Assembly (NCBI RefSeq): GCF_000257665.1
Contig: NZ_AJKR01000001.1
Coordinates: forward strand, 62,001-126,000
Direction of reading: 5' to 3'
Source: Candidatus Aquiluna sp. IMCC13023
GTDB lineage: Bacteria > Actinomycetota > Actinomycetes > Actinomycetales > Microbacteriaceae
Length of the DNA stretch: 64,000 bases
The notes below the pieces were generated by a model. That model was not told the DNA's origin and ran no database searches. It saw nothing but the letters and a program-made list of their open reading frames with translations. A program made the translations under genes and the position numbers. This document shows, piece after piece, positions 1 through 64,000 of this stretch. Positions within the stretch are counted from its first letter, which is position 1. Every line of letters starts with the position of its first letter.

Positions 1-711
1 TTCCCAATTTGGAGATTCTTGCTCAAGTCGCTTGGTGACGGCATCGATTACTAGCCCGCCGGCAACTAGGTGTTGTGCCTCGTAGGCACCACCGGGAGCG
101 GTGAACTCATCCCGTCTTGTTGGAGGGCCACTGGTTTCGCCCATGGTGTTCGGGATTGAGTGAGTGGCAAACATGATTTGGATGTCTTTGTCTTCGATGC
201 CCTCGCCGCGGAATTGAGTTAGCTTTCTAGCAACATCTTCAATCACTGGCTCCAGGAAGCCGGGGTGGTCAAAGTAGTGGCGAACCTTATCGATCTTCAT
301 CTTGCCAACCAGGTCATTATCATCGAGAGCTTTATAAAGGTTCTCTCGATACTGGCGGCAGCCTGAGTAGGAGGAGTAAGCGCTCGTCACCCACGCCAAA
401 ACAGTGCGGTGGCCATCCTCGTACATTTGCTTCACAACATCTGCGAAATACGGCTCACTGTTTCGGTTCCCCCAGTAAACCGGGATGTCTATGCCGCGAT
501 TTGGAAAGTGCTCTTTTAGCTTGGCAAGCAACGCACGGTTCTGGTCATTGATTGGGCTCACGCCACCAAGTGCCATGTAATGGTGAGAGACCTCAACCAG
601 GCGCTCCTGTGGGATACCGCGACCAGCTGTTACGCGCTCAAGGTATGGCATTACTTCTTCCGGGCCTTCCGGGCCTCCGAACGAGGTCAATAAAATTGCA
701 TCGTAGGACAT
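1..711 (-). CDS. hemH: Ferrochelatase (coproporphyrin type), 3' end cut by window edge
   Basis: This is the first 237 codons of an iron chelatase that inserts Fe2+ into coproporphyrin III (or protoporphyrin IX) in the cytoplasm. The reading frame is open from the ATG at 711 to the window edge. It begins MSYDAILLTSFGGPEGPEEV, the usual start of the family, carries PVYWGNRN near residue 80, and FATHSIPNT near residue 185, where the His is the conserved metal-site residue. Cys118 in YSGCRQY matches the position of the first [2Fe-2S] cysteine known in actinobacterial ferrochelatases; the other three would lie past the edge. The ATG directly follows the hemQ stop codon, so the gene is the last of a four-gene heme operon. 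The identification is firm; the choice of coproporphyrin as substrate is inferred from hemQ next door. Confidence 0.95.
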   Translation of the reverse strand, partial: MSYDAILLTSFGGPEGPEEVMPYLERVTAGRGIPQERLVEVSHHYMALGGVSPINDQNRALLAKLKEHFPNRGIDIPVYWGNRNSEPYFADVVKQMYEDGHRTVLAWVTSAYSSYSGCRQYRENLYKALDDNDLVGKMKIDKVRHYFDHPGFLEPVIEDVARKLTQFRGEGIEDKDIQIMFATHSIPNTMGETSGPPTRRDEFTAPGGAYEAQHLVAGGLVIDAVTKRLEQESPNWE

Positions 712-1389
712 TTAGTTTGTTCCGATCTGGCTAAGTTGTATTTTTCTTCCTGTGTAAAACGGGACCTCTTCGCGCACGTGCAGTCGGGCCTTGGTGTACC
801 GAAGCTCGCGCATCATATCCACGATCTCGTGTAAATCATCTGACTCAAGCGCCAACAGCCACTCGTAGTCACCTAGAGCAAAGGCCGCGACTGTGCTCGA
901 GAGAATGCCCGGGAACTCTTGGCCGGCTTTACCGTGCCCAATCAGCATCTCGCGACGTTCTGCCTCCGGCAGCAGGTACCAGTCGTAAGACCTTACGAAT
1001 GGGTAGAAGCAAAGCCAGTCTTTGGGTTCCTTACCCAGCATGAAACCGGGCACGTGGCTTCGGTTGAACTCCGCTGGCCTGTGAAGCCCCATTGCACTGA
1101 AAACGCTCTCGTAGTAAGCGCCTAGGTCGGTTGCTAGAAACGACTTGATCGCACCCTGCACCTCTTCAGCAGTCTCAGCGTGAATCCAAAGCAGTAGGTC
1201 TGCATCACCCCTGAAACCTGTTAGGTCATAGGAGCCGCGAAGCTCAATCCCTTCTTTGGTCAGAGTCTCCTCGAATTCCGCGACCGGAGTGCCGGCGTTT
1301 GTCCTTGGCACGCTTAGTCTTCTAAGTGCGGTCCAGTTCGTGTAGCGAACCGTTCTGTTGATTTCCTCTACCTTAGTTTCCTGTTCCAA
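712..1389 (-). CDS. hemQ: Coproheme decarboxylase HemQ/ChdC
   Basis: A 225-residue chlorite-dismutase-family protein that turns coproheme into heme b by two H2O2-dependent decarboxylations, the last step of the coproporphyrin-dependent pathway. YPFVRSYDWY at about 129-138 is the actinobacterial signature holding the reactive tyrosine, His112 in RSHVPGF fits the distal site, and His152 in IGHGKAG is the likely proximal heme ligand. The length fits the family. The start overlaps the end of hemY by 17 nt and the stop abuts hemH, so translation is probably coupled. The presence of this gene beside hemY and hemH says that this organism makes heme through coproheme and not only through protoporphyrin. 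Function is assigned from family and context. Confidence 0.95.
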   Translation of the reverse strand: MEQETKVEEINRTVRYTNWTALRRLSVPRTNAGTPVAEFEETLTKEGIELRGSYDLTGFRGDADLLLWIHAETAEEVQGAIKSFLATDLGAYYESVFSAMGLHRPAEFNRSHVPGFMLGKEPKDWLCFYPFVRSYDWYLLPEAERREMLIGHGKAGQEFPGILSSTVAAFALGDYEWLLALESDDLHEIVDMMRELRYTKARLHVREEVPFYTGRKIQLSQIGTN

Positions 1390-2731
1390 TGAGATCTCCT
1401 TCTCTAGTTGCTAGCTCGTGTTTTAAAATTCCCAACAGGCCATTTCCTGACATGTATGCGCCGCGCAGCTCTACGCCCAAAGGTTCAACAAGGCGTCTAA
1501 TCCGCTCAATTCTTCTGAGGTGCCCGGCGGATGCTTTGACTAGAGAGTCTTCCCAAAGCACTTCGACTTGACCAAGCAGCTTTGGACTTTTCACTCCGTA
1601 GATCAAGTCGAATGCCGCGAGGATGGCGGATTTTTGTTGGGCGCTGTCTAACCGCGTTGGACTTCTAAAACTAAATCGGACTAGATGCTGATCTTTTTTT
1701 AAATTGCCGTTTAGCCATTCCCACTTTGCATTTAGGTGGGTGGTCGCCTTTACTGCAAGCCCTAAATCTTCTGCTACAAGAGCGCCGGTGCCAATCGGAA
1801 AACTATTGAGCTCCGGTGACTCAACCAGCACTGTCACCAAAAGTGTTTCTAAGGACTCGATCTCCTGAAGGGCTATCGACAGCTCATGAAATTCGAACAA
1901 CATTCTTGCTGCAGCGCTTGCCGTTGTTGCGATAACTAAGTCATTTGCGTAAATGGTTTCTCCCGCTTCAATCTCAAATTGGCCATTGCTCAACTTTGAT
2001 ACCCGAGTGACGTCGGTGCCTAGGCGCAAGGTGCCACCAGATTGCACAAACTCGTGGACCAGCTTTTCGATGAGCACATGCATGCCACCCTCAAAGCTCG
2101 CAACTGCTGATCCAGGGGCAGGCTTATCTCCTCGAAGCGTCTTGGCGGCTTCAACTATCGAACCTTTTGCCTTGAGTTCTTTTACAAGACCGCCAAGCAC
2201 GGACCTGGCCTCGAGATGCTCTGGTAAAGATCCATGAACCCCTGAGATCACGGGACCCACAAGTGAATTTGTAAATGCTGGGCCGAGTCTCATGTCGATT
2301 AGCTCCCGCACTGAAAGCTCATCGAGGTTTTCAGGAAGTGGTTTGGCGTCAAGCGTTCTGGCAAGTGCAAGCGCTGGAGCACCAAGAAACTCAAGGTCCG
2401 AGTCAGCAAGGCTCACTGGAACACCAAATACACCTTGGGGTATTGGGTGGACGCCTATTTTCGAGACAATAACCGGAGCTTTGATATTCGGCTTAACAAC
2501 GAAAGAATCAAGACCAAAATCTGACAACCAATTTTCAAACTCAGGGGTCACATTCGAGAAAGCTTCTGCTCCGGAGTCGAACTTGACGCCGTCAATTTCC
2601 TCAGACTGAATCAAACCGCCAGGTGTTTGGTTTTTCTCAAGTAGCAGGACTTGCTGACCGGCTCGAATAGAACTCAGTCCGTGCAACAGACCTGAAAACC
2701 CAGCACCAATGATCACCTTGTCGATGCTCAT
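1373..2731 (-). CDS. hemY: Coproporphyrinogen III oxidase (HemY/CgoX)
   Basis: A 452-residue FAD enzyme that oxidises coproporphyrinogen III to coproporphyrin III. The N-terminus gives the Rossmann fold GAGFSGL at residues 9-15 followed by VLLLEKNQTPGGL (about 28-40), and the C-terminus has the second FAD motif GAYMSGNGLLG. Length is normal for the HemY/PPOX family. Homologues were long annotated as protoporphyrinogen oxidase; in Gram-positives with HemQ the coproporphyrinogen reaction is the established one. It overlaps hemE upstream by 4 nt (ATGA) and hemQ downstream by 17 nt, which places it in the middle of the operon. The family assignment is firm; substrate is by context. Confidence 0.93.
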   Translation of the reverse strand: MSIDKVIIGAGFSGLLHGLSSIRAGQQVLLLEKNQTPGGLIQSEEIDGVKFDSGAEAFSNVTPEFENWLSDFGLDSFVVKPNIKAPVIVSKIGVHPIPQGVFGVPVSLADSDLEFLGAPALALARTLDAKPLPENLDELSVRELIDMRLGPAFTNSLVGPVISGVHGSLPEHLEARSVLGGLVKELKAKGSIVEAAKTLRGDKPAPGSAVASFEGGMHVLIEKLVHEFVQSGGTLRLGTDVTRVSKLSNGQFEIEAGETIYANDLVIATTASAAARMLFEFHELSIALQEIESLETLLVTVLVESPELNSFPIGTGALVAEDLGLAVKATTHLNAKWEWLNGNLKKDQHLVRFSFRSPTRLDSAQQKSAILAAFDLIYGVKSPKLLGQVEVLWEDSLVKASAGHLRRIERIRRLVEPLGVELRGAYMSGNGLLGILKHELATREGDLIGTGN

Positions 2732-3807
2732 TTTGTTAGCTCGTGCACTAGCGAGACAATCTTGGTGAGAATTTCTGGGTCAGTGTCCTTCGGAACCCCG
2801 TGGCCCAGGTTCACGATGTGTCCCGGTGCTCCCTGGCCAGAAGCAATGACATTTTTAACTTCTTGCTCTATTACTTCCCAGGCTTCGGTCAACAGCTCTG
2901 GGTTGATATTGCCCTGAAGTGGAACCGATGGCCCCAAGACTTCAGTAGCAAAAGAAAGTGTCGTGAAGTGATCGACCCCCATCACCGTTGCACCGGTCTG
3001 ATGCATTTCAGACAACATCTCTTTGGTCCCAAGACCAAAGAGGGTCCTAGGAACTGCAATACCCGCCTCGTCTTTGAGGTCTTCGAGAAGAGAAAATAAG
3101 GTCTTGGTGTGCGGGGCAGCAAACTGTTCGTACTCGGAAACTGTAAGTTTCCCGGCCCAGCTGTCAAAGACCTGCAGGGCACTTGCGCCCGCCAAAACCT
3201 GGGCCCTGATGAATTCCGCAGTGATCTCTGCGCACCAGCCAAGAACACTGTTCCAAAGCTTGGGATCGCCATGCATTATTGCTCTGGACTTTGGGAGATC
3301 CTTGGAGGGGCCACCCTCAAATAAGTAAGACGCCAGCGTAAATGGAGCCCCACCAAATCCAATTAGGGGTGTGCTTCCAAGTTCTGCAACAACCTTTTGT
3401 ACTGCTAACCGGATTGGTTCAAGACTCTCGGGCGTTATTCGCTTGAGTCTGGCAAGGTCTTGAGTTGTTGCGATTGGATCCTTAATCACTGGACCCACTC
3501 CGGCCACAATCTCAACGTCTATGCCCGCAAGTTTGAGTGGGATCACAATGTCTGAAAACAGGATTGCAGCGTCCGTTTGGTGCCTACGAACTGGCTGCAT
3601 TGTGATCTCAAAAACCATGTCCGGGTTGAGGCAGCTTTCCAGCATTGTTGTGCCCAGACGAATCTCGCGATACTCAGGTAATGACCTGCCTGCCTGACGC
3701 ATGAACCAAACTGGAAGCGGTGCCGTGCGCTCGCCACGCAAGGAGCTGACCAGTGCAGATTTTGCAGTCAGGCCGGTGTTCAAGGGATGGCTCGCGCTTA
3801 GGATCAC
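2728..3807 (-). CDS. hemE: Uroporphyrinogen decarboxylase
   Basis: A 359-residue cytosolic enzyme that removes four carboxyl groups from uroporphyrinogen III to give coproporphyrinogen III. The signature WFMRQAGRSLPEYR spans about 34-47 (Arg37 and Arg41 bind substrate carboxylates), Asp86 in ILFSDIVIPL is the expected catalytic aspartate, and NLGHGVPKDTDPE near the C-terminus carries the conserved histidine. The start is GTG at 3807, preceded by a GGAGGA ribosome binding site. It is the first gene of the minus-strand heme operon and is divergent from hemA across a 73-nt gap that holds a palindrome. Confidence 0.96.
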   Translation of the reverse strand: MILSASHPLNTGLTAKSALVSSLRGERTAPLPVWFMRQAGRSLPEYREIRLGTTMLESCLNPDMVFEITMQPVRRHQTDAAILFSDIVIPLKLAGIDVEIVAGVGPVIKDPIATTQDLARLKRITPESLEPIRLAVQKVVAELGSTPLIGFGGAPFTLASYLFEGGPSKDLPKSRAIMHGDPKLWNSVLGWCAEITAEFIRAQVLAGASALQVFDSWAGKLTVSEYEQFAAPHTKTLFSLLEDLKDEAGIAVPRTLFGLGTKEMLSEMHQTGATVMGVDHFTTLSFATEVLGPSVPLQGNINPELLTEAWEVIEQEVKNVIASGQGAPGHIVNLGHGVPKDTDPEILTKIVSLVHELTK

Positions 3808-3837
3808 CTCAATATCCTCCGGAGCGCGCTCTTAGAT

Positions 3838-3873
3838 CCTCTGACAAAGTGTCAGGAGGTCGGTTGATACCTT
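3838..3873. promoter_or_regulatory. Palindrome and -10 box between the divergent heme operons
   Basis: The 73-nt gap between hemE (minus) and hemA (plus) holds the perfect inverted repeat TGACA-AAG-TGTCA at 3842-3854, extended imperfectly by CCT (3838-3840) and AGG (3857-3859 or so). A TANNNT box, TACCTT at 3868-3873, ends 7 nt before the hemA GTG, which fits a leaderless hemA transcript with the palindrome lying in its -35 zone. The AGGAGG at 3854-3859 is about 20 nt from the GTG, too far to be a normal ribosome site. An operator for a heme- or iron-responsive regulator is inference. Confidence 0.5.
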
Positions 3874-3880
3874 TTGAGTT

Positions 3881-5134
3881 GTGGGACTTGTATTTATTGG
3901 TTCAAACTTTAGAGATAGCGAACTGAGCTGGCTTGAGAGGCTTGAGGCTGCCAGCTCGGCTATAAGAGCCAGGCTTGACGACGAGTCAAGCCTGATTGAC
4001 TCACATGTTTCTTTGGCCACCTGCAACCGCTTTGAGCTTTATTTCGAAACCGATGATTTTCACCGCAGTTTAGATACTGTCGTTGACGCCATTGCAGAAG
4101 AGACGAATGAAAACAGGGATTCTGTCTCTCAGTCTCTTCAAATTCTCTCCGGCGACAAAGTTGCACAGCATCTTTTTAGCGTCACCTCTGGACTGGACTC
4201 GATGATAGTCGGCGAGAGTGAGGTCACCGGACAGGTTCGCAGGGCACTCTCCCGCGCTCAACTAAGTGGTCCCTTAGCCCCATCTGTTCAACAGCTATTT
4301 CAAACTGCGCTTCGGGTCTCAAAGAAGGTTAGCCAGACCACTGGAATTGGCTCTTCCGGCAAGTCCGTTATTACAACGGCCCTAAAACTCTCTGAGCCGA
4401 TGATGCCTCAGGGTGGACCAAAGCAGGTGCTCATCATCGGCACCGGTGCCTATGCACGAGTGGTGACAGCCTTCTTCAAAAAAACCGAGGCAGGTGACAT
4501 AGCTGTTTACTCGGGCTCGGGACGTGCGGAAATGTTTGCCGAGACTCATTCAGTCAGGGCCGTCACTAATCAAGACCTAGTGGCAGAGCTGTCCCGGGCA
4601 GATATCGTCATCAGTGCAAGTGGCTCGATGGGCCACCTTCTAAACGAGGCCTTGGTGTCAAAGGCTCTTGAGCTAAGAAACGGAGAGCATGATTTGGTCA
4701 TCGTTGATGTCGCTCTTTCCAAAGATGTAGCACCCGCCGTCCACGAATTGGCGGGTTGCTTCGTGTTGGATCTGGAACGCCTAAAAGAACTCACCCCGGA
4801 GGAGCATTCAATCTCGATTGACATTGCTCGTGAAATTGTGAAGGCGGCGTCTGAGGAATTTGAGCTAGAGCAACGCGCCAAAAGCATGGGCCCAATGATC
4901 ACTGCGCTCCGAGACCACATCGGACTGAGGGTTGATCAAGAGATTGATTCTGTAAAGCACAGACTTGACCCTCAAACAGTGACTGAGATTCGAAAATCAC
5001 TCTCCAGAGTGAAGGATTCGATTTTGCACACACCAAGTCTTAACGCGAGGAATTTAGCTGGGACGGGAAATCAAGCGGAATATGTCAACGCCATCAGGGT
5101 GCTGTTTGACATAGAAATCGGTGAAAATGGCTAA
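3881..5134 (+). CDS. hemA: Glutamyl-tRNA reductase
   Basis: A 417-residue NADPH enzyme that reduces glutamyl-tRNA(Glu) to glutamate-1-semialdehyde, the committed step of C5 heme synthesis. The nucleophile is Cys48 in LATCNRFELY (usual STCNRTE). GESEVTGQVRRA follows at about 112, and the NADPH fold VLIIGTGAYA lies near 186. The N-terminus MGLVFIGSNFRD is shorter and less canonical than the common VGLSHRTAP form. The GTG at 3881 is the only usable start because an in-frame TGA stands at 3875-3877. It heads the plus-strand operon hemACDBL and overlaps hemC. Confidence 0.95.
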   Translation: MGLVFIGSNFRDSELSWLERLEAASSAIRARLDDESSLIDSHVSLATCNRFELYFETDDFHRSLDTVVDAIAEETNENRDSVSQSLQILSGDKVAQHLFSVTSGLDSMIVGESEVTGQVRRALSRAQLSGPLAPSVQQLFQTALRVSKKVSQTTGIGSSGKSVITTALKLSEPMMPQGGPKQVLIIGTGAYARVVTAFFKKTEAGDIAVYSGSGRAEMFAETHSVRAVTNQDLVAELSRADIVISASGSMGHLLNEALVSKALELRNGEHDLVIVDVALSKDVAPAVHELAGCFVLDLERLKELTPEEHSISIDIAREIVKAASEEFELEQRAKSMGPMITALRDHIGLRVDQEIDSVKHRLDPQTVTEIRKSLSRVKDSILHTPSLNARNLAGTGNQAEYVNAIRVLFDIEIGENG

Positions 5135-6053
5135 ATTTCGCATTGGTACTAGGTCCAGTCTGCTTGCCCTAACTCAAACCAGGTGGGTTGTGTCTCAGCT
5201 GCAGCTCCACTTCCCCGGGCTTTCTATTGAAGAGGTGTTGATCACCACCGAGGGCGACCTCACAACCACACCGCTCTCGGAATCTAAAACACCCGGAGTT
5301 TTTGTTTCGGCACTGCGTAATGCACTTCACGACCGTGAGGTGGATTTCGTTGTTCACTCGATGAAGGATCTACCGGCAAAACTGGAGCCGGGAATCAGTT
5401 TGGCTGCAGTCCCGAAGCGCGAAGATGTCAGAGACGTCTTGGTGTCAAAGGGAAACCTGCAACTCTCAGAGCTGAAAAGCGGCGCCAGGGTTGGAACCTC
5501 TTCGCCTAGAAGGGCTGCGACTCTGAGGCAACTGCGACCAGACCTGGAGTTGGTATCAATTCGAGGCAATGTAGACACCAGAATCGCCAAGGTGCGAGAG
5601 GGTGATTATGACGCCACCATTTTGGCTCTGGCAGGACTCAACCGCATTGGTAGATCAGCGGAGGTCAGCGAGATCTTTTCAACGGAGGTAATGATTCCTG
5701 CTCCTGGTCAAGGTGCACTGGCAATCGAACTTAGGACTCAGGACAAAGAATTAGCTGCGGTATTAGGTGCAATCAATAACGCATCGGATCTGCTGGTAAC
5801 CACAGCTGAGCGGTCGGTCCTGCGCGGTCTCGGCGCTTCTTGCGCAACCCCCATTGGGGCTAGCGCGCGTTTTGAAAACGGTGAGCTAATCCTGATTGCG
5901 GAACTAGCAATTGAGTCAACTGGCCAAGCCATAAGGGTTTCAAGGTCAATTGAATCTGATCTCCACAACCTTGAGCAGGCTGAGGAGATGGGTCTAAGTG
6001 TCGCGGCCGAAATGCTCAATAGCGAAATTGCGGATCGGGCGGCACTCAAGTGA
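5121..6053 (+). CDS. hemC: Hydroxymethylbilane synthase (porphobilinogen deaminase)
   Basis: Polymerises four porphobilinogen units into hydroxymethylbilane using a covalent dipyrromethane cofactor. The cofactor cysteine is Cys241 (counted from the GTG) in GLGASCATPIG; DFVVHSMKDLP at 75-85 holds the catalytic aspartate region and VGTSSPRRAA at 124-133 the substrate-binding arginines. Two starts are possible, GTG 5121 and ATG 5127; the ATG (MAKFRIGTRSS) looks more like the family. Either start overlaps the 3' end of hemA, so the genes are translationally coupled. Length, about 308-310 residues, is normal. Confidence 0.95.
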   Translation: MKMAKFRIGTRSSLLALTQTRWVVSQLQLHFPGLSIEEVLITTEGDLTTTPLSESKTPGVFVSALRNALHDREVDFVVHSMKDLPAKLEPGISLAAVPKREDVRDVLVSKGNLQLSELKSGARVGTSSPRRAATLRQLRPDLELVSIRGNVDTRIAKVREGDYDATILALAGLNRIGRSAEVSEIFSTEVMIPAPGQGALAIELRTQDKELAAVLGAINNASDLLVTTAERSVLRGLGASCATPIGASARFENGELILIAELAIESTGQAIRVSRSIESDLHNLEQAEEMGLSVAAEMLNSEIADRAALK

Positions 6054-6796
6054 AGATTTTGCTGATTAGGCCAAATCGTAACGAGGCCGACGCGGCGGCG
6101 CTCGCAGAATTTGGAATAGAAACCGGGATTGATCCGTATCTTGCGATTTCTCAGGTGAACAATGTTTTGGGTGCCCAAAAAATGCTAGACGCGTTGAGGT
6201 CTAAGAACGAAAAGTGGCTCATCTTAACCTCCTCAAACGGCCTGCAGTATTGGCAAAATCTTTTGGATCCGGGTGAGCTTGAGAAAGTGGTTTTTGAATC
6301 GGAGTCAATTCAATTTGCCGCCATCGGACAGCAGACCAGGAGGCAGCTTTTCGCACTGGGTGCCAATGAAGTTGCGGTTGCAGATCGGTTTGATTCTGCC
6401 TCTTTGGCTGAGACGCTTTCTGGAGGCAACCCAATACCCGTCGTGATTCCGGCCGGCTCAATCGCGATGCAGACCCTGGATAATTCGCTGTCAGGACTTG
6501 GATTTGATGTCATCTCGGAAGTTGTTTATCAAACCAACCCTGTCGTCACTTCTCCCAATTCTGTTGGCCAAATTGCCGCTGGCGTTTTTGATGCGGTTTT
6601 GTTGAGATCGCCAAGTGCCGCGAGAACGTTTTTGTCCATGAACCCAAGCCCCCGATTGAGCATCATCTGCGGCGGTAACACCACAGCCAAAGCCGTTCAG
6701 TCTCTGGGTGTGAAGCCCGATTTGATCTCGGCTGATCCCAGCCCCGAGGCGATCGCCAAGGCAGTTTCTGCATATTTTTTGGACAGGAGAAACTAA
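6050..6796 (+). CDS. hemD: Uroporphyrinogen-III synthase
   Basis: A 248-residue protein lying between hemC and hemB, where HemD is expected. It inverts ring D and closes hydroxymethylbilane to uroporphyrinogen III. The family has very low sequence conservation; visible hallmarks are the N-terminal ILLIRP strand, WLILTSSNGLQYW near 57-69, FAAIGQQTRRQL near 89-100, and FDAVLLRSPSAARTF in the second domain near 178-192. The GTG start overlaps the hemC stop (GTGA) and the stop overlaps the hemB ATG (TAATG). Assignment rests on these motifs plus context. Confidence 0.88.
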   Translation: MKILLIRPNRNEADAAALAEFGIETGIDPYLAISQVNNVLGAQKMLDALRSKNEKWLILTSSNGLQYWQNLLDPGELEKVVFESESIQFAAIGQQTRRQLFALGANEVAVADRFDSASLAETLSGGNPIPVVIPAGSIAMQTLDNSLSGLGFDVISEVVYQTNPVVTSPNSVGQIAAGVFDAVLLRSPSAARTFLSMNPSPRLSIICGGNTTAKAVQSLGVKPDLISADPSPEAIAKAVSAYFLDRRN

Positions 6797-7770
6797 TGCT
6801 AAAGCGTCCCAGAAGGTTGCGTTCCAGCGCTGCAATGCGGGAGCTGGTCGCCGAGGTGCGGCTTAGTCCGGAGAATCTTATGCTTCCACTTTTTTTGCGT
6901 GAAGGGCTAGTTCAGCCAAAGCCAATCGAAGGTATGTATTCAGTTCACCAGCACTCTCAAGAGACCTTTCTCCAGGAGCTCGATCGAGCACTTGCTGTCG
7001 GGATCAAATCAGTTATGGTTTTTGCCGTTCCAGAAAAAAGGGATGAGACAGGATCCGAAGCTTGCAATAGCGAAGGTGTGCTTTCAAGAGCCATCCGAAG
7101 TGCGCGAGCGCACGTCGGAGACAAACTGGTGCTGGTTGCAGACCTCTGCCTAGATGAATTTACTGACCATGGCCACTGTGGGGTTTTGGATGAAAAGGGC
7201 GAGGTTGATAACGACGAAACCCTGAAGCACTACCAGGAGATGGCCCTAGTTCTTGCTGATGCCGGTGCTGACCTTTTGGGCACAAGCGGCATGATGGATG
7301 GCCAGGTTCAGGCCATAAGGGAAGCGCTTGATGAGGCAGGTTTTATAAACGTCGGCATTCTTGCCTATGCGGCTAAGTACGCCTCTAGTTTCTATGGTCC
7401 TTTTAGGAATGCAGTTGAGTCAAAACTTGAAACTGACAGAAAGACATACCAGCAGGATTGGCGAAACGTCGTTGAGGCGCAGCGTGAGATTCAGCTGGAT
7501 CTTGAACAGGGAGCGGACATAGTCATGGTTAAACCGGCCATGAGCTATCTAGATGTGGTGCGAGCCGCTGTTGAGATTAGCGATGTTCCGGTGGCGGCCT
7601 ATCAGGTTTCAGGAGAGTATTCCATGATCGAGGCTGCCGCGAGCCTCGGGCATCTAGATAGAAAACACGCGATTTTGGAAAGCCTTCACTCCATCAGGCG
7701 AGCGGGCGCGACCATTATCTGTAGCTATTTTGCAATTGAGGCAGCCACTTGGCTAGGAGAGAAGAAATGA
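6796..7770 (+). CDS. hemB: Delta-aminolevulinic acid dehydratase (porphobilinogen synthase)
   Basis: A 324-residue enzyme joining two 5-aminolevulinate molecules to porphobilinogen. The two Schiff-base lysines are visible as Lys194 in [15 protein letters not shown] and Lys246 in [11 protein letters not shown]. The metal segment [14 protein letters not shown] (116-129) keeps two cysteines (118, 128) with an Asp where proteobacterial zinc enzymes have the middle Cys; this form is common in actinobacteria. The ATG overlaps the hemD stop by one base, and the 3' end overlaps the hemL ATG (ATGA). Confidence 0.96.
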
Positions 7771-9059
7771 TCACCACAGGTTCAAACAGTTGGCACGAGA
7801 GAGCAAAGCTCTCAATTCCGGGCGGCGTGAGCAGTCCGGTTCGGGCTTTTCAGTCCGTTGGGTCGCATCCGAGGTATTTTGTGCGCGGCAGTGGTTCAAA
7901 GGTCTTTGACATCGACGGAAACCAGTACGTTGACCTGGTTGGCTCCTGGGGTCCCATGATTTTGGGTCATGCGCACCCGGCAGTCGTGGAGGCTGTGGTA
8001 AAAACCTCAAGAGATTCCTTCTCGTTTGGAGCCCCTGGGCCTAACGAGGTTTTGCTGGCGGAGGAAATCATCGCCCGCGTTATGCCTGCCGAGCAGGTTA
8101 GGTTCGTATCCTCCGGCACCGAGGCCGTGATGACCGCTGTTCGACTGGCAAGAGCGGCTACCGGGCGCGATTTGATTGTGAAATTTGCAGGTTGCTACCA
8201 CGGTCACAGCGATGCACTTTTGGTGGAGGCGGGATCTGGAATTGCCACTCTTGGACTTCCTAACTCCCCAGGCGTGACTGTTGGTGCGACAAAGGACACT
8301 CTAGTTTTGCCCTACAACGACGAAGCAGCGCTCCGAGAGCTATTTGCAACCCGGGGCCATGAGGTCGCCGCCATCATCACTGAAGCTGCCGCGGCTAACA
8401 TGGGCGCAGTTCCTCCAGAGCCAGGCTTCAACAGACTGTTGGCTGATTTGACCAAGAGTCACGGCGCGCTTCTAATTCTTGACGAGGTAATGACCGGTTT
8501 TAGAATTTCTGCCGGTGGTTGGTGGCAGGCATTCGGAAAACCAGAAGGCTGGGAACCGGACTTATTTACCTTTGGCAAGGTCATCGGTGGGGGCTTCCCG
8601 CTCGCGGCAATCGCGGGTAAAAAAGAGGTGATGCAGCTCCTTGCACCAGTCGGAAGCGTTTATCAGGCTGGAACTTTGAGTGGAAATCCGGTTGCAACCG
8701 CATCTGGTCTTGCGACCTTGGAAAACTGCACTCTAGCGGTTTACGAAACCCTAAATCTAAGGGCAGCACAAATAGGGGAGGGCATAAGTCAGGCTCTCTC
8801 TGGTGCCGGACTAGAGCACAGTTATCAAACAGCGGGAAATCTATTTTCTTTCTTTTTTGCACCAGGTAGGGTGACCAATTACGCAGAGGCCAAGCTTCAA
8901 GACACCGCCCGCTTTGCAAGGTTCTTCCACGGTCTTTTAGAAAAAGGCGTATCGGTACCACCGTCTGCTTTCGAGGCCTGGTTTGTTTCTGCTGCCATCA
9001 CTGATGCGGACGTCGACCAGGTTCTCTCCGCAGCTGAATATGCGGCAAAGATTACCTGA
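7767..9059 (+). CDS. hemL: Glutamate-1-semialdehyde 2,1-aminomutase
   Basis: A PLP enzyme of aminotransferase class III, 430 residues, that moves the amino group of glutamate-1-semialdehyde to give 5-aminolevulinate, the product that HemB uses. [17 protein letters not shown] is the cofactor phosphate region, [11 protein letters not shown] the PLP aspartate, and [10 protein letters not shown] holds the PLP lysine. I take ATG 7767 as start because AGGAG at 7755-7759 sits at correct spacing and the ATGA overlap with hemB is typical of this operon; an upstream in-frame GTG/TTG-type start near 7749 would add only six residues. Confidence 0.95.
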
Positions 9060-9095
9060 GAACTCTCAGGAGCCGAGAAAAAAACTACGTACAAT
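9055..9095. promoter_or_regulatory. Palindrome and -10 box ahead of the TetR gene
   Basis: The inverted repeat CCTGAG-AACT-CTCAGG (9055-9070) covers the hemL stop codon and is not followed by a T-run, so it is a poor terminator. A TACAAT box at 9090-9095 ends 8 nt before the ATG of the TetR gene, so that transcript is probably leaderless or nearly so and the palindrome sits in the -35 zone. Autoregulation by the TetR protein at this site is a reasonable inference. Confidence 0.4.
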
Positions 9096-9103
9096 TAAGG
9101 CAG

Positions 9104-9667
9104 ATGAGATCTCAAACCCTTGATGCACGCCTAGAGGCGATACTTGGCGCAGCCGCTGAACTCATTACAGCCAATGGCGTGGAGTCCGTAACGATGGCAA
9201 CGCTGGGAAAAAGAACCGGTCTGTCTCGACCCGCCATCTATCAGTACTTTGCCTCTCGAGATCACGTCTTGGGTGAGCTGTTGATCAATGAAATGGCTGA
9301 CCTGAGCAACGAGATAGATCGTTTGATTTCAGAAATCGAAGATCCTCTCGAACGGGTCCGGGTTTGGATTCACTACTCCCTTGCTCACCTGGCCAGCGCG
9401 GAGCACCGAGTGGTGAGGCAGATCTCTATCGAGAACCTTCCTGCTGACCAACGCGGCATGCTCAAGGCAATGCACGGTTACTTCATGATAAGTCTGATCA
9501 CTTCTCTGAAGGACCTAGGGGTTGATGAGCCAAGTACCTTGTCAGGCATGATTTTTGGTTCAATTGCCTCAGCCGCCAAGAGAATTGACGACGACGGCAA
9601 TTTTGCCGCCGAAGCCAGGGCGGTTGAGAAATTTGTAATGGCCGGAATTCAGTCGGAAATTAGCTAG
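9104..9667 (+). CDS. TetR-family transcriptional regulator
   Basis: A 187-residue one-component regulator. Residues about 8-55 form the TetR DNA-binding domain: AAELITANGVESVTMATLGK then the recognition helix segment LSRPAIYQYFASRDHVLGELL. The remaining part is a helical ligand-binding/dimerisation domain without recognisable ligand motifs. It lies just after hemL on the same strand, behind its own -10 box and a palindrome, so a role in heme gene control is possible but not shown. Neighbouring targets are not obvious. Confidence 0.9.
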   Translation: MRSQTLDARLEAILGAAAELITANGVESVTMATLGKRTGLSRPAIYQYFASRDHVLGELLINEMADLSNEIDRLISEIEDPLERVRVWIHYSLAHLASAEHRVVRQISIENLPADQRGMLKAMHGYFMISLITSLKDLGVDEPSTLSGMIFGSIASAAKRIDDDGNFAAEARAVEKFVMAGIQSEIS

Positions 9668-9840
9668 CTGGTTTCAGATTTAGTTACCCTAAAGCCTTCC
9701 AAAACAGTGCCCTTGTCTTCGCGAGATACTGACCGCCTTTGGTTTTTATTCCAAGTCCCTAGCTTCATTTGCATGAACGGGTAGAGATTAGGTGCGTAGC
9801 GAAGCTTTTCGCCTTTTTTACTCTGGAAATTTCGCGTCAA
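9664..9840 (-). CDS. Possible 58-codon small basic protein
   Basis: The 195-nt gap between the TetR gene and the DUF427 gene is open on the minus strand from a TTG at 9840 to a TAG at 9664-9666, converging on the TetR gene. The product would be Lys/Arg-rich with a protein-like composition (motifs LRYAPNLYPFMQMKLGTW and GTVLEGFRVTKSE). There is no clear ribosome binding site, and an in-frame TAA is two codons above the TTG, so it may be leaderless, a decayed 3' remnant, or chance. I do not recognise the family. Confidence 0.35.
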   Translation of the reverse strand: MTRNFQSKKGEKLRYAPNLYPFMQMKLGTWNKNQRRSVSREDKGTVLEGFRVTKSETS

Positions 9841-9862
9841 CGATTACGGTTGGCATGTAGTC

Positions 9863-10342
9863 ATGAGCGCAAAGAATGAGCAAGAGTCGGTCTGGGACTA
9901 TCCCAGGCCTCCAAGAGTCGAGCCTGTGTCAGAGCACATAACCGTCACTCACCGAGGCAAGGAACTGGTTTCAACAAACCAGTCGGTAAGGGTGTTAGAG
10001 ACTTCACACCCTCCCACCTACTACATACCGATTGCCGACTTTGCTACCGGGGTGTTGGTGCCTGTGGAGGGGCAGACCTATTGCGAGTTCAAGGGAGCCG
10101 CCAGCTACTTCGACCTTGTTGTTGGCAACAAACGCATCCCAAGGGCCGCGTGGACCTTCGAAAATCCAACCAAGGGTTTTGAATCGCTCTCAGGCAGGGT
10201 AGCTCTATACGCCAGCAGGGTCGATCGCTGCACAGTTGGTGAAGAAGTGGTTCAGGCTCAAGAGGGCGACTTTTATGGTGGCTGGATAACCAGCAAAATC
10301 GTTGGCCCCTTCAAGGGTGCTCCCGGAACCTGGGGCTGGTAG
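9863..10342 (+). CDS. DUF427 domain protein
   Basis: A 159-residue protein of the DUF427 (NTP_transf_9) family, small beta-tent-like proteins of unknown role common in actinobacteria. Family marks are WDYPRPPRVE at 11-20, the strand pattern VTHRGKELVSTNQSVRVLET with PPTYYIP about 29-57, the YCEFKGAASYFDL segment near 73-85, and GWITSKIVGPFKG near the end. No signal peptide or membrane segment. No Shine-Dalgarno is evident before the ATG. The gene is monocistronic between a weak small ORF and a tRNA, so the context gives no function. Confidence 0.9.
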   Translation: MSAKNEQESVWDYPRPPRVEPVSEHITVTHRGKELVSTNQSVRVLETSHPPTYYIPIADFATGVLVPVEGQTYCEFKGAASYFDLVVGNKRIPRAAWTFENPTKGFESLSGRVALYASRVDRCTVGEEVVQAQEGDFYGGWITSKIVGPFKGAPGTWGW

Positions 10343-10378
10343 GACACTCTTACTTAGTCTCTAAATCAAGCAAGTAAC

Positions 10379-10466
10379 TGGCGGAGAATAGGGGATTCGA
10401 ACCCCTGAGGGCTTGCACCCAACACGCTTTCCAAGCGTGCGCCATAGGCCACTAGGCGAATTCTCC
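10379..10466 (-). tRNA. tRNA-Ser (anticodon GGA)
   Basis: An 88-nt serine tRNA with encoded CCA on the minus strand. The acceptor stem GGAGAAT/ATTCTCC is perfect, the anticodon stem CACGC/GCGTG closes a TTGGAAA loop with anticodon GGA, a long variable arm (GTTGGGTGCAAGCCC region) is present as expected for a class II tRNA, and the T arm is AGGGG-TTCGAAT-CCCCT. It reads UCC/UCU codons. In actinobacteria this tRNA gene is commonly found beside the SRP RNA and dnaX, as it is here. Confidence 0.95.
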
Positions 10467-10521
10467 AGAACCCCGATTCTAGCTGCATTTTATGTGGTCT
10501 GGAAATTGGCTGTTTCTGGGT

Positions 10522-10527
10522 TTAGAA
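10522..10527 (+). promoter_or_regulatory. -10 box of the SRP RNA gene
   Basis: TAGAAT lies 8 nt upstream of the first paired base of the SRP RNA, which is correct for a sigma-70 type -10 element. A clear -35 box is not seen. Confidence 0.55.
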
Positions 10528-10535
10528 TTGAGAAC

Positions 10536-10624
10536 GACTCCTCGTGTGGCGTCACCTTGGCTAAATCCCCCAGGATCGAAAGATAGCAAGGGTAACTGAG
10601 CTCTGATGGGTGCACGGGGGGTCC
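10536..10624 (+). ncRNA. ffs: Small signal recognition particle RNA (4.5S type)
   Basis: An unlabelled RNA gene of about 90 nt between tRNA-Ser and dnaX, its usual actinobacterial site. The hallmark CCCCCAGG...AGCAAGGGTAACTG lies at 10567-10597. The 5' arm GACTCCTCGTGTG pairs with the 3' arm TGCACGGGGGGTC, giving the long closing helix, and a T-run follows at 10625-10630 as terminator. The Ffh-binding core is intact in the asymmetric loop (AGCA side), but the apical loop reads ATC-GAAA-GAT, a GAAA tetraloop where the usual sequence is CCGGAAGG (GGAA). The small Alu-less bacterial form scaffolds Ffh-FtsY for membrane protein targeting. Strong call from motif, pairing and synteny. Confidence 0.9.
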
Positions 10625-10630
10625 TTTTTT
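10625..10630 (+). terminator. T-run ending the SRP RNA
   Basis: Six thymines directly follow the GC-rich closing helix of the SRP RNA, so the helix itself serves as the terminator hairpin. Confidence 0.6.
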
Positions 10631-10699
10631 ATCAACCGCAGGCTTGCAGTGCTTTTTTTTGGCTGCGTACCGCTTCAATGAGCCAAGGATTTTCGAGTA

Positions 10700-11149
10700 A
10701 TGGATGAACTGTTTTTGCGATTTGGGGACTTGCCGCTCCACCCGCTAGCCGTGCACTTTGCAGTGGTGCTTCTGCCGCTTAGCGCGATTGTTTTTATAGT
10801 CGCAGTTTGCTGGCCAAAATTTAGAGGCAAGTTTCTAGTTAGCTCGCTCGTCGGGCTGGGGGTTTCACTCCCAGCTGTCTATGTTGCTTCCCAGTCGGGC
10901 AAGGCATTCCAGGAGGTCGTTGGCAGCCCCGGCGTGCACGCTGAGCTGGGCGATTCGATGATGGCGCTTTCGATTGGCATGTTTGTGGTCGCATTTGCGT
11001 ACTGGCTTGCCGTAAAGAGAGATCTAGCAAAGCCGATTGTCTACGCACTTAGTTTTATCGGCATCTCAGTTGCGATTGCCTCGATAGTAATGATTGTCCT
11101 TATTGGCCACTCTGGCGCTGCAGCGACCTGGTCCTCGGTCCTCGGCTAG
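10700..11149 (+). CDS. DUF2231 four-helix membrane protein
   Basis: A 149-residue integral membrane protein. Marks of DUF2231 are LPLHPLAVHFAVVLLPL at residues 11-27 and the C-terminal GHSGAAATWSSVL. Four hydrophobic stretches are visible, at about 20-40, 46-64, 86-104 and 116-136. The conserved histidines at the membrane faces (His14, His18, His138) suggest metal or heme binding, which is only a family-level guess. It sits alone between the SRP RNA and dnaX. Molecular role unknown. Confidence 0.85.
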   Translation: MDELFLRFGDLPLHPLAVHFAVVLLPLSAIVFIVAVCWPKFRGKFLVSSLVGLGVSLPAVYVASQSGKAFQEVVGSPGVHAELGDSMMALSIGMFVVAFAYWLAVKRDLAKPIVYALSFIGISVAIASIVMIVLIGHSGAAATWSSVLG

Positions 11150-11211
11150 CAAATGCCCGCAAGGCTGTGGAATTGTCCTTGCTTGTCTGCTGGCTCGGTT
11201 AGGCTTGGCGC

Positions 11212-13011
11212 GTGACCACAGCCCTATATAGACGCTATCGACCAGAGAGTTTTGCCGAGCTAATTGGCCAGTCTCAGGTGACCGATCCGTTGCGCTCCGC
11301 CTTGAGGGCGGACAGGGTGAATCATGCTTATTTGTTCTCCGGCCCAAGAGGCTGTGGAAAGACAACAAGCGCCAGAATTTTAGCCAGGTGCCTGAACTGC
11401 AAAGAGGGTCCCACCGACACTCCTTGCGGTAAGTGCGATAGCTGCATCGAGCTTTCACGAGGTGGACCTGGTTCTTTAGACGTAGTAGAAATTGATGCGG
11501 CCAGCCACAACGGTGTTGATGATGCAAGAGACCTTCGAGAGCGGGCCATTTTTGCTCCGGCGCGTGACCGCTACAAGATTTTCATTCTTGACGAGGCTCA
11601 CATGGTTACCCCGCAGGGCTTCAATGCCCTGCTAAAGATTGTTGAAGAGCCACCAGAGCACGTGAAGTTTATTTTCGCAACCACAGAGCCTGAGAAAGTT
11701 ATTGGAACCATTCGGTCCAGAACTCACCACTACCCCTTCCGGTTGGTGCCTCCGGGCGAGCTACTGGAATATCTAGGAACCGTTTTGACAGCCGAGGGTT
11801 TCAGCGCTGAGGCTGGTGTAATGCCGCTTGTGGTTCGGGCGTCGGGCGGCAGTGTTCGAGACGCTTTGTCCCTGCTTGACCAGCTGATCGCTGGCAGCGA
11901 CACCAAAGAGGTTGCCTATCAGCGCGCGGTAAACCTGTTGGGCTTCACCCACGATGAACTTATGAGCGAGGTTATAGACGCCTTTGCTGAGATTGATGCG
12001 GCCAAAGCTTTTAGTGCGGTTGACAAGGTAATCCAGTCCGGCCAAGACGCAAGAAGATTCCTTGAGGACCTGCTTGAGCGCATCAGAGATCTAATGCTTG
12101 TCAGCTCTCTTGGAAACGATGCTAAGGCCATCTTGCGAGGTATTGGGCCCGAGCAGTTCGACATTCTTACGATTCAAGCGAACAGATTCGGTCTTTCTGA
12201 TTTGACCGCAGCTGCGGAAGCCACTTCTAAGGCGCTCTCAGACACCAGTGCGGCCTCAAACCCAAGGTTGCAGCTCGAACTTCTTTGCGCAAGAGTGCTA
12301 GCGCCAGTTAGCCAGCGATCCATCGCTTCAATTCACCAGGAGCCAGTTGCGGCAGTTGCTGCTCCGGTAGCTGCGCCAGTAAAGACTCAGGTCACGCCAG
12401 CCAAGACCACAACTTCCGCACCAGCCACTCCAGCTACCCCGGACAAAAAGGAAGCCAAACCAGAGGCTGCAAAGTCAGTAGCTCCAGCAGTAGAACAGAG
12501 CCCGGAGCCTGAGGCAAAGTCCATTATTACTGCTCCAAAGCAGCCGGTTGTGCCTGCTCAAGACATCACCACGGCAACCGTCAAGTCAGCTTGGCCGATG
12601 ATTCTAGAAACATTGGCAAAGCAATCCCGGTCTGCTTGGGCTGTTGCATTCACCACCAAAGTGATCGATTTCAAAGACGAAGTTCTAACCCTGTTGTTTC
12701 AAAGCCAGAACGATGTTGATGCCTTCAAGAGTTCGCAGGGAGCATCTGAAGTACTGCGCCAAGTTATTCGCGAGCAATTGGGCGTTGTTGTCAAATATCG
12801 GGCCAAGGTTGCCGAGGCGCCGGTGAAGCCCGAGACAAAAAATACGGTTGAACCAACGGCACCCGAAGAGTTCACGACCGAAGAAGAGATCGAAGCACAA
12901 GACGCCCCAGTTGAAGTTATTCAGGCTTCTGAACCAGAAGCCGAGCAAGCAGGAGAGTTTGTCCTCAGAGAGGTGCTTGGAGCCAAGCCGATAAAGGGTG
13001 AGCCTAACTAA
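11212..13011 (+). CDS. dnaX: DNA polymerase III subunits gamma/tau
   Basis: Clamp-loader ATPase, 599 residues. Walker [14 protein letters not shown] (44-56), zinc cysteines Cys63 with PCGKCDSC (Cys72, 75, 78), Walker B ILDEAHM near 125 and the arginine-finger motif [11 protein letters not shown]. Residues about 370-450 are a Pro/Ala/Lys linker, followed by a C-terminal polymerase-binding domain and an acidic tail. Start is GTG 11212 ([14 protein letters not shown] matches the family). No canonical A AAA AAG frameshift site is seen, so only tau is expected. Co-transcribed with recR, whose ATG overlaps the stop. Confidence 0.96.
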
Positions 13012-13607
13012 TGTATGACGGAGTGATTCAAGAACTAATTGATCAGCTTGGTCGGCTTCCAGGTGTGGGACCCAAGTCTGCCCAACGCATAGCCTTTCAC
13101 CTGATTGAAACCGACAGCGAAGTTGCCCTTGAGCTTGCGGATGTGCTTCGAGAGGCCAAGGAAAAAGTTCGTTTTTGCATTACCTGCGGAAACGTTTCAG
13201 AAACCGAGCAGTGCTCTATTTGTTTAGACCCAAAGCGAGAGCTAACTTCCATTTGCGTTGTGGAGGATTCCAAGGACATCAACTCCATCGAACGAACAAG
13301 AGAGTTCAGGGGTAAGTACCACGTCCTTGGAGGAGCAATTTCTCCAATTATTGGAATTGGCCCAGACCAGCTGAGAATCAAGGATTTGCTAAAGCGCCTA
13401 AGCGACCCGGAAATTACAGAAGTTATCCTTGCGACCAATCCAAATCTGGAGGGTGAGGCGACCGCCACCTACCTGATTAGGCTCTTGGGATCAATGGAAA
13501 TCACCGTTTCCAAACTCGCCTCCGGCTTGCCAGTCGGCGGCGATTTGGAATATGCAGATGACATGACTTTGGGTCGCGCCTTTGAGGGGCGCAAAAGAGT
13601 CAACTAG
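13011..13607 (+). CDS. recR: Recombination mediator RecR
   Basis: A 198-residue zinc-binding ring protein that with RecO/RecF loads RecA at gaps. It shows the helix-hairpin-helix [19 protein letters not shown] at 12-30, the four-cysteine zinc site CITCGN...CSIC (about 56-71) and a Toprim domain starting [14 protein letters not shown]. Length is typical. The ATG overlaps the dnaX stop (TAATG), the classical dnaX-recR pairing. Confidence 0.97.
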
Positions 13608-13658
13608 AATTGGCAAGATGCCAATGAGGGCATGATTCCCCAAATCCAGGAGCCTAAA

Positions 13659-14927
13659 TTGGCAGTTATTGTGCAGAAATATGGAGGATCTTCCGTCCAA
13701 GACGCTGAGAAGATCAAACATATTGCTGCGCGCGTTTTACAGACTCAAGCCGAGGGAAACCAGGTTTGCGTTGTGGTTTCTGCCATGGGCGACACCACCG
13801 ATGACCTAATCGATCTTGCAAATTCAGTTTCTTCCTCGCCCGCAGGTGGTCGTGAGATGGACGTATTACTAACCGCCGGTGAGCGCATATCCATGTCGCT
13901 ACTGGCAATGGCTATAAAAGAGCAGGGTGGTCAGGCAAAGTCTTTCACCGGCTACCAGGCCGGTATTTCCACTGATTCGGCTCACGGATCAGCGAGAATC
14001 TGGAAACTAGAACCAATTCGCATCCAAGAGTCTTTGGCAAAGGGTGAGGTCGCCATTGTTGCCGGTTTTCAGGGCTTTAGTTTTGAAAATGGTGACACCA
14101 CAACCTTAGGTAGGGGCGGGTCCGACACCACTGCCGTGGCATTGGCAGCAGCTCTTAAGGCAGATGTCTGTGAGATCTACTCAGATGTGGATGGCATTTA
14201 TACCGCTGACCCAAGAGTTGTTCCTCGGGCTCATAAGTTAGCTCAGATAGACATCGAATCGATGCTGGAACTTTCATCCTCCGGAGCTAAAATCCTTTAC
14301 ATCCGTGCGGTTGAATTCGCACGCCGCCACAAGGTCCCAATCCGCGTTAGGTCCTCGTTTAGTACTGACCCCGGAACCCTCGTTTACACAGCTAGTGCAG
14401 GAGATGACATGGAAGAGCCAATCGTTTCAGGTGTTGCAACTGATGACACTCAATCAAAGGTGACCGTCGTTGGACTGCCCGACCGACCGGGTAAGGCAGC
14501 GGAAGTGTTTCAGATAGTGTCCGAAGCCGGTGCGAACATCGACATGATCGTGCAGAACGTCTCGACCGATGAAGATAAGCGCAGCGACATTTCAATGACG
14601 CTGCCTCACTCCGATCGACACAAGGTGGTTCAGGCCCTCAAGGACCGCCAAGAAGAGGTCGGCTTCGAGAACATTACCTACGATGACGAAATCGGAAAGC
14701 TATCGGTCGTTGGCGCTGGAATGAAGACCTCATCCGGAGTATCGGCAAGGCTTTTTGGAGCGTTAGCAAAAGCCGGAATCAACATCGAGATGATCTCCAC
14801 CTCGGAAATCAGAATCTCAGTTGTAACTCGCGCCGACCAGCTAAAAGAAGCCACCAGAATCGTTCACTCCGCTTTCGAGCTGGACGCCGCCGATACCGCA
14901 ATCATCTACTCCGGAACCGGTAGGTAA
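13659..14927 (+). CDS. lysC: Aspartate kinase
   Basis: Phosphorylates L-aspartate, first step to lysine, diaminopimelate, threonine and methionine. I start it at TTG 13659 (MAVIVQKYGGSSV) because CCAGGAG at 13646-13652 is correctly spaced and actinobacterial enzymes begin this way; an ATG at 13632 would add nine unlikely residues. The kinase motif KYGGSSV, FTGYQAGI and TTLGRGGSDTTAVALAAAL define the catalytic domain. Two ACT domains follow, TVVGLPDRPGKAAEVFQI and LSVVGAGMKTSSGVSARLF, where lysine and threonine bind for feedback control. asd follows 3 nt downstream. Confidence 0.95.
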   Translation: MAVIVQKYGGSSVQDAEKIKHIAARVLQTQAEGNQVCVVVSAMGDTTDDLIDLANSVSSSPAGGREMDVLLTAGERISMSLLAMAIKEQGGQAKSFTGYQAGISTDSAHGSARIWKLEPIRIQESLAKGEVAIVAGFQGFSFENGDTTTLGRGGSDTTAVALAAALKADVCEIYSDVDGIYTADPRVVPRAHKLAQIDIESMLELSSSGAKILYIRAVEFARRHKVPIRVRSSFSTDPGTLVYTASAGDDMEEPIVSGVATDDTQSKVTVVGLPDRPGKAAEVFQIVSEAGANIDMIVQNVSTDEDKRSDISMTLPHSDRHKVVQALKDRQEEVGFENITYDDEIGKLSVVGAGMKTSSGVSARLFGALAKAGINIEMISTSEIRISVVTRADQLKEATRIVHSAFELDAADTAIIYSGTGR

Positions 14928-14930
14928 ATA

Positions 14931-15998
14931 ATGTCTAAGCCAAATCTTGCCCTTGTTGGAGCAACCGGTGCCGTTGGCACCGTAATGATTGAAATCATCA
15001 ATGCACGGACAAACATTTGGGGTGAAATAAGGCTTATTGCATCTGCTAGGAGTGCCGGAAAGCAGATCATTGTTCACGGTCAGCCACTGACAGTTGTGGA
15101 GCTTTCCGAAGAGGCCTTTGATGGCATGGATATCGCATTGTTTGATGTTCCAGACGAGGTATCGGAAATTTGGGCACCAATCGCGGCTGCCAAGGGAGTT
15201 GTTGCGGTTGACAACTCAGCTGCCTTCCGCATGAACCCTGAGGTTCCTTTGGTGGTTCCTGAAGTAAACCCTCACATGGCTAAATCAAGGCCCATCGGCA
15301 TTATCGCAAACCCAAACTGCACCACATTGACAATGATGGCAGCGCTTGGCGCCCTGCATCACAAGTGGGAACTGAGAGAGCTAGTCGTCTCTAGTTACCA
15401 GGCTGTTTCTGGAGCCGGCACGCCTGGCATTGACCGCCTCGCCAACGAAATCAAGGCTGCAGCCACGAACCCGGAAGCCGGACTTAGTTCTGACAGCGTT
15501 TCAAAGACCCTGGAGGCTCAATCAGTGCACCAGGCCGATTCGCCCTGGCCGCATCCGATTGCTTTGAACGTCATTCCTGCAGCCGGCGGCTTCAAAGATG
15601 GCGGACACACCTCCGAGGAGCTAAAGGTCAGAAATGAGTCACGCAAGATTCTTGGCATTCCTGGCCTCAAGGTTGCTGCAACTTGCGTTCGAGTCCCAGT
15701 CCAGGTTGGTCACTCCTTGGCCGTCCATGCGACTTTCGCCTCTTCGGTTTCTGCCGATGAGGTTAGAGATCTACTTTCCAAGCAGCCAAGCGTCGTTGTG
15801 ATGGATGATCCAGAAAATGATCTATACCCAACCCCGCAACATGTTGCCGGACAGGACCCGACCTTTGTTGGTCGGATCCGCCAGTCTGAAGATTTCCCAA
15901 ACACAATTGATCTTTTTGTGGTGGGGGACAATCTTAGAAAAGGCGCTGCCCTAAACACCTACGAAATAGCGGAGCTTGTAGCTCAAGAACTGGCTTAG
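14931..15998 (+). CDS. asd: Aspartate-semialdehyde dehydrogenase
   Basis: Reduces aspartyl phosphate to aspartate semialdehyde with NADPH. The fold begins [14 protein letters not shown] (6-19). The catalytic cysteine is Cys130 in [31 protein letters not shown] and the histidine in [13 protein letters not shown] complete the active site. 355 residues, normal length. It is directly downstream of lysC, the conserved actinobacterial ask-asd operon, and ends a block syntenic with M. tuberculosis Rv3709c-Rv3708c. Confidence 0.95.
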
Positions 15999-16005
15999 TA
16001 GAAAA

Positions 16006-16836
16006 CTAGCTGAGTGTAATAAGCGTTGCACTTGGTGGGCAAAAGATCCTAAGAGGCGCGTAGATAGAGCAGCCGATCCCATTTGACACATGCAACATTG
16101 CTTGATGGTTGTCATCTGACCAAGCCGACAATCCACTTGCGTACTTCGTAGGCAAATCACAGTTGGTAATCAATGCTTTTTGCCCCGGCAAGCACAGCTG
16201 ACCGCCGTGAGTGTGGCCGGCAAACATGATTTCAACGCGCTGCTCCAAGAAGGCGTCTATGACCTCCAAGTATGGGGCGTGAGCCACTCCGATTGTGATG
16301 TCCACCTCTTTTAGTGAGGCGGTTTGCTTTGGTAGGCCAGCGAAATCCTCAAGACCTTCGTGGGCGTCATTGAGCCCAAGAAAACCAATGCGAGTGCTGT
16401 TGATTTCTAATTGACCTGCTTTGTTGTTGAGATTTAGCCATCCGGAGCCAATGAGCTCGTCTTCAAATCTTTTAGTATCTAGTCGAACCCCGGGTGTTGA
16501 GTTTTTTGAGGGCCCCATGAAGTAACGAAGTGGGTTCCTTGGTTTCGGTGCCCGGTAGTCATTGCTTCCGTTTACAAAAACCCCCGGAAACTGTCTGAGG
16601 GGTTCCAGGGCTAACAAGGCCGGGTTGATGGCATCTTTGTGTCCCAAGTTATCACCGGTGTTGATAACAAAATCCGGCTCCAGTTCAGCTAGTTTCGCAA
16701 TGAAGTCAGCCTTGGCGGTTTGTCCCGGGGCAAAGTGCAAGTCTGAAATGTGAAGAATGCGTAAGCCCTTGCCGGCCGAGCTAGCGATCTCTATTTCATG
16801 AATCTTAAACGGGCCAGAGTTCCCAGTTATCCACAT
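16006..16836 (-). CDS. Calcineurin-like metallophosphoesterase
   Basis: A 276-residue two-metal phosphoesterase of the YkuE/Rv3683-like group. Metal motifs in order: ISDLHFAPG (Asp, His), NTGDNLG (Asp), GSNDYRAPKPRNP in the GNHD position, AHAPY and GHTHGGQLCLPG. The Asn-for-His change in the third motif is a feature I have seen in actinobacterial members, not a sign of decay. Substrate is unknown; homologues are linked to membrane or nucleotide phosphoesters. It overlaps the 3' end of the penicillin-binding protein gene upstream by 10 nt, so the two are co-expressed, again matching Rv3683-Rv3682. Confidence 0.88.
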   Translation of the reverse strand: MWITGNSGPFKIHEIEIASSAGKGLRILHISDLHFAPGQTAKADFIAKLAELEPDFVINTGDNLGHKDAINPALLALEPLRQFPGVFVNGSNDYRAPKPRNPLRYFMGPSKNSTPGVRLDTKRFEDELIGSGWLNLNNKAGQLEINSTRIGFLGLNDAHEGLEDFAGLPKQTASLKEVDITIGVAHAPYLEVIDAFLEQRVEIMFAGHTHGGQLCLPGQKALITNCDLPTKYASGLSAWSDDNHQAMLHVSNGIGCSIYAPLRIFCPPSATLITLS

Positions 16837-19376
16837 GCGTTGGGCTGCACAATCACTGCGGATGCGACGATCACTGATTCGCCGGCGGCAGGAATGGTCG
16901 AGTGAGCCGAACCTTCTGGAAGATTCGGATCACAAAGATTTAGCATCCAGTATTGACTTGGCTGAGGTGGGGTTGGAAAGAAGCCCATCACTTCAAGCGT
17001 GGTGTATGCGGCCTGAAGCTCTAGGCCCGAAACATCAGGCATTATTAGCTGACCACCGGATGAAATAAAGACTTCAATAATGGATCCCCTAGGCACTGAC
17101 TCTCCTGCGGCGGGGAAAGTGTAGGCAACGGTGCCTACCTGTTGGGCCGAGGCCACTGGGGTTTCGACAAATTTGATGTTCAAATCGCTGGTGATTAACT
17201 GAACCTTCGCGCTATCGACGCTAAGCCCAGTTATTTCCGGAACGCTCAGCATGGTGGCATCGACATACCTGGGGTTTGCAGTTGGGAACTGGACTTCTTC
17301 GTAGTGCTTATTTACCTCGAGCATCACATCTTTCCAGACGGCATGACGAATGGTTGAAACTGCTCTATTGTTTACAGACTTGCCAGTTTGAGGGGTGAGT
17401 CCAACTACGTTTCCAACCCAAGTTGCGGTTGCCACCTCAGAAGAGAAACCTGCCATCCAGGTGTGTATACGGTCGTCTGTGGTACCGGTCTTGCCGGCCA
17501 AAGGTGTTCCGTCATTGGTATTTGCAGCCGAACCGGTTCCTCCGGAAACAACGCCCTTCATGGCGTAAATCATCGCTGCTGAAACTTCAGGAGACACCGA
17601 CTGGTTACACAAACTCTGTGGAACGGTGAGTTCCTCGTTGGTGAGTCTCACAAGCACTCTGTCAATTGCAATAGGGGAGCAGTAGACACCAGCGTTTGCG
17701 ATTCCGGCGTAGGCGGCGGCCATGGTCAGTGGTGCAATTTCGTTGGTTCCCAGGATTGCGGATGGGACATACAAAAGCTCATCGCCATCTGCTCTGTGGA
17801 CACCAAAATCCTTGGCTGTGTCTCTGATTGCGCAGAGGTCTAATTGAGATGCCATTGCTGCAAAGGCAGTGTTCTGTGAGGTTACAACTGCCTGCTGAAC
17901 ACTTATGTCATCGATGGTTTGATCTCCGGAGTTGTTTACCTCCCAGAGTCCAACCACACCGCCACAACTAGCTTGGAAATCGTTGGAAACATCCCAAATC
18001 TTAACTTCGTCGGCTTCCCCATCAAGGTCGACATCCTCTCCGGTAAAGATTCGGCCGTCAACGTGGTCACCGAGGGTGTAACCATTTTTTAGCCATTCGG
18101 CCAAAGTGAAAACCTTGTATGTGGAGCCGGGCTGGAAGCCAGAAGATCCACCGTATGGCTTATCGCTGTTGAAGTTCACGCTGGTGCCACCCTCAACCGG
18201 GTTATCGCTCTGATCAAAGTAGCGGTTCTGAGCCATTGCAACTATTCGGCCGGTGCCAACTTCAACTGATACCGATGCGGTGCCAAAGCCCCACTCGTTT
18301 TCAGGAGGCAGGTTTGTCATTACCGCATCCCAGGCTGCCTGCTGAATGTCTAAGTCGATTGTGGTGAAGATCTCCAGCCCACCGCGTCGAAGTAGCATTT
18401 CCCGGTCCTCAGGCGCAACTCCAAATTCCGGAGAGTTTCTTATGGTCCAGACGGTGTAGTCGCAGAAGAAAGCGGTTACTTGGTTCTCTTCGCAGCCCTG
18501 CTTGTTCTTAGTAATTTTGGTCTGGATTGGAGATTTTTTGTAGGCGTCAGCCTGTTCCTGAGTTATGTAGCCCTCACTAGCCATGTTTTGAATGACGTAG
18601 TTTCTTCGGCTCAAGCCGCGCTCGTGATTTGCGGCCTCATCGGGCTTGTAATCATTCGGAGACTTGAGCATTCCAGCCAAGTAGGCTGCTTGCGGAACGG
18701 TCAGCTTGCTAGCTGAGGTTCCAAAGTAGTACTGGGAGGCAGTCTCGACACCGTTTATTTGGTTACCCAAGAACACCAAGTTCAGATAGCCGGCAAGAAT
18801 CTCTTTTTTGGTAACTTCCTGCTCCAAAGCGATGGCGAGTCTAATTTCTCTAAGTTTTCTGGCAACGCTGACTTCGGTAGCGGCCTGAATGGCTCCCGTG
18901 TCATTCGAGATGCTTGCTGCTTCAACCATTGACTGCCGGACATACTGCATTGTGATCGTCGAGGCACCTGGTCCGTCACCGAAAGTGGCAAGGTTTGTAA
19001 GCGTCGCACGGATCAAAGAAATGATGTCCACTCCGCCGTGCTCGTAAAACCTAGGGTCCTCAGTTGCTACAACTGCGTTCACGAGGTTTTCGGAGATGTT
19101 CTCGAAAGGAACCTCGACTCGGTTTTCGTGGAAGAAGGTCGCAATCTGCTCTGGTTTTCCGTCTCGAAGCGCGTAAATCGCAGAGGACTGCGAGGAGTTC
19201 ACGGGCTTGATATAAGAAGGTATTCCTTCAAACATTCCAATCGAAGTGGTCGTAACCACTCCGGCCACTGCGACCGCCGGCGCCAGCAGCGCCACCGACA
19301 ATAGGCCGGCGACAACGCTCAGTAGGCCGAATTTTAGAAGGCTTACGAACGTGGAGGATTTAGAGCTGCCAGACAT
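16827..19376 (-). CDS. ponA: Bifunctional class A penicillin-binding protein with two PASTA domains
   Basis: An 849-residue peptidoglycan synthase. One N-terminal membrane helix (about 11-45), then a GT51 glycosyltransferase with Glu106 in ATEDPRFYEHGGVD and ASTITMQYVRQ, then a transpeptidase with Ser418-Thr-Tyr-Lys421, Ser500-Gln-Asn502 and Lys629-Thr-Gly. Two PASTA repeats close the protein (about 712-775 and 778-849), as in actinobacterial PonA2. It polymerises and crosslinks the cell wall outside the membrane. Acidic linkers near 445-460 resemble a calcium-loop sequence (DVDLDGEADE) but this is speculative. Co-expressed with the phosphoesterase downstream. Confidence 0.95.
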   Translation of the reverse strand: MSGSSKSSTFVSLLKFGLLSVVAGLLSVALLAPAVAVAGVVTTTSIGMFEGIPSYIKPVNSSQSSAIYALRDGKPEQIATFFHENRVEVPFENISENLVNAVVATEDPRFYEHGGVDIISLIRATLTNLATFGDGPGASTITMQYVRQSMVEAASISNDTGAIQAATEVSVARKLREIRLAIALEQEVTKKEILAGYLNLVFLGNQINGVETASQYYFGTSASKLTVPQAAYLAGMLKSPNDYKPDEAANHERGLSRRNYVIQNMASEGYITQEQADAYKKSPIQTKITKNKQGCEENQVTAFFCDYTVWTIRNSPEFGVAPEDREMLLRRGGLEIFTTIDLDIQQAAWDAVMTNLPPENEWGFGTASVSVEVGTGRIVAMAQNRYFDQSDNPVEGGTSVNFNSDKPYGGSSGFQPGSTYKVFTLAEWLKNGYTLGDHVDGRIFTGEDVDLDGEADEVKIWDVSNDFQASCGGVVGLWEVNNSGDQTIDDISVQQAVVTSQNTAFAAMASQLDLCAIRDTAKDFGVHRADGDELLYVPSAILGTNEIAPLTMAAAYAGIANAGVYCSPIAIDRVLVRLTNEELTVPQSLCNQSVSPEVSAAMIYAMKGVVSGGTGSAANTNDGTPLAGKTGTTDDRIHTWMAGFSSEVATATWVGNVVGLTPQTGKSVNNRAVSTIRHAVWKDVMLEVNKHYEEVQFPTANPRYVDATMLSVPEITGLSVDSAKVQLITSDLNIKFVETPVASAQQVGTVAYTFPAAGESVPRGSIIEVFISSGGQLIMPDVSGLELQAAYTTLEVMGFFPTPPQPSQYWMLNLCDPNLPEGSAHSTIPAAGESVIVASAVIVQPNACG

Positions 19377-19418
19377 AGGCTCTAGGATACTCGCAATAGG
19401 CTGAAATGGAGCTGTGAA

Positions 19419-19574
19419 ATGACCAAGTGGGAGTACATAACAACGCCGCTATTGATACACAAGGAAACTCAAATTCTAAACACCTGGGGTAACCAGGGTT
19501 GGGAACTAGTTCAGGTCACTAACGGCCCGCAGGGCGGACTCATAGCGTTCTTCAAGAAAGCTGTTGCCGAATGA
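19419..19574 (+). CDS. DUF4177-type small protein
   Basis: A 51-residue gene that is easily missed. ATG 19419 is preceded by GGAG at about 19408-19411 with correct spacing; the stop TGA 19572-19574 overlaps the ATG of the RidA gene at 19571. The sequence starts MTKWEYITTPLLIHKE and contains NTWGNQGWELVQV, the DUF4177 signature (W-Y, then GxxGWELV). Small DUF4177 proteins sit between RidA and ponA2/whiB in many actinobacteria (compare Rv3678A). Function unknown. Confidence 0.88.
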   Translation: MTKWEYITTPLLIHKETQILNTWGNQGWELVQVTNGPQGGLIAFFKKAVAE

Positions 19575-20032
19575 GCAAGGTCGAACAAAGACTCAGCGAG
19601 CTGGGTCTTACTCTGCCTCAGGTTGCAACTCCTGCCGGCTCGTATCTGCCAGCGATGATCTCGGGAAACCTAGTGTTTACCGCTGGGCAAATACCGCTAG
19701 TTGAGGGCAAGCTCATGGCCACCGGCAAGCTTGGCGCGGAGATAACGGTCGAGTACGGAGCAGAGATTGCTCAGCGCTGCGCATTAAATGCCCTTGCAGC
19801 TGTTAAGTCTGTTATTGGGGATCTAGATCGAGTAAAGCAGATAGTCAAGATCGTTGGTTTTGTGTCATCGGTTCCGGAATTCACCAGTCAGCCTGCGGTC
19901 ATCAATGGCGCAAGTGAATTTTTGCAGCAGATTTTTGGAGACGCGGGTCAACACGCCAGAAGTGCAGTTGGTGTGTCGGTGCTACCTCTTGACGCGCCAG
20001 TTGAAATCGAGCTGATTGTGGAGTTTTCCTAG
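19571..20032 (+). CDS. RidA-family (YjgF/Rv3678c-like) protein
   Basis: A 153-residue member of the YjgF/YER057c/UK114 family. The N-terminus reads LSELGLTLPQVATPAGSYLPA and the core LVFTAGQIPLVEGKL, which is the Rid subfamily common in actinobacteria, longer than canonical RidA (about 128). The arginine needed for imine deaminase activity in RidA is replaced in this subgroup as far as I can align (HARSAVGVSVLPLDAPVEIE is the matching region), so the reaction may differ. Translationally coupled to the DUF4177 gene; converges with the GNAT gene, overlapping 4 nt. Confidence 0.85.
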   Translation: MSKVEQRLSELGLTLPQVATPAGSYLPAMISGNLVFTAGQIPLVEGKLMATGKLGAEITVEYGAEIAQRCALNALAAVKSVIGDLDRVKQIVKIVGFVSSVPEFTSQPAVINGASEFLQQIFGDAGQHARSAVGVSVLPLDAPVEIELIVEFS

Positions 20033-20466
20033 AGGGCTTTTCGCATCCAAACCGAGTCTTCGGTTTCAAAGCCAAGGTGTTGGTAAAGCTTTCTAGAATT
20101 AGGGTTTTGGGCTTCAGTCTCGAGAAACACAGCCTTGGTGTTGTGTCTTCCTAGTTGAGTCATCACCTCGGACAGCATTTTTGCGCCGATTCCTTGGTTG
20201 CGGTGGTTCTTCAGGACAAAAACCTCATCAATCAGTGCCTCTTTGCCACCGGATTCAATTCCCCAACCCCAGCCGATGACCGCGTAACCGACTAGCACGA
20301 TGTCTAATTCGGCTACAAACACAAGTCCCAGACCCTGGTTACTTAGCAATGGCTCAAGTCCAGCAAGCAAGTGCTCGCGACCGAAGTTAGTACCTGCCTC
20401 TTCAGAGAAGTTAGTCAATAGCCAGAGCAGTGCCTCTAAATCAGCGGGAACTGCTTGTCTAATCAT
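20029..20466 (-). CDS. GNAT-family N-acetyltransferase
   Basis: A 145-residue single-domain acetyltransferase. The acetyl-CoA loop is visible as VLKNHRNQGIGAKMLSEV (about 90-107; the RNQGIG P-loop), followed by VFLETEAQNPNSRKLYQHLGF, the usual beta5-helix end. Target amine unknown. It lies one nucleotide after the acs stop on the same strand, so it may be co-transcribed with acetyl-CoA synthetase; in some actinobacteria such an acetyltransferase acetylates Acs itself, but that requires proof here. Confidence 0.88.
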   Translation of the reverse strand: MIRQAVPADLEALLWLLTNFSEEAGTNFGREHLLAGLEPLLSNQGLGLVFVAELDIVLVGYAVIGWGWGIESGGKEALIDEVFVLKNHRNQGIGAKMLSEVMTQLGRHNTKAVFLETEAQNPNSRKLYQHLGFETEDSVWMRKAL

Positions 20467-22440
20467 TTAGTCGTTGGCACCAGAGTCGAGCTTTCGGCCG
20501 ATGGTGTCCATAACCGAAGTGTCCGCAAGTGTGGTTACATCGCCTATAGGTCGATCCTCGGCAACATCTTTTAGAAGCCTACGCATGATCTTTCCGGAAC
20601 GAGTTTTAGGTAGTTCGCTCACCACAAAGATTGACCTGGGCTTTGCAATCGGGCCTATCTGACTTGCAACGTGATCGCGCAGAATCTTTGAGGTGTCGGC
20701 TTCGCTACCTAGTTTGTTCAGTTCTTCTTGCATCAGAATCACAAACGCGACAATTGCCTGACCGGTGGTGTCATCGGCAGCGCCCACCACAGCAGCTTCT
20801 GCCACATATGGGTGAGACACCAGGGCCGACTCAATCTCTGTCGTGCTGAGTCGGTGGCCGGAGACGTTCATAACATCGTCCACGCGGCCAAGTAGCCAAA
20901 GGTCACCATCATCATCAAGTTTTGCGCCGTCGCCGGCAAAATAAACTCCTGGAAATCTGGACCAATAAGTTTCCTTAAATCGTTCCGGATCGCCCCATAT
21001 GCCACGCAGCATCGAGGGCCAAGGCTCAGTGATCGCCAGGTAACCTGCGTGACCGGGACCAAGTTTTTCGCCGTCCTCATTGATCACCGCAATCTCGATT
21101 CCTGGAAGTGGCACTTGCGCACTACCGGGCTTGGTTTTGGTAATCCCAGGTAGCGGAGAAACCATAATGGCTCCGGTTTCGGTTTGCCACCAGGTATCGA
21201 CAATCGGGGCTCGGTCATAACCAATCGCCTTTCGATACCAAAGCCAAGCCGCCGGGTTTATCGGTTCACCAACCGAACCAAGAACCCTTATCGAGCTCAG
21301 GTCGTAGTGGCTCACTACCGAGTCACCCAGCTTCATAAAGCTTCGAATTGCAGTAGGAGCGGTGTAGAAGATGCTGACATGGTACTTCTGAATGATGTCC
21401 CACCAGCGGCCCCAGTCTGGGGTATCTGGTGTGCCCTCGTAAATTACTTGCGTCGCACCGTTGGCAAGTGGCCCGTAGACAACATATGAGTGGCCGGTTA
21501 TCCAGCCGACATCGGCCGTGCACCAATAAACATCCTGACCCTCGTGGAGATCAAAGACGTTTTTGTGGGTGAAGCTTGATTGAGTCAGATAGCCACCGGT
21601 TGTGTGCAGAATCCCCTTGGGCGTTCCGGTAGTTCCGGAAGTGTAGAGAATAAACAGCGGGTGCTCGGCGTTGAATCCCTTGGCAACATGCTCATTGTCA
21701 ACGCTCTGCATTTGCTCTTCCCACCAAACATCGCGGGCCGAATCCCAGTCGACTTCTTGGCCGGTTCGTTTGACCACCAGCACGTGTTCGACGCTCGGGC
21801 AGTTTCCATCTTTGAGTGCCTGATCAACAGCCGGCTTCAGAGCGCTGGCTTTGCCTTTTCGATAACCACCGTCTGCCGTGATGACGACCTTGGCACCGGC
21901 ATCTTGAATCCTGGAGGCCAGTGAGTCGGCGCTAAAGCCACCGAAGACAACCGAGTGCACAGCCCCGATTCTGGCGACTGCCTGCATAGCGATTATCGCT
22001 TCCGGAATCATCGGCATGTAGATAGCCACCCGGTCACCTGGCTCAACGCCCATTCTTATTAGGACGTTCGCTGCTTTTTTTACAGCCTTGAGCAAGTCTA
22101 AATAGGTATAAACCTGAGTGTCGCCCGGTTCTCCTTCAAAAAATAGCGCCACTCGCTTGCCCCAGCCGGCTTCAACGTGACGGTCAAGGCAGTTGTAGCT
22201 GACATTTAGCTCGCCGTCGGCAAACCATTTTGCAAACGGTGCGTTAGTAAAATCAAGGGTCTCAGTGAAAGGCTTGTGCCAGTGCAGCTCCCTGGCTTTC
22301 TCAGCCCAGAACTCCAAACGGTCTACCTTGGCTTGGTCGTAGATCCCAGGCTTAGCTATTGCGGCTTTAGCGAATTCCTTAGAAGGCGCAAATGAGTCAG
22401 TATCGGTCAGCAGGGACTCTATTTCGTGCTGTTCAGACAA
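20467..22440 (-). CDS. acs: Acetyl-CoA synthetase (AMP-forming)
   Basis: A 657-residue enzyme that activates acetate to acetyl-CoA through acetyl-AMP. The P-loop A3 motif is [28 protein letters not shown] is the A5 region that shapes the acetate pocket (Trp present), [21 protein letters not shown] the A8 hinge, and [13 protein letters not shown] holds the C-terminal lysine subject to acetylation control. Length and motifs are normal. A GNAT acetyltransferase follows 1 nt downstream. Its promoter must lie in the hairpin-rich gap 22441-22749; TAAGAT-like boxes exist on the minus strand near 22480. Confidence 0.96.
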
Positions 22441-22597
22441 CTTTGCCCTCCAGGTGGTTTCTAGTTTGGTACCTAATCTTATTATCGGTTTTCGTTGCTG
22501 TTTCGGCTATCACGCTAGCGCTTTTCGTTATCGGCCATGTCGATACCTAAAGCGATCTAAATGTACTTACAGACAAAAAATATTCGTATTTTGCCCA

Positions 22598-22721
22598 TTG
22601 TCCCGAAATGGGGGACAAATCTACAAAATCTTCTATAAGATTAAAGAGCTGATTAGTCAGTCGCGATGCCACATCCCCCATGTCGGCATCGCCGGCAGCA
22701 GGTTTCCCCAAACCTGCTGCC
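22598..22721 (+). promoter_or_regulatory. Three hairpins in the divergent acs/tad gap; tad promoter and structured leader
   Basis: The 309-nt gap carries three strong inverted repeats: TTGTCCC/GGGACAA (about 22598-22618), GCGATGCC-ACAT-CCCCC-ATGT-C-GGCATCGC (22663-22692) and GGCAGCAGGTTT-CCCC-AAACCTGCTGCC (22694-22721, twelve perfect pairs). The last two are back to back and both have all-C loops. A promoter GGGACA-16 nt-TATAAG (22612-22639) on the plus strand would place the two C-loop hairpins in the 5' leader of the tad genes. The gap is divergent, so a terminator is not expected here. Confidence 0.6.
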
Positions 22722-22749
22722 ACCCTAATTTTCCCCAGCTTCGTCTTTT

Positions 22750-23700
22750 TTGACACGAAGCTTCCGGCCCACGAACGAACATGGGTTTGTGGAGATCAAT
22801 CAACTGAGCATCTGGCAAGTGATTCAGACCCCTGGGGTCACTGACCTAGTTATCGATGGCGCCAGTTTTGCTCGGGCGGATTATGGGTCCGGCTTTCAGG
22901 ATGTTGAATCGCCATTTATTACAGACCAGGATCTTTCCGAAGCTATCATCCAGCTCGCGCTAGATGCCGGATCAAGAATCGATATCGCAAAGCCGGTTGC
23001 CGATTTCGTTTATCGCGGAGCAAGGTTTCACGCCATCTTGCCATTCGGGTTATCTGCCAAGCCGTTGCTGAGCATTCGGGTTCACCCCAGTAAGCCCCAA
23101 CCTCTTGAGTCGCTGCAGGCAGCTGGAATGTTCTCCAATCAACAGCTCGGTTGGCTTAGGCGGCAAATGTTTCATAAAAAGAACATCGTCTTTAGTGGTC
23201 CAACCGGTGTAGGCAAAACCACCTTGTTGCGTTCGCTCTTGAGTGAAGTCACTGAGCGAGTGATCTGTATTGAGCAAACACCAGAACTGTTTCTTGCGCC
23301 CCCTGCGATTGCCCTTACAGAGAGGGAAGCAAACCAAGAAGGTGTCGGTCAAATCGAGCTGGATGAACTAATAGTTCACGCCCTTCGCATGCGACCAGAT
23401 CGCATAGTGGTCGGCGAAGTGCGCTCAAAAGAGTTCAGAGTGATGTTGCAAGCTATCAACAATGGGCACGAGGGCACCCTAACGACTCTGCATGCAAATA
23501 ACTTGGAAAGTGTCGCGGAGCGACTATTAGTCCTTGGGTTGCTCGGGAACCTCACTTCCGAGCTCACCTCGAGGCTCGTTTCCCAATCGATCGATTACGT
23601 GGTTCAGCTGGGGAAAAAAGGAAACCAAAGAGTCATTTCGGGGATTGGTCAACCGATCATGACCCCAACTGGGCTAGTGGTTCAGAGGGTGGCAATCTAA
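22750..23700 (+). CDS. tadA: TadA/CpaF-type secretion ATPase
   Basis: A type II/IV secretion ATPase that powers Tad-like pilus or secretion assembly. Walker A is GPTGVGKTTLLRSL, followed by VICIEQTPELFL, the MRPDRIVVGEVRSKEF Asp/His box region and the NGHEGTLTTLHANN His box. At 316 residues it is shorter than usual (about 380-430), lacking most of the N-terminal domain. The TTG at 22750 is the longest start; a GTG at 22789 (MEINQLSIWQV) is an alternative. First gene of a compact cluster syntenic to Rv3659c-Rv3654c; the upstream CpaE/Rv3660c-like gene is absent here. Confidence 0.88.
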   Translation: MTRSFRPTNEHGFVEINQLSIWQVIQTPGVTDLVIDGASFARADYGSGFQDVESPFITDQDLSEAIIQLALDAGSRIDIAKPVADFVYRGARFHAILPFGLSAKPLLSIRVHPSKPQPLESLQAAGMFSNQQLGWLRRQMFHKKNIVFSGPTGVGKTTLLRSLLSEVTERVICIEQTPELFLAPPAIALTEREANQEGVGQIELDELIVHALRMRPDRIVVGEVRSKEFRVMLQAINNGHEGTLTTLHANNLESVAERLLVLGLLGNLTSELTSRLVSQSIDYVVQLGKKGNQRVISGIGQPIMTPTGLVVQRVAI

Positions 23701-24428
23701 TGCGGCCTGCAATGTTGGCGGGGCTGTTGTCAGCGGGGGTTCCGTTTCCAAAGGCCATTGAGCTGGCGGACCCCAAGGATTTACCGGATAAGTTTCGAGA
23801 TTTTATAGTTCTCGCTTTCGAACTGGGTGCCCCATTGGTTCCAACCTTGAGTCAACTTGAAGTGCAGATGCGGCACGAGGAGCGAACCAGTCAAGAAATC
23901 GACCAAGCACAGGCAGTTCCTCAGGCAACTAGAACACTCTTGATTTGGCTGCCCGTGGTTAGTTTCGTCCTGGCGCAAATAATGGGGCTTGGAACCTTCA
24001 GTGGAATTTTGCATCCTGTGGGAGCCTTGGCCGCATTGCTGGCAGGAGCGCTGCTGTTCGCGGGTTACAAAATTTCCGGGCGAATGCTCAACAGCTTTCT
24101 TGCCCCAAAACCAGACCCAACCTTGTCGCTGATGGTTTTGCGTATTTGCCTGTCCGCCGGAGAACCGTTGGAAAAAATTCGAAAAAGACTTGAAGGCTAC
24201 CCAGACGGCGGAGCAAGTCAGCTGGTTGAAATTTCAAAACGCACTGGAGCAAGGCTGTCCTTTCTCATTGACTCTGAACTCGAGCAACTCAATCAAAAGC
24301 TTTTGTCCAGCCGGATTGAGGAGGCCAGAAAGCTTTCGGTTCGATTGCTTATTCCGTTGTCGTTGACAACCCTTCCTGCGTTCTTACTTCTCACCCTGCC
24401 GCCGATAATTATCGGCTTCACCCAATAA
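23700..24428 (+). CDS. TadB/TadC-like type II secretion F-domain membrane protein
   Basis: A 242-residue polytopic protein. Residues about 4-75 (LLSAGVPFPKAIELADP...) and 140-215 (RICLSAGEPLEKIRKRLEG...) look like two T2SSF helical domains, separated by two membrane helices (LLIWLPVVSFVLAQIMG and AALAALLAGALLFAGY regions) and closed by a third (LTTLPAFLLLTLPPIIIGF). Other actinobacteria use two such proteins (TadB and TadC) as inner-membrane platform; here one short protein may do the job. ATG overlaps the tadA stop by one base. Confidence 0.78.
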   Translation: MRPAMLAGLLSAGVPFPKAIELADPKDLPDKFRDFIVLAFELGAPLVPTLSQLEVQMRHEERTSQEIDQAQAVPQATRTLLIWLPVVSFVLAQIMGLGTFSGILHPVGALAALLAGALLFAGYKISGRMLNSFLAPKPDPTLSLMVLRICLSAGEPLEKIRKRLEGYPDGGASQLVEISKRTGARLSFLIDSELEQLNQKLLSSRIEEARKLSVRLLIPLSLTTLPAFLLLTLPPIIIGFTQ

Positions 24429-24441
24429 GAAAGGATAAAAA

Positions 24442-24603
24442 ATGCAACTACTAAAATCCGAAGACGGTGCCATTACCGCCGAATATGCCATTGCGACCCT
24501 TGCCGGGGTCGCCTTCGCTGGGCTCATGCTGCTGGTGCTGAAATCCGAAGAGGTCAGGTCGCTGCTATTCAAGTTGATTGCAGGAGCAATTGGCCTTGGC
24601 TAG
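24442..24603 (+). CDS. DUF4244 Flp-like pilin
   Basis: A 53-residue gene: basic/polar start MQLLKSEDGAITAEYAIATL, then one membrane helix (AGVAFAGLMLLVL) and a short tail. GAITAEYAI is the class IV Flp-like pre-pilin processing and assembly motif (G|xxxxE). DUF4244 proteins occupy this place in actinobacterial tad loci (Rv3656c) and are the presumed major pilin. ATG 24442 follows AAGGA at normal distance. No prepilin peptidase gene is present in the window. Confidence 0.85.
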   Translation: MQLLKSEDGAITAEYAIATLAGVAFAGLMLLVLKSEEVRSLLFKLIAGAIGLG

Positions 24604-24901
24604 TAAAAGCCTGGCTAGTGATCAAGGGGCGGTAACAGCAGAGCTCATGCTGCTGTTACCGGCTCTGATAATGCTGTTTGCCACGGTGCTCGGCTCAGTG
24701 ACTTTTGCAACTGATCGAATAGCGCTTGAGGCAAAGGGTTTTGAGGCAGCCAGGTCGCTCGCCATTGGGCTTGATCTTGTGTCCGAAGAAGGAATCGAAA
24801 TTGAGAAATCTGTAGAAGGGGCTCTAACTTGCGCCAAAATTACCAAGCAGTCGCTCATGCCCATGAGCACCAAGCTCTGCGTAATGCAGGTTGGTCAGTA
24901 G
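24596..24901 (+). CDS. TadE-like pseudopilin
   Basis: A small TadE-family protein (Rv3655c position): SDQGAVTAELMLLLPALIMLFATVL is a short N-terminal segment with the AELxxxLP motif and a single membrane helix, followed by a soluble part with two cysteines (LTCAKI, KLCVMQ). I prefer the TTG at 24596 because AGGAG at 24582-24586 is spaced 9 nt from it; TTGs at 24578 and 24590 are possible. It overlaps the DUF4244 stop by 8 nt. Confidence 0.72.
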   Translation: MASKSLASDQGAVTAELMLLLPALIMLFATVLGSVTFATDRIALEAKGFEAARSLAIGLDLVSEEGIEIEKSVEGALTCAKITKQSLMPMSTKLCVMQVGQ

Positions 24902-25227
24902 ATGCAGGATCCACGGCAGTGGTCTCACTGACATTCATGGGCACGCTCATGTTGTTGTTGTCGGCGGTCTCAATAGCAACGTCATTGGCTCTTGAGCGCA
25001 CTAGGTTGCAGGTGGTCGCTGATCTTGGTTCGCTGACCGCTGCCGACACACTTCGGGGTCTGATTTCTGGAATTCCTTGCGAAAATGCGGAACTGATTGC
25101 GGTTTCGAATGGTAGTTTCCTAGATTCATGTCGTATTGTCGGAAGCGACGCGAGCGTCGAGCTAACTAAGCACTCCGGATTTGTAGAACTTTTTGCATTT
25201 TCGGACGCAGGTTCGCCAACTGACTAA
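24829..25227 (+). CDS. Rv3654c-like TadE-type membrane protein
   Basis: The last tad gene, up to 132 residues. The conserved part is DAGSTAVVSLTFMGTLMLLLSAV, a single helix preceded by the D-x-GS motif typical of Rv3654c-like proteins, then ALERTRLQVVADLGSLTAADTL and a secreted tail with two cysteines. The longest frame starts at TTG 24829, overlapping the TadE-like gene by 73 nt; no ATG/GTG/TTG stands nearer to the DAGS motif, so either this long overlap is real or translation is coupled at a non-standard start near 24900. Confidence 0.65.
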   Translation: MRQNYQAVAHAHEHQALRNAGWSVDAGSTAVVSLTFMGTLMLLLSAVSIATSLALERTRLQVVADLGSLTAADTLRGLISGIPCENAELIAVSNGSFLDSCRIVGSDASVELTKHSGFVELFAFSDAGSPTD

Positions 25228-25241
25228 ATAGGAGTATTTTC

Positions 25242-27818
25242 TTGACGAAGAAACTGGTAATTGTTGAGTCGCCTGCAAAGGCGAAGACGATTTCCAAATA
25301 CCTAGGAAACGATTACGAAGTATTGGCATCGGTTGGTCACATCCGAGATTTGGCCCAAGCCAAAGAAATTCCAGCAGAAAAGAAAAAAGGCTCGCTCGGC
25401 AAGTTCTCAATTGACGTAGAGAACGACTTCGAACCCTTTTATGTGGTTTCCCCTGGCAAAGCCAAGACCGTCAGTGATCTAAAAAAGGCGCTAAAAAACG
25501 CCGATGAGCTCTACCTTGCTACTGATGAGGACCGCGAGGGCGAGGCAATCGCTTGGCACCTTTTGGAAGTCTTGAAGCCAAAGGTCCCTGTTCACCGAAT
25601 GGTCTTCAACGAAATCACAAAAGATGCAATCAATGCTGCCGCAAACAACACCAGGGAGCTGAACACCAACTTGGTTCAGGCTCAGGAAACCCGGCGGGTA
25701 GTTGATCGCTTAGTTGGCTATGAAATTTCTCCGGTGCTTTGGCGAAAGATAAATCGTGGACTGTCTGCCGGAAGAGTCCAGTCGCCTGCAATGCGAATGA
25801 TCGTTCAGCGCGAGCGCGAGCGTATCGCCTTTGTCTCCGCTAGCTATTCCTCCATCACGGCAAGTCTTGAGGCCGACTCAATTGGCTTTGAGGCGAAACT
25901 CACAATCCTGGATGGACAAAAGCTTGCTGGAACCAAGAGCTTCGACTCTAAGGGCATACTGGTTCAAGAGGCCTTGGTGCTCTCGCCCGAACAGGCTGCA
26001 GGTTATGCGGCAAAACTCAAAGGACAAGCTCTTAAGGTTTCAGCCGTTGAAGCAAAGCCTTCGACCAGAAAGCCATTCGCGCCCTTCACCACTTCCACCT
26101 TGCAGCAGGAAGCATCTAAAAAGCTCGGCATGAGTGCCAAGCAGGCGATGGACACAGCCCAGATGCTTTACCAAGATGGTCACATTACCTATATGCGAAC
26201 GGATTCACCTTCGCTATCTGGCCAGGCAAGCTCAGCGGCCATTGCTGCTGCCAAGGAGCTCTTTGGTGAGGAGTCGGTTGCTTCGGCGCCGCGTATGTAT
26301 GGAGCTAAGTCGAAAAATGCTCAGGAGGCCCACGAGGCTATTCGTCCTTCCGGAGAAAAATTCGTTCACCCAGATGACCTGAAAAAGGTTTTGCAGGGAA
26401 AATCACAACTTTTATACGAGCTAATTTGGAGAAGGACAGTCGCTTCTCAAATGGCGGATGCCAAGCTTTCAACCACGACAGCCAAGCTGCAAACTGAGGT
26501 TGACACCAAGGTTGCTGAATTCTCAGCATCAGGAACCGTGGTGCTGTTCAAGGGTTTCATGGCTGTTTACCAAGAAGCCCAAGAAGAAGGCAAAGAACCA
26601 GAGAGTGCCAAGCTTCCGGCTCTTGAGGTCGGAACAACTATTAAAATTGATGAAATTGCATCCAAGGACCACTCGACTTCGCCACCAGCCAGATACACCG
26701 AAGCTTCATTGGTCAAGGCTTTGGAGGAGCAGGGTATTGGGCGGCCTTCAACTTACGCTGCCATTATTTCCACCATCATTACCAAGGGCTATGTAGTCAA
26801 GCGCGGTAGCGCACTGGTTCCCGAGTGGATCGCGTTTACCGTGACTAGGTTCTTGGAAGATAACTTTGGAGACCTGGTTGACTACGCTTTCACGGCCAAG
26901 ATGGAGTCGGATCTCGACCGAATAGCCCTCGGCGAACTTGATCGCTCTGGTTGGCTCAAGAATTTTTACTTCGGGGAAACCGGATTGCAGTCAACCGTTG
27001 AGGGTCTTGGCGAAAGCGACCCCAGATCGATCAACACGTTCGAGATTTCCGAAGACATCAATCTTCGAACCGGCAAGTTCGGCCCCTACCTTGAAGTCGT
27101 GGAGAACGAAGAACGCAGAATTGTGAACATCCCTGCGGACCTAAGCCCAGACGAACTGACTGAAGCCAAAGCCATTGAACTTGTAAATGCTCCGCCGGCA
27201 AGCGACCGAGTCCTGGGCCAAGAGCCGGAATCGGGTTTGGACATCATCGTGAAAGATGGTCGCTTTGGTCCTTACCTAACGTTGGTTGATGAGGGCAATC
27301 CAAAGCCAAAGACTGCCTCTTTGTTCAAGACCATGGCCGTTGACACCGTCACTTACGAAGACGCCCTGAAGCTTATGTCCCTGCCAAGAGCCATCGGCAT
27401 CGATCCTGAAACTGAAACTGAAATCACCGCTCAAAACGGGAAGTTTGGTCCGTATCTAAAGCGTGGAACAGACTCTCGCTCGCTTGATACCGAGGAGCAG
27501 ATTTTCTCACTTGATTTGGCTTCAGCGTTGGAGATCTACAAACAGCCAAAGTATGGCGGGCGCCGCACAGCGGCTACTCCGCTTCGGGAGTTCGGCGAAG
27601 ACCCAGCCTCCAAGCTGAATGTTGTGGCCAAGACCGGACAGTTTGGAACATACGTTTCCGACGGAATTGTCAACGCAACCGTGCCAACCGATGAGCCATT
27701 AGACGAGCTAGCCAACGACCGCGCCTTCGAGCTTTTGGCCATTAGGCGTGAAAAGCTAGGGGTAGAACCAGGCGAAACACCAAAGACTCAGAAAAAGACG
27801 ACCAGAAAAAAGCGGTAG
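25242..27818 (+). CDS. topA: DNA topoisomerase I
   Basis: Type IA topoisomerase of 858 residues that relaxes negative supercoils. Toprim domain LVIVESPAKAKTISKYLG (5-22) and LATDEDREGEAIAWHLLE; the active-site tyrosine is in ITYMRTDSPSLS. As in other actinobacteria there are no zinc fingers; instead four TopA C-terminal repeats end in TGKFGPYLEV, DGRFGPYLTL, NGKFGPYLKRG and TGQFGTYVSDG, followed by a Lys/Arg tail. Start is TTG 25242 with TAGGAG properly spaced upstream. It follows the tad genes as Rv3646c does. Confidence 0.96.
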   Translation: MTKKLVIVESPAKAKTISKYLGNDYEVLASVGHIRDLAQAKEIPAEKKKGSLGKFSIDVENDFEPFYVVSPGKAKTVSDLKKALKNADELYLATDEDREGEAIAWHLLEVLKPKVPVHRMVFNEITKDAINAAANNTRELNTNLVQAQETRRVVDRLVGYEISPVLWRKINRGLSAGRVQSPAMRMIVQRERERIAFVSASYSSITASLEADSIGFEAKLTILDGQKLAGTKSFDSKGILVQEALVLSPEQAAGYAAKLKGQALKVSAVEAKPSTRKPFAPFTTSTLQQEASKKLGMSAKQAMDTAQMLYQDGHITYMRTDSPSLSGQASSAAIAAAKELFGEESVASAPRMYGAKSKNAQEAHEAIRPSGEKFVHPDDLKKVLQGKSQLLYELIWRRTVASQMADAKLSTTTAKLQTEVDTKVAEFSASGTVVLFKGFMAVYQEAQEEGKEPESAKLPALEVGTTIKIDEIASKDHSTSPPARYTEASLVKALEEQGIGRPSTYAAIISTIITKGYVVKRGSALVPEWIAFTVTRFLEDNFGDLVDYAFTAKMESDLDRIALGELDRSGWLKNFYFGETGLQSTVEGLGESDPRSINTFEISEDINLRTGKFGPYLEVVENEERRIVNIPADLSPDELTEAKAIELVNAPPASDRVLGQEPESGLDIIVKDGRFGPYLTLVDEGNPKPKTASLFKTMAVDTVTYEDALKLMSLPRAIGIDPETETEITAQNGKFGPYLKRGTDSRSLDTEEQIFSLDLASALEIYKQPKYGGRRTAATPLREFGEDPASKLNVVAKTGQFGTYVSDGIVNATVPTDEPLDELANDRAFELLAIRREKLGVEPGETPKTQKKTTRKKR

Positions 27819-27820
27819 CC

Positions 27821-28432
27821 GTGTTTATTACTTTTGAAGGAATCGACGGAGTTGGCAAGTCCACTCAGTTGGATCTACTCGAGACCTGGCTAAAAGCCAG
27901 GGGGCATGGAGTGCTGCGCACAATGGAGCCCGGCGGCACGGAACTCGGTCAAGAAATAAGGCACTTACTTCTCCACCGCAAGGGAGATGTCGCTCCAAGG
28001 GCAGAGGCGCTTTTATATGCCGCAGACCGAGCCCATCACGTTGCCACGAAGATTAGGCCGGCCCTAGAACTTGGCACGATAGTGCTTGGGGACCGCTACT
28101 ACGATTCTTCGATTGCCTATCAGGGTGCTGCACGGGAGCTCTCCGTAAAGGAAGTCCAGGACATCTCGCTCTGGGCTGTTGCAGGCCTCGAGCCTGACCT
28201 TACGTTTTTACTTGACATGCCAGCCGAGCAGGCGCTCGCAAGACGTGATGACACTGGAACTGCTCCGGATCGCCTAGAAAGTGAGCAGGTTGAGTTTTTT
28301 GCAAGGGCCAGGGATCAATATCTGAAGCTTGCGACCCAACCTCGTTTTGAAGTTATTGACGCGACCATGGCCATTCCCGAGATACATTCAGCGGTGATTG
28401 CCCGTATTGAAAAAGCGGGGCTCGGCAAATGA
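27821..28432 (+). CDS. tmk: Thymidylate kinase
   Basis: Phosphorylates dTMP to dTDP. P-loop FEGIDGVGKSTQLDLLE (4-20), DR(Y) motif LGDRYYDSSIAYQGAAR and the lid region ALARRDDTGTAPDRLE. 203 residues, normal. GTG start two bases after topA; the end overlaps the ATG of holB, so topA-tmk-holB form an operon. Confidence 0.95.
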   Translation: MFITFEGIDGVGKSTQLDLLETWLKARGHGVLRTMEPGGTELGQEIRHLLLHRKGDVAPRAEALLYAADRAHHVATKIRPALELGTIVLGDRYYDSSIAYQGAARELSVKEVQDISLWAVAGLEPDLTFLLDMPAEQALARRDDTGTAPDRLESEQVEFFARARDQYLKLATQPRFEVIDATMAIPEIHSAVIARIEKAGLGK

Positions 28433-29586
28433 CCTCCGGGGTCTTCGATCAGCTTTTAGGTCAGCCAGAAGCAATTGAGCAACTTCAGCGTACGGTTGCC
28501 GGCAAGCTAGAAGGTGTTCACCACGCGTGGCTATTTACCGGCCCGGCAGGTTCTGGCCGGTCTTTATTAGCCAAGGCCTTCGCTGCTGCGCTTCAGTGTG
28601 ACAATGCTGGCTGTGGGCGCTGCCAGCAGTGCTCCTTAACAATTGCCGGAGCTCACCCGGATGTATTGACCCTTGCCACCGAGCGGGTATTGATCAGAAT
28701 CGATGAGGTTCGTGAGCTGGTGCAAAAATCCGGGATGAATAGCACCATTGGTGATTATCGAATCGTGATTATCGAAGACAGCGATCGAATGACCGAGCGC
28801 ACCTCAAACGTTTTACTAAAAGCACTTGAAGAGCCCCAAGACAAAACAATTTGGATTCTCTGCGCACCAAGTGTTGCCGACCTGTTGCCAACAATCCGTT
28901 CCAGAACTATGAATGTGCTGCTTCGACTCCCAAGTGTCGAGGAAGTTGCTGAGCTATTGGTCCAGCGGGACAAGGTTGATAGAGATCTTGCAATTAGATC
29001 CGCACGCCAAGCCCAGAACCACGTTGGCATGGCAAGAAGGCTGGCGGTTTCTCAGGACGCAAGATCCAGAAGGGCTGAAACCCTGCGGGAGATCGCGGGC
29101 ATCACAAACCTTAGCCGGGCCATGGTTGCCGCTGAAAAGCTACTCGGCGTTGCCAAACGCGATGCCGAGGCGCTAGCTCAGGAACGAGATAAGTCCGAAA
29201 AGGAACACTTGATGCTCGCCTACGGGCTTGCGATTGACGAGAAGATCCCACCGAACTTGAGGCCGCAGTTCAAGGGCTTAGAGGAAAACCAGAAGCGAAG
29301 AAACACCAGAGCTCTTAGAGACGGTATCGATCGAATTTTCACCGACGCCGAGTCCTTTTTTAGAGATGTGCTTGCCCTACAGCTTGGTGCGAATGTGGAA
29401 ATGACTAATCCTGAGCTCGCCGATGACCTTCAGCTGAGGCAGCTGGGCACAAACGCGGTTGCAAGCATCGCTGTTTTAGACGCAATCACCGAATCTAGAA
29501 AGCGCTTGGCTTCAAACGTTAGAGACCTGCTGGTCCTCGAATCGCTTTGCACATTGATGATCCTGAGACGCGACCTTGCGGCTTAG
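28429..29586 (+). CDS. holB: DNA polymerase III delta' subunit
   Basis: Clamp-loader subunit of 385 residues. It has a P-loop-like GPAGSGRSLLAKAFAAAL (Lys replaced by Arg, GSGRS, common in delta' proteins), a zinc site CDNAGCGRCQQC (about 60-71), a degenerate Walker B VIIEDSDRM and the SRC-type sensor PTIRSRTMNVLL that supplies the arginine finger to DnaX. Overlaps tmk by 4 nt and the lipoprotein gene downstream by 11 nt. Pairing with DnaX elsewhere in the window completes the clamp-loader set apart from HolA. Confidence 0.92.
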   Translation: MTSGVFDQLLGQPEAIEQLQRTVAGKLEGVHHAWLFTGPAGSGRSLLAKAFAAALQCDNAGCGRCQQCSLTIAGAHPDVLTLATERVLIRIDEVRELVQKSGMNSTIGDYRIVIIEDSDRMTERTSNVLLKALEEPQDKTIWILCAPSVADLLPTIRSRTMNVLLRLPSVEEVAELLVQRDKVDRDLAIRSARQAQNHVGMARRLAVSQDARSRRAETLREIAGITNLSRAMVAAEKLLGVAKRDAEALAQERDKSEKEHLMLAYGLAIDEKIPPNLRPQFKGLEENQKRRNTRALRDGIDRIFTDAESFFRDVLALQLGANVEMTNPELADDLQLRQLGTNAVASIAVLDAITESRKRLASNVRDLLVLESLCTLMILRRDLAA

Positions 29587-31048
29587 GGCAGCTGTCATCG
29601 CTGGCGTTTTGTTGCTTGCCGGCTGCACTCCCACTCCAGCTCCCGATCCTGTTGCTGAAATCGAAAGCGGAGCCTTATCTCTTTATGAGCAGGTAATCAT
29701 TTGGGAAGACTGCGAAGACGGTTTTGAGTGCTCGGTTGTCGCTGCACCGCTTGACTGGCAAGCGCCCAACGGATCGTTGATCAGAGTCGCCCTTATGCGC
29801 AAGGCCGGAACCTCTTCGTTAGAACCGCTGCTTGTAAACCCAGGTGGACCGGGCTCCAGCTCGATCGAATGGTTGCTGGCTTCTTACGAGAGCCTCGGAA
29901 GTGATTACCTGCGATCAAATTTTCAAGTCATAGCCTTTGACCCAAGGGGGGTTGGGCAGACTTCACCGGTTGAGTGCAGCAACCTAGGCCTAAAGGATCA
30001 GCTTTTATACGGAAGCTCTCCCTACCGATTCGGAACCGAAGAAGACATTCAGTATTCGGCCGACTTGTCGTATCGCTTCGCACAGAGCTGCCAAGGGGAA
30101 ATGAGCACCGGTTATTACAACACTCAGCAGACCGCCAAGGATATGGAGCTACTGAGAATTCTTCTTGGCAGCGAGAGGCTAAATTATCTTGGTTACAGCT
30201 ACGGCACCGAGCTAGGAGCCACCTTTGCCGTTTTGTTCCCGGATCAAGTTGGTCTGTTTGTGTTGGATGGTGCAGTTGACCCAACAATTGATCCTGATCT
30301 GGCCCTACTGGGCCAGATAAAGGGCTTTGATAAGGCCCTCAGCGCCTATCTAGTCGACTGCTTCACCAGAGTCAGCTGCCCACTACCAAATGATATGGCT
30401 GAAGCTAAGGACACCATTGCTGGACTCTTGAGCTCGCTAGAAAATAGTTCGATGCCAACTGATTTTGATAGGGACCTGTCGCTATCGGCAGCCATCGCAG
30501 GAATGATTGTGACTCTTTACTCGCAAGACAGTTGGGAGTTCCTATCGATTGGGCTTGAAGAAGGTCTTGCAGGAGATGGAACGACCCTGTTACTACTGGC
30601 AGATTTTTATAACGACCGCGATGCCGAAGGCGGATATCTAACCAACTTGGTTGAGGCAAACTATGCCATTGCGTGTGCTGATGAAATTACTTACCCATTG
30701 CCAACCGCTGATCTGACAAAAGAAATAAGGGCTGCAAGCAAGGTATTCGGAAAGTACTTTGCCTATGGCGAGAGTTCTTGCGATGGTTGGGCAGCCGGTA
30801 TTGGAAACCAGAAGCTCGATTACAGGGTTGATTTACCAAATCCAGTAATGATCGTAGGTACTACCGGTGACCCGGCTACCCCCTACGAGCAGGCCGTTAC
30901 CCTGAGCTCGCTGATGCAGGGCTCTTACCTACTTACATTCGAAGGTGAGGGTCACACTGCTTATGGTTCCAGCGACTGCGTTGGCAGTGTCGTAGATGAC
31001 TACCTTGCCGGCAAAGCGATTTCAGTAGATTCTCTTTACTGCAGGTAG
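29576..31048 (+). CDS. Alpha/beta-hydrolase lipoprotein (tripeptidyl aminopeptidase type)
   Basis: A 490-residue secreted hydrolase. The signal RLRAAVIAGVLLLAGC ends in a lipobox with Cys17. Catalytic serine lies in YLGYSYGTELGATFA, oxyanion region NPGGPGSSSIEWLL, acid near VGTTGDPATPYEQA and histidine in FEGEGHTAYG; a C-terminal cysteine pair (SDCVG, YCR) is typical. This matches the SCO7095/SlpD-like peptidase S33 family that trims peptides outside the cell. TTG 29576 start overlaps holB by 11 nt. Peptide substrate is inferred from the family. Confidence 0.88.
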   Translation: MRLRAAVIAGVLLLAGCTPTPAPDPVAEIESGALSLYEQVIIWEDCEDGFECSVVAAPLDWQAPNGSLIRVALMRKAGTSSLEPLLVNPGGPGSSSIEWLLASYESLGSDYLRSNFQVIAFDPRGVGQTSPVECSNLGLKDQLLYGSSPYRFGTEEDIQYSADLSYRFAQSCQGEMSTGYYNTQQTAKDMELLRILLGSERLNYLGYSYGTELGATFAVLFPDQVGLFVLDGAVDPTIDPDLALLGQIKGFDKALSAYLVDCFTRVSCPLPNDMAEAKDTIAGLLSSLENSSMPTDFDRDLSLSAAIAGMIVTLYSQDSWEFLSIGLEEGLAGDGTTLLLLADFYNDRDAEGGYLTNLVEANYAIACADEITYPLPTADLTKEIRAASKVFGKYFAYGESSCDGWAAGIGNQKLDYRVDLPNPVMIVGTTGDPATPYEQAVTLSSLMQGSYLLTFEGEGHTAYGSSDCVGSVVDDYLAGKAISVDSLYCR

Positions 31049-31075
31049 TGCGCCTAAAGCCTTCTATCTGGCCCT

Positions 31076-31444
31076 CTATAGGTAAAGAGCTGCCATCAGT
31101 ACTGCAAATATCACGATAAAGATTGCAGGGGTCACAAACTTCACAACCTCTAGCCATGGGCGAAAGCTGATTATCCGCGATCGAAGAGCCGACTGACCTG
31201 GTAGCGCAGCTAGGTCGTCAATGACGGCCTGGGCCTGGGACGCAGCTGAGTACTCGGCTAAAGCACCGAGAATCCCTGAGGCTAGTAAAATTAGGGCAAA
31301 TCCATGAACCAAAAACATTTCGTATCCGGAAATGGTCGGAGTCGCAAAGGCGGCAAAGGCCAGCAGGGCCGTCGGCGCGAGCTGAGCCAAAATAATGTGG
31401 AGTCGGTTTTTTTGGAACTCGCGGATTAGTTCGGCTTCTGTCAT
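31076..31444 (-). CDS. Small three-helix membrane protein
   Basis: A 122-residue protein with three hydrophobic stretches, about 18-38 (IILAQLAPTALLAFAAFA), 46-64 (LVHGFALILLASGILGA) and 100-119 (KFVTPAIFIVIFAVLMAALY). A hydrophilic loop with an AxxR-type helix separates helices 2 and 3. I do not recognise a family. It is divergent from the DUF2236 gene and convergent with the lipoprotein hydrolase, so it is likely monocistronic. Confidence 0.7.
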   Translation of the reverse strand: MTEAELIREFQKNRLHIILAQLAPTALLAFAAFATPTISGYEMFLVHGFALILLASGILGALAEYSAASQAQAVIDDLAALPGQSALRSRIISFRPWLEVVKFVTPAIFIVIFAVLMAALYL

Positions 31445-31485
31445 GGTTAGTTCCTTTGATCGTATCTATAAGGTTAGGCAACACA

Positions 31486-32391
31486 TTGAAAAATAATGCC
31501 CTGCAGGAGAGCCTGTCGCGCAGATTCCGGAAACTCCTGTCTGGTGCACCCGATGGCATTCCTCCGTGGCTAGAAGTTGTTGCTAAGGGCGATGAGCCGG
31601 GTTTTTATTTGCCTACCGATGCGCCCTGGGTAGTACACGGAAATTTTTCAACGTTGGTTGGCGGCGTCAGAGCACTACTCATGCAGGCTCTTCACCCGGG
31701 TTCCCTTACCGGGGTGTCAGAGCACTCTCGCTATGAGCAAGACCCGCTCGGCAGGCTCTCTGGAACAATTAGGTGGCTAACGGTTACCACCTTTGGTTCG
31801 ATCGAAGCCATCAACGGTGAGGCCGGCAGAGTAAACCGCATGCACAAGACCGTGAGCGGCGAGTACCAGACTTCCACTGGCGAAACCAAAGGTTACCGGG
31901 CAGGAGACAAGGATCTGCTGCTTTGGGTTCACGTGGCTTTCATGGACTCATTCCTAAGAGCCCACCAGAACTACTCAAAGACCCCAATTCCTGGTGGAGC
32001 AGATTCTTACGTTGCACTGTGGTCAAAATCGGTTCAGCCTCTCGGGCTAAAAACAGCTCCGATGAGTGAAGCCGAACTTCTGGAAACCCTCGAAGATTTC
32101 AAGTCAAAGCTCACCGTCACCGATGACACTAAAGCAGTTATCAGCTGGATAAGAAAGGCACCGCTACCGCTTGTTGCAAAGCCGGTTTACGCGCTGTTGT
32201 TTCAGTCGGCGCTCGCCTCGATGCCGAAGGAGTACCAGTTGATGATTGGTATTAAACCTTTGCCACTTTGGTTCTTGAGGCCCGTCACTACATCGTTATT
32301 GAGTTTTATGCGGTTCGCTATCGGGCCAGAGTCTCCAATAGAAGACGCAGCTCTTGCCAGGCTCAGGCGAGCAGGCGCAATTACCGACTAA
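31486..32391 (+). CDS. DUF2236 (MpaB/latex-clearing-like) protein
   Basis: A roughly 300-residue protein of the DUF2236 family, related to mycophenolic-acid oxygenase MpaB and rubber oxygenase Lcp. Family marks are VVHGNFSTLVGGVRALLMQALHP, HSRYEQDPLGRLSGTIRW with the conserved His/Arg set, and LLWVHVAFMDSFLRAHQNY (heme-binding His region). Such proteins bind heme b in characterised members. I prefer TTG 31486 with AGG near 31477; a TTG at 31456 is longer. Substrate unknown. Confidence 0.85.
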   Translation: MKNNALQESLSRRFRKLLSGAPDGIPPWLEVVAKGDEPGFYLPTDAPWVVHGNFSTLVGGVRALLMQALHPGSLTGVSEHSRYEQDPLGRLSGTIRWLTVTTFGSIEAINGEAGRVNRMHKTVSGEYQTSTGETKGYRAGDKDLLLWVHVAFMDSFLRAHQNYSKTPIPGGADSYVALWSKSVQPLGLKTAPMSEAELLETLEDFKSKLTVTDDTKAVISWIRKAPLPLVAKPVYALLFQSALASMPKEYQLMIGIKPLPLWFLRPVTTSLLSFMRFAIGPESPIEDAALARLRRAGAITD

Positions 32392-32407
32392 ACTTTTGAA
32401 ACGACAC

Positions 32408-32480
32408 GCCACCCTAGCTCAGTTGGTAGAGCAGCTCACTCGTAACGAGCAGGTCAGGAGTTCGATTCTCCTGGGTGGCT
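32408..32480 (+). tRNA. tRNA-Thr (anticodon CGT)
   Basis: Complete cloverleaf without encoded CCA: acceptor GCCACCC/GGGTGGC, D arm with AGCTCAGTTGGTAGAGC, anticodon loop CTCGTAA (CGT) on a stem GCTCA/CGAGC with one terminal mismatch, and T arm CAGGAGTTCGATTCTCCTG. It decodes ACG. Its 3' half is copied 500 nt downstream. Confidence 0.95.
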
Positions 32481-32519
32481 CTCTACGAGATTCGCACCGC
32501 TAGGCGGATTTGAGACCAG

Positions 32520-32540
32520 GCCCCTCAACTACTGAGGGGC
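32520..32540. repeat. Perfect hairpin after tRNA-Thr
   Basis: GCCCCTCA-ACTAC-TGAGGGGC, eight perfect pairs with a five-base loop, 40 nt after the tRNA. There is no following T-run on the plus strand (AAAATG), so it may be a processing or stalling hairpin for the tRNA transcript rather than a classical terminator. Confidence 0.6.
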
Positions 32541-32551
32541 AAAATGTGTAG

Positions 32552-32626
32552 CTCAAGCAAAAACTCAAGCAAGCCGACATAGTCTGAACCACTGTGACAA
32601 ATCAGTGCACAGTCTTTACCTGTGCT
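32552..32626 (+). repeat. Direct repeat copy A (pairs with 32820-32899)
   Basis: Begins CTCAAGCAAAAA-CTCAAGCAA and continues through a GACA-rich stretch to CTTTACCTGTGCT. It aligns with copy B over 75-80 bp at roughly three quarters identity with small gaps. It contains two ACTCAAG-type motifs spaced 12 nt apart. Confidence 0.7.
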
Positions 32627-32642
32627 GCCAACAAAACAAAAA

Positions 32643-32789
32643 CTACTTGTCGTCCCACTGTGGATTGTCGGCGTCGGGTTTGCTGCTCTCTTCCGGTTGA
32701 TGCTTTTTGGATCTCACAACAAAAAGACTGAGCACAGTTGCGACCACCGCGCCCAGTACCAGTAGCACTAAAAGCGTTTCCAATACCAT
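32643..32789 (-). CDS. 48-codon single-helix membrane protein inside the tRNA-Thr unit
   Basis: ATG 32789 has AGGAG seven bases upstream, better placed than the ATG at 32795. The product starts MVLETLLVLLVLGAVVATVL (one membrane helix, about 4-25), then a basic RSKK stop-transfer and an acidic, Pro-rich cytoplasmic tail ending QWDDK. It lies between the two direct repeats in the attachment-like unit. No family recognised; small membrane proteins are common cargo of integrated elements, but an ordinary small gene is equally possible. Confidence 0.6.
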   Translation of the reverse strand: MVLETLLVLLVLGAVVATVLSLFVVRSKKHQPEESSKPDADNPQWDDK

Positions 32790-32819
32790 GGGCATTCTCC
32801 TTGTTTTAGACCTTACCAA

Positions 32820-32899
32820 CTCAAGCAAAAAACTCAAGTAATTTAGCTGACACAACCTAACAAACTGGGACACATCAGGACACAGTATTTACTTATGCT
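32820..32899 (+). repeat. Direct repeat copy B (pairs with 32552-32626)
   Basis: Begins CTCAAGCAAAAAA-CTCAAGTAA, then a GACACA-rich stretch ending ATTTACTTATGCT. Diverged copy of A, in the same orientation, located 40 nt before the tRNA-Thr 3'-half copy. Confidence 0.7.
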
Positions 32900-32940
32900 T
32901 TTCGGGAAAACACTTTGTTCTCGGGGGTGTGAATCTCTTT

Positions 32941-32980
32941 CGTTGCGAGCAGCTCAGGAGTTCGATTCTCCTGGGTGGCC
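32941..32980 (+). repeat. Copy of the 3' half of tRNA-Thr
   Basis: Matches 32441-32480 at 36 of 40 positions, including the entire T arm and the 3' acceptor strand GGGTGGC. No 5' half is present, so it is not a functional tRNA. Confidence 0.9.
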
Positions 32981-33029
32981 CTGCAGGGGCCCAAACCCTA
33001 GGCAAAACTTACTCAAGTGCTTGCCCCAA

Positions 33030-33035
33030 TAGACT
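33030..33035 (+). promoter_or_regulatory. -10 box of the proline-racemase-family operon
   Basis: TAGACT (TANNNT) ends 6 nt before the ATG at 33042, implying a leaderless transcript. Another ACTCAAGT motif lies just upstream at 33011-33018, in the -35 zone. Confidence 0.45.
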
Positions 33036-33041
33036 CGAGTC

Positions 33042-34067
33042 ATGAAAAGGCCATTAGTCAAAGTCACTGCAACGGATTACCACACTGCTGGCGAGCCATT
33101 TCGAATCGTGAGTGTAGGGCTTCCTGACATTGCGGGAGCAACGGTCCTAGACAAGCGGGCAGGGGCTTCCTCAAACCAGAAACTAGAACAAATTAGAAAG
33201 CTACTTGTCAATGAACCCCGGGGTCATGCGGATATGTATGGCGGGTTTATCGTGGAGCCAAACGATGATGGCGCTGATTTTGGTGTGCTGTTTTGGCACG
33301 GAGATGGCTATTCAACCGCTTGTGGGCACGGCACCATTGCACTGGGCGCCTGGGCCGTAGACACCGGGTTAGTTGCTGCAGAACCCAATGGTGAAACAGC
33401 AGTCACAATCGATGTTCCCTCCGGCAGAGTGCAGGCTCTGGTCACTCAAGAAAATGGAATTACAACGAAGATTTCCTTTAGGAACGTGTTTTCCCACGCC
33501 ATCGCCGAGGCGGTGCCAGTGGCTCTGGACGATGGCAGGACTGTCTTGGTGGACATTGGTTACGGTGGTGCCAACTACGCAAGCATTGAGGCCAGCAAGC
33601 TTGGCCTATCGGTAGAACCGAAGCATTTAGACGAGCTAATTCGAATCGGTAGGCAGATCAAATGGAAGTTGAATGAGACTCCAGAATCTAATTCGCAGGT
33701 CGATGAGCGCCTCAACGGCATCTACGGAACCATTATTTTTGATGAGGTCAATTCAACCGATTCCGAGCTGCATCAACGAAATGTAACCATCTATGCCGAT
33801 GGCCGGGTCGACAGGTCACCTTGTGGTTCTGGAACCGCATCAAGAATTGCTCAGCTGGCCCATTCCGGCAAGCTAACTAAGTCAATGACGCTGATTCACG
33901 ACTCAATTATCGGAACTAGGTTCTTAGGCCGAATTGAAGAAGCCCAAACCCACGGCCAAAGTTCCGGTGTTATCCCGGTGATTACCGGGAGCGCCTTCCA
34001 TGTCGCAAATGTAGAGTTTTTGCTGTTCGAAAACGATGAACTTGATACGGGGTTCTCACTTCGATGA
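33042..34067 (+). CDS. Proline racemase / hydroxyproline 2-epimerase family enzyme
   Basis: A 341-residue PLP-independent racemase-fold protein. Both catalytic cysteines are present: Cys94 in GYSTACGHGTIA and Cys261 in VDRSPCGSGTAS, which separates it from trans-3-hydroxyproline dehydratases (second residue Thr/Ser there). N-terminal DYHTAGEPFRIV is the family signature. It likely interconverts L/D forms of proline or 4-hydroxyproline. The next gene overlaps by 4 nt (ATGA) and encodes an ornithine-cyclodeaminase-like reductase, a frequent partner in hydroxyproline and D-amino-acid use. Substrate cannot be fixed from sequence alone. Confidence 0.85.
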   Translation: MKRPLVKVTATDYHTAGEPFRIVSVGLPDIAGATVLDKRAGASSNQKLEQIRKLLVNEPRGHADMYGGFIVEPNDDGADFGVLFWHGDGYSTACGHGTIALGAWAVDTGLVAAEPNGETAVTIDVPSGRVQALVTQENGITTKISFRNVFSHAIAEAVPVALDDGRTVLVDIGYGGANYASIEASKLGLSVEPKHLDELIRIGRQIKWKLNETPESNSQVDERLNGIYGTIIFDEVNSTDSELHQRNVTIYADGRVDRSPCGSGTASRIAQLAHSGKLTKSMTLIHDSIIGTRFLGRIEEAQTHGQSSGVIPVITGSAFHVANVEFLLFENDELDTGFSLR

Positions 34068-34996
34068 GTGCCCTAAGCCCGGCAAAGTGGATAAGTGACC
34101 AAGAGTTATTTATAAAGTTTGGTTATGGCAAGGCAATCGAAGCAATAAGCCAAGCTTTGACCGAAGGGTTTGACCCTGCAACGGACAAATCGCGCTCATT
34201 TGTCGAGTTTGCCTCTGGCCAAGGGCTTGTGATGCCCAGCGAGAATGCTGAGTTTGTAGGGCTGAAGTTCGTCACCGTCGCACCCAAGAACCCGGCTAAA
34301 AACATTCCAAGAATCCAAGGCATCTACACACTCTTTGATGCCAAAACTCTTACCCCTTTGGCTCAGTGCGATGGCGCTGCTTTGACGCTTCTTCGGACTT
34401 CCTGCGTAACGGTAGCCATGGTGCAAAAGTTAGCTTTGCCAGAAAGCCCAAAGCTGGTTGTCTTTGGCTCTGGGCCGCAAGCCCTTGCCCATATTCTTGC
34501 AATTTCAGCCGTGTCGACGCCAGATTCAATTCGAATCTTGGCCAGGAACACATCAGGTGTTGAGAAGCTGATTGTTGACCTGAGGGGCCATGGCATTGAA
34601 GCGGCTGCAGGTTCAACCAAGGCTCTTGCCGAGGCAGACCTAGTTATTACTGCAACCACAGCAAGAGAGCCCCTGTTTGCTCTAGAGCAAGTTCAGAAGG
34701 CCGTAATTGTTGCGGCTGTTGGTTCCCACGAACCAAACGCTAGAGAACTGCCCGGAAACCTCATGGGCATTGGAACGGTGTTCATCGAAGATCAATCGGC
34801 TGCGCTTAGAGAAGCAGGCGATGTCATCATGGCAATCAACGAAGGCTTTGTTGCCGTGGAAGATTTAGTGGAGGTAAAAAAGCTATTTACCTCTGAATAC
34901 AAGATAGATAGTCAGGCATTGAGAATTTATAAGTCATCCGGAATGCCCTGGCAGGATCTTGCGATCTTTGGCGCGGCTTATAAGGCTCTGATCTAA
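34064..34996 (+). CDS. Ornithine cyclodeaminase / mu-crystallin family protein
   Basis: A 310-residue NAD(P)-binding protein. Family marks are VGLKFVTVAPKNPAKNIPRIQG, with the substrate-binding Lys, the dinucleotide fold LVVFGSGPQALAHILAIS and DLVITATTAREPLF. Members act as ornithine cyclodeaminase, alanine dehydrogenase or delta1-pyrroline-2-carboxylate reductase. With a proline/hydroxyproline racemase directly upstream (4-nt overlap), a pyrroline-2-carboxylate or cyclic imine reductase role is the best inference. Confidence 0.82.
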   Translation: MSALSPAKWISDQELFIKFGYGKAIEAISQALTEGFDPATDKSRSFVEFASGQGLVMPSENAEFVGLKFVTVAPKNPAKNIPRIQGIYTLFDAKTLTPLAQCDGAALTLLRTSCVTVAMVQKLALPESPKLVVFGSGPQALAHILAISAVSTPDSIRILARNTSGVEKLIVDLRGHGIEAAAGSTKALAEADLVITATTAREPLFALEQVQKAVIVAAVGSHEPNARELPGNLMGIGTVFIEDQSAALREAGDVIMAINEGFVAVEDLVEVKKLFTSEYKIDSQALRIYKSSGMPWQDLAIFGAAYKALI

Positions 34997-35000
34997 GTTT

Positions 35001-35279
35001 TTATTTCGCGCGCAATGCGCTTATGAGCGCCAAGCCCCCGGCAATCAGGACCATGGCCGGCGGGATGAAGTTTAGAGGCGAGTACCAGTCGGTGGCGCTG
35101 TTGGCAATTACGAAAACTACTCCAGCCACACCAAGCGCAAGCAACAGCCATGCAATGACCTTGGTTGACTGAGGGTCGATCTTCTGAAGATCTTCCCTTG
35201 ATTGGGCGGTGGTTTTACCGCAGCTTGGACAATTGAAATCAGACTCGGAAATATCACTCTGGCAGTTTTTGCATTTCAT
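35001..35279 (-). CDS. Zinc-ribbon two-helix membrane protein
   Basis: A 92-residue protein beginning MKCKNCQSDISESDFNCPSC, a CxxC-CxxC zinc ribbon (residues 3-20), then a linker and two membrane helices (about 43-61 and 73-89). Such short zinc-ribbon membrane proteins are widespread and uncharacterised. Convergent with the reductase gene (4 nt apart) and downstream of another tiny membrane gene on the same strand. Confidence 0.75.
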   Translation of the reverse strand: MKCKNCQSDISESDFNCPSCGKTTAQSREDLQKIDPQSTKVIAWLLLALGVAGVVFVIANSATDWYSPLNFIPPAMVLIAGGLALISALRAK

Positions 35280-35295
35280 GCCTTTAGGTTATTGG

Positions 35296-35445
35296 TTATC
35301 TGAAGTCTGGGTTCACTAAATCAATAATCTGAGGACCCGCCACCAAGACGATTGCCAGCACAAAAAGCGCTAGACCAATTCGTTTCCACATTTTTTCTAG
35401 CTGGCTGGAATCCCTAGGTTCTTTTGGGTTCTGTTTATCAGTCAT
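35296..35445 (-). CDS. 49-residue single-helix membrane protein
   Basis: ATG 35445 is preceded by GAGGAC. The product begins MTDKQNPKEPRDSSQLEKMW and has one membrane helix (IGLALFVLAIVLVAGPQII) and a short tail ending NPDFR. It ends 16 nt before the zinc-ribbon gene on the same strand, so the two form a small operon. I do not know a function. Confidence 0.65.
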   Translation of the reverse strand: MTDKQNPKEPRDSSQLEKMWKRIGLALFVLAIVLVAGPQIIDLVNPDFR

Positions 35446-35578
35446 GTCCTCAGCCTACTTCTAGCCAGTAGCACGGGCGGGCTTTGACCTGCTGGCAGAT
35501 ACAATTGCAAAAAATGGGCAGTAGCAATTTAGCTGGAGTTTTATCCAGCGTCACTTTCTTTACTTAGATCGGAAAACC

Positions 35579-36502
35579 TTGAAGAACAATCTCGTGGCAC
35601 TGGAGCCCAAGCAGTTTCCAGAATACGCTCAGGCGATCACCGATGCCGGCGGTCAGATGACTTCGGTAACTACCTCCACAAAGGCCCTTATCTGGACTGA
35701 CTACTCGTCCCCTGAGGCTTTGCAAGCGATGCTCAATGCAAACCCGCAGCTCGAGTGGGTGCAGCTGCCATTTGCTGGGGTCGATGCTTTTGCTGAGATT
35801 TTGAAGAGTCCAATTATCTTTACAAGCGCCAAGCGGTCGTACTCTGAACCGGTAGCTGAGCACGCTCTCGCTCTTTGCTTGGCTTTGGCAAGAATCATTC
35901 CGGAGCGAGTAAGAACCAAGAGCTGGGGTAGGCAGTTTGCCGATTCTCTTTACGATCAGGATGTTTTGATTGTTGGAGGAGGCGGCATTGCCGAGGAACT
36001 TGCGTCCCTGCTTGCTCCTTTTCGTTCCAAAGTCACGGTTGTTAGGAACAGACCCAACGAGCCCTTTCTAGAGGGCTTCACGGGCAGGGTTGTTTCATTT
36101 AACGACTTTGACAAGGAGCTAGCCAAAGCAAAGTTTGTGATTCTGGCCTGCGCATTGACAGAGACCACGAGGTTCTTGTTTGATGCTCGAGTATTTGGGC
36201 TGATGCGCACCGATTCTTATCTAGTGAACATCGCAAGGGGAGAAGTTGTAAACCAAGAGGACTTGGTTCACGCCTTGAAATCAGGCAGCATTGCAGCAGC
36301 AGCAACCGATGTTACTTATCCAGAGCCTTTGCCAGCAGATCACGCAATGTGGCAGGTGGATAATTTGCTCATCACCCCTCACACCGCAGACACCAAGGAA
36401 ATAGTTACGAAGTTATTTTCAGATCGACTTCGGGTGAACGTGGCAGCTTGGCTTGCAGACAAGCCGCTAGTCGGCGTTGTCGATGCTGAGCTGGGTTATT
36501 AG
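35579..36502 (+). CDS. D-isomer-specific 2-hydroxyacid dehydrogenase
   Basis: A 307-residue NAD-dependent dehydrogenase. NAD fold VLIVGGGGIAEELASLL (about 126-142), catalytic Arg in NIARGEVVNQED, Glu in VTYPEPLP and His in ITPHTADT. The AGVDAF start of the substrate domain is kept. Start is TTG 35579. Length is at the lower end of the family. It interconverts a 2-keto and a D-2-hydroxy acid; which one is unknown. Lies between a cyclodeaminase-type gene and a DgcA/DgcN pair. Confidence 0.87.
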   Translation: MKNNLVALEPKQFPEYAQAITDAGGQMTSVTTSTKALIWTDYSSPEALQAMLNANPQLEWVQLPFAGVDAFAEILKSPIIFTSAKRSYSEPVAEHALALCLALARIIPERVRTKSWGRQFADSLYDQDVLIVGGGGIAEELASLLAPFRSKVTVVRNRPNEPFLEGFTGRVVSFNDFDKELAKAKFVILACALTETTRFLFDARVFGLMRTDSYLVNIARGEVVNQEDLVHALKSGSIAAAATDVTYPEPLPADHAMWQVDNLLITPHTADTKEIVTKLFSDRLRVNVAAWLADKPLVGVVDAELGY

Positions 36503-36516
36503 GTCAGGGTGGAGCT

Positions 36517-37494
36517 CTAGCCCCAAAGCTTTGGGCTAAACACTTCTACTTTTCCACCGGGCAGGTAGTTCAAGCCGTTTGGAATATCCTGGGCTATCAA
36601 TAGCGGCCCATCGATATCTACAAACTCAGAATGCTGACCGATCACATAGGCCGGGGCCATCGACAGTGAGGTGCCGGTCATATTTCCAACCATTATCGAC
36701 TTACCGTCTTTTTGGGCAACCTCAACAATTTGCAAGGCTTCGGTCAGGCCGCCGCATTTGTCCAGCTTTATGTTTATCACCTGGAAGTTTTTTGAATTGG
36801 CTTCGTATTCGCTGAGGTTTAGGACGCTTTCGTCCCCACCCAAAGGAATTGGAGAAACAAAGCCATCAAGTTCGGAGTCTTGGCCTCGAGCCAGCGGTTG
36901 CTCGATCATTTTTATGCCTAGATCGCTAAGGGCTGGAATGAACTTTATTAGCTGTTCAAATTGCCAGCCTTGATTCACATCGACAACCAGGTTTGCATCA
37001 GGCCTTGCTTCTCTTATCGCGGTTAGTTTTTCGACCGGCTGGTGATCATCGAGCTTGATTTTCAAGTTTGAAAAATCACTTAGTTCTTTTGCCCTTGTGG
37101 CCATCTGGCCTTCTGTGCCGATGCCTATGGTCGCAACGGTATTTAGTTGTTTGGGTTTTAGCCCAACCAGCTCCCAGATGCTGGCATCTCTAATTTTGCA
37201 TTCCAAATCCCACATCGCCGAGTCAAGCGCGTTGCGGGCCCCATTGGGCGGCATGATTTCGTTGATGTCTTGACGTGTAGCACCTTGCTGAACCTGTGGT
37301 TTTATCTCTTCGAGATCTCTTAGCATCTTGGCTTGGTCGTCGCCCAAGTAATAAGCACCAACACCTTCGCCCCTGCCGGTAAAGCCGTCTTTTTCAAGAG
37401 TGACCCAAACCGCATTTAGCTCCAGAAAGGTGTAGCCGGTGATAACAAAGGGTGAGTGCAGCGGGAAATCCTTGCGCTCAATCGTCATCCTCAT
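36517..37494 (-). CDS. dgcA: Enolase-superfamily amino-acid/dipeptide epimerase (DgcA-like)
   Basis: A 325-residue muconate-lactonising-type enzyme. Catalytic lysine pair in LKIKLDD, metal ligands in VVDVNQGW, MIEQPLARG and GGDESV, and the second lysine in NIKLDKCGG (KxDK), the pattern of dipeptide and N-acyl amino-acid epimerases. It overlaps the DUF1611 gene by 4 nt. In marine bacteria such a pair has been reported to catabolise D-glutamate, DgcN acetylating D-Glu and DgcA epimerising the N-acetyl product. Assignment by family and pairing. Confidence 0.83.
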   Translation of the reverse strand: MRMTIERKDFPLHSPFVITGYTFLELNAVWVTLEKDGFTGRGEGVGAYYLGDDQAKMLRDLEEIKPQVQQGATRQDINEIMPPNGARNALDSAMWDLECKIRDASIWELVGLKPKQLNTVATIGIGTEGQMATRAKELSDFSNLKIKLDDHQPVEKLTAIREARPDANLVVDVNQGWQFEQLIKFIPALSDLGIKMIEQPLARGQDSELDGFVSPIPLGGDESVLNLSEYEANSKNFQVINIKLDKCGGLTEALQIVEVAQKDGKSIMVGNMTGTSLSMAPAYVIGQHSEFVDIDGPLLIAQDIPNGLNYLPGGKVEVFSPKLWG

Positions 37495-38507
37495 TTTTGG
37501 CCCAGAAGATTATCAATTACATCGTCGAGTCCAGTTACCAATGGGTCCATGGTGGGAAGGCCGTAGAGGGCGCTCAAGTTTGCAAGGTAGGCGGCTCGCT
37601 CATGATCTGGGATTGCGCTTGTGTTAACGCTTATTCCAACGCATCTAATTCCGGGGTTCACGCTTTTTGCAATCTCAATGGTCCGATCGATGACCGCTGG
37701 GATGCTCGGCAATTCAAAATCGGGCCAGCCTTTGATATGGGTGCGAAGTGCTTCGGTACAAACCACAAAGGCATCTGGCTGGGAGCCCACCAGTAGACCG
37801 GTGCTTACGGATGAGTAGCCTGGGTGAAACAAGCTTCCCTGACCCTCGATTATGTCCCAGTGATCCGGGTGGTTGTCCGGAGAAATCATTTCTGCCGCAC
37901 CCGAAAGAAAGTCGGCAACAACGGCATCAATCGGGATACCGCTTCCGGCAATCATGATGCCGGTTTGGCCTGAGGCACGGAAGTCGGCATCCATGCCTCG
38001 TTCTTGCAGTCTGTTAGCGATTGCTAAAGCAGTGTATTTCTTGCCTAGTGCACAATCGGTTCCCACTGTCAAAAGTCTTTTTCCAGCTCGTTTTTTACCG
38101 GTTCCAACAGGGATGTCCTTTGGTGGCACCCGAATATCAACCAGCTTTGCCCCGGACTCGTTAGCTACCGAAACCAGCGCTGGAATATCATTCAACTTTG
38201 TGTGAACTCCTGCGACGATATCCATGCCTGCCTGCAAGGCGGCAACCAAGGTTGGCATCCAAGCCTCCGGAATCGCACCGCCCACAGCCGATGTTCCAAT
38301 TACCAGTGATTTAGCCCCGGCTTCGGCGGCACTTGCCACGCTGTGCTTGGCAAGACCTAAATCAATTGTGCCGCCCGGAAGGCTCAGTTGGCCCATGCAG
38401 CTTTCCGGCCGCCACTTTGCAAGCCCTGCAGCGGTTTTGGCGTAGATTGGCTCAGTTTCGCTGCCAATGAATAAGAGGTAGGGGGTGCGCAGTGTGATTG
38501 TTGTCAA
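37491..38507 (-). CDS. dgcN: DUF1611 protein (DgcN-like N-acetyltransferase)
   Basis: A 338-residue DUF1611 protein. A P-loop-type nucleotide motif is visible in LLTVGTDCALGKKYTALAI (about 146-164), with an N-terminal Rossmann-like domain SLVIGTSAVGGAIPEAW. It ends in GLDDVIDNLLGQK and overlaps dgcA by 4 nt, so the two are co-translated. Reported function in marine Proteobacteria is acetyl-CoA:D-glutamate N-acetyltransferase. Here it may let the cell use peptidoglycan-derived D-Glu. The pairing is strong evidence, the substrate is inferred. Confidence 0.82.
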   Translation of the reverse strand: MTTITLRTPYLLFIGSETEPIYAKTAAGLAKWRPESCMGQLSLPGGTIDLGLAKHSVASAAEAGAKSLVIGTSAVGGAIPEAWMPTLVAALQAGMDIVAGVHTKLNDIPALVSVANESGAKLVDIRVPPKDIPVGTGKKRAGKRLLTVGTDCALGKKYTALAIANRLQERGMDADFRASGQTGIMIAGSGIPIDAVVADFLSGAAEMISPDNHPDHWDIIEGQGSLFHPGYSSVSTGLLVGSQPDAFVVCTEALRTHIKGWPDFELPSIPAVIDRTIEIAKSVNPGIRCVGISVNTSAIPDHERAAYLANLSALYGLPTMDPLVTGLDDVIDNLLGQK

Positions 38508-38579
38508 TTGATCCTCGCCGGATTAGATATCCATATGATTCTTCACTCTAGCTAGGTTTGAGACTTGAAGTTTTGCTTG

Positions 38580-38954
38580 TTAGCTCTGCGGCAGCTGGCA
38601 CTCTGGGGTACCTCCTGGGAGTCGATGCCGATTAGCCGCAACTAAGTAATAAATGGGCTTCGCTATGTTTCTTATAACCGGGAGCTTTAGGAACCAGCCA
38701 GCTAGAGCCCAAATGGTTTTGGATTGGATTAGTGCCTGGGCAATAGCTGCCGCCGCAACGAATCTCGTGCTGCCAGAAACAAAGTAGACCGCCTTTGAGG
38801 TGAGCTCAGTGGTTAGCCCCAACGATTCAAGATCTAATTTTTGGTAGGGCTCAATCGGAATTTTGTGTCGGGTCATCTTGCGAAGCAGCCTGGCACTTGA
38901 GCTGCAGAAAGCGCAGTCTCCGTCGAAGATAAGAACTTGTTTGCTTGCGCACAT
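38580..38954 (-). CDS. DCC-family thiol-disulfide oxidoreductase-like protein (DUF393)
   Basis: A 124-residue protein starting with the DCC signature LIFDGDCAFCSSSARLLRK (DGDCxFC, about 9-27), followed by IEPYQKLDLESLGL and a C-terminal RHRLPGGTPEC. The thioredoxin-like fold with a CxxC pair suggests disulfide exchange, unproven in most members. Start near ATG 38954. Monocistronic, divergent from trkH. Confidence 0.85.
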   Translation of the reverse strand: MCASKQVLIFDGDCAFCSSSARLLRKMTRHKIPIEPYQKLDLESLGLTTELTSKAVYFVSGSTRFVAAAAIAQALIQSKTIWALAGWFLKLPVIRNIAKPIYYLVAANRHRLPGGTPECQLPQS

Positions 38955-39025
38955 CGGTTAAGCCTAATGCGGTGTAATGTTTTGGGGTTGTATTGGTTTT
39001 ACTACAGGAGGCGTAGGCTAAAAGC

Positions 39026-40393
39026 GTGAACCAATTAGGTCGCAAGCGATCCATGCACCCAACACAGATCGTAGTTATTGCGTTCGGTGCGGCAGCAATT
39101 GTTGGCACCCTGTTGCTTTTGCTGCCCATATCAACATCCGCCGGCAATAGCACAACACTGGTCACCGCATTTTTCACTGCCGTTTCGGCCGTTAGTATTA
39201 CCGGCTTGACCGTTGTAGACACCGCAATCCACTGGTCTGGTTTTGGCCAATTCGTGATTTTGATTTTGATTCAACTCGGTGGTCTTGGAATCGTTGCCTT
39301 TGCGACTTTGCTTGGTTTGCTAATTTCTGGTCGTATCAGCCTTAGAGATCGAATGAACACCTTGTCCGAGGCCAAGATTGTTGGTGCAGACAACGTTTCT
39401 AAATTGCTCGGCCGAATTCTGCTGGTTTACTTTGGTTTTGAGCTAGTCCTAGCTACTTACCTAAGCATTCGATTGCACTTCAGCTACGGCGAGGAAGTCC
39501 TTCGTTCAATTTGGCACGGTACTTTTCACGCGATTTCAGCTTTCAATAATGGCGGTTTTTCGCTATACACCGACAGCATGATGGGCTTTAGTCAGGACAT
39601 GTTCTTCATCGCACCGGTGATGTTGGCTGTGATTGTTGGAGGACTTGGGTTCCCGGTTCTAATTGAGCTTCATGAGCGGCTATGGCGCTTGCGATTGCAG
39701 CCGGGCGGAAAGGCAAAGCGCTTTAGCCTCCACACCAGGCTTACTCTCTGGATGACCATTTGCTTGATCGGCCTAGGGGCACTTTTCATCGGGCTACTTG
39801 AGTGGAATAACCCTGGAACCTTGGGAGGCTTGAACACCTGGGACAAAGTGGTCAACACCTTGTTTTCGGCCGTCATGCCGCGCTCGGGGGGCTTCAACTC
39901 GATTGACATTTCTATGATGGACCCAGCCACCTGGCTGGGTATTGACCTATTGATGGTTATCGGCGGTGGTTCAGCATCTACCGCCGGAGGCCTCAAGGTG
40001 ACCACGATTGCCGTTTTGATCTTTATTGTTTACACCGAAATTCGCGGTGAGACTGCGGTGAACGTTGGAAACCGCCGGTTGCCCCGCTCGATTCAGCGTC
40101 AAGCTCTTACTTTGGTGGCACTGAGCACGACGGCGATTTTGGGCACGACCTTACTCTTTGCCGCGACGACTGACTTCTCACTCGACGAGATACTTTTCGA
40201 TGTGGTGTCCGCTGCCGCGACGGTGGGACTTTCAACCGGTATCACCGCTGAGTTACCGGCCTTCCACCAGTTCTGGTTAGCATTTTTGATGTTTATTGGT
40301 CGGTTGGGACCGGTTGTTGTTGCGTCAGCACTTGCTCTTCGAATCACAAAGAGGCACTATGAATTACCAAAGGAAAGGCCCCTAATTGGCTAA
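39026..40393 (+). CDS. trkH: TrkH/KtrB potassium uptake membrane subunit
   Basis: A 455-residue channel-like K+ transporter with about eight to ten membrane segments. The four selectivity-filter P-loops are visible as SITGLTVVDT, FNNGGFSLY, RSGGFNSID and TVGLSTGITA. GTG start at 39026. Overlaps trkA by 8 nt, forming the KtrAB/TrkAH unit that imports K+ coupled to Na+ or H+. Confidence 0.95.
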   Translation: MNQLGRKRSMHPTQIVVIAFGAAAIVGTLLLLLPISTSAGNSTTLVTAFFTAVSAVSITGLTVVDTAIHWSGFGQFVILILIQLGGLGIVAFATLLGLLISGRISLRDRMNTLSEAKIVGADNVSKLLGRILLVYFGFELVLATYLSIRLHFSYGEEVLRSIWHGTFHAISAFNNGGFSLYTDSMMGFSQDMFFIAPVMLAVIVGGLGFPVLIELHERLWRLRLQPGGKAKRFSLHTRLTLWMTICLIGLGALFIGLLEWNNPGTLGGLNTWDKVVNTLFSAVMPRSGGFNSIDISMMDPATWLGIDLLMVIGGGSASTAGGLKVTTIAVLIFIVYTEIRGETAVNVGNRRLPRSIQRQALTLVALSTTAILGTTLLFAATTDFSLDEILFDVVSAAATVGLSTGITAELPAFHQFWLAFLMFIGRLGPVVVASALALRITKRHYELPKERPLIG

Positions 40394-41066
40394 AGAGAAA
40401 GCAAAGCGACGTATTCTGCACACAAACGTCATCGTTATCGGCCTGGGTCGGTTCGGGTCTTCGTTAGCAAGAGAGCTAGTCCGAACCGGACACGAAGTTC
40501 TAGGTGTTGATACCGACGAGAAGCTGGTTCAACAAATGGCGCAAGAACTTACTCACACCGTCAAGGCCGACTGCACCGATGAAGCCGTATTGTCCGAGCT
40601 TGGCATTCAGGAGTTTGACGCTGCCGTCGTGGCAATCGGCGCAGATATCGAGGCCAGCATTTTGACCACCTCGTTGCTGTTGCAGCTCGGTGTTCCAAAC
40701 GTCTGGGCGAAAGCTAACTCAAAATCTCACGGTCGCATCTTGGAACAACTGGGTGCTCACCACGTTGTCTTCCCAGAGTATGAGATGGGCAAGCGCGTCG
40801 CACACATGGTTTCTGGAGAGTCCCTTGACTATGTCCCCATCGACAATGATTTTGTGATGATCAAGTCGAAGGTTCCGGAGTCATTTCACAACAAAAACTT
40901 GGCGGAGCTCAAAATCAGAACTAACTACGAAGTGACAGTGGTTGCGGTGACAAAGGGCGATGGTAAATATGCTCCAGCATTCCCCGAAACAGTTCTTGAG
41001 TCAGGCGATCAAATAGTTGTTGCCGGCCAGGTGGAGCCGTTGAACAAGTTCTGCCGGGTTATTTAG
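40386..41066 (+). CDS. trkA: TrkA/KtrA K+ uptake regulatory subunit
   Basis: A 226-residue RCK protein on the cytoplasmic face of TrkH. RCK_N begins VIVIGLGRFGSSLARELV (GxGxxG) and ends with an acidic D at the nucleotide site, RCK_C follows from about 140 (VMIKSKVPESFHNKNLAEL). It binds NAD(H)/ATP/ADP and gates K+ flow. TTG start at 40386 inside the end of trkH. Confidence 0.95.
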   Translation: MAKEKAKRRILHTNVIVIGLGRFGSSLARELVRTGHEVLGVDTDEKLVQQMAQELTHTVKADCTDEAVLSELGIQEFDAAVVAIGADIEASILTTSLLLQLGVPNVWAKANSKSHGRILEQLGAHHVVFPEYEMGKRVAHMVSGESLDYVPIDNDFVMIKSKVPESFHNKNLAELKIRTNYEVTVVAVTKGDGKYAPAFPETVLESGDQIVVAGQVEPLNKFCRVI

Positions 41067-41073
41067 GCAGCGC

Positions 41074-41451
41074 TTGAATTCGTCAAAAGCTCTCAAAAGC
41101 TCACTTTTTTGGCTGTCCTTGTTGCTTGCCATGCTGGTCAGTAACTTTTTTTACCAGACTACTTACCCACTAATTTTCGTAGGGGCCGCACTGGCGCTTG
41201 GGCTTTCCGGGCTGACTATTTGGAGTGGTTCTAGAATCTCCGGCAGCGTCGTGCCGGTAAAGCTAATGGTGGTTGCCGGCGTTGCTGCGTTCATGTATGC
41301 GCAGGCTCTTGATGTTGCCTACTCCTTGGCCTTTGCACCGATGGGTAATCGCTTTGATATGCCAATTGAAGTACTAGTTTTTGGTCTTCTTTTCTGGGTC
41401 TTTGCGGTTATTGCCAGAACCTTTGTTTTTAGACCTCAGCAACAAAAATAG
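41074..41451 (+). CDS. DUF3180-like four-helix membrane protein
   Basis: A 125-residue polytopic protein with hydrophobic stretches near 9-27, 32-50, 60-78 and 95-115, a general shape like the actinobacterial DUF3180 family. TTG 41074 lies 7 nt after trkA, so it is probably co-transcribed with trkHA. Its last 78 nt overlap the 3' end of the CopC gene on the other strand. Function unknown. Confidence 0.65.
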   Translation: MNSSKALKSSLFWLSLLLAMLVSNFFYQTTYPLIFVGAALALGLSGLTIWSGSRISGSVVPVKLMVVAGVAAFMYAQALDVAYSLAFAPMGNRFDMPIEVLVFGLLFWVFAVIARTFVFRPQQQK

Positions 41452-41970
41452 TCCGACTGCGGCCAGAGGTATTGATGCCCAGAGCAACCAATACAAATAC
41501 CCAGGCGTCTTAGTCTCAACCGCTAGCAATTCTGGATCGTAGGGGTTGGCGCACTCCGTAAATAGATAGTCCGGGTCAGCGATGTAGCCGGAATTATTTT
41601 CAACTACGAAGCTGAAACTTCCCGAAATTGGATGCCCGTCCCCGGAGACTACTCGCCAGCCAACTTCGTAGGTGCCAGGGGTGTCAATATCGGCCCGGGC
41701 AATCGCGGTGCGGGCATCTATTACTGCGCAGCCGTTATTTACTGGATTCTGATTCGAATCAAGAATCACAATTTCGGAGCCTGCTGAGTTATCTAGAGAT
41801 ATCAGATCATCGCTGAAGGACAGCTTTACTTCAGCTATACCGGCTTCCAGAATCTGTCCGGGCTTGGGCTCTTGATCCACAAGCTGCTCGTGAGCGTTTG
41901 CCGGAAGAGCTGTCAAGGTGAGAGTGGTTGCTAGGGCCAACATGGAGGCTGCGAACAATCTAAACTTCAT
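41374..41970 (-). CDS. CopC-domain secreted, membrane-anchored protein
   Basis: A 198-residue protein with an N-terminal signal (FRLFAASMLALATTLTL...ALPANA, cleavage near residue 26), a CopC fold whose mature N-terminus is HEQLVDQEPKPGQILE (His at the first mature position, as in copper-binding CopC) and WRVVSGDGHPISGSFSFVV (DGH motif), then a C-terminal helix (about 160-178) and a Lys/Arg-rich tail. It likely binds copper outside the membrane. The 3' end overlaps a convergent membrane gene by 78 nt. Confidence 0.85.
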   Translation of the reverse strand: MKFRLFAASMLALATTLTLTALPANAHEQLVDQEPKPGQILEAGIAEVKLSFSDDLISLDNSAGSEIVILDSNQNPVNNGCAVIDARTAIARADIDTPGTYEVGWRVVSGDGHPISGSFSFVVENNSGYIADPDYLFTECANPYDPELLAVETKTPGYLYWLLWASIPLAAVGLFLLLRSKNKGSGNNRKDPEKKTKN

Positions 41971-41992
41971 GGGTAAAGCTTAGGCGGTTGAG

Positions 41993-43363
41993 ATGAAGCA
42001 AGCACTAATCGGGATCGGTTCGGGCCTAGTTGCAGGTTCCCTGGCGCTGGGTCTTATGTTTTTGGGTCCGCTTAGCCAGCCCAATGAGGAATCTGAGCGG
42101 ATAGCCAGCCAAACTAACGCGCCAGAGGCGACGGTTTCTGCTATGCCAGTTGAAAGCGAGCCAGAACCCACTGTTCCTGAAATCATCCAGTGCTCGGTGT
42201 CGGAACTGGAGGATGCCGCTGAAATTTTGTTGCTACAGGCTCAGGTGATTGATGCTTCAACCGGTGAGGTGTTATTCGACCGCGGAAGCGGTTCTGCTGC
42301 TAGGCCCGCATCGGTTATGAAACTTTTTACAGCGGCTGCCGCCCTCGAAACTCTAGGCCCGGACTATCAAGTTACGACCAGGGTCTATCAGGACATCTCG
42401 GAGCCTGGAAAAATTTACCTGGTTGGAGCTGGCGACCCGACTCTTTCTAGGACAGGAATCAACCAAAATTCGGTTTATAAAAAAGCTCCAAAGCTTGTCG
42501 ATCTTGCCGCCCAGATATTGAAGGTTTTGGGTCAGGAGCCAATAACGGAAATAGTGCTTGACGCCTCTTTGTATGGGGGAGCGAAGGGTGAATACCAAAG
42601 CGTTTGGGATTCTCGCGGCATCACCAATGGCTACATGTCGCCGGTTTCCGCTCTTCAGGTGGACGGCGATAGAGCGAACCCAGCCGCCAAGGAGTCTCAG
42701 CGCTCAATGGACCCGGTCATTAGGGCCGGAACTTGGTTTCAAGAAGCCCTTGGCGTAGCTGCGACAGATGCAGTGATTACCAAGGGGCTGGCACCAGCAG
42801 ATTCAATACAAATTGCGGCCGTAAAATCTAGGCCAATCAGCGAGTGGATCGACTACATGCTAATTGTTAGCGACAACACCTTGGCGGAGGCACTTGCAAG
42901 ATTGGTTTCTCTTGATGTCGGTCTAGATGGAACTTTTGATTCTTTGACTGAAAGCTACAAGCGAGCCCTCAGGGGCACCGAGCTGAATCTTCAAGGCTTA
43001 ATAATTGAGGACGGATCAGGGTTGTCCAAGTACAACCAAGCCTCTCCCGAACAAGTAAATAATCTTCTAAAGCTCATTGATGCCGGCTACGGAGACTTTG
43101 AGATAATTCTCGACGGAATGCCAGTGTCCGGAACACCTGGATCATTAAGCTACCGATTTGAAGATGCGGTCGGATCAATCACGGCAAAGACCGGTTGGAT
43201 CAGAACGGGGTATACGCTCGCTGGCTTCCTGGACACCCCGGATAAGTCGAGGCTTATCTTCACTGTCTACAACTTGGGTGATGTGACCGCCAGCAACCGT
43301 GAGGCCATGGACGATTTGGTCATGGGCTTTTATGATTGTGGCTCAACGCTAGTAAATAGATAG
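41993..43363 (+). CDS. dacB: D-alanyl-D-alanine carboxypeptidase/endopeptidase (PBP4 type)
   Basis: A 456-residue secreted penicillin-binding protein that trims peptidoglycan crosslinks. Signal/anchor helix near 2-22, then the active motifs SVMKLF (SxxK) in ARPASVMKLFTAAAALE, SDNTLAEAL (SxN) and KTGWIR (KTG). The long insertion between the first two motifs is typical of class C LMM PBPs. Monocistronic and directly upstream of the nicotinamidase gene. Confidence 0.93.
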   Translation: MKQALIGIGSGLVAGSLALGLMFLGPLSQPNEESERIASQTNAPEATVSAMPVESEPEPTVPEIIQCSVSELEDAAEILLLQAQVIDASTGEVLFDRGSGSAARPASVMKLFTAAAALETLGPDYQVTTRVYQDISEPGKIYLVGAGDPTLSRTGINQNSVYKKAPKLVDLAAQILKVLGQEPITEIVLDASLYGGAKGEYQSVWDSRGITNGYMSPVSALQVDGDRANPAAKESQRSMDPVIRAGTWFQEALGVAATDAVITKGLAPADSIQIAAVKSRPISEWIDYMLIVSDNTLAEALARLVSLDVGLDGTFDSLTESYKRALRGTELNLQGLIIEDGSGLSKYNQASPEQVNNLLKLIDAGYGDFEIILDGMPVSGTPGSLSYRFEDAVGSITAKTGWIRTGYTLAGFLDTPDKSRLIFTVYNLGDVTASNREAMDDLVMGFYDCGSTLVNR

Positions 43364-43412
43364 CTGGTGACAGATGTCCTCCGAACAGAGAAAAAGGTGA
43401 CAAGAAAGCAAG

Positions 43413-44006
43413 ATGGCTAAAGCATTATTGGTAATCGACGTTCAAGTCGATTTTTGTGAGGGCGGTGTCTTGGCCTGTGCCGGCGGGGCAATAACCGCCA
43501 AGAGAATTACCGAACACCTAGAAAGCAATAAAGGTGCTTACGACTATGTAATTGCCTCAAGAGATTGGCACAAAGCCAACAATGAAAACGGTGGCCACTT
43601 TGCGGCAAAAGACGAATCTCCTGATTTCAAAACCAGCTGGCCGGAGCACTGTGTTGAAGATGAACTGGGAAGTCAGTACCACGCGAACCTAGACACCAGC
43701 CTTATCGACATCCACATAAAAAAAGGCCAAGGAGCAAACGGTTACTCAATCTTCGAGGGCATCGATGATGCCGGCACCAGCTTCCCTGATCTGGTCAATG
43801 ACCTTCAGATTACTCAGGTCGATGTTGTGGGGATAGCTACCGACTACTGCGTGCTCGCGTCCTCGATGGATGCAAAGAAATTTGGGCTAGCAGTCAGGGT
43901 CATTACCGGCCTCACCGCTGGGGTTTCTCAAGACTCCACTGAAAATGCGATCGATGACATGGTCGATCGGGGAATCGAAGTAAATCCCGTCTACGAAGCA
44001 AATTAG
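43413..44006 (+). CDS. pncA: Nicotinamidase
   Basis: A 197-residue hydrolase that converts nicotinamide to nicotinate for NAD salvage. The catalytic Asp is Asp9 in LLVIDVQVDF, metal ligands come from ASRDWHKANNENGGHF (DxH...H), the lysine from HIKKGQG, and the nucleophile is Cys in IATDYCVLAS. Complete. Overlaps by 4 nt the convergent galK remnant. Confidence 0.93.
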   Translation: MAKALLVIDVQVDFCEGGVLACAGGAITAKRITEHLESNKGAYDYVIASRDWHKANNENGGHFAAKDESPDFKTSWPEHCVEDELGSQYHANLDTSLIDIHIKKGQGANGYSIFEGIDDAGTSFPDLVNDLQITQVDVVGIATDYCVLASSMDAKKFGLAVRVITGLTAGVSQDSTENAIDDMVDRGIEVNPVYEAN

Positions 44007-44308
44007 CTTTCTCTGGTTGCTCCGGCGCTCGCGGAGACCGTAAATACGTTTGGTAGGCCAAACCCAGCACCGGTGAAGGCAGCCTTGACAGCCCTTTCTA
44101 GGCTGGGTAACAGGTCTTTATTGATGGCTGCAATCGCAGCGCCTCCAAAGCCGCCACCGGTCATTCTGGAGGCGATTGCGCCAGTTTTTAGGGCAGTTTG
44201 AGCTGCCAGGTCTAGTTCTGGGATGGAAATCTCGAAATCACCTTGCATTAAGACGCGGCTTGCTTCAAAAATTGGGCCGATCTTGACAATCCTGCCCAGA
44301 GAATCCAA
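44003..44308 (-). pseudogene. galK: Galactokinase C-terminal remnant
   Basis: About 100 codons matching only the end of GHMP galactokinases: GRIVKIGPIFEASRVLMQGD, EISIPELDLAAQTAL and the strong motif ASRMTGGGFGG (usual GARMTGGGFGG). The N-terminal substrate motif and the ATP motif PxxxGLSSS are absent, and an in-frame TAG stands two codons before the first codon, directly after the SDR gene. This is the decayed 3' end of a lost galK; no other Leloir gene is in the window. Confidence 0.85.
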
Positions 44309-44325
44309 AAGCTACAGCTATGAAA

Positions 44326-45015
44326 TTAGAAGTCGCTAGAGGCCAGATCTTTCTCGTCGGCTTCTAGGGCGGCAATCAACCTTGCAACCACGTGTTCAGT
44401 GGTCATTCCAGCTGGAAAGTTCGGAGCCTGTCCAGCAATCGCTCTTGATGCCAAACCGGTTTCGGTGTGACCGGGCCTTGCAGAAATTACTCGGATTCCT
44501 TCGCGACGCCATTCTTTACCGAGTGCGGTTAAGAATCCATGAACGGCGGTCTTTGAGCCGCAGTAAGCCGCCATGCCCATCATCGGGGTTTCTGCGACCA
44601 CTCCGGTGATGTTCAGTACGAAAGGTTCGTTGCCAGCCTCCGAGGATTCTTTGAGTTTTCCAAACAGCTGAGAGATTAGCTGAATAGGCCCTTGGGAGTT
44701 CACAGCCGTTAGTCGCTTGCTGGTCTCGACTGTCAATTCACTGACTGGACCAAACGCAACCACACCACTGGCATTGATGATTCCGTCAACTTGGCTGGCA
44801 GCAACCAGGTAATCGGTCAAAGTTTGAATTGAGTCTGGCTCTTGATAATCAAGCAGCAATCTAACTTCAGCCTTGGCAGGGATAGCGCCCGCAGACTCGT
44901 TGTTAGTGGCAGTGCCAAGCACTTTTGCGCCCTTTGATGAAAGCACGTTTGTGAGTTCTGAACCAAGTGCACCTGAGGCACCGGTCACCAATATAGTTTT
45001 TCCTGAAAGTTCCAT
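44326..45015 (-). CDS. Short-chain dehydrogenase/reductase
   Basis: A 229-residue classical SDR from ATG 45015 (MELSGKTILVTGASGALG, cofactor motif TGxxxxxG); 29 further in-frame codons upstream lack family similarity and cover a probable promoter (TAGCTT box 7 nt before this ATG, so leaderless). IINASGVVAFGP, NITGVVAETP and the catalytic MAAYCGSKTAVHG (Y-x3-K) follow. Substrate unknown. Confidence 0.85.
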   Translation of the reverse strand: MELSGKTILVTGASGALGSELTNVLSSKGAKVLGTATNNESAGAIPAKAEVRLLLDYQEPDSIQTLTDYLVAASQVDGIINASGVVAFGPVSELTVETSKRLTAVNSQGPIQLISQLFGKLKESSEAGNEPFVLNITGVVAETPMMGMAAYCGSKTAVHGFLTALGKEWRREGIRVISARPGHTETGLASRAIAGQAPNFPAGMTTEHVVARLIAALEADEKDLASSDF

Positions 45016-45131
45016 AGGGAAAGCTAACACCAATGCGGCTCGCGGTATTTCGATGAACCAGATGAATTTCTCACAGGGGCCTAAACTTGGGCGTCGTAGC
45101 ACCGTTTCTAAAAAATCCTGAAGGGGATTTC

Positions 45132-45623
45132 ATGTACAAATCAGTTTCGCTGATGGTGATAGCAGCACTTGCCTTGACTGGCTGTGCAGCGGCATCGGCA
45201 TCGGAATTTGCGGCAGACGGCAGTTGCGATGGCGCTCGGGTGACGGTGAATTTTGCTGGCCTTGGCCAAGATGTTTCTAGCTGCGTCTTAATCAGTGGCG
45301 ATGCGGCCACCGCTAAAGAAGTATTGTCCGCTGCAGGTGTCTCCACCGAGGGCACTAAGGCTTATGGCGATATGGTTCTTTGTCGCGTGAACGGTGTTCC
45401 AGGTAAGAACCAGCAGATTGTGATTTCAGGTGGCGAGCCATACGTGGAAACTTGCCAGGAGCTACCGGCAGCATTTGCCTACTGGGGTTTTTATCTCCGA
45501 GCATCAGGAACTACCGACTGGGTATTTGCTCCGGAGGCAGTGACAGATCTTTTGGTTAGACCTGGAGACTCGATTGGCTTGGCCTTTTCATTAGGTGGAA
45601 CAGCGCTAAAGCCGACAGACTAG
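45132..45623 (+). CDS. Small lipoprotein (DUF4430-like)
   Basis: ATG 45132 follows AAGGGG at good distance; upstream in-frame codons are spurious. The signal YKSVSLMVIAALALTGC ends in a lipobox. The mature 145 residues hold four conserved cysteines (DGSCDGAR, SSCVLI, LCRVNG, ETCQEL) and a W-containing beta domain YWGFYLRASGTTDW ... VRPGDSIGLAF like DUF4430. DUF4430 proteins in actinobacteria accompany cobalamin-type uptake systems, but none is near; role unknown. Confidence 0.75.
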   Translation: MYKSVSLMVIAALALTGCAAASASEFAADGSCDGARVTVNFAGLGQDVSSCVLISGDAATAKEVLSAAGVSTEGTKAYGDMVLCRVNGVPGKNQQIVISGGEPYVETCQELPAAFAYWGFYLRASGTTDWVFAPEAVTDLLVRPGDSIGLAFSLGGTALKPTD

Positions 45624-45652
45624 CAAGCACGGTCAAGTAAAGGAGTCACACA

Positions 45653-46267
45653 TTGAGGCGAATCGGCATTTGGGCTTTGGTGGCAGCAACACTTGGTCCA
45701 ATTCAAAACGTTCTTGGCTGGACCATTTCAGGTTCACTGGTTCCTGGCTACGACCCAATTGCCAAAACAATAAGCGACCTTGCGGCAGACGATTCTCCCG
45801 TGCAGATTATTCAGTCGAGTTTCTTTCTGTTTGGTTCGATGCTGACGCTCGTCGGTGCGTGGCATGCTAAAGCTTTTTCTTTGCCCGGACGGCTCGCTCT
45901 TGCCGCAGCTGGGCTTGCCGGCTTCGGTTACACATTCTTCTCAACCCCTTCCCAAGACAGCTCCTCTTATTTGCACGTGTTGTTTGCAACTTTTGCCTTT
46001 GTTTTATTTTCGGCGTGGCCACTTTTGGCAATGCGCTTTGACAAGCGATACCACTGGAGCATTAGACCGGTTGGTGCGATTCCAGCGACTCTAATTATGG
46101 GGATCACCACTTTGTGGTTCCTGCTTACGTGGCTGGAACCGGGGCAACCGATTGTTGGCTTATCGGAGCGTGTCATAGCAGTCATGCAGGTGCTGTGGTT
46201 GTCAGCTGCTATTTGGTTGCAGTGGTTGCACCAAAAAAAGGCTGACGCGCAGCTTGCCACAAGCTAG
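45653..46267 (+). CDS. DUF998 membrane protein
   Basis: A 204-residue integral membrane protein of the DUF998 family with six helices; the N-terminus reads RRIGIWALVAATLGPIQNVLGW, DPIAKTISDLAA follows (family motif) and PSQDSSSYLHVLFA. TTG start 45653, 30 nt after the lipoprotein gene on the same strand. Function unknown. Confidence 0.82.
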   Translation: MRRIGIWALVAATLGPIQNVLGWTISGSLVPGYDPIAKTISDLAADDSPVQIIQSSFFLFGSMLTLVGAWHAKAFSLPGRLALAAAGLAGFGYTFFSTPSQDSSSYLHVLFATFAFVLFSAWPLLAMRFDKRYHWSIRPVGAIPATLIMGITTLWFLLTWLEPGQPIVGLSERVIAVMQVLWLSAAIWLQWLHQKKADAQLATS

Positions 46268-46303
46268 TTCTAATTGATTGAAAGCTGGCCTTAGTCTTTT
46301 ACT

Positions 46304-47056
46304 GTGATAACCGCAGGAATCGACCTAGCCGCAGAACCAAAGGGCACCGCCTTGGCTCTCATTGAATGGAGCGAAGGCTCTGGCAAGCTACTAGACCTTC
46401 AGGTCGGTGTTGATGACAGAGTCATAGTTCAGGGCATTTCTAATGCCGAGAAAATTGGCATCGACTGCGCACTGGGGTGGCCAATGGAATTCGTAGATTT
46501 CGTCTCGAACCATAATGACCCAAACGCTAAAAGCCACCAGGTAGAGGGCGGCATGGATTGGCGTCGACGCCTTTCTTACCGAGAGACCGACAGAGCGGTT
46601 CGCGCTAGAACAGGCAGATGGCCACTGAGTGTTTCTACCGACCGACTGGGGCTCACTGCGATGAGGTGTGCGGGTCTTTTAGGCAGACTTGAAAAAACTG
46701 GAATACAGATTGACAGATCTGGTGCCGGTGTAGTGATCGAGGTTTACCCCGGAGCGACTTTGAGACTTTGGGGTTTTGACACCTCCGGTTATCGAAAGTC
46801 CATTGACGAACGTAAGAGACTACTGGGCCAAATTCTTGAGCAGGCCAATTGGCTAGACGCTTCTTTGTTTGAAGACCTAATGCTTGAATCATGCGACGCG
46901 TTTGATGCAGTGATAGCCGCCCTTGCAAGTAGAGCGGCGTTTCTGGGCCTATCCGAGCCTCCGACTCAAAGCCAGATGCCTCAGGCTCGTATCGAAGGGT
47001 GGATTGCGTTGCCGGTCTGCAATATAACGGAGCTGGTGGTACCTGGTCGGAGCTAA
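46304..47056 (+). CDS. DUF429 (predicted nuclease-fold) protein
   Basis: A 250-residue protein of the DUF429 family, an RNase H-like fold group. Family marks: GIDLAAEPKGTALALIEW (4-21), IGIDCALGWPMEF (Asp-rich motif, about 51-63), MDWRRRLSYRETDRAVRARTG and ESCDAFDAVIAALASRAA near 200. Acidic residues in these motifs could chelate metal. GTG start at 46304. Function unknown. Confidence 0.85.
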   Translation: MITAGIDLAAEPKGTALALIEWSEGSGKLLDLQVGVDDRVIVQGISNAEKIGIDCALGWPMEFVDFVSNHNDPNAKSHQVEGGMDWRRRLSYRETDRAVRARTGRWPLSVSTDRLGLTAMRCAGLLGRLEKTGIQIDRSGAGVVIEVYPGATLRLWGFDTSGYRKSIDERKRLLGQILEQANWLDASLFEDLMLESCDAFDAVIAALASRAAFLGLSEPPTQSQMPQARIEGWIALPVCNITELVVPGRS

Positions 47057-47059
47057 ATA

Positions 47060-47095
47060 GGCGGCGTTGGATTCGAGCCGACGGACCACCCCGTT
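47060..47095 (-). repeat. tRNA 3'-end fragment
   Basis: The minus strand carries a T arm and 3' acceptor strand (GTCGG-CTCGAAT-CCAAC then GCCGCCTA) without any 5' half. It resembles the 3' end of the intact tRNA-Lys 1 kb away (48055-48131): about 26 of 31 bases agree between 47060-47090 and 48059-48090. It is not a functional tRNA; an old attachment scar is the natural inference. Confidence 0.65.
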
Positions 47096-47161
47096 CGTTA
47101 GCTATCTAATGGCTTTTGAAGAGCAGGGAATTCCGTTCTAAGCGCCAAAGTTGACCCCCAG

Positions 47162-47686
47162 ATGAAGATTGTTCGGCACCTGGCATACGCGATTCCCGTC
47201 CTTTTGCTGCTCGTCGGCTGCGTTCAACCCCAAGCAGCAATCGTTTCGGAGCCTGAAACACCCACGGCAGAAGCCCAACCCGAACCAACTCAGAGCGAAG
47301 CTCCCATGATTGAGGGCGGTCCCATTGAGTGCGATGCCAGCCTCCAGGAAGGCATCGAGTCCACTGTCAACACTCAGACCTCGGCCTTTGCAAGTGACGA
47401 CTTTGAGCTTGCGTACTCGTTTGCCTCACCATCATTTCGGTCGAGCGTGACACTAGAGGGCTTCGTGGAAATTATTGCTGGGAGTTATGGGCCGCTAATC
47501 AAGTCTTCGGAGCTTATTTTTAGTGACTGTATGGTTGATTTAGGCTCCGGACTAGCGCTAATTGATGTTCGGTTTCTGCAAGCAGGAAATGACGTTTATG
47601 GCCTCAGGTATCTAATGATTGAAACAATGGATGGCTGGCGAGTCCAGGGCGCCAGCAACCTTCAGGTGGTTGGAGAGGGCACCTAG
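47162..47686 (+). CDS. Small lipoprotein with a DUF4864-like domain
   Basis: A 174-residue protein. The signal VRHLAYAIPVLLLLVGC ends in a lipobox (Cys20). A 30-residue Pro/Glu/Thr linker follows, then a compact domain (about 55-174) with DDFELAYSFASPSFRSSVTLEGF and YLMIETMDGWRVQGA, a SnoaL/DUF4864-type fold. It sits between two tRNA-like sequences; exported role unknown. Confidence 0.7.
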   Translation: MKIVRHLAYAIPVLLLLVGCVQPQAAIVSEPETPTAEAQPEPTQSEAPMIEGGPIECDASLQEGIESTVNTQTSAFASDDFELAYSFASPSFRSSVTLEGFVEIIAGSYGPLIKSSELIFSDCMVDLGSGLALIDVRFLQAGNDVYGLRYLMIETMDGWRVQGASNLQVVGEGT

Positions 47687-47703
47687 GAAGGTCAGCTCAT
47701 GGT

Positions 47704-47840
47704 TGCACCGGCGGCGACTTCACGCAGCCGCCTGCACAAGTCCTCAAGGACTTAGTGAGAATCGGCTGGCTGAGAGACTAATTTGAGTTTTCAAAGCTAA
47801 GTTTGTTCGGGAGGGTTGTTATCGATAAGCCGATAACCCC
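47704..47840 (+). ncRNA. Hairpin-rich intergenic stretch, possible structured leader
   Basis: Three inverted repeats in a row: TGCA-CC-GGCGGC / GCCGCC-TGCA (47704-47736), AAGTCC-TCAA-GGACTT (47738-47753, perfect) and TTATCG/CGATAA flanked by GGTT..CCCC (about 47817-47840). They lie between a lipoprotein gene and a small basic ORF. No Rfam-type consensus that I know is visible. Could be a small RNA or a 5' leader; a terminator is less likely because none has a clear T-run. Confidence 0.4.
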
Positions 47841-47877
47841 CGTGAATAGAAGCTCAAGTAATTAAGGGAGAATGACA

Positions 47878-47994
47878 ATGGCACAAAAAGCGCAAAAGCC
47901 CCAGAAAAACACCAAGAAGGCCCCTGCGAAAAACTTGAAGGAAAAAAGACTGGAAAAGCAGTCCAAATCAGAAAGCAAAAAGCGCTCCGAATAG
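47878..47994 (+). CDS. Lysine-rich small basic protein
   Basis: Start ATG 47878 (or ATG 47872) with GGGAG at 47865-47869. The 38-residue product is almost all Lys/Gln/Ala/Glu (MAQKAQKPQKNTKKAPAKNL, then KEKRLEKQSKSESKKRSE) and would be unstructured and strongly basic, suited to nucleic-acid binding. The strong ribosome site makes expression plausible. No family recognised with certainty. It is followed by a strong hairpin (48013-48042). Confidence 0.6.
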   Translation: MAQKAQKPQKNTKKAPAKNLKEKRLEKQSKSESKKRSE

Positions 47995-48012
47995 AGCCGC
48001 TATTAGCCTCTT

Positions 48013-48042
48013 AGTGCCCATGTCGGGCATAAGGCACTGAGA
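48013..48042 (+). terminator. Strong stem-loop after the basic small gene
   Basis: AGTGCC(C)...GGCACT with an inner GCCC-ATGTC-GGGC forms a long stem at about 48013-48042. It is not followed by a T-run, so intrinsic termination is uncertain, but it separates the small gene from the convergent tRNA-Lys. Confidence 0.4.
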
Positions 48043-48054
48043 ATTCACCAAGTC

Positions 48055-48131
48055 TGGTAGGCCCCGTCGGATTCGAACCGACGACCCACGGATTAAAAGT
48101 CCGTTGCTCTAACCAACTGAGCTAGAGGCCC
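48055..48131 (-). tRNA. tRNA-Lys (anticodon TTT)
   Basis: A 77-nt tRNA with encoded CCA on the minus strand. The acceptor GGGCCTC/GGGGCCT pairs with two G-U pairs, the D arm is AGCTCAGTTGGTTAGAGC, the anticodon stem ACGGA/TCCGT encloses CTTTTAA with anticodon TTT, and the T arm is CGTCGGTTCGAATCCGACG. Confidence 0.95.
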
Positions 48132-48157
48132 CTGCAGCTTGCAAGTGTAACAGCCGA

Positions 48158-48994
48158 TTAGCTCAAGATGTCTTTAGTCGTGAACCTTGAATAGGCCAAA
48201 GCTCCAAAGACAGCGATGTATCCAAGTTGCAATAGGGAATTACTAGCAAGTGAACCAAGCTCAATCGGCTGTCTTAGCAGATCCGCGAAGCTCAGCCAAT
48301 AGTGAGTAAAGAGCCATTCGTGGAGCCAAGAAAGCTGTGGCAAGTTATCAAGAATTTGGCTTACGCCCGCTAACACAACTGTTGCAGCCATTGCGCCGAC
48401 TGGGACCGTGGTCAGAGTTGAAACAAATAATCCAATTGCCAGTAGCCCGCTCATTGAGATCGCGGTGTATATTGCGACAAGCGCCATGCGACCGATTGAT
48501 TCCGCCAGGGAAATTTGATCGCCTGACAACAAGGTGACCGGGCCAATTGGGAACAGAATCGCCCCGATAATGCCTCCGGCGAGCATCAGCGTAAAGGTGC
48601 CGGCAAGTGCGAAGACGATTGTTCCTAGGTACTTGACTACGAGGAGCCTTAGCCGACCCACCGGAGCAATCAGCAGGTATCTGAGTGTGCCCAGGCTCGC
48701 CTCTCCGGCAATAGTGTCTCCGGCAACAACGGCCATGGTGAGTGGTAAAAATAACGGGAGTGCCAATAGGGTCGCGGTGAAGCCAGTGAAGAGACCGTTT
48801 TGGGTCACTCGATCAAGAAAAGGGGGGCCTTCGCCTGGAGCAAGCTGCTCAGTTGTTAGCGCAACCGCCACGGCCAACAAGATTGGTATTAAAGCAATTG
48901 CCGCAAGCATCGCCCAAGTGCGGCGTCGGGTGAACATGACTCTTAGCTCTGAGCGCATCAAAGAAAGACTTAGGGATTTAGCGAACAACTTCAA
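48158..48994 (-). CDS. ABC-2 type exporter permease
   Basis: A 278-residue ABC-2 membrane subunit with six hydrophobic segments, the first at about 28-46 (TWAMLAAIALIPILLAVAVAL) after a basic amphipathic start RSELRVMFTRRRTW. GEASLGTLRYLLIAPVGRLRLLVVKY is the conserved cytosolic coupling region of NatB/CcmB-like permeases. The start overlaps the ATPase gene by 17 nt. Substrate unknown. Confidence 0.9.
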   Translation of the reverse strand: MKLFAKSLSLSLMRSELRVMFTRRRTWAMLAAIALIPILLAVAVALTTEQLAPGEGPPFLDRVTQNGLFTGFTATLLALPLFLPLTMAVVAGDTIAGEASLGTLRYLLIAPVGRLRLLVVKYLGTIVFALAGTFTLMLAGGIIGAILFPIGPVTLLSGDQISLAESIGRMALVAIYTAISMSGLLAIGLFVSTLTTVPVGAMAATVVLAGVSQILDNLPQLSWLHEWLFTHYWLSFADLLRQPIELGSLASNSLLQLGYIAVFGALAYSRFTTKDILS

Positions 48995-49922
48995 ACCCCT
49001 CTCCGGTTAGGTTGACAAAGTATTCTTCCAAACTTGGTTGCTCTAGGCGGATCTCGCTGACCATAAATTTCTTCTTGACCAGCAGTTGGTTCAAGCTTGC
49101 AACATCAAAGTCACTTGGAACTGGAGCCACCACTCGATCCGGCTTCAGGGAGAGTTTTGTCAGTCCTTGAGTTTTTAGAAAATCAACCAGCTCGTCAATA
49201 CGATCGGCCTTCAGGACCAGTCTGGTTTGGGACTCATTTCTCAGTTCCGCCAAACTGCCCTGCGCGACAATCTTGCCGGCAGTCATAACAGCCAAATGAC
49301 TGCAAAGTTGTTCGATCTCACTCAATAGATGGCTCGAGACAAATATCGTGATGCCCTCGGCGGCCAGAGAGCGAATAAGGTTTCTAACCTCTCTGGTTCC
49401 TTGTGGGTCTAGGCCATTTGTTGGTTCATCAAGAATCAGAATCTCTCTTGGTTTTAAAAGTGCGTTGGCCAGGCCCAGGCGCTGCTTCATGCCTAGTGAG
49501 TAAGCATGAACTTTTTTCTTAGCGGCGTTGGTGAGACCAACCCGCTCCAAGGCAGCATCGACTCGCTGCTTCCGCGTGGATGCAGTTGAATTACGGTCGG
49601 CCGAATCAATTCTTATTAGGTTGTTGCGTCCTGACATGTAGGGATAGAAGGCCGGGCCTTCAACCAGGGCGCCAACCTTCGGCAGGGCGTGCTCTAGTTC
49701 TTTTGGAATCGGGTGACCGAGAAGTTCTATTTCACCTTTGGATGCAGCGGCCAGACCCAGAATCATGCGGATTGTTGTTGTCTTGCCTGAGCCGTTGGGA
49801 CCCAAAAAGCCAAACACCGATCCCTTTGGGACGCTTAGGTCGATGCTTGCTACTGCTTTTTGGGAGCCGAACTGCTTAGTAAGAGAGCTGGTTTCTATTG
49901 CCAGCTCAACACTCTGGGGCAT
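48978..49922 (-). CDS. ABC transporter ATP-binding protein
   Basis: A 314-residue ATPase of the BcrA/NatA drug- or lipid-export group. Walker A GPNGSGKTTTIRM (about 39-51), signature YSLGMKQRLGLANALL, Walker B ILILDEPTNGLDPQG and H-loop VSSHLLSEIE; a C-terminal extension after 230 is typical of this group. Five bases separate it from the LolA/RseB-like gene upstream, and it overlaps the permease gene. Confidence 0.93.
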   Translation of the reverse strand: MPQSVELAIETSSLTKQFGSQKAVASIDLSVPKGSVFGFLGPNGSGKTTTIRMILGLAAASKGEIELLGHPIPKELEHALPKVGALVEGPAFYPYMSGRNNLIRIDSADRNSTASTRKQRVDAALERVGLTNAAKKKVHAYSLGMKQRLGLANALLKPREILILDEPTNGLDPQGTREVRNLIRSLAAEGITIFVSSHLLSEIEQLCSHLAVMTAGKIVAQGSLAELRNESQTRLVLKADRIDELVDFLKTQGLTKLSLKPDRVVAPVPSDFDVASLNQLLVKKKFMVSEIRLEQPSLEEYFVNLTGEGFEVVR

Positions 49923-49927
49923 ATCCT

Positions 49928-51121
49928 CTATTTCGAGACGCTGAGCAAGTACTCAATAGTGACGGCACCCATGTAGACCTCGCCGGAGTCAGTCAGAAGG
50001 ACATTCACAAGCGCACTTGAGAATACTTTGCCGCCTGGAACCTCGGTTAACATGTCTGCAAATAGCTCAGTAGCCATTAGCTCTGCTGGGACATCCGCTG
50101 GAAGAGCTGGCAGGTAAACAACGCTTCGCCAGTCCTCACCAATAACTTGAGGCTTCGCTGCATCTTTAAATGTTGCCTCAAGCTCGGCTTCTAGGTTGCT
50201 ACTGTCCTTATCGGCGTAGCCCTCTAGATCGCTTGAGTCCAAAGTTGTTACCACTGTGCCAGCCGGTGGAGCGAATTCAAATAGTGAAGCATCAATTGGG
50301 CCGAAGCTAATTGACTCAAAGCCTACGGAAAATGCAGCTTCCGACTGCTGAGTGGAGTAAATTTCAACCCGCAATGGAAGTCCGGTCTCAGAGTCAACCG
50401 AAATCTCAGCGCGCTCAACCAATGAAGCGTCTGCGTCTGGGCTAATCAATAGCTGGTAGGCCGAACGTCCCGCGACGCTGTGGTCCTTACCGACTTCAAC
50501 CGTGCTGGTTTCATCAATCATGTCGACTAGGTAGTTCGCAATTGCCTCCGGGCTACTTAGGTCTAGCGCGATTGATTCTGCGTAGTCAAGAACTTCCTTT
50601 TCGGCAGTTGCCTGCTTCGCAGGATCGATTTCCATGTCTATGGTTCCAGTTGATGCGGTGGCGGTTTTGGCGTCATAAATCCAGAACTCATCGCCGTTGA
50701 CAATCAAGTCTCGCTGAGACATTGGATCTAAAATCTGGGCCCGCATCTTGTCTTGGCCAGAAACATAAACTCTCACATTGTGAGTGCCGGAGACTAGCTC
50801 CATTGCCTGGGTCAAAGCATTTGATTCAATAACCGCTGGCACAAAATCGGCGAATTCAGCTGGCATCTTCTCTGCCATCTCATCCGCCATGTCCTCACTC
50901 ACCATGGAGCTGAACTCCAAGGAAGGAATACCCATGTCGCTGACCTTCACGATTGTTCCGGAAAACTCCAGGACCTCGCTCTTTTGCATCAGCACCATAA
51001 CTTCGGATGCGCTTAGGTCCGGAAGGTCAACAGCGTTGGCCTGAAGCGGAACCGCGACAGCACCCAGTGCAATTACAGCTGGAACCGCTACGGATGGTAT
51101 CCATCGCTTTGAAATGCGCAT
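49928..51121 (-). CDS. Secreted LolA/RseB-like lipoprotein-sensor-fold protein
   Basis: A 397-residue exported protein: signal SVAVPAVIALGAVAVPLQANA, then a long LolA/MucB-like beta domain (VLEFSGTIVKVSDMGIPSLE, DGDEFWIYDAKTATA-type strands, AEISVDSETGLPLRVEIYS). Actinobacterial homologues sit with ABC-2 exporters and are thought to interact with lipid substrates. Start ATG 51121 has AGGGAG upstream. A 25-nt palindrome lies about 24 nt upstream. Confidence 0.8.
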   Translation of the reverse strand: MRISKRWIPSVAVPAVIALGAVAVPLQANAVDLPDLSASEVMVLMQKSEVLEFSGTIVKVSDMGIPSLEFSSMVSEDMADEMAEKMPAEFADFVPAVIESNALTQAMELVSGTHNVRVYVSGQDKMRAQILDPMSQRDLIVNGDEFWIYDAKTATASTGTIDMEIDPAKQATAEKEVLDYAESIALDLSSPEAIANYLVDMIDETSTVEVGKDHSVAGRSAYQLLISPDADASLVERAEISVDSETGLPLRVEIYSTQQSEAAFSVGFESISFGPIDASLFEFAPPAGTVVTTLDSSDLEGYADKDSSNLEAELEATFKDAAKPQVIGEDWRSVVYLPALPADVPAELMATELFADMLTEVPGGKVFSSALVNVLLTDSGEVYMGAVTIEYLLSVSK

Positions 51122-51144
51122 CTCTAATCTCCCTGAAAGTTGGT

Positions 51145-51169
51145 AGTTATAACCCTAGGTTTTATAACT
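51145..51169. promoter_or_regulatory. 25-bp inverted repeat upstream of the LolA-like/ABC operon
   Basis: AGTTATAA-N9-TTATAACT, eight perfect pairs per arm. It lies in the 129-nt gap between the LolA-like gene (minus) and the saccharopine-like gene end. The arms contain TATAA boxes, so it overlaps a promoter of the LolA-ABC operon and looks like a repressor operator. The regulator is not identified in the window. Confidence 0.5.
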
Positions 51170-51250
51170 TGAAGTTAGCTGAGAGTGTTCCCAATTAACA
51201 AAGTTGCTTAGTTACTAAATTTTGAGTCATAACCCCAACATCAAGGCACG

Positions 51251-52540
51251 TTACGCCCAGTTGGCGTCAATTACACTCGGGTTTTCAGGGTTGCGGTCCT
51301 GAGAGCCCCAAGGCTGCTGGTATTCAGTGGACATTAGGTCCAAGAACAACTTGGCGTCGAATTCTTCGGGTCCACGAACTCCAGTGGCCTTCCAGTCACC
51401 TCGCGAAAGTAGCTCTAGAGCAACTACCGGAACCAAGGCGGTCTGCCAGACCACGGCTTGAGCGTTGTAGTTTTTGCCAGTCCAGCTGGTGTCTGCCACG
51501 TGGTAGAGGTAGGTAGCTCTTGGCTTACCATCGAGGCCCTTACCTGTAACCAAGGTTCCTGCACAGGTCATACCGGTCATCGAATCAACCAGGGAAGCTG
51601 GGTCGGGAAGTACTGCAGCCACTAGATCTCTTGGGGCAACTTCGACTCGACCGGATTTGGATCTGACCGAAACCGGCTCAGTCTTGTCGAGACCAAGAGC
51701 GTGCAGGGTCTGCAAGACGCCGATGAACTCAGTGCCAAGGCCGTACTTGAAGCGAACCTTTTGAGCATCCATGGTGCGGGGCAACATGTTTACTTCTTCG
51801 TGCTCAACGTTTACGCACTCGATTGGTCCGATGCCTCCTGGGAACTCGAACATTGCTGGCTCGCTAAATGGTTCGGTTGTGAACCAGCCGCGATCTTTCT
51901 CCCAGATCAGTGGAGGGTTCAAGCACTCTTCGATGACGGTCCAGATCGAGAACGATGGGGCGAAAATCTCTTCACCCTGCTCATTCTTCACAACTAAGTT
52001 GCCACCATCCAAGATGCAAATTTCATCAACTTCACTGAAGAGGTGATCCGCTGCGTAGCGCGCGAAAATGTTAGAAATACCTGGCTCTGCTCCGGTTCCG
52101 ATTAGAGCCAGTAGGCCGGCTTTTTCAAACTCAGCGTGCTTGTCGTATTGCCAATCACCTAGTTTTTCGGCTGGGGTGTTGAACGGGTCTGTCTTGTGAA
52201 CGTGGCTCAAGCTCATCGCCATGTCCATGTAGTTCACGCCTGCCTTTAGAGCTCCGTCAAAGATGCTCTGGACAAACTTGGGCTCGACCGCGTTCATGAT
52301 GTGAGTTGCGCCGACTTCCTTGGCCAATGCGGCCACCTGGTCTGCGTCACTGGCATCAATCTGTGCAGTTTGGAACTTGTCTGCAGCTTCCGGTGAGTGC
52401 TCTTTTACCCAAGCAACGCTATTTTCAGCACGTTGAATGTCGTAGTCAGAGACGATTAGTTTTTCAAAGAAATTACGATCGGCAGAGATCTTGACGATTG
52501 CATCGCCAACACCACCTGCCCCTATGAGCAAGATACGCAC
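51251..52540 (-). CDS. Saccharopine dehydrogenase family protein
   Basis: A 429-residue NAD(P)-binding oxidoreductase. ILLIGAGGVGDAIVKISA (3-20) is the dinucleotide fold; VNYMDMAMSLSHVH and GTGAEPGISNIFARYAA are the LYS9-type middle motifs; VYHVADTSWTGKNYNAQ-like segment (LYHVADTSWTGKNY) appears near the end. The family includes saccharopine and carboxynorspermidine dehydrogenases. GTG start at 52540. It stands alone behind a structured RNA leader (52594-52659). Exact reaction unknown; polyamine or lysine-type chemistry is an inference. Confidence 0.85.
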   Translation of the reverse strand: MRILLIGAGGVGDAIVKISADRNFFEKLIVSDYDIQRAENSVAWVKEHSPEAADKFQTAQIDASDADQVAALAKEVGATHIMNAVEPKFVQSIFDGALKAGVNYMDMAMSLSHVHKTDPFNTPAEKLGDWQYDKHAEFEKAGLLALIGTGAEPGISNIFARYAADHLFSEVDEICILDGGNLVVKNEQGEEIFAPSFSIWTVIEECLNPPLIWEKDRGWFTTEPFSEPAMFEFPGGIGPIECVNVEHEEVNMLPRTMDAQKVRFKYGLGTEFIGVLQTLHALGLDKTEPVSVRSKSGRVEVAPRDLVAAVLPDPASLVDSMTGMTCAGTLVTGKGLDGKPRATYLYHVADTSWTGKNYNAQAVVWQTALVPVVALELLSRGDWKATGVRGPEEFDAKLFLDLMSTEYQQPWGSQDRNPENPSVIDANWA

Positions 52541-52593
52541 GGATTTTCACAACCAAACATGACCGATTCGAAGATTCGGGCCCAGTCCTTGCC

Positions 52594-52659
52594 CTCATTC
52601 ACCGGTAGGCGCAAGCCTCTGTGGCGTCACTGCTAGTAACTGCGCCTTCACCTAATGAA
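52594..52659 (-). ncRNA. Three-way-junction RNA leader upstream of the saccharopine-like gene (riboswitch candidate)
   Basis: Read on the minus strand, an outer stem TTCATT/AATGAG (52654-52659 with 52594-52599) and GGT/ACC lead to stem AGGCGCA/TGCGCCT (52641-52647 with 52607-52613). That stem holds two hairpins with no spare bases: GTTAC-TAGCA-GTGAC and GCC-ACAGA-GGC. The result is a tightly packed three-way junction, 54 nt before the GTG of the downstream gene. TTCATTAGGTGA resembles the start of the M-box (Mg2+) riboswitch P1, but the interior is much shorter. No standard family fits with certainty. Confidence 0.6.
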
Positions 52660-52715
52660 CTACGTTCCTAATTATGGCGCTTGCTCTGAAAATAAGCGAC
52701 TTTGATCAAAACTTT

Positions 52716-53510
52716 CTAAGCAAGCTGGCGAATTGGTATCACTAGTGGCGTCTTGCCGACCGGATCATCGATCACGCGAGCCAAAATCCTAAATGCATCA
52801 GCCAAGTTGTTTGGGGTTATGACCTCGTGTGGGGTGCCCTGCGCAACTATCGAGCCGTCCTTGAGGATAACGATGTGATCTGCAAATCGGGCCGCAAGGT
52901 TTAGGTCGTGAATCACAGCAACGACTGTCATCCCGCGTTCGCGCTTCAAAGAAGACAAAAGATTCATAACCTGAAGCTGGTGACTGTAGTCAAGGGAGTT
53001 AGTGGGTTCATCCAGTAGCAGCACTGCAGGGTTTTTCACCAGCGCTGCAGCTATCACGGCACATTGTCGGTAACCCGATGAGAGCTCTCCTACTTTTTTG
53101 TCTCTGACTCCACTAAGTGAGGTTCGCTCCAGAAGAGTTTCGATTTCTTCTTTGAGCCTTGGAGACACTCGTGAGATTTGGCGGGCTGCAGTTGCCGATC
53201 TTGCTACCAAATCAAAAACAGATTCCTGATTCCTAGCCGCCGGGATTGCGGCAAGAAACCCAATGCTTTGGTTTATCTCAGCCTTTGTGAGTGCAGTGAT
53301 TGAGATGCCGTCCAGCAGCACAGCCCCGCTTGCGGCTGGGATTTTTCGAGCCAAAGCCTTCAGTAGCGAAGTCTTTCCGGCACCATTCGGTCCGATAATT
53401 GCCGTGACAGAACCCTTACTAATTTCTAGGTCAAGGTTTCGGATCACCTGGTCAGCGGAGTACCCAGCACTTAGTGCCTGCGCGGCCAACTTCGACTCTG
53501 GTTTATACAT
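52716..53510 (-). CDS. Orphan siderophore/hemin-type ABC ATPase
   Basis: A 264-residue FecE/FepC/HmuV-like ATPase. Walker A GPNGAGKTSLLKAL, Walker B VLLLDEPTNSLDYSHQ, and D-loop/H-loop AVIHDLNLAARFAD are intact; the signature reads LSSGYRQ rather than LSGGQRQ. The family imports iron-siderophore, heme or cobalamin with permease and binding protein, yet neither is adjacent: the neighbours are glycerol kinase and the saccharopine-like gene. It may serve a distant transporter. Confidence 0.82.
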   Translation of the reverse strand: MYKPESKLAAQALSAGYSADQVIRNLDLEISKGSVTAIIGPNGAGKTSLLKALARKIPAASGAVLLDGISITALTKAEINQSIGFLAAIPAARNQESVFDLVARSATAARQISRVSPRLKEEIETLLERTSLSGVRDKKVGELSSGYRQCAVIAAALVKNPAVLLLDEPTNSLDYSHQLQVMNLLSSLKRERGMTVVAVIHDLNLAARFADHIVILKDGSIVAQGTPHEVITPNNLADAFRILARVIDDPVGKTPLVIPIRQLA

Positions 53511-53519
53511 TCCTAAAGC

Positions 53520-54995
53520 TTAGTTTTTGTGGAACCATTCGGTCGCACCTAGGGCTCTAAGCCAGCTTGAATATTCGGCTTGACGATTTGTCCTTGGGCT
53601 GAAAGTTTCTTGAGTCGGATTCAAGTTTGCAATTTCTGATTGGCTTCTCCAAATTCCCGCCCCTAGTCCGGCCATCAAGGCAGCTCCAAGACCGGTGGAC
53701 TCCAAGTTGCTGGCGCGCAGCACATCTTTGTTAGTGAAATCCGACTGGAGCTGCATGAGCAGATTGTTGGCAGCGGCACCGCCATCCACCTTTAAGGCAG
53801 AGATCTTTATTCCGATGTCCATTTCCATCGCATCCAGCACTGCCTTGACCTGAATGGCAATAGCCTCAAGGGTCGCAAACGCAACATGCGCATCAGTGGT
53901 CGCGCGCGTTAGCCCAAAGAGCGAACCACGGATGTCCGGCTGCCAGAAAGGAGCGCCCAGGCCCGTGAGTGCAGGCATAAGAATCACCCCATCGGATGAT
54001 GAAACTTGGTTCGCGAGGTTTTCGATATCTGGCGATTTATCGATAATGCCAAGACCGTCTCTTAGCCATTGCACTGCCGCGCCCGCCGCGAACACGGGGC
54101 CCTCAATTGCGTAGGTGGCTTTTCCGCTGTCATCCTGCCACGCGACAGTTCCGAGCAATCCGCGAGTACTTTTCACAATTTTTTCGCCGGTGTTGGTAAG
54201 AACAAAAGCACCAGTTCCGTAGGTCGCCTTTGAATCACCTTCCTTGAAGGCTAACTGACCAAAAAGTGCGGCTTGTTGATCACCCGCGTTGCCAGTGATT
54301 GGAACGCCAAGGCCGAGAAAGTGCTCCGGGTCTGATTCGGCGAGGCTCCCCCAACTGGGCGTGATTGCTGGCAGGGCTTTTTCCGGTACATCAAAAACTG
54401 CGAGCAGCTCCGGATCCCATTCGCAGGTCTCTAGGGCCATTAGCTGGGTCCTGGAGGCGTTGCTTGCGTCAGTCACATGCGATTTTCCACCGGTTAGTCT
54501 TGCAATTAGGTAGCTATCGATAGTTCCAAGAGCGAATTGACCACCTTGAACACCAGACCAAACCTCTGGTAGGTTTCGCTGCCACCACAAAAACTTGCTC
54601 GCCGTGAAGTACGGATCAATGTTTAGGCCAGTGCGGGCTCTGATCCAGTCGTCCTGGTTTTGCTGGTCTAGCTCCTCTTTGAAAATACTGGTTCTTCGGT
54701 CTTGCCAAACTATTGCCCTTGTTGGAGACGTCAGGGCTTTTCGGTCCCAAATTACGGCCGTTTCCCTCTGATTAGTAATGCCGATGCATCGAATGACCTG
54801 ATCAGTTTCAGACAGAGCTATTTTTGTGGCTGCAAGTGTTGCGGCCCAGATCTCTTCGGGGTTGTGCTCTACCCAGCCAGACTGCGGAAAGTACTGGTTA
54901 AATTCTTGGTAGCCGCGGGAAATTATCCGCCCCTCGTTGTTCACCACGAGGGCCGTTACTCCAGTAGTACCGGCATCAAGCGCCAAAATCGACAT
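53520..54995 (-). CDS. glpK: Glycerol kinase
   Basis: A 491-residue FGGY kinase making glycerol-3-phosphate. ATG 54995 is chosen because TGGAGG precedes it by 7 nt; in-frame codons further up (55016) lack support. LALDAGTTGVTALVV (nucleotide phosphate loop), VWQDRRT (substrate), GNAGDQQAALFG, TYGTGAFVLTNTG and VDGGAAANNLLMQ are all visible. Divergent from glpD across 35 nt, so glycerol uptake and oxidation are coordinately controlled. Confidence 0.95.
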   Translation of the reverse strand: MSILALDAGTTGVTALVVNNEGRIISRGYQEFNQYFPQSGWVEHNPEEIWAATLAATKIALSETDQVIRCIGITNQRETAVIWDRKALTSPTRAIVWQDRRTSIFKEELDQQNQDDWIRARTGLNIDPYFTASKFLWWQRNLPEVWSGVQGGQFALGTIDSYLIARLTGGKSHVTDASNASRTQLMALETCEWDPELLAVFDVPEKALPAITPSWGSLAESDPEHFLGLGVPITGNAGDQQAALFGQLAFKEGDSKATYGTGAFVLTNTGEKIVKSTRGLLGTVAWQDDSGKATYAIEGPVFAAGAAVQWLRDGLGIIDKSPDIENLANQVSSSDGVILMPALTGLGAPFWQPDIRGSLFGLTRATTDAHVAFATLEAIAIQVKAVLDAMEMDIGIKISALKVDGGAAANNLLMQLQSDFTNKDVLRASNLESTGLGAALMAGLGAGIWRSQSEIANLNPTQETFSPRTNRQAEYSSWLRALGATEWFHKN

Positions 54996-55044
54996 GAAGT
55001 TCCTCCATTCAGCCAATGAGCTTTCATAAATGACTCTATTTTTT

Positions 55045-55057
55045 TATGATTTTAGTG
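55045..55057 (+). promoter_or_regulatory. -10 box for a leaderless glpD transcript
   Basis: TATGAT (55045-55050) ends 6 nt before an in-frame GTG at 55057, the expected start-site distance of a leaderless actinobacterial mRNA. This supports GTG 55057 over ATG 55030, whose codons would lie upstream of the transcript. Confidence 0.6.
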
Positions 55058-56574
55058 TGGGCAAACAAAAGCAAACGAAATCGAACAAAAACGATCATTA
55101 CGATGTTGCGATTATTGGAGCAGGCATAAATGGAGCAGTCGCCGCTGCAGCCGCCAGCGCGGCTGGCCTTAGGGTTTTGGTTGTCGACAAGGGCGACATT
55201 GCCAACTTCACTTCCCAAGAATCTAGCAATCTAGTTTGGGGAGGTATCAAGTATCTGCAGACCTATGAGTTTGGTTTGGTTATAAAGCTTTGTTTGGCTA
55301 GAAATCGACTCATGCGGAATTACCCGAATCAAATTCGCCAGATTGGATTTCTTGCTTCACTTGGTCCAACAGCGCCGTTCGGGAGACTGTTGGGGACCTT
55401 CGGGACACTTTTTTACTGGGGTATTGGATTCTTCGGCACCAAAGCGCCGGCTAGTTATTCGGCAGTGGCAGCCAAGCGACTGGAGCCAAATCTCATTTCC
55501 GGTCGAACTGCAATTAAGTACTACGACGCTCAGCTTCCGGACAATGACTCAAGATTTGTTTTCGACTTTATTCGTCACGCCATCAAGCACGGCTCGGATG
55601 TGCGAACCTACACGACCCTTGATTCTGCAACTCATGATGGAACACTCTGGGCGCTAAAGCTATCCGGCTCGGGCGCGACGACCGTGAGCGCTACGACCGT
55701 GATCAATGCAACTGGCCCATTTGCCAAAGAAGTATCGGAGATCCTGGGCTCCCCTACTAAGGCGGGGCTAGTTATGTCCAAGGGTATACATCTTGTGCTT
55801 GATAGAAAGCTCACCGATACCTATCAAGCTCTTGCTTTTTGGGACGAGCAAGAAAGATTGTTTTATGTCTTACCAATGGGGGACAGGTCAATGGTCGGTA
55901 CCACCGACACTCGCGTTAAAGATTCAAAAACCGTCGTAACCAAAGAAGATCGAGATTTTGTTATCAAGCAAATAAACGCCCAGATGGAGCTTGAAACACC
56001 AATCACTCCCAAGGACGTCGTGTCGGAAAGGTCTGGGGTTCGGCCACTCGTGGTCGCCGCCGGAGACTCGGGGGATGTTCAGGACTGGCACCAATTGAGT
56101 CGTAAGCATGTTGTCGAGGTTGATAAAGAGCTATCTGTGGTGACTATCTTGGGCGGAAAGCTAACGGACTGTCTGAATGTGGGGCAAGAGATGGTGCATG
56201 AGCTCTCAAGGCTTGGGCATAAGGTAAAGAAGCTAAAAAACTGGTTCGGAGAGGGCTCTCAAGTCCGAAAAGAAGAGTTTTATCAACTAGTTGAATCTCG
56301 GTCCGACCAAAAATCCTTCGAAAGGATTGCCGATGGGATCTGGCGGCGTCACGGCGCAGCTGGGTTTGAAATTGCTGGAGAAAGTCAGCTAACCGAGTTG
56401 ATAGAGGGCCTCGGCATCACCGAGCAAGAAATTCGTCACATTGTCATAGCAGAAATGATAACCACGCGTGAAGATTTACTTCGCAGGAGGCTCCCGTTGA
56501 AGATGTCACGCTCAGACAAAGAGCTGGCAGCCAATAAGCCGCTAGAAAAACTACTCGTGGAGCTTGGCCTCTAG
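55057..56574 (+). CDS. glpD: Glycerol-3-phosphate dehydrogenase (FAD, GlpD)
   Basis: A 505-residue membrane-associated flavoenzyme oxidising glycerol-3-phosphate to dihydroxyacetone phosphate with electrons going to menaquinone. FAD motif DVAIIGAGINGAVAAAAAS near residues 16-34; VWGGIKYLQTYEFGL is the typical N-terminal domain and VERSGVRPLV-like SERSGVRPLVVAA and TILGGKLTDCL the C-terminal half. I set the start at GTG 55057 behind a TATGAT box. The 3' end overlaps the convergent EamA gene by 24 nt. Confidence 0.93.
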   Translation: MGKQKQTKSNKNDHYDVAIIGAGINGAVAAAAASAAGLRVLVVDKGDIANFTSQESSNLVWGGIKYLQTYEFGLVIKLCLARNRLMRNYPNQIRQIGFLASLGPTAPFGRLLGTFGTLFYWGIGFFGTKAPASYSAVAAKRLEPNLISGRTAIKYYDAQLPDNDSRFVFDFIRHAIKHGSDVRTYTTLDSATHDGTLWALKLSGSGATTVSATTVINATGPFAKEVSEILGSPTKAGLVMSKGIHLVLDRKLTDTYQALAFWDEQERLFYVLPMGDRSMVGTTDTRVKDSKTVVTKEDRDFVIKQINAQMELETPITPKDVVSERSGVRPLVVAAGDSGDVQDWHQLSRKHVVEVDKELSVVTILGGKLTDCLNVGQEMVHELSRLGHKVKKLKNWFGEGSQVRKEEFYQLVESRSDQKSFERIADGIWRRHGAAGFEIAGESQLTELIEGLGITEQEIRHIVIAEMITTREDLLRRRLPLKMSRSDKELAANKPLEKLLVELGL

Positions 56575-57447
56575 GGGGATTACCGGCTCAGTTTTCGTGG
56601 GCCACTCAACAATAAGCATTGCGGTCAGCATCACCGATCCACCGATGACCATCGCAGTTGTAAGGGGTTCTTGACCAAGCCCAACTGCCAATATCGCCGT
56701 GAAAATGACCTCGCTGGTAATTAGCAATGCCACTCGGGCAGGATCAATCAAAGTCTGGGCCCAAGTCTGAACCCAAAACGCGATCACGGTGGAAAGTAGG
56801 GCTGTGAAAAGAACTGCGAACCATACTTCCCAGTTCGGCGGCGGCTGGTAGCCATCGACAAGCGCAAAGCCCCAGCAGACAATTGCTGCGAAGCTGATTT
56901 GAATCATTGCGATTCTGTATGAGTTTCTTCCATGACCAAATTTGCCAAGAAGCAAAATATGAATGGCGAAGAATATTGCGCAAACAACTAGCCAGATTTG
57001 CCCAAGTTGAAATTCGATGTTGGTAGCCGCGCCCGAGAAAACGGCCAGTCCCACGACTGCGAGCAGCACTCCGACAATTACGCGGACTGGGAAGCGCTTG
57101 CGTGTGAAAACCCAGGCAATGATCGGCGTGAATACAACATACAACCCCGTGAGAAAACCACTGGTGGCTGCAGTTGTGAGGCTTAGACCAATAGTCTGGG
57201 TTATGAATCCAAAAGCCAGCACAATCCCAATTAGCGAGCCGAACTTCAGATCTCCCGGTTTCATGGCCAGCGAAAGTCTTGGTCTCATTGCGATCATGGC
57301 GATCGCAGCAATCGAAAATCTAGTTGCGAGAAAGTCCATGTATGGCTGTTGTTCAATGGCGTCCTTCATCAGAACAAAGGCAGCACCCCATACAAAACCA
57401 ACGCCCAACAGGGCAATGACTGCTAGGCGGGTTTTAGGCACTAGCAA
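56551..57447 (-). CDS. EamA/DMT-family transporter
   Basis: A 298-residue drug/metabolite transporter with ten predicted helices in two EamA repeats; FVWGAAFVLMKDAIEQQPYMDFLATRF is the first-repeat signature and SEVIFTAILAVGLGQEPLTTAMVIGG the second. Probable metabolite exporter. Start TTG 57447 or GTG 57441. It follows the DUF2867 gene by 3 nt on the same strand and converges with glpD. Confidence 0.9.
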   Translation of the reverse strand: MLVPKTRLAVIALLGVGFVWGAAFVLMKDAIEQQPYMDFLATRFSIAAIAMIAMRPRLSLAMKPGDLKFGSLIGIVLAFGFITQTIGLSLTTAATSGFLTGLYVVFTPIIAWVFTRKRFPVRVIVGVLLAVVGLAVFSGAATNIEFQLGQIWLVVCAIFFAIHILLLGKFGHGRNSYRIAMIQISFAAIVCWGFALVDGYQPPPNWEVWFAVLFTALLSTVIAFWVQTWAQTLIDPARVALLITSEVIFTAILAVGLGQEPLTTAMVIGGSVMLTAMLIVEWPTKTEPVIPLEAKLHE

Positions 57448-57450
57448 ATC

Positions 57451-58977
57451 CTAGCTGGTGACGGGCTTTCTACTTTTGCCGCCACTTAGCTTCTTAGCCA
57501 TGGAGGGGAACACGATGCCATGCATGAATGAAACGAGCCACCAGTAAGCGTGCCCAGCAAGTCCGTGCGGGTGATAGTAAGCCTTTTGAACGAGCAAAGT
57601 TTTGCCGTCGCCTAGTTCCGAGACTTCAAATTCCAACCACGCAAGTCCAGGCATCTTCATTTCGGCCCGAAGCCGAAGCAAGTGCTGTCTTTCAATCTTT
57701 TCAACTCTCCAGAAGTCAAGAGCCTCGCCCTCCATGAGAGTTTTTGGGTCACGACGGCCCCGTCGAAGACCAACTCCGCCAACCACTAGATCCATAAGCC
57801 CGCGTAGCTCCCAGGCCCAGGTGGCAGTTGAATATCCGTTCTTCCCACCGATTGCCTCGACTCGACCCCAAACTTCACCGACCGAGTCAGTGGATACAAA
57901 TTCCCGATGATCAACATAAAGCGACCCGCCAGCCCAGCTCGGGTCCGTTGGAAGCGGTTCTGAGGGAGTGCCTGGAAAAGATGCGTTACTCCATCTGGTT
58001 TCCACCTCAAGGTCTTTTACTCGAGTTAGCGCGAGGCCAACAGCGCTCTTGAAGTCAGTCATGCCCCCCACGGCCTCGGGGATTAAATCCCGAATGCTGT
58101 TGTCTCTTGCAACCACATCGTGCTTTAGGGATGCCACCAGGCGCTTAGCGAGGGTTACTGGCACCGGGGTGACAAGCCCAACCCACCCCGATGCAAGCCT
58201 CGGGGTTAGAACTGGAAGCGGAATGATTATCCTCTTGCGCAATCCAGCCACCTGGGCATACACCTGCATCATTTCTAGGTAGGTGAAAATATCCGGACCA
58301 CCGATGTCGAAGTCTTTGTTCAATTTTTTATCTAGGGTTGCAGCACCTACCAAATATCTAAGAACATCCCGGATAGCAATCGGTTGGATTTTATTTAGTA
58401 GCCACTTTGGAGTGACCATAAACGGCAAGCGCTCGGTTAGGTGCCGAAGCATTTCGAACGAAGCAGATCCGGATCCGATAACTACCCCTGCTCGAAGCTC
58501 AATTGTGGGAACCCCAGACCCTCGAAGGATTTCACCAGTTTCTTCCCTAGCGGACATGTGCGGCGAAAGTTCGAAGTCGTTTGAAATCATGCCACCCAGA
58601 TAAATAATTCTGGTGACATTTTTTTCCTTGGCCACCTTGCCAAAAACCTCGGCTAGCTCGCGCTCCATAAGTTCGAAGTTTTTGTCGACCATTAGGGCGT
58701 GAAGTAAATAATATGCCAGGTCGATGCCCTCTAGTGCCTGAGCCAACACAGTCGGGTCGGTGGCGTCGCCCACCACAACCTCGACATTTTTCTGCCATGG
58801 GTAATCAGTAATGCGCCGAGGATCCCGGACTAACACCCGAACTTTGTAATCGTGGGCCAAGAGCTCGCGAATCAAGCGGCCGCCAATATATCCGGTTGCT
58901 CCGGTAACAAGTACCTTGGCCGGCTTCCCACTTTTATTCTTGAGGGTTGCAAGATCTGAGGTTACGGTTTTTATCAT
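57451..58977 (-). CDS. NAD(P)-binding (NmrA-like) protein with DUF2867 domain
   Basis: A 508-residue two-domain protein. Residues about 18-300 are an atypical extended SDR: KVLVTGATGYIGGRLIRELL (TGxxGxxG), VRVLVRDPRR, VVVGDATDPTVL and IIYLGGMISNDF. Residues about 330-500 form a DUF2867 domain (FWRVEKIERQHLLRLRAEMK and KAYYHPHGLAGHAYWW), a START-like fold. Probably a quinone or lipid reductase/regulator, uncharacterised. ATG 58977 is 34 nt after the pstB stop; the intervening AACC...GGTT plus T-run may terminate pst transcription. Confidence 0.88.
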   Translation of the reverse strand: MIKTVTSDLATLKNKSGKPAKVLVTGATGYIGGRLIRELLAHDYKVRVLVRDPRRITDYPWQKNVEVVVGDATDPTVLAQALEGIDLAYYLLHALMVDKNFELMERELAEVFGKVAKEKNVTRIIYLGGMISNDFELSPHMSAREETGEILRGSGVPTIELRAGVVIGSGSASFEMLRHLTERLPFMVTPKWLLNKIQPIAIRDVLRYLVGAATLDKKLNKDFDIGGPDIFTYLEMMQVYAQVAGLRKRIIIPLPVLTPRLASGWVGLVTPVPVTLAKRLVASLKHDVVARDNSIRDLIPEAVGGMTDFKSAVGLALTRVKDLEVETRWSNASFPGTPSEPLPTDPSWAGGSLYVDHREFVSTDSVGEVWGRVEAIGGKNGYSTATWAWELRGLMDLVVGGVGLRRGRRDPKTLMEGEALDFWRVEKIERQHLLRLRAEMKMPGLAWLEFEVSELGDGKTLLVQKAYYHPHGLAGHAYWWLVSFMHGIVFPSMAKKLSGGKSRKPVTS

Positions 58978-59011
58978 TAAAAAAACAACCTACTACCGAC
59001 CGGTTTTGTTT

Positions 59012-59791
59012 CTAACCGAAGCGACCAGAAACGTAGTCTTCGGTCTGTTGCTCGGTTGGGTTGGAGAAAACCTTTTCGGTTTTGTCGTATTCGATTAGCT
59101 TGCCCGGCAGTCCGCTACCCGCAATGTTGAAAAACGCGGTCATGTCAGAAATTCTTGAGGCCTGCTGCATATTGTGAGTGACGATCACAACGGTGAAGTG
59201 TTCCTTTAGTTCTACCGCTAAATCTTCAATCGCAGCAGTTGAAATTGGGTCGAGTGCTGAAGTTGGCTCGTCCATCAAGATAACGTCTGGTTCCACCGCG
59301 ATGGCCCTGGCGATACAAAGCCGCTGCTGCTGACCACCTGAGAGCCCAGAGCCTGGCTTTTCTAGGCGGTCTTTGACCTCATTCCAAAGGTTCGCTCCCA
59401 CAAGCGCTTTCTCGGTAATTTCCTCTGCCTCAGCCTTTGACATCCTGGAATTATTCAGCTTGTATCCAGAAAGAACGTTGTCCTTGATGGACATTGTTGG
59501 GAATGGGTTTGGTCGCTGGAACACCATTCCGACTTGCCTGCGCACTCGAACTGGATCAACATCCGGTCCGTAGACATCTTCGCCGTCCATAAGTAGTTGG
59601 CCCTCAACCCTTGCGCCTGGGATCACCTCGTGCATGCGGTTCAGGGTTCTAATAAGAGTTGATTTCCCGCAACCGGAAGGACCGATAAAGGCGGTGATGG
59701 CTTTGGGCTCAATCACCATGCTCACGTCCTGGACGGCCAAGAAGGCCTTGTAATAGACGTCCAGTGACTTCAGTTCAATGCGTTTTGACAT
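59012..59791 (-). CDS. pstB: Phosphate ABC transporter ATPase PstB
   Basis: A 259-residue ATPase. Walker [18 protein letters not shown], signature [15 protein letters not shown], Walker [17 protein letters not shown] and H-loop [10 protein letters not shown] are intact, together with [16 protein letters not shown] typical of PstB. Energises high-affinity phosphate import with PstA/PstC. Fourth gene of the operon; its end is followed by a gap with a weak terminator. phoU is not next to it. Confidence 0.97.
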
Positions 59792-59794
59792 TCT

Positions 59795-60859
59795 TTATCC
59801 CTTCGGAGAAAAGTACTTGCTTATTAGTCGGGCAACGAGGTTTAGGACCATGACGATAAGCATCAACGTTAGAGCTCCAGCCCATGCCCTATCCAAATAG
59901 GCCTGCATGTCCACACCTTGGTTGGCGTAGGAAGTGTAGACAAAAACAGGAAGTGTCATCATGCGCTCATTTAGCGGGTTGTAATTCATGGAAGCCGTGA
60001 ATCCCGCGATCAATAGAAGCGGAGCGGTCTCTCCGATTACTCGAGCGATAGCTATCATGATGCCGGTTGCAATACCCGCAAGCGAGGTGGGAAGAACAAC
60101 TTTTAGAACTGTCAGCCACTTTGGAACCCCAAGCGCGTAGGCCGCTTCTCGAAGCTCGTTGGGAACGATCTTCAGCATCTCCTCGGTCGCTCTGATGACA
60201 ACCGGAATCATCAACAGGCTCAGGGCAATAGCTCCGCCAAGACCCATTCTGACTCCAGGTCCAAAGAAGATTACAAAAAGCGCATAAGCAAAAAGCCCCG
60301 CCACAATCGATGGAACCCCGGTCATGACATCAACAAAAAAAGTGACTAAACGAGCGACTGTTCCGCGGCCATATTCCACGAGGTAGATGGCAGCCATGAT
60401 TCCGATGGGCACTGAAATAAGGGTTGCTATACCGGTTATTTCGACGGTTCCGATGATTGCGTGAAGTGCTCCGCCACCTTCGCCGACAACATTTCGCATC
60501 GAGAAAGTAAAGAATTCAGCATCGAATCTTGCAACTCCCTTGGTTACGACCGTGTAGGCAAGAGACAAAAGTGGAATCAGCGCAAGTGAGAAGGCTGTGG
60601 AAACCATGATCGTCACCAGACGATCGGTTGCTTTTCGGACCCCCTCGATAACCCTGGAAATTACATAGATAGCAACTGTGAAGCCAAGAAGTCCAAAAAT
60701 TGCAACCGGAATAAAGTTGATTGCAGCACTGTCACTATCCGATGCAATCAAGACCTGCAGGCCAAAAGAGGCCAAGAAAAAGCTGACTAATAATGTTGGA
60801 GACAGCCACTTTGGTAGGTCTTGGGTTCCTCGGAAGCTTGAATTTAGCTGCGTTGTCAT
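59795..60859 (-). CDS. pstA: Phosphate ABC transporter permease PstA
   Basis: A 354-residue membrane subunit with about six to eight helices; the EAA coupling loop is ELREAAYALGVPKWLTVLKVVLP. The N-terminal 50 residues (about 20-75) are an extra helical pair relative to short PstA forms, as in other actinobacteria. Shares one base with the pstC stop (TAATG). Confidence 0.95.
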   Translation of the reverse strand: MTTQLNSSFRGTQDLPKWLSPTLLVSFFLASFGLQVLIASDSDSAAINFIPVAIFGLLGFTVAIYVISRVIEGVRKATDRLVTIMVSTAFSLALIPLLSLAYTVVTKGVARFDAEFFTFSMRNVVGEGGGALHAIIGTVEITGIATLISVPIGIMAAIYLVEYGRGTVARLVTFFVDVMTGVPSIVAGLFAYALFVIFFGPGVRMGLGGAIALSLLMIPVVIRATEEMLKIVPNELREAAYALGVPKWLTVLKVVLPTSLAGIATGIMIAIARVIGETAPLLLIAGFTASMNYNPLNERMMTLPVFVYTSYANQGVDMQAYLDRAWAGALTLMLIVMVLNLVARLISKYFSPKG

Positions 60860-61785
60860 TAGTTGGCCCCCGAGAATTCTGCTCTGCGGCTAATAACCCA
60901 GCGGGCAATCATGTTGACAACCATTGTGATCGCAAACAGGACCAGCCCAGTCGCAATCAAAAGGTTCGTGTAATTACCGCCAGCCTCTGGAAACTGGAGG
61001 GCGATGTTGGCGGCGATCGTGTTGGAGTTCGTCGAGGTCAAAACTGCGAATGAGACCACGGCCGCAGGTGACAAAACCATGGCGACCGCCATGGTTTCAC
61101 CAAGTGCTCGGCCTAGGCCGAGCATTGCTGCTGAGATGATTCCCGGGCGACCGAATGGCAGCACTGCCATCTTGATCATTTCCCATCTGGTTGCGCCAAG
61201 TGCAAGAGCTGCTTCCTCGTGGAGCCTGGGGGTCTGCAAGAAGATTTCGCGAATGAGCGCGGCCATGATCGGAAGGACCATGATCGCTAGCACGATACCC
61301 ACCGTCAGCATTGTTCTTCCAGTGGCAGACACCTGCCCAGCAAACATCGGAATCCAGCCCAAGTTCGCATTTAGCCAATTGAAGGTCGGGCTTAGAAATG
61401 GCGCCAGTACCAAGATTCCCCAGAGGCCGTAAACCACCGAAGGAATTGCTGCCAAAAGATCTACTGCGTAACCGAGAACCTGGGCAAATCTGCGATTAGC
61501 AAAGTGTGAAATATAAAGGGCGATTCCAACTGCCAGGGGAGTTGCAATCGCCAATCCAATAACCGAGGCATAAACGGTGCCAAAAACAAAAGGAAGAACG
61601 TAGCTAAAGAACCCCTCAGAGGCTGCGTCGATTGGCGGTCCGGTAAATGCCGGAACTGACTGTGCGAACAAGAAGGCTGCGACAGTGGCAAGAGTTGCAA
61701 GGATGCTGACACCTGCGAAAAAAGCTAGGTTCGCGAACACGACATCGCCGAGGCGTCGAACTGCCTTCGGCTTAGTGTCGGTCAT
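60859..61785 (-). CDS. pstC: Phosphate ABC transporter permease PstC
   Basis: A 308-residue permease with six helices; coupling loop HEEAALALGATRWEMIKMAVLP and RALGETMAVAMV are the signature. Located 91 nt downstream of pstS, behind a strong hairpin, so it is expressed at a lower level than pstS. Start ATG 61785. Confidence 0.95.
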   Translation of the reverse strand: MTDTKPKAVRRLGDVVFANLAFFAGVSILATLATVAAFLFAQSVPAFTGPPIDAASEGFFSYVLPFVFGTVYASVIGLAIATPLAVGIALYISHFANRRFAQVLGYAVDLLAAIPSVVYGLWGILVLAPFLSPTFNWLNANLGWIPMFAGQVSATGRTMLTVGIVLAIMVLPIMAALIREIFLQTPRLHEEAALALGATRWEMIKMAVLPFGRPGIISAAMLGLGRALGETMAVAMVLSPAAVVSFAVLTSTNSNTIAANIALQFPEAGGNYTNLLIATGLVLFAITMVVNMIARWVISRRAEFSGAN

Positions 61786-61828
61786 TATTTCCTCTACTTA
61801 TTTGTATGGGTACAAAGTTAGTAAATAA

Positions 61829-61857
61829 AACCCGGCCTAGGAGACCTAGGCCGGGTT
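61829..61857 (-). terminator. Hairpin terminator/attenuator between pstS and pstC
   Basis: AACCCGGCCTAGG-TCT-CCTAGGCCGGGTT (minus strand reading), 13 perfect pairs with a three-base loop, followed by TTATTTAC. It should terminate most pstS transcripts and allow partial readthrough into pstCAB, giving excess binding protein. Confidence 0.8.
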
Positions 61858-61876
61858 CTATTAACCTAATGTTCAG

Positions 61877-62986
61877 TTACTTGATTGCGTCAATGATGGC
61901 CTGTGCCTTTGCACGAAGACCAGCAGAGATTGGTGCATTTCCAGCTGACGCCGCAGCTGCGTTCTGTCCTTCTTCTGAAACTAGGAATGAAGCCCAGGCG
62001 CGAACTAGTTCTGCCTGTGCGTCATCCGCGTAGTCGTTGCAACCCATTAGGTAGCTAACCAAAACGATTGGGTAGGCACCTGATGCTGTGGTGTTGCGGT
62101 CAATCTTGGTTGCCAAGTCGTATGACTCGCGTCCTTCGACTAGTGGTGATGCGTCAACTACTGCAGCAGCAGCTTCGGCTGAGTATGAAACGAAGTCAGT
62201 TCCGACCTTTACTGCAACGGTTCCAAGGTCACCGGCGCGTGATGCGTCTGCATAACCGATTGTTCCGTTACCACCGGTAACTGCCGAGACAACTCCCGAG
62301 GTGCCCTGTGCACCCTCGCCACCGTACTCAACTGGCCACGCTTCAATTGCACCCACGGTCCAGACGTTCTCTGCAACCTTTGCTAGGTAGTCAGTGAAGT
62401 TCTTCGAGGTACCAGACTCGTCAGAGCGGTGTACCGCTGTGATCTGTAGTTCAGGAAGAGCTACGCCTGGGTTTGCAGCGGCGATTGCTGAATCGTTCCA
62501 CATTGTGATCTCGCCAGCAAAGATGCCAGCAACAGTTGCACCCTCCATGTTTAGGCTCGAGATACCATCAAGGTTGAAGATAACTGCGATCGGAGAAATC
62601 CAGATTGGGAACTCCCACGGCATTGTTCCAACTTCGCAGCTTGGGAAGGCTTCAAGTAGTTCTTCGTCTTTCCAGTACGAGTCGGAACCGGTGAAGGAAG
62701 TTGCACCCTCCATGAACTGAGCACGACCGGTACCAGAACCGGTTGGGTCATAGTTCACGGTCACACCCGGGTTTGCAATCTGGAAAGCGGCAATCCACGC
62801 TTCTTGACCAGCAGCCATTGAAGATGCGCCAGAACCGTTTAGGGTTCCGGTTAGCTCAACAACTGTTTCTGTTGATCCGGCGGCAGCGCTTGTTGGGGTC
62901 TCTACGACCGATTCGTTAGCTGCACAGCCTGCTAGCACCAAGGTGCTGGCAGCAGCCAGGGCACCAAGCTTGAGAATGTTGTTCAT
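61877..62986 (-). CDS. pstS: Phosphate-binding lipoprotein PstS
   Basis: A 369-residue periplasm-facing lipoprotein. Signal LGALAAASTLVLAGC lipobox, then GSGASSMAAGQEAWIAAFQ and DPTGSGTGRAQFMEGATSFTGSD, the phosphate-binding loops, and RSDESGTSKNFTDYL. Captures phosphate for PstCAB. Start ATG 62986 with AAGGAAAGG upstream. A candidate PHO box lies at 63051-63068. Confidence 0.95.
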   Translation of the reverse strand: MNNILKLGALAAASTLVLAGCAANESVVETPTSAAAGSTETVVELTGTLNGSGASSMAAGQEAWIAAFQIANPGVTVNYDPTGSGTGRAQFMEGATSFTGSDSYWKDEELLEAFPSCEVGTMPWEFPIWISPIAVIFNLDGISSLNMEGATVAGIFAGEITMWNDSAIAAANPGVALPELQITAVHRSDESGTSKNFTDYLAKVAENVWTVGAIEAWPVEYGGEGAQGTSGVVSAVTGGNGTIGYADASRAGDLGTVAVKVGTDFVSYSAEAAAAVVDASPLVEGRESYDLATKIDRNTTASGAYPIVLVSYLMGCNDYADDAQAELVRAWASFLVSEEGQNAAAASAGNAPISAGLRAKAQAIIDAIK

Positions 62987-63044
62987 GTATTACCTTTCCT
63001 TATGGGTTTTGTTAGGCGAGAGCCAAGTTAGAAAGGGAATACAA

Positions 63045-63068
63045 ACTTGGCTTGTAAACCAAGTAAAC
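63045..63068 (-). promoter_or_regulatory. Candidate PHO box overlapping an inverted repeat upstream of pstS
   Basis: On the minus strand two nine-base direct repeats GTTTACTTG-GTTTACAAG (63051-63068) sit about 65 nt before the pstS ATG; tandem repeats of this size are the known form of PhoP/PhoB-type sites in actinobacteria. The same bases form the inverted repeat ACTTGG-N8-CCAAGT (63045-63064) just after the Nudix gene, so the site may double as a weak terminator. Confidence 0.5.
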
Positions 63069-63078
63069 AGCTGATGAA

Positions 63079-64000
63079 TTAGGCGCTAAGTTTTGCCTCT
63101 GATAATTCCGATTCCAAGTAGACGCGTTCGTAGGCAATAATTTTTGGCTTCGGCCCTGTGGTGACTCGCAGCACGAAAAACTCTCCAGGCGCCAAGGTTT
63201 TTTCGGCGGTCAGGGCAGGGGTGATTTCCTTGCTCGCATACTTGGAAAAGGTTTCGAGGATCGTCGGAAGCGCTGGACGATGTGAACAGATAAGAGCATT
63301 TTTGGTCTGACCAAAGGTGTCTTCAATGACGTTCTTGGTTTTTCTTGGACCGCGTTCGTTTGCAAGTTCAGTTAGTTGAGAACGTTCAATCAGGGTTCGC
63401 TTTGTTTTTTTGGAGTACGGAGCAACAGTCTGCTGGCATCTTGTCCAAGGGCTTGTGACCAATCGCTTTGGGCCGTAAGCATCCAGCAGACCAACCAACC
63501 GTTTTGCCTGCTGACGTCCTTCTGGTAGCAACGGCCTTTTAGCCTCTTCTCCGGCCCATGAGGCCCGCGGCGTTGCTGAGGTGTGGCGAAGAATTACTAG
63601 ACCTCTGGTTTCGAGTTCACCCTGATCGTAAAACTCAAGGGTTTTTGCTAGTAGCTCACGGTCGTGGTCGTAGGTGAGCTGTTTCATGGCTTTTTTGGCT
63701 GTGAACCACTCGACTTTTTTGATTTCATCGTTGGGTGTGAACTTTGATTTTGCAATTGCGCTGTCTTTGACCTTGGAAACCCAATAGTGAACCTCTTTGG
63801 TCTCGCCGGAGTCCAGCTCATAATCGATGACCGCAAGCTTTCGACCGAGCCTGATTCTGATGCCGGCTTCTTCTTCAACTTCTCTCACTGCGGTTTCTGG
63901 CAGCAGTTCCCCCGGGTCAACCTTTCCCTTGGGAAAGGTCCAATCTTTGTGCTTGGTTCGGAAGACAATGGCCAGTTCTATCTCGCCCTTTGACATTCTC
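63079..64000 (-). CDS. MutT1-like Nudix hydrolase/histidine phosphatase fusion, 5' end cut by window
   Basis: The frame is open to the window edge. N-terminal Nudix box GKVDPGE-LLPETAV-REVEEEAGI (G-x5-E-x7-REVxEEAG); from about 135 a histidine-phosphatase domain with LVILRHTSATPR (RHT), SPWTRCQQT and the second active His in ICSHRPAL. This fusion is MutT1/Rv2985-like, hydrolysing 8-oxo-dGTP or diadenosine polyphosphates. MSKGEIELAIVFRTKHKDW is likely an internal methionine, since relatives have about a dozen residues (SAGALVYR type) before it, so the true start lies outside. In other actinobacteria it neighbours ppk and pst. Confidence 0.88.
   Translation of the reverse strand, partial: RMSKGEIELAIVFRTKHKDWTFPKGKVDPGELLPETAVREVEEEAGIRIRLGRKLAVIDYELDSGETKEVHYWVSKVKDSAIAKSKFTPNDEIKKVEWFTAKKAMKQLTYDHDRELLAKTLEFYDQGELETRGLVILRHTSATPRASWAGEEAKRPLLPEGRQQAKRLVGLLDAYGPKRLVTSPWTRCQQTVAPYSKKTKRTLIERSQLTELANERGPRKTKNVIEDTFGQTKNALICSHRPALPTILETFSKYASKEITPALTAEKTLAPGEFFVLRVTTGPKPKIIAYERVYLESELSEAKLSA

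Follow-up and report, generated by a model that had tools for sequence, protein, structure and literature searches.

The window analysed here is a 64,000-nucleotide stretch of the genome of Candidatus Aquiluna sp. IMCC13023 (contig NZ_AJKR01000001.1, positions 62,001 to 126,000). Within it, a gap separates an ABC-transporter ATPase gene (52716-53510) from a gene for a 429-aa protein (51251-52540), both on the minus strand. An earlier note had placed a compact three-way junction at 52594-52659 of that strand, and a re-reading of the sequence bears this out in letters, strand and position: AGGCGCA/TGCGCCT, GTTAC-TAGCA-GTGAC and GCC-ACAGA-GGC are all found as described, and the single unpaired junction base is T52614. 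The junction is the 5' half of a larger leader of about 120 nt, which runs from the predicted transcription start to the start codon. The upstream neighbour (52716-53510, minus strand) is a FecE-like ABC ATPase gene. Elsewhere in the window, a bacterial small SRP RNA lies at 10533-10629 on the plus strand, near a tRNA-Ser on the other strand. The enzyme gene, the promoter-like element and the parts of the 5' domain are as follows.

51251-52540, minus strand: saccharopine-dehydrogenase-like or carboxyspermidine-dehydrogenase-like gene, 429 aa, GTG start (PF16653, PF03435)
52671-52676, minus strand: -10-like hexamer CATAAT, which puts the likely start of transcription at the foot of P1
52654-52660, minus strand: P1 5' strand GUUCAUU; partner 52597-52603, with two-sided changes in relatives
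52650-52652, minus strand: P1b 5' strand GGU; the pairs in relatives are GGU:ACC, AAU:AUU, CGU:ACG, AGU:ACU and GAU:AUC
52648-52649, minus strand: GA bulge after the P1b 5' strand, invariant in all 16 aligned rows
52641-52647, minus strand: P2 5' strand AGGCGCA; partner 52607-52613
52626-52640, minus strand: P3 hairpin GUUAC-UAGCA-GUGAC, in which an A-U pair becomes G-C, a compensatory change seen on two separate branches
52615-52625, minus strand: P4 hairpin GCC-ACAGA-GGC, its closing pair changed from GC to AU in 3 of 14 distinct rows
52607-52613, minus strand: P2 3' strand UGCGCCU, pairing with the P2 5' strand
52604-52606, minus strand: P1b 3' strand ACC, pairing with GGU 52652-52650
52597-52603, minus strand: P1 3' strand GGUGAAU, pairing with the P1 5' strand

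The -10-like box reads CATAAT or CATACT in 15 of 16 aligned loci and AATAAT in one, always 7-10 nt ahead of the G of GUUC. Placed from this box alone, transcription likely starts near the foot of P1; a simple sigma-70 scan that requires a -35 box found no -35/-10 pair. The conserved stretch spans the interval from the -10-like box to 3-6 nt before the start codon. A terminator search over 52500-52800 found none, which favours control at translation. A structure that begins where the transcript is predicted to start would also suit a constitutive structured 5' UTR or stability element, one that protects the transcript or enhances translation with no regulation at all, and stabilising 5' stem-loops likewise sit at transcript 5' ends. 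Such an element, however, would need neither invariant pseudoknot loops nor a conserved block reaching up to the start codon (both described below), and we consider it improbable.

How much of the case for an RNA can be drawn from folding energy? By itself, the 70-nt element folds at -26.8 kcal/mol; its shuffles average -17.7 (z -3.3), with 1 in 200 doing as well, and the opposite strand scores z -1.6. The whole 122-nt leader folds no better than its shuffles (z -0.9), and three homologous leaders give z scores of -0.6, -1.1 and -0.8. Because the whole-leader scores are weak, the case for an RNA rests on comparison and not on folding energy.

The enzyme gene is present in 52 of the 98 genomes in which the protein was sought, and occurs across 34 of the 67 genera sampled. 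For the 30 best hits the locus was retrieved, and in 29 of these the upstream DNA was read (L008 lies at a contig end). The element stands directly before the start codon in 14 of 14 own-genus loci and is missing from all 15 orthologues of other genera; conservation upstream of orthologous genes, on which the earlier note had staked its proposal, holds within the organism's own genus only. A covariance model built from the 14 own-genus loci (R1) finds the RNA in 15 of 22 genomes of the genus, including 13 of 13 high-quality ones, with one copy each that is always immediately upstream of the enzyme gene. As for the seven genus genomes that lack it, the gene is cut at a contig end in two (G004 and G019) and no gene was found in five. 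A looser R1 search for secondary copies within the genus returned 12 weak matches, at most 16.7 bits and with E values of at least 0.19.

Outside the genus, the RNA is absent from the sampled genera. With stricter filters, by which weak relatives could be lost, R1 matched nothing beyond the genus in 398 genomes of the family (85 genera), nor in 396 genomes of the order and 396 of the phylum (the order and phylum samples overlap). At E<=10 it found nothing in the other-genus loci L016-L030. With filters off, three relatives with small genomes, among them the L030 genome, gave only 10 matches in their upstream regions, none above 6.1 bits. An exact-pattern search of a contig collection returned 65 loci, 12 of them real R1 matches; 11 of these, L067 included, were kept out of the alignment described below (A3) as already represented, and L060 was added. 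Two further loci, with E values of 0.11 and 0.74 over 36 and 35 bases, were taken as chance, the span including the search pattern itself, and the remaining 51 yielded nothing at E<=1. In viral contigs, a search with one spaced pattern, its gap fixed at one length, gave 0 matches.

Among 10 representatives, identity is 77% in the leader and 50% in the 70 nt upstream of it; in the first 300 codons of the enzyme gene, codon-aligned, it reaches 81%, 88% and 48% at codon positions 1, 2 and 3. All 16 genus loci share the order ATPase, RNA, enzyme, and so the association of RNA and enzyme counts as one inherited arrangement and not as independent events. The ATPase lies beside the enzyme gene in 0 of 15 other-genus loci (1.5 kb flanks), and the leader may have arrived with a rearrangement close to the root of the genus. 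In one locus of the genus (L108, G003:C2:592938-594225), the gene behind the RNA is broken into two frames and the leader itself is intact. Several of the L016-L030 orthologues show, by eye, a TAGCGT-like box up to about 10 nt before the ATG and look leaderless, unlike the 120-nt leader here.

The pairing of the 5' domain was judged on two alignments: A1, made with MAFFT before any structure was used, and A3, which was fitted to the covariance model and contains 16 sequences, 14 of them distinct. Covariation counts on A3 span P1, P1b, P2, P3, P4 and the two stems of a pseudoknot described below, S1 and S2, for 34 pairs in all. In A3, 99.2% of the cells pair, compared to 31-42% for slid structures, and two-sided changes occur at 8 pairs versus 3.3 when shuffled; none of 500 shuffles reached 8. 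The corresponding values for A1 are 98.5% versus 32-43%, and 7 two-sided pairs versus 1.9 when shuffled; one of five measures is unexceptional in A1, since its count of further pair types was equalled by 44 of 500 shuffles. Relatedness can inflate covariation counts, and a tree-based null was therefore applied, in which the changes of each column were redistributed on a tree of the enzyme protein sequences. Only 4 of 543 cells are broken, against a mean of 6.0% (sd 1.6%), and 0 of 2000 simulations were as low; this null is a simple purpose-made version and not R-scape, and it counts identical rows. Changes on both sides of a pair fall on a total of 11 branches across seven pairs, and pair 10:65 ends up broken after one such event. 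The covariation whose absence would, by the earlier note, have refuted its proposal is thus present in P1-P4, and these compensatory changes support the pairing of the three-way junction.

P2 shows one compensatory change, GC to AU, in L104. Pairing is lost in four cells, as a G.A mismatch at one P2 pair (L108 and L110), as U.U at one P1 pair (L105) and at the middle pair of P4 (L109). The P3 loop varies among relatives in both length and sequence. The outer helix needed correction: in place of the TTCATT/AATGAG pairing first proposed, GUUCAUU (52660-52654) pairs with GGUGAAU (52603-52597) and GGU (52652-52650) with ACC (52606-52604), with a GA bulge. We prefer this register, GUUCAYY:RGUGAAU, because relatives keep pairing there, as GUUCCCC:GGGGAAU, GUUCGUU:AACGGAU and GUUUGCU:AGUGAAC. 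Many of the changes pass through G-U pairs, intermediates that preserve the symmetry of an RNA but not of DNA, which makes a DNA-binding inverted repeat unlikely.

The pattern of change also bears on the idea that a translated uORF of 17-18 codons, starting at RUGAAGGC, attenuates or couples translation of the enzyme gene. In 10 of 16 rows its frame ends at one shared alignment position, but in the other 6 it is lost: the stop comes earlier in L110 and later in L105, L111, L112 and L114, and the frame runs on in L109. Moreover, leader indels do not come in multiples of three and the substitutions respect base pairing, no SD is seen by eye before RUGAAGGC, and the terminator search over 52500-52800 revealed nothing that could serve attenuation. 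There is a precedent in the ilvB-II motif of Corynebacterium, in which a single metabolic gene of an actinobacterium likewise has a leader conserved at genus level. The motif was initially read as a structured RNA until a uORF accounted for it, but each of its representatives keeps the frame, as opposed to 10 of 16 here (PMC10272879). We regard a uORF as very improbable.

Is this RNA already known? No Rfam 15 family matched the region at gathering score. At E<=10, the sole match near the leader is mir-315 (E 7.4) at 52668-52736, which lies entirely upstream of it, and nine homologous loci searched at E<=5 gave three Rfam matches, a tRNA and two below gathering score, none overlapping the RNA. 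The resemblance of the outer sequence to the M-box (Mg2+) riboswitch, remarked upon in the earlier note, finds no counterpart in these searches of the leader and nine homologous loci. It is a superficial likeness over one short stretch, that of TTCATTAGGTGA to the M-box P1, and the P1 register behind it is not the conserved one. The Aquiluna RNA is also smaller than the M-box and its junction is different. A degenerate M-box, or any other riboswitch known to Rfam, is hardly credible given cmscan results without a match over the RNA. Like the candidate RNAs of intergenic screens, this one is structured, conserved, bacterial, intergenic and so far without a ligand; the accessible main texts of three such reports do not contain the terms saccharopine, Microbacter-, Aquiluna, Rhodoluna, carboxynorspermidine or spermidine (PMC6429828, PMC8632094, PMC11109978). 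Nor was a description of the RNA found in the open-licence literature searched, including the accessible parts of PMC6106888 and PMC5301498.

The 3' half of the leader begins with UGAGGGCAARGACUGGGCCC, a nearly invariant stretch following P1, and contains the elements listed here.

52591-52594, minus strand: putative pseudoknot stem S1, 5' strand GGGC, invariant; partner 52578-52581
52588-52590 and 52582, minus strand: putative pseudoknot loops L1 (AAG) and L2 (G52582)
52583-52587, minus strand: putative pseudoknot stem S2, 5' strand GACUG, invariant in 16 of 16
52578-52581, minus strand: S1 3' strand, GCCC in 15 of 16 rows and GCCU (G-U kept) in one
52566-52577, minus strand: putative pseudoknot loop L3, 9-13 nt in relatives and ending in AAAU or GAAU; length and sequence vary
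52561-52565, minus strand: S2 3' strand CGGUC, invariant in 16 of 16
52551-52568, minus strand: competing hairpin AAUCGG (52568-52563):UUGGUU (52556-52551), proposed by RNAalifold and mutually exclusive with S2
52546-52554, minus strand: invariant GGUUGUGAA, a probable weak ribosome-binding site, in 16 of 16 homologues and 3-6 nt before the start codon

The GGGC/GCCC pairing that had been noticed in the gap is confirmed, being invariant save for one G-C to G-U change, and is now assigned to a probable H-type pseudoknot, formed by GGGC:GCCC and GACUG:CGGUC ahead of GGUUGUGAA. In 16 of 16 leaders, S1 (4 bp) and S2 (5 bp) interleave with loops of 3 nt (L1), 1 nt (L2) and 9-13 nt (L3), sizes that sterically allow such a fold by rule of thumb (no 3D model). 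Of its nine pairs, 8 never vary and one shows G-C to G-U. Because S1 and S2 are nearly invariant, covariation does not test the pseudoknot, and we infer it from geometry and invariance.

RNAalifold retains GGGC:GCCC but, in place of S2, joins AAUCGG to YYGGUU. Two of the six pairs of this competing hairpin vary, on one side only and both from G-U to G-C, with no two-sided change. This hairpin is weak, with -1.8 to -4.0 kcal/mol across the five leaders (of 16) in which its energy was calculated, and only some of those five show it extending into L3; for the same leaders, S2 as a plain hairpin has -3.9 to -4.2 kcal/mol and S1 has -6.7. The mutual exclusion of S2 and AAUCGG:YYGGUU, together with the overlap of YYGGUU and GGUUGUGAA, suggests a switch.

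GGUUGUGAA is the only anti-SD-like stretch noted in the leader. The earlier note had reported no Shine-Dalgarno before the GTG, which is correct insofar as a full SD is absent, but GGUUGUGA makes an interrupted match to the anti-SD worth -7.2 to -8.3 kcal/mol. For reference, duplexes with the anti-SD, taken from a 16S 3' end located by pattern in this genome, have -16.1 kcal/mol for a full SD, -7.8 for the AAGGAG core and -5.6 for AAAGGA. Pairing of the ribosome-binding site with the P1 5' strand was also considered, and fails by eye in L104.

How might these parts work together? In the proposed scheme, the 5' domain consists of P1, P1b, the GA bulge and P2, on top of which P3 and P4 form a tight three-way junction, and would be followed by the H-type pseudoknot (S1, GGGC:GCCC; S2, GACUG:CGGUC). 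The 3' strand of S2 could alternatively pair, through AAUCGG, with YYGGUU and thereby cover part of GGUUGUGAA. A ligand bound to the junction or bulge and the pseudoknot would hold S2 and leave GGUUGUGAA free, the ON state; without ligand, the AAUCGG:YYGGUU hairpin would hide GGUUGUGAA, the OFF state. Action at translation is the most likely mode; the switch, the direction in which it works and any ligand are inferences, as is the pseudoknot. Small pseudoknot riboswitches that act on translation include the preQ1 classes and SAM-II. The Aquiluna leader resembles them in having an H-type pseudoknot near the start codon, a short leader and no terminator found; it differs in that the pseudoknot would follow a separate three-way-junction domain, the SD-like element lies outside the pseudoknot, and no Rfam family matches.

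The only Pfam domains found in the downstream enzyme are the two saccharopine-dehydrogenase domains (PF03435, PF16653). The best NCBIfam model is carboxynorspermidine synthase NF043000 (179 bits, under the 800-bit cut-off), and the best solved structures are 4ina, 4rl6 and 8deb, the last being a carboxyspermidine dehydrogenase. For the carboxyspermidine dehydrogenase of B. fragilis, an HEE (His-Glu-Glu) triad is described as central and Glu188 is also named (PMC10413350); on alignment to 8deb, both the triad and the Glu188 equivalent are present here. The only PF02784 protein found in this genome, the kind expected of a partner decarboxylase, is LysA, and neither spermidine synthase (PF01564) nor OKR decarboxylase (PF01276) has a match. 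The enzyme thus looks carboxyspermidine-dehydrogenase-like, yet the three polyamine gene families tested yield no partner here. The spermidine riboswitch is a variant of the SAM-I aptamer that terminates transcription and controls polyamine-synthesis genes, which recalls the carboxyspermidine-dehydrogenase-like gene here (PMC10853860). The Aquiluna leader, in contrast, has no SAM-family match and no terminator found in 52500-52800.

The earlier note had offered a riboswitch or a protein-bound leader. What stands is a conserved, structured leader of the enzyme gene, with covariation and conservation before orthologues; the type of regulator fits as a candidate only. An RNA-binding protein, perhaps the enzyme itself, might occupy the junction or pseudoknot and control translation with no small-molecule ligand. 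The identical structural evidence fits such a protein, the RNA sits on a single gene, and autoregulatory leaders commonly have compact junctions and a narrow range. However, the Pfam domains of the enzyme are the two saccharopine-dehydrogenase domains and no others, and the strict conservation of L1, L2 and the pseudoknot would seem more like a ligand pocket; we judge a protein-bound leader unlikely. For a riboswitch speak the covarying helices within a conserved structured domain (P1-P4; the pseudoknot stems are nearly invariant) and a place in the 5' leader of a metabolic gene in 16 of 16 A3 loci, with the start taken from the -10-like box. A point against is that riboswitch classes known to date usually extend beyond a single genus. 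On balance, we lean somewhat toward a riboswitch.

That this is a real, conserved cis-regulatory RNA without an Rfam 15 match we hold with high confidence. With a lesser confidence, though rather better than even, we favour a new cis-regulatory leader that is restricted to Aquiluna and controls translation of the enzyme gene by the mechanism given above, most likely as a metabolite-sensing riboswitch. More tentatively, and at slightly below even confidence, it may represent a new class of riboswitch, so far seen only in a single genus of streamlined aquatic actinobacteria. Its aptamer would combine the three-way junction with the H-type pseudoknot and would sense the substrate or product of the enzyme.

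Small-genome water bacteria have thus supplied a well-supported structured regulatory RNA outside Rfam 15. It is fixed at one locus in one genus, and 15 orthologues of the gene in other genera are read without it. A ligand of this RNA would provide a handle on an enzyme that occurs in 34 of 67 sampled genera and has no substrate assigned in the libraries searched. If the RNA is indeed a new riboswitch class, it could reveal the function of the enzyme in an organism that lacks the classical polyamine genes tested.
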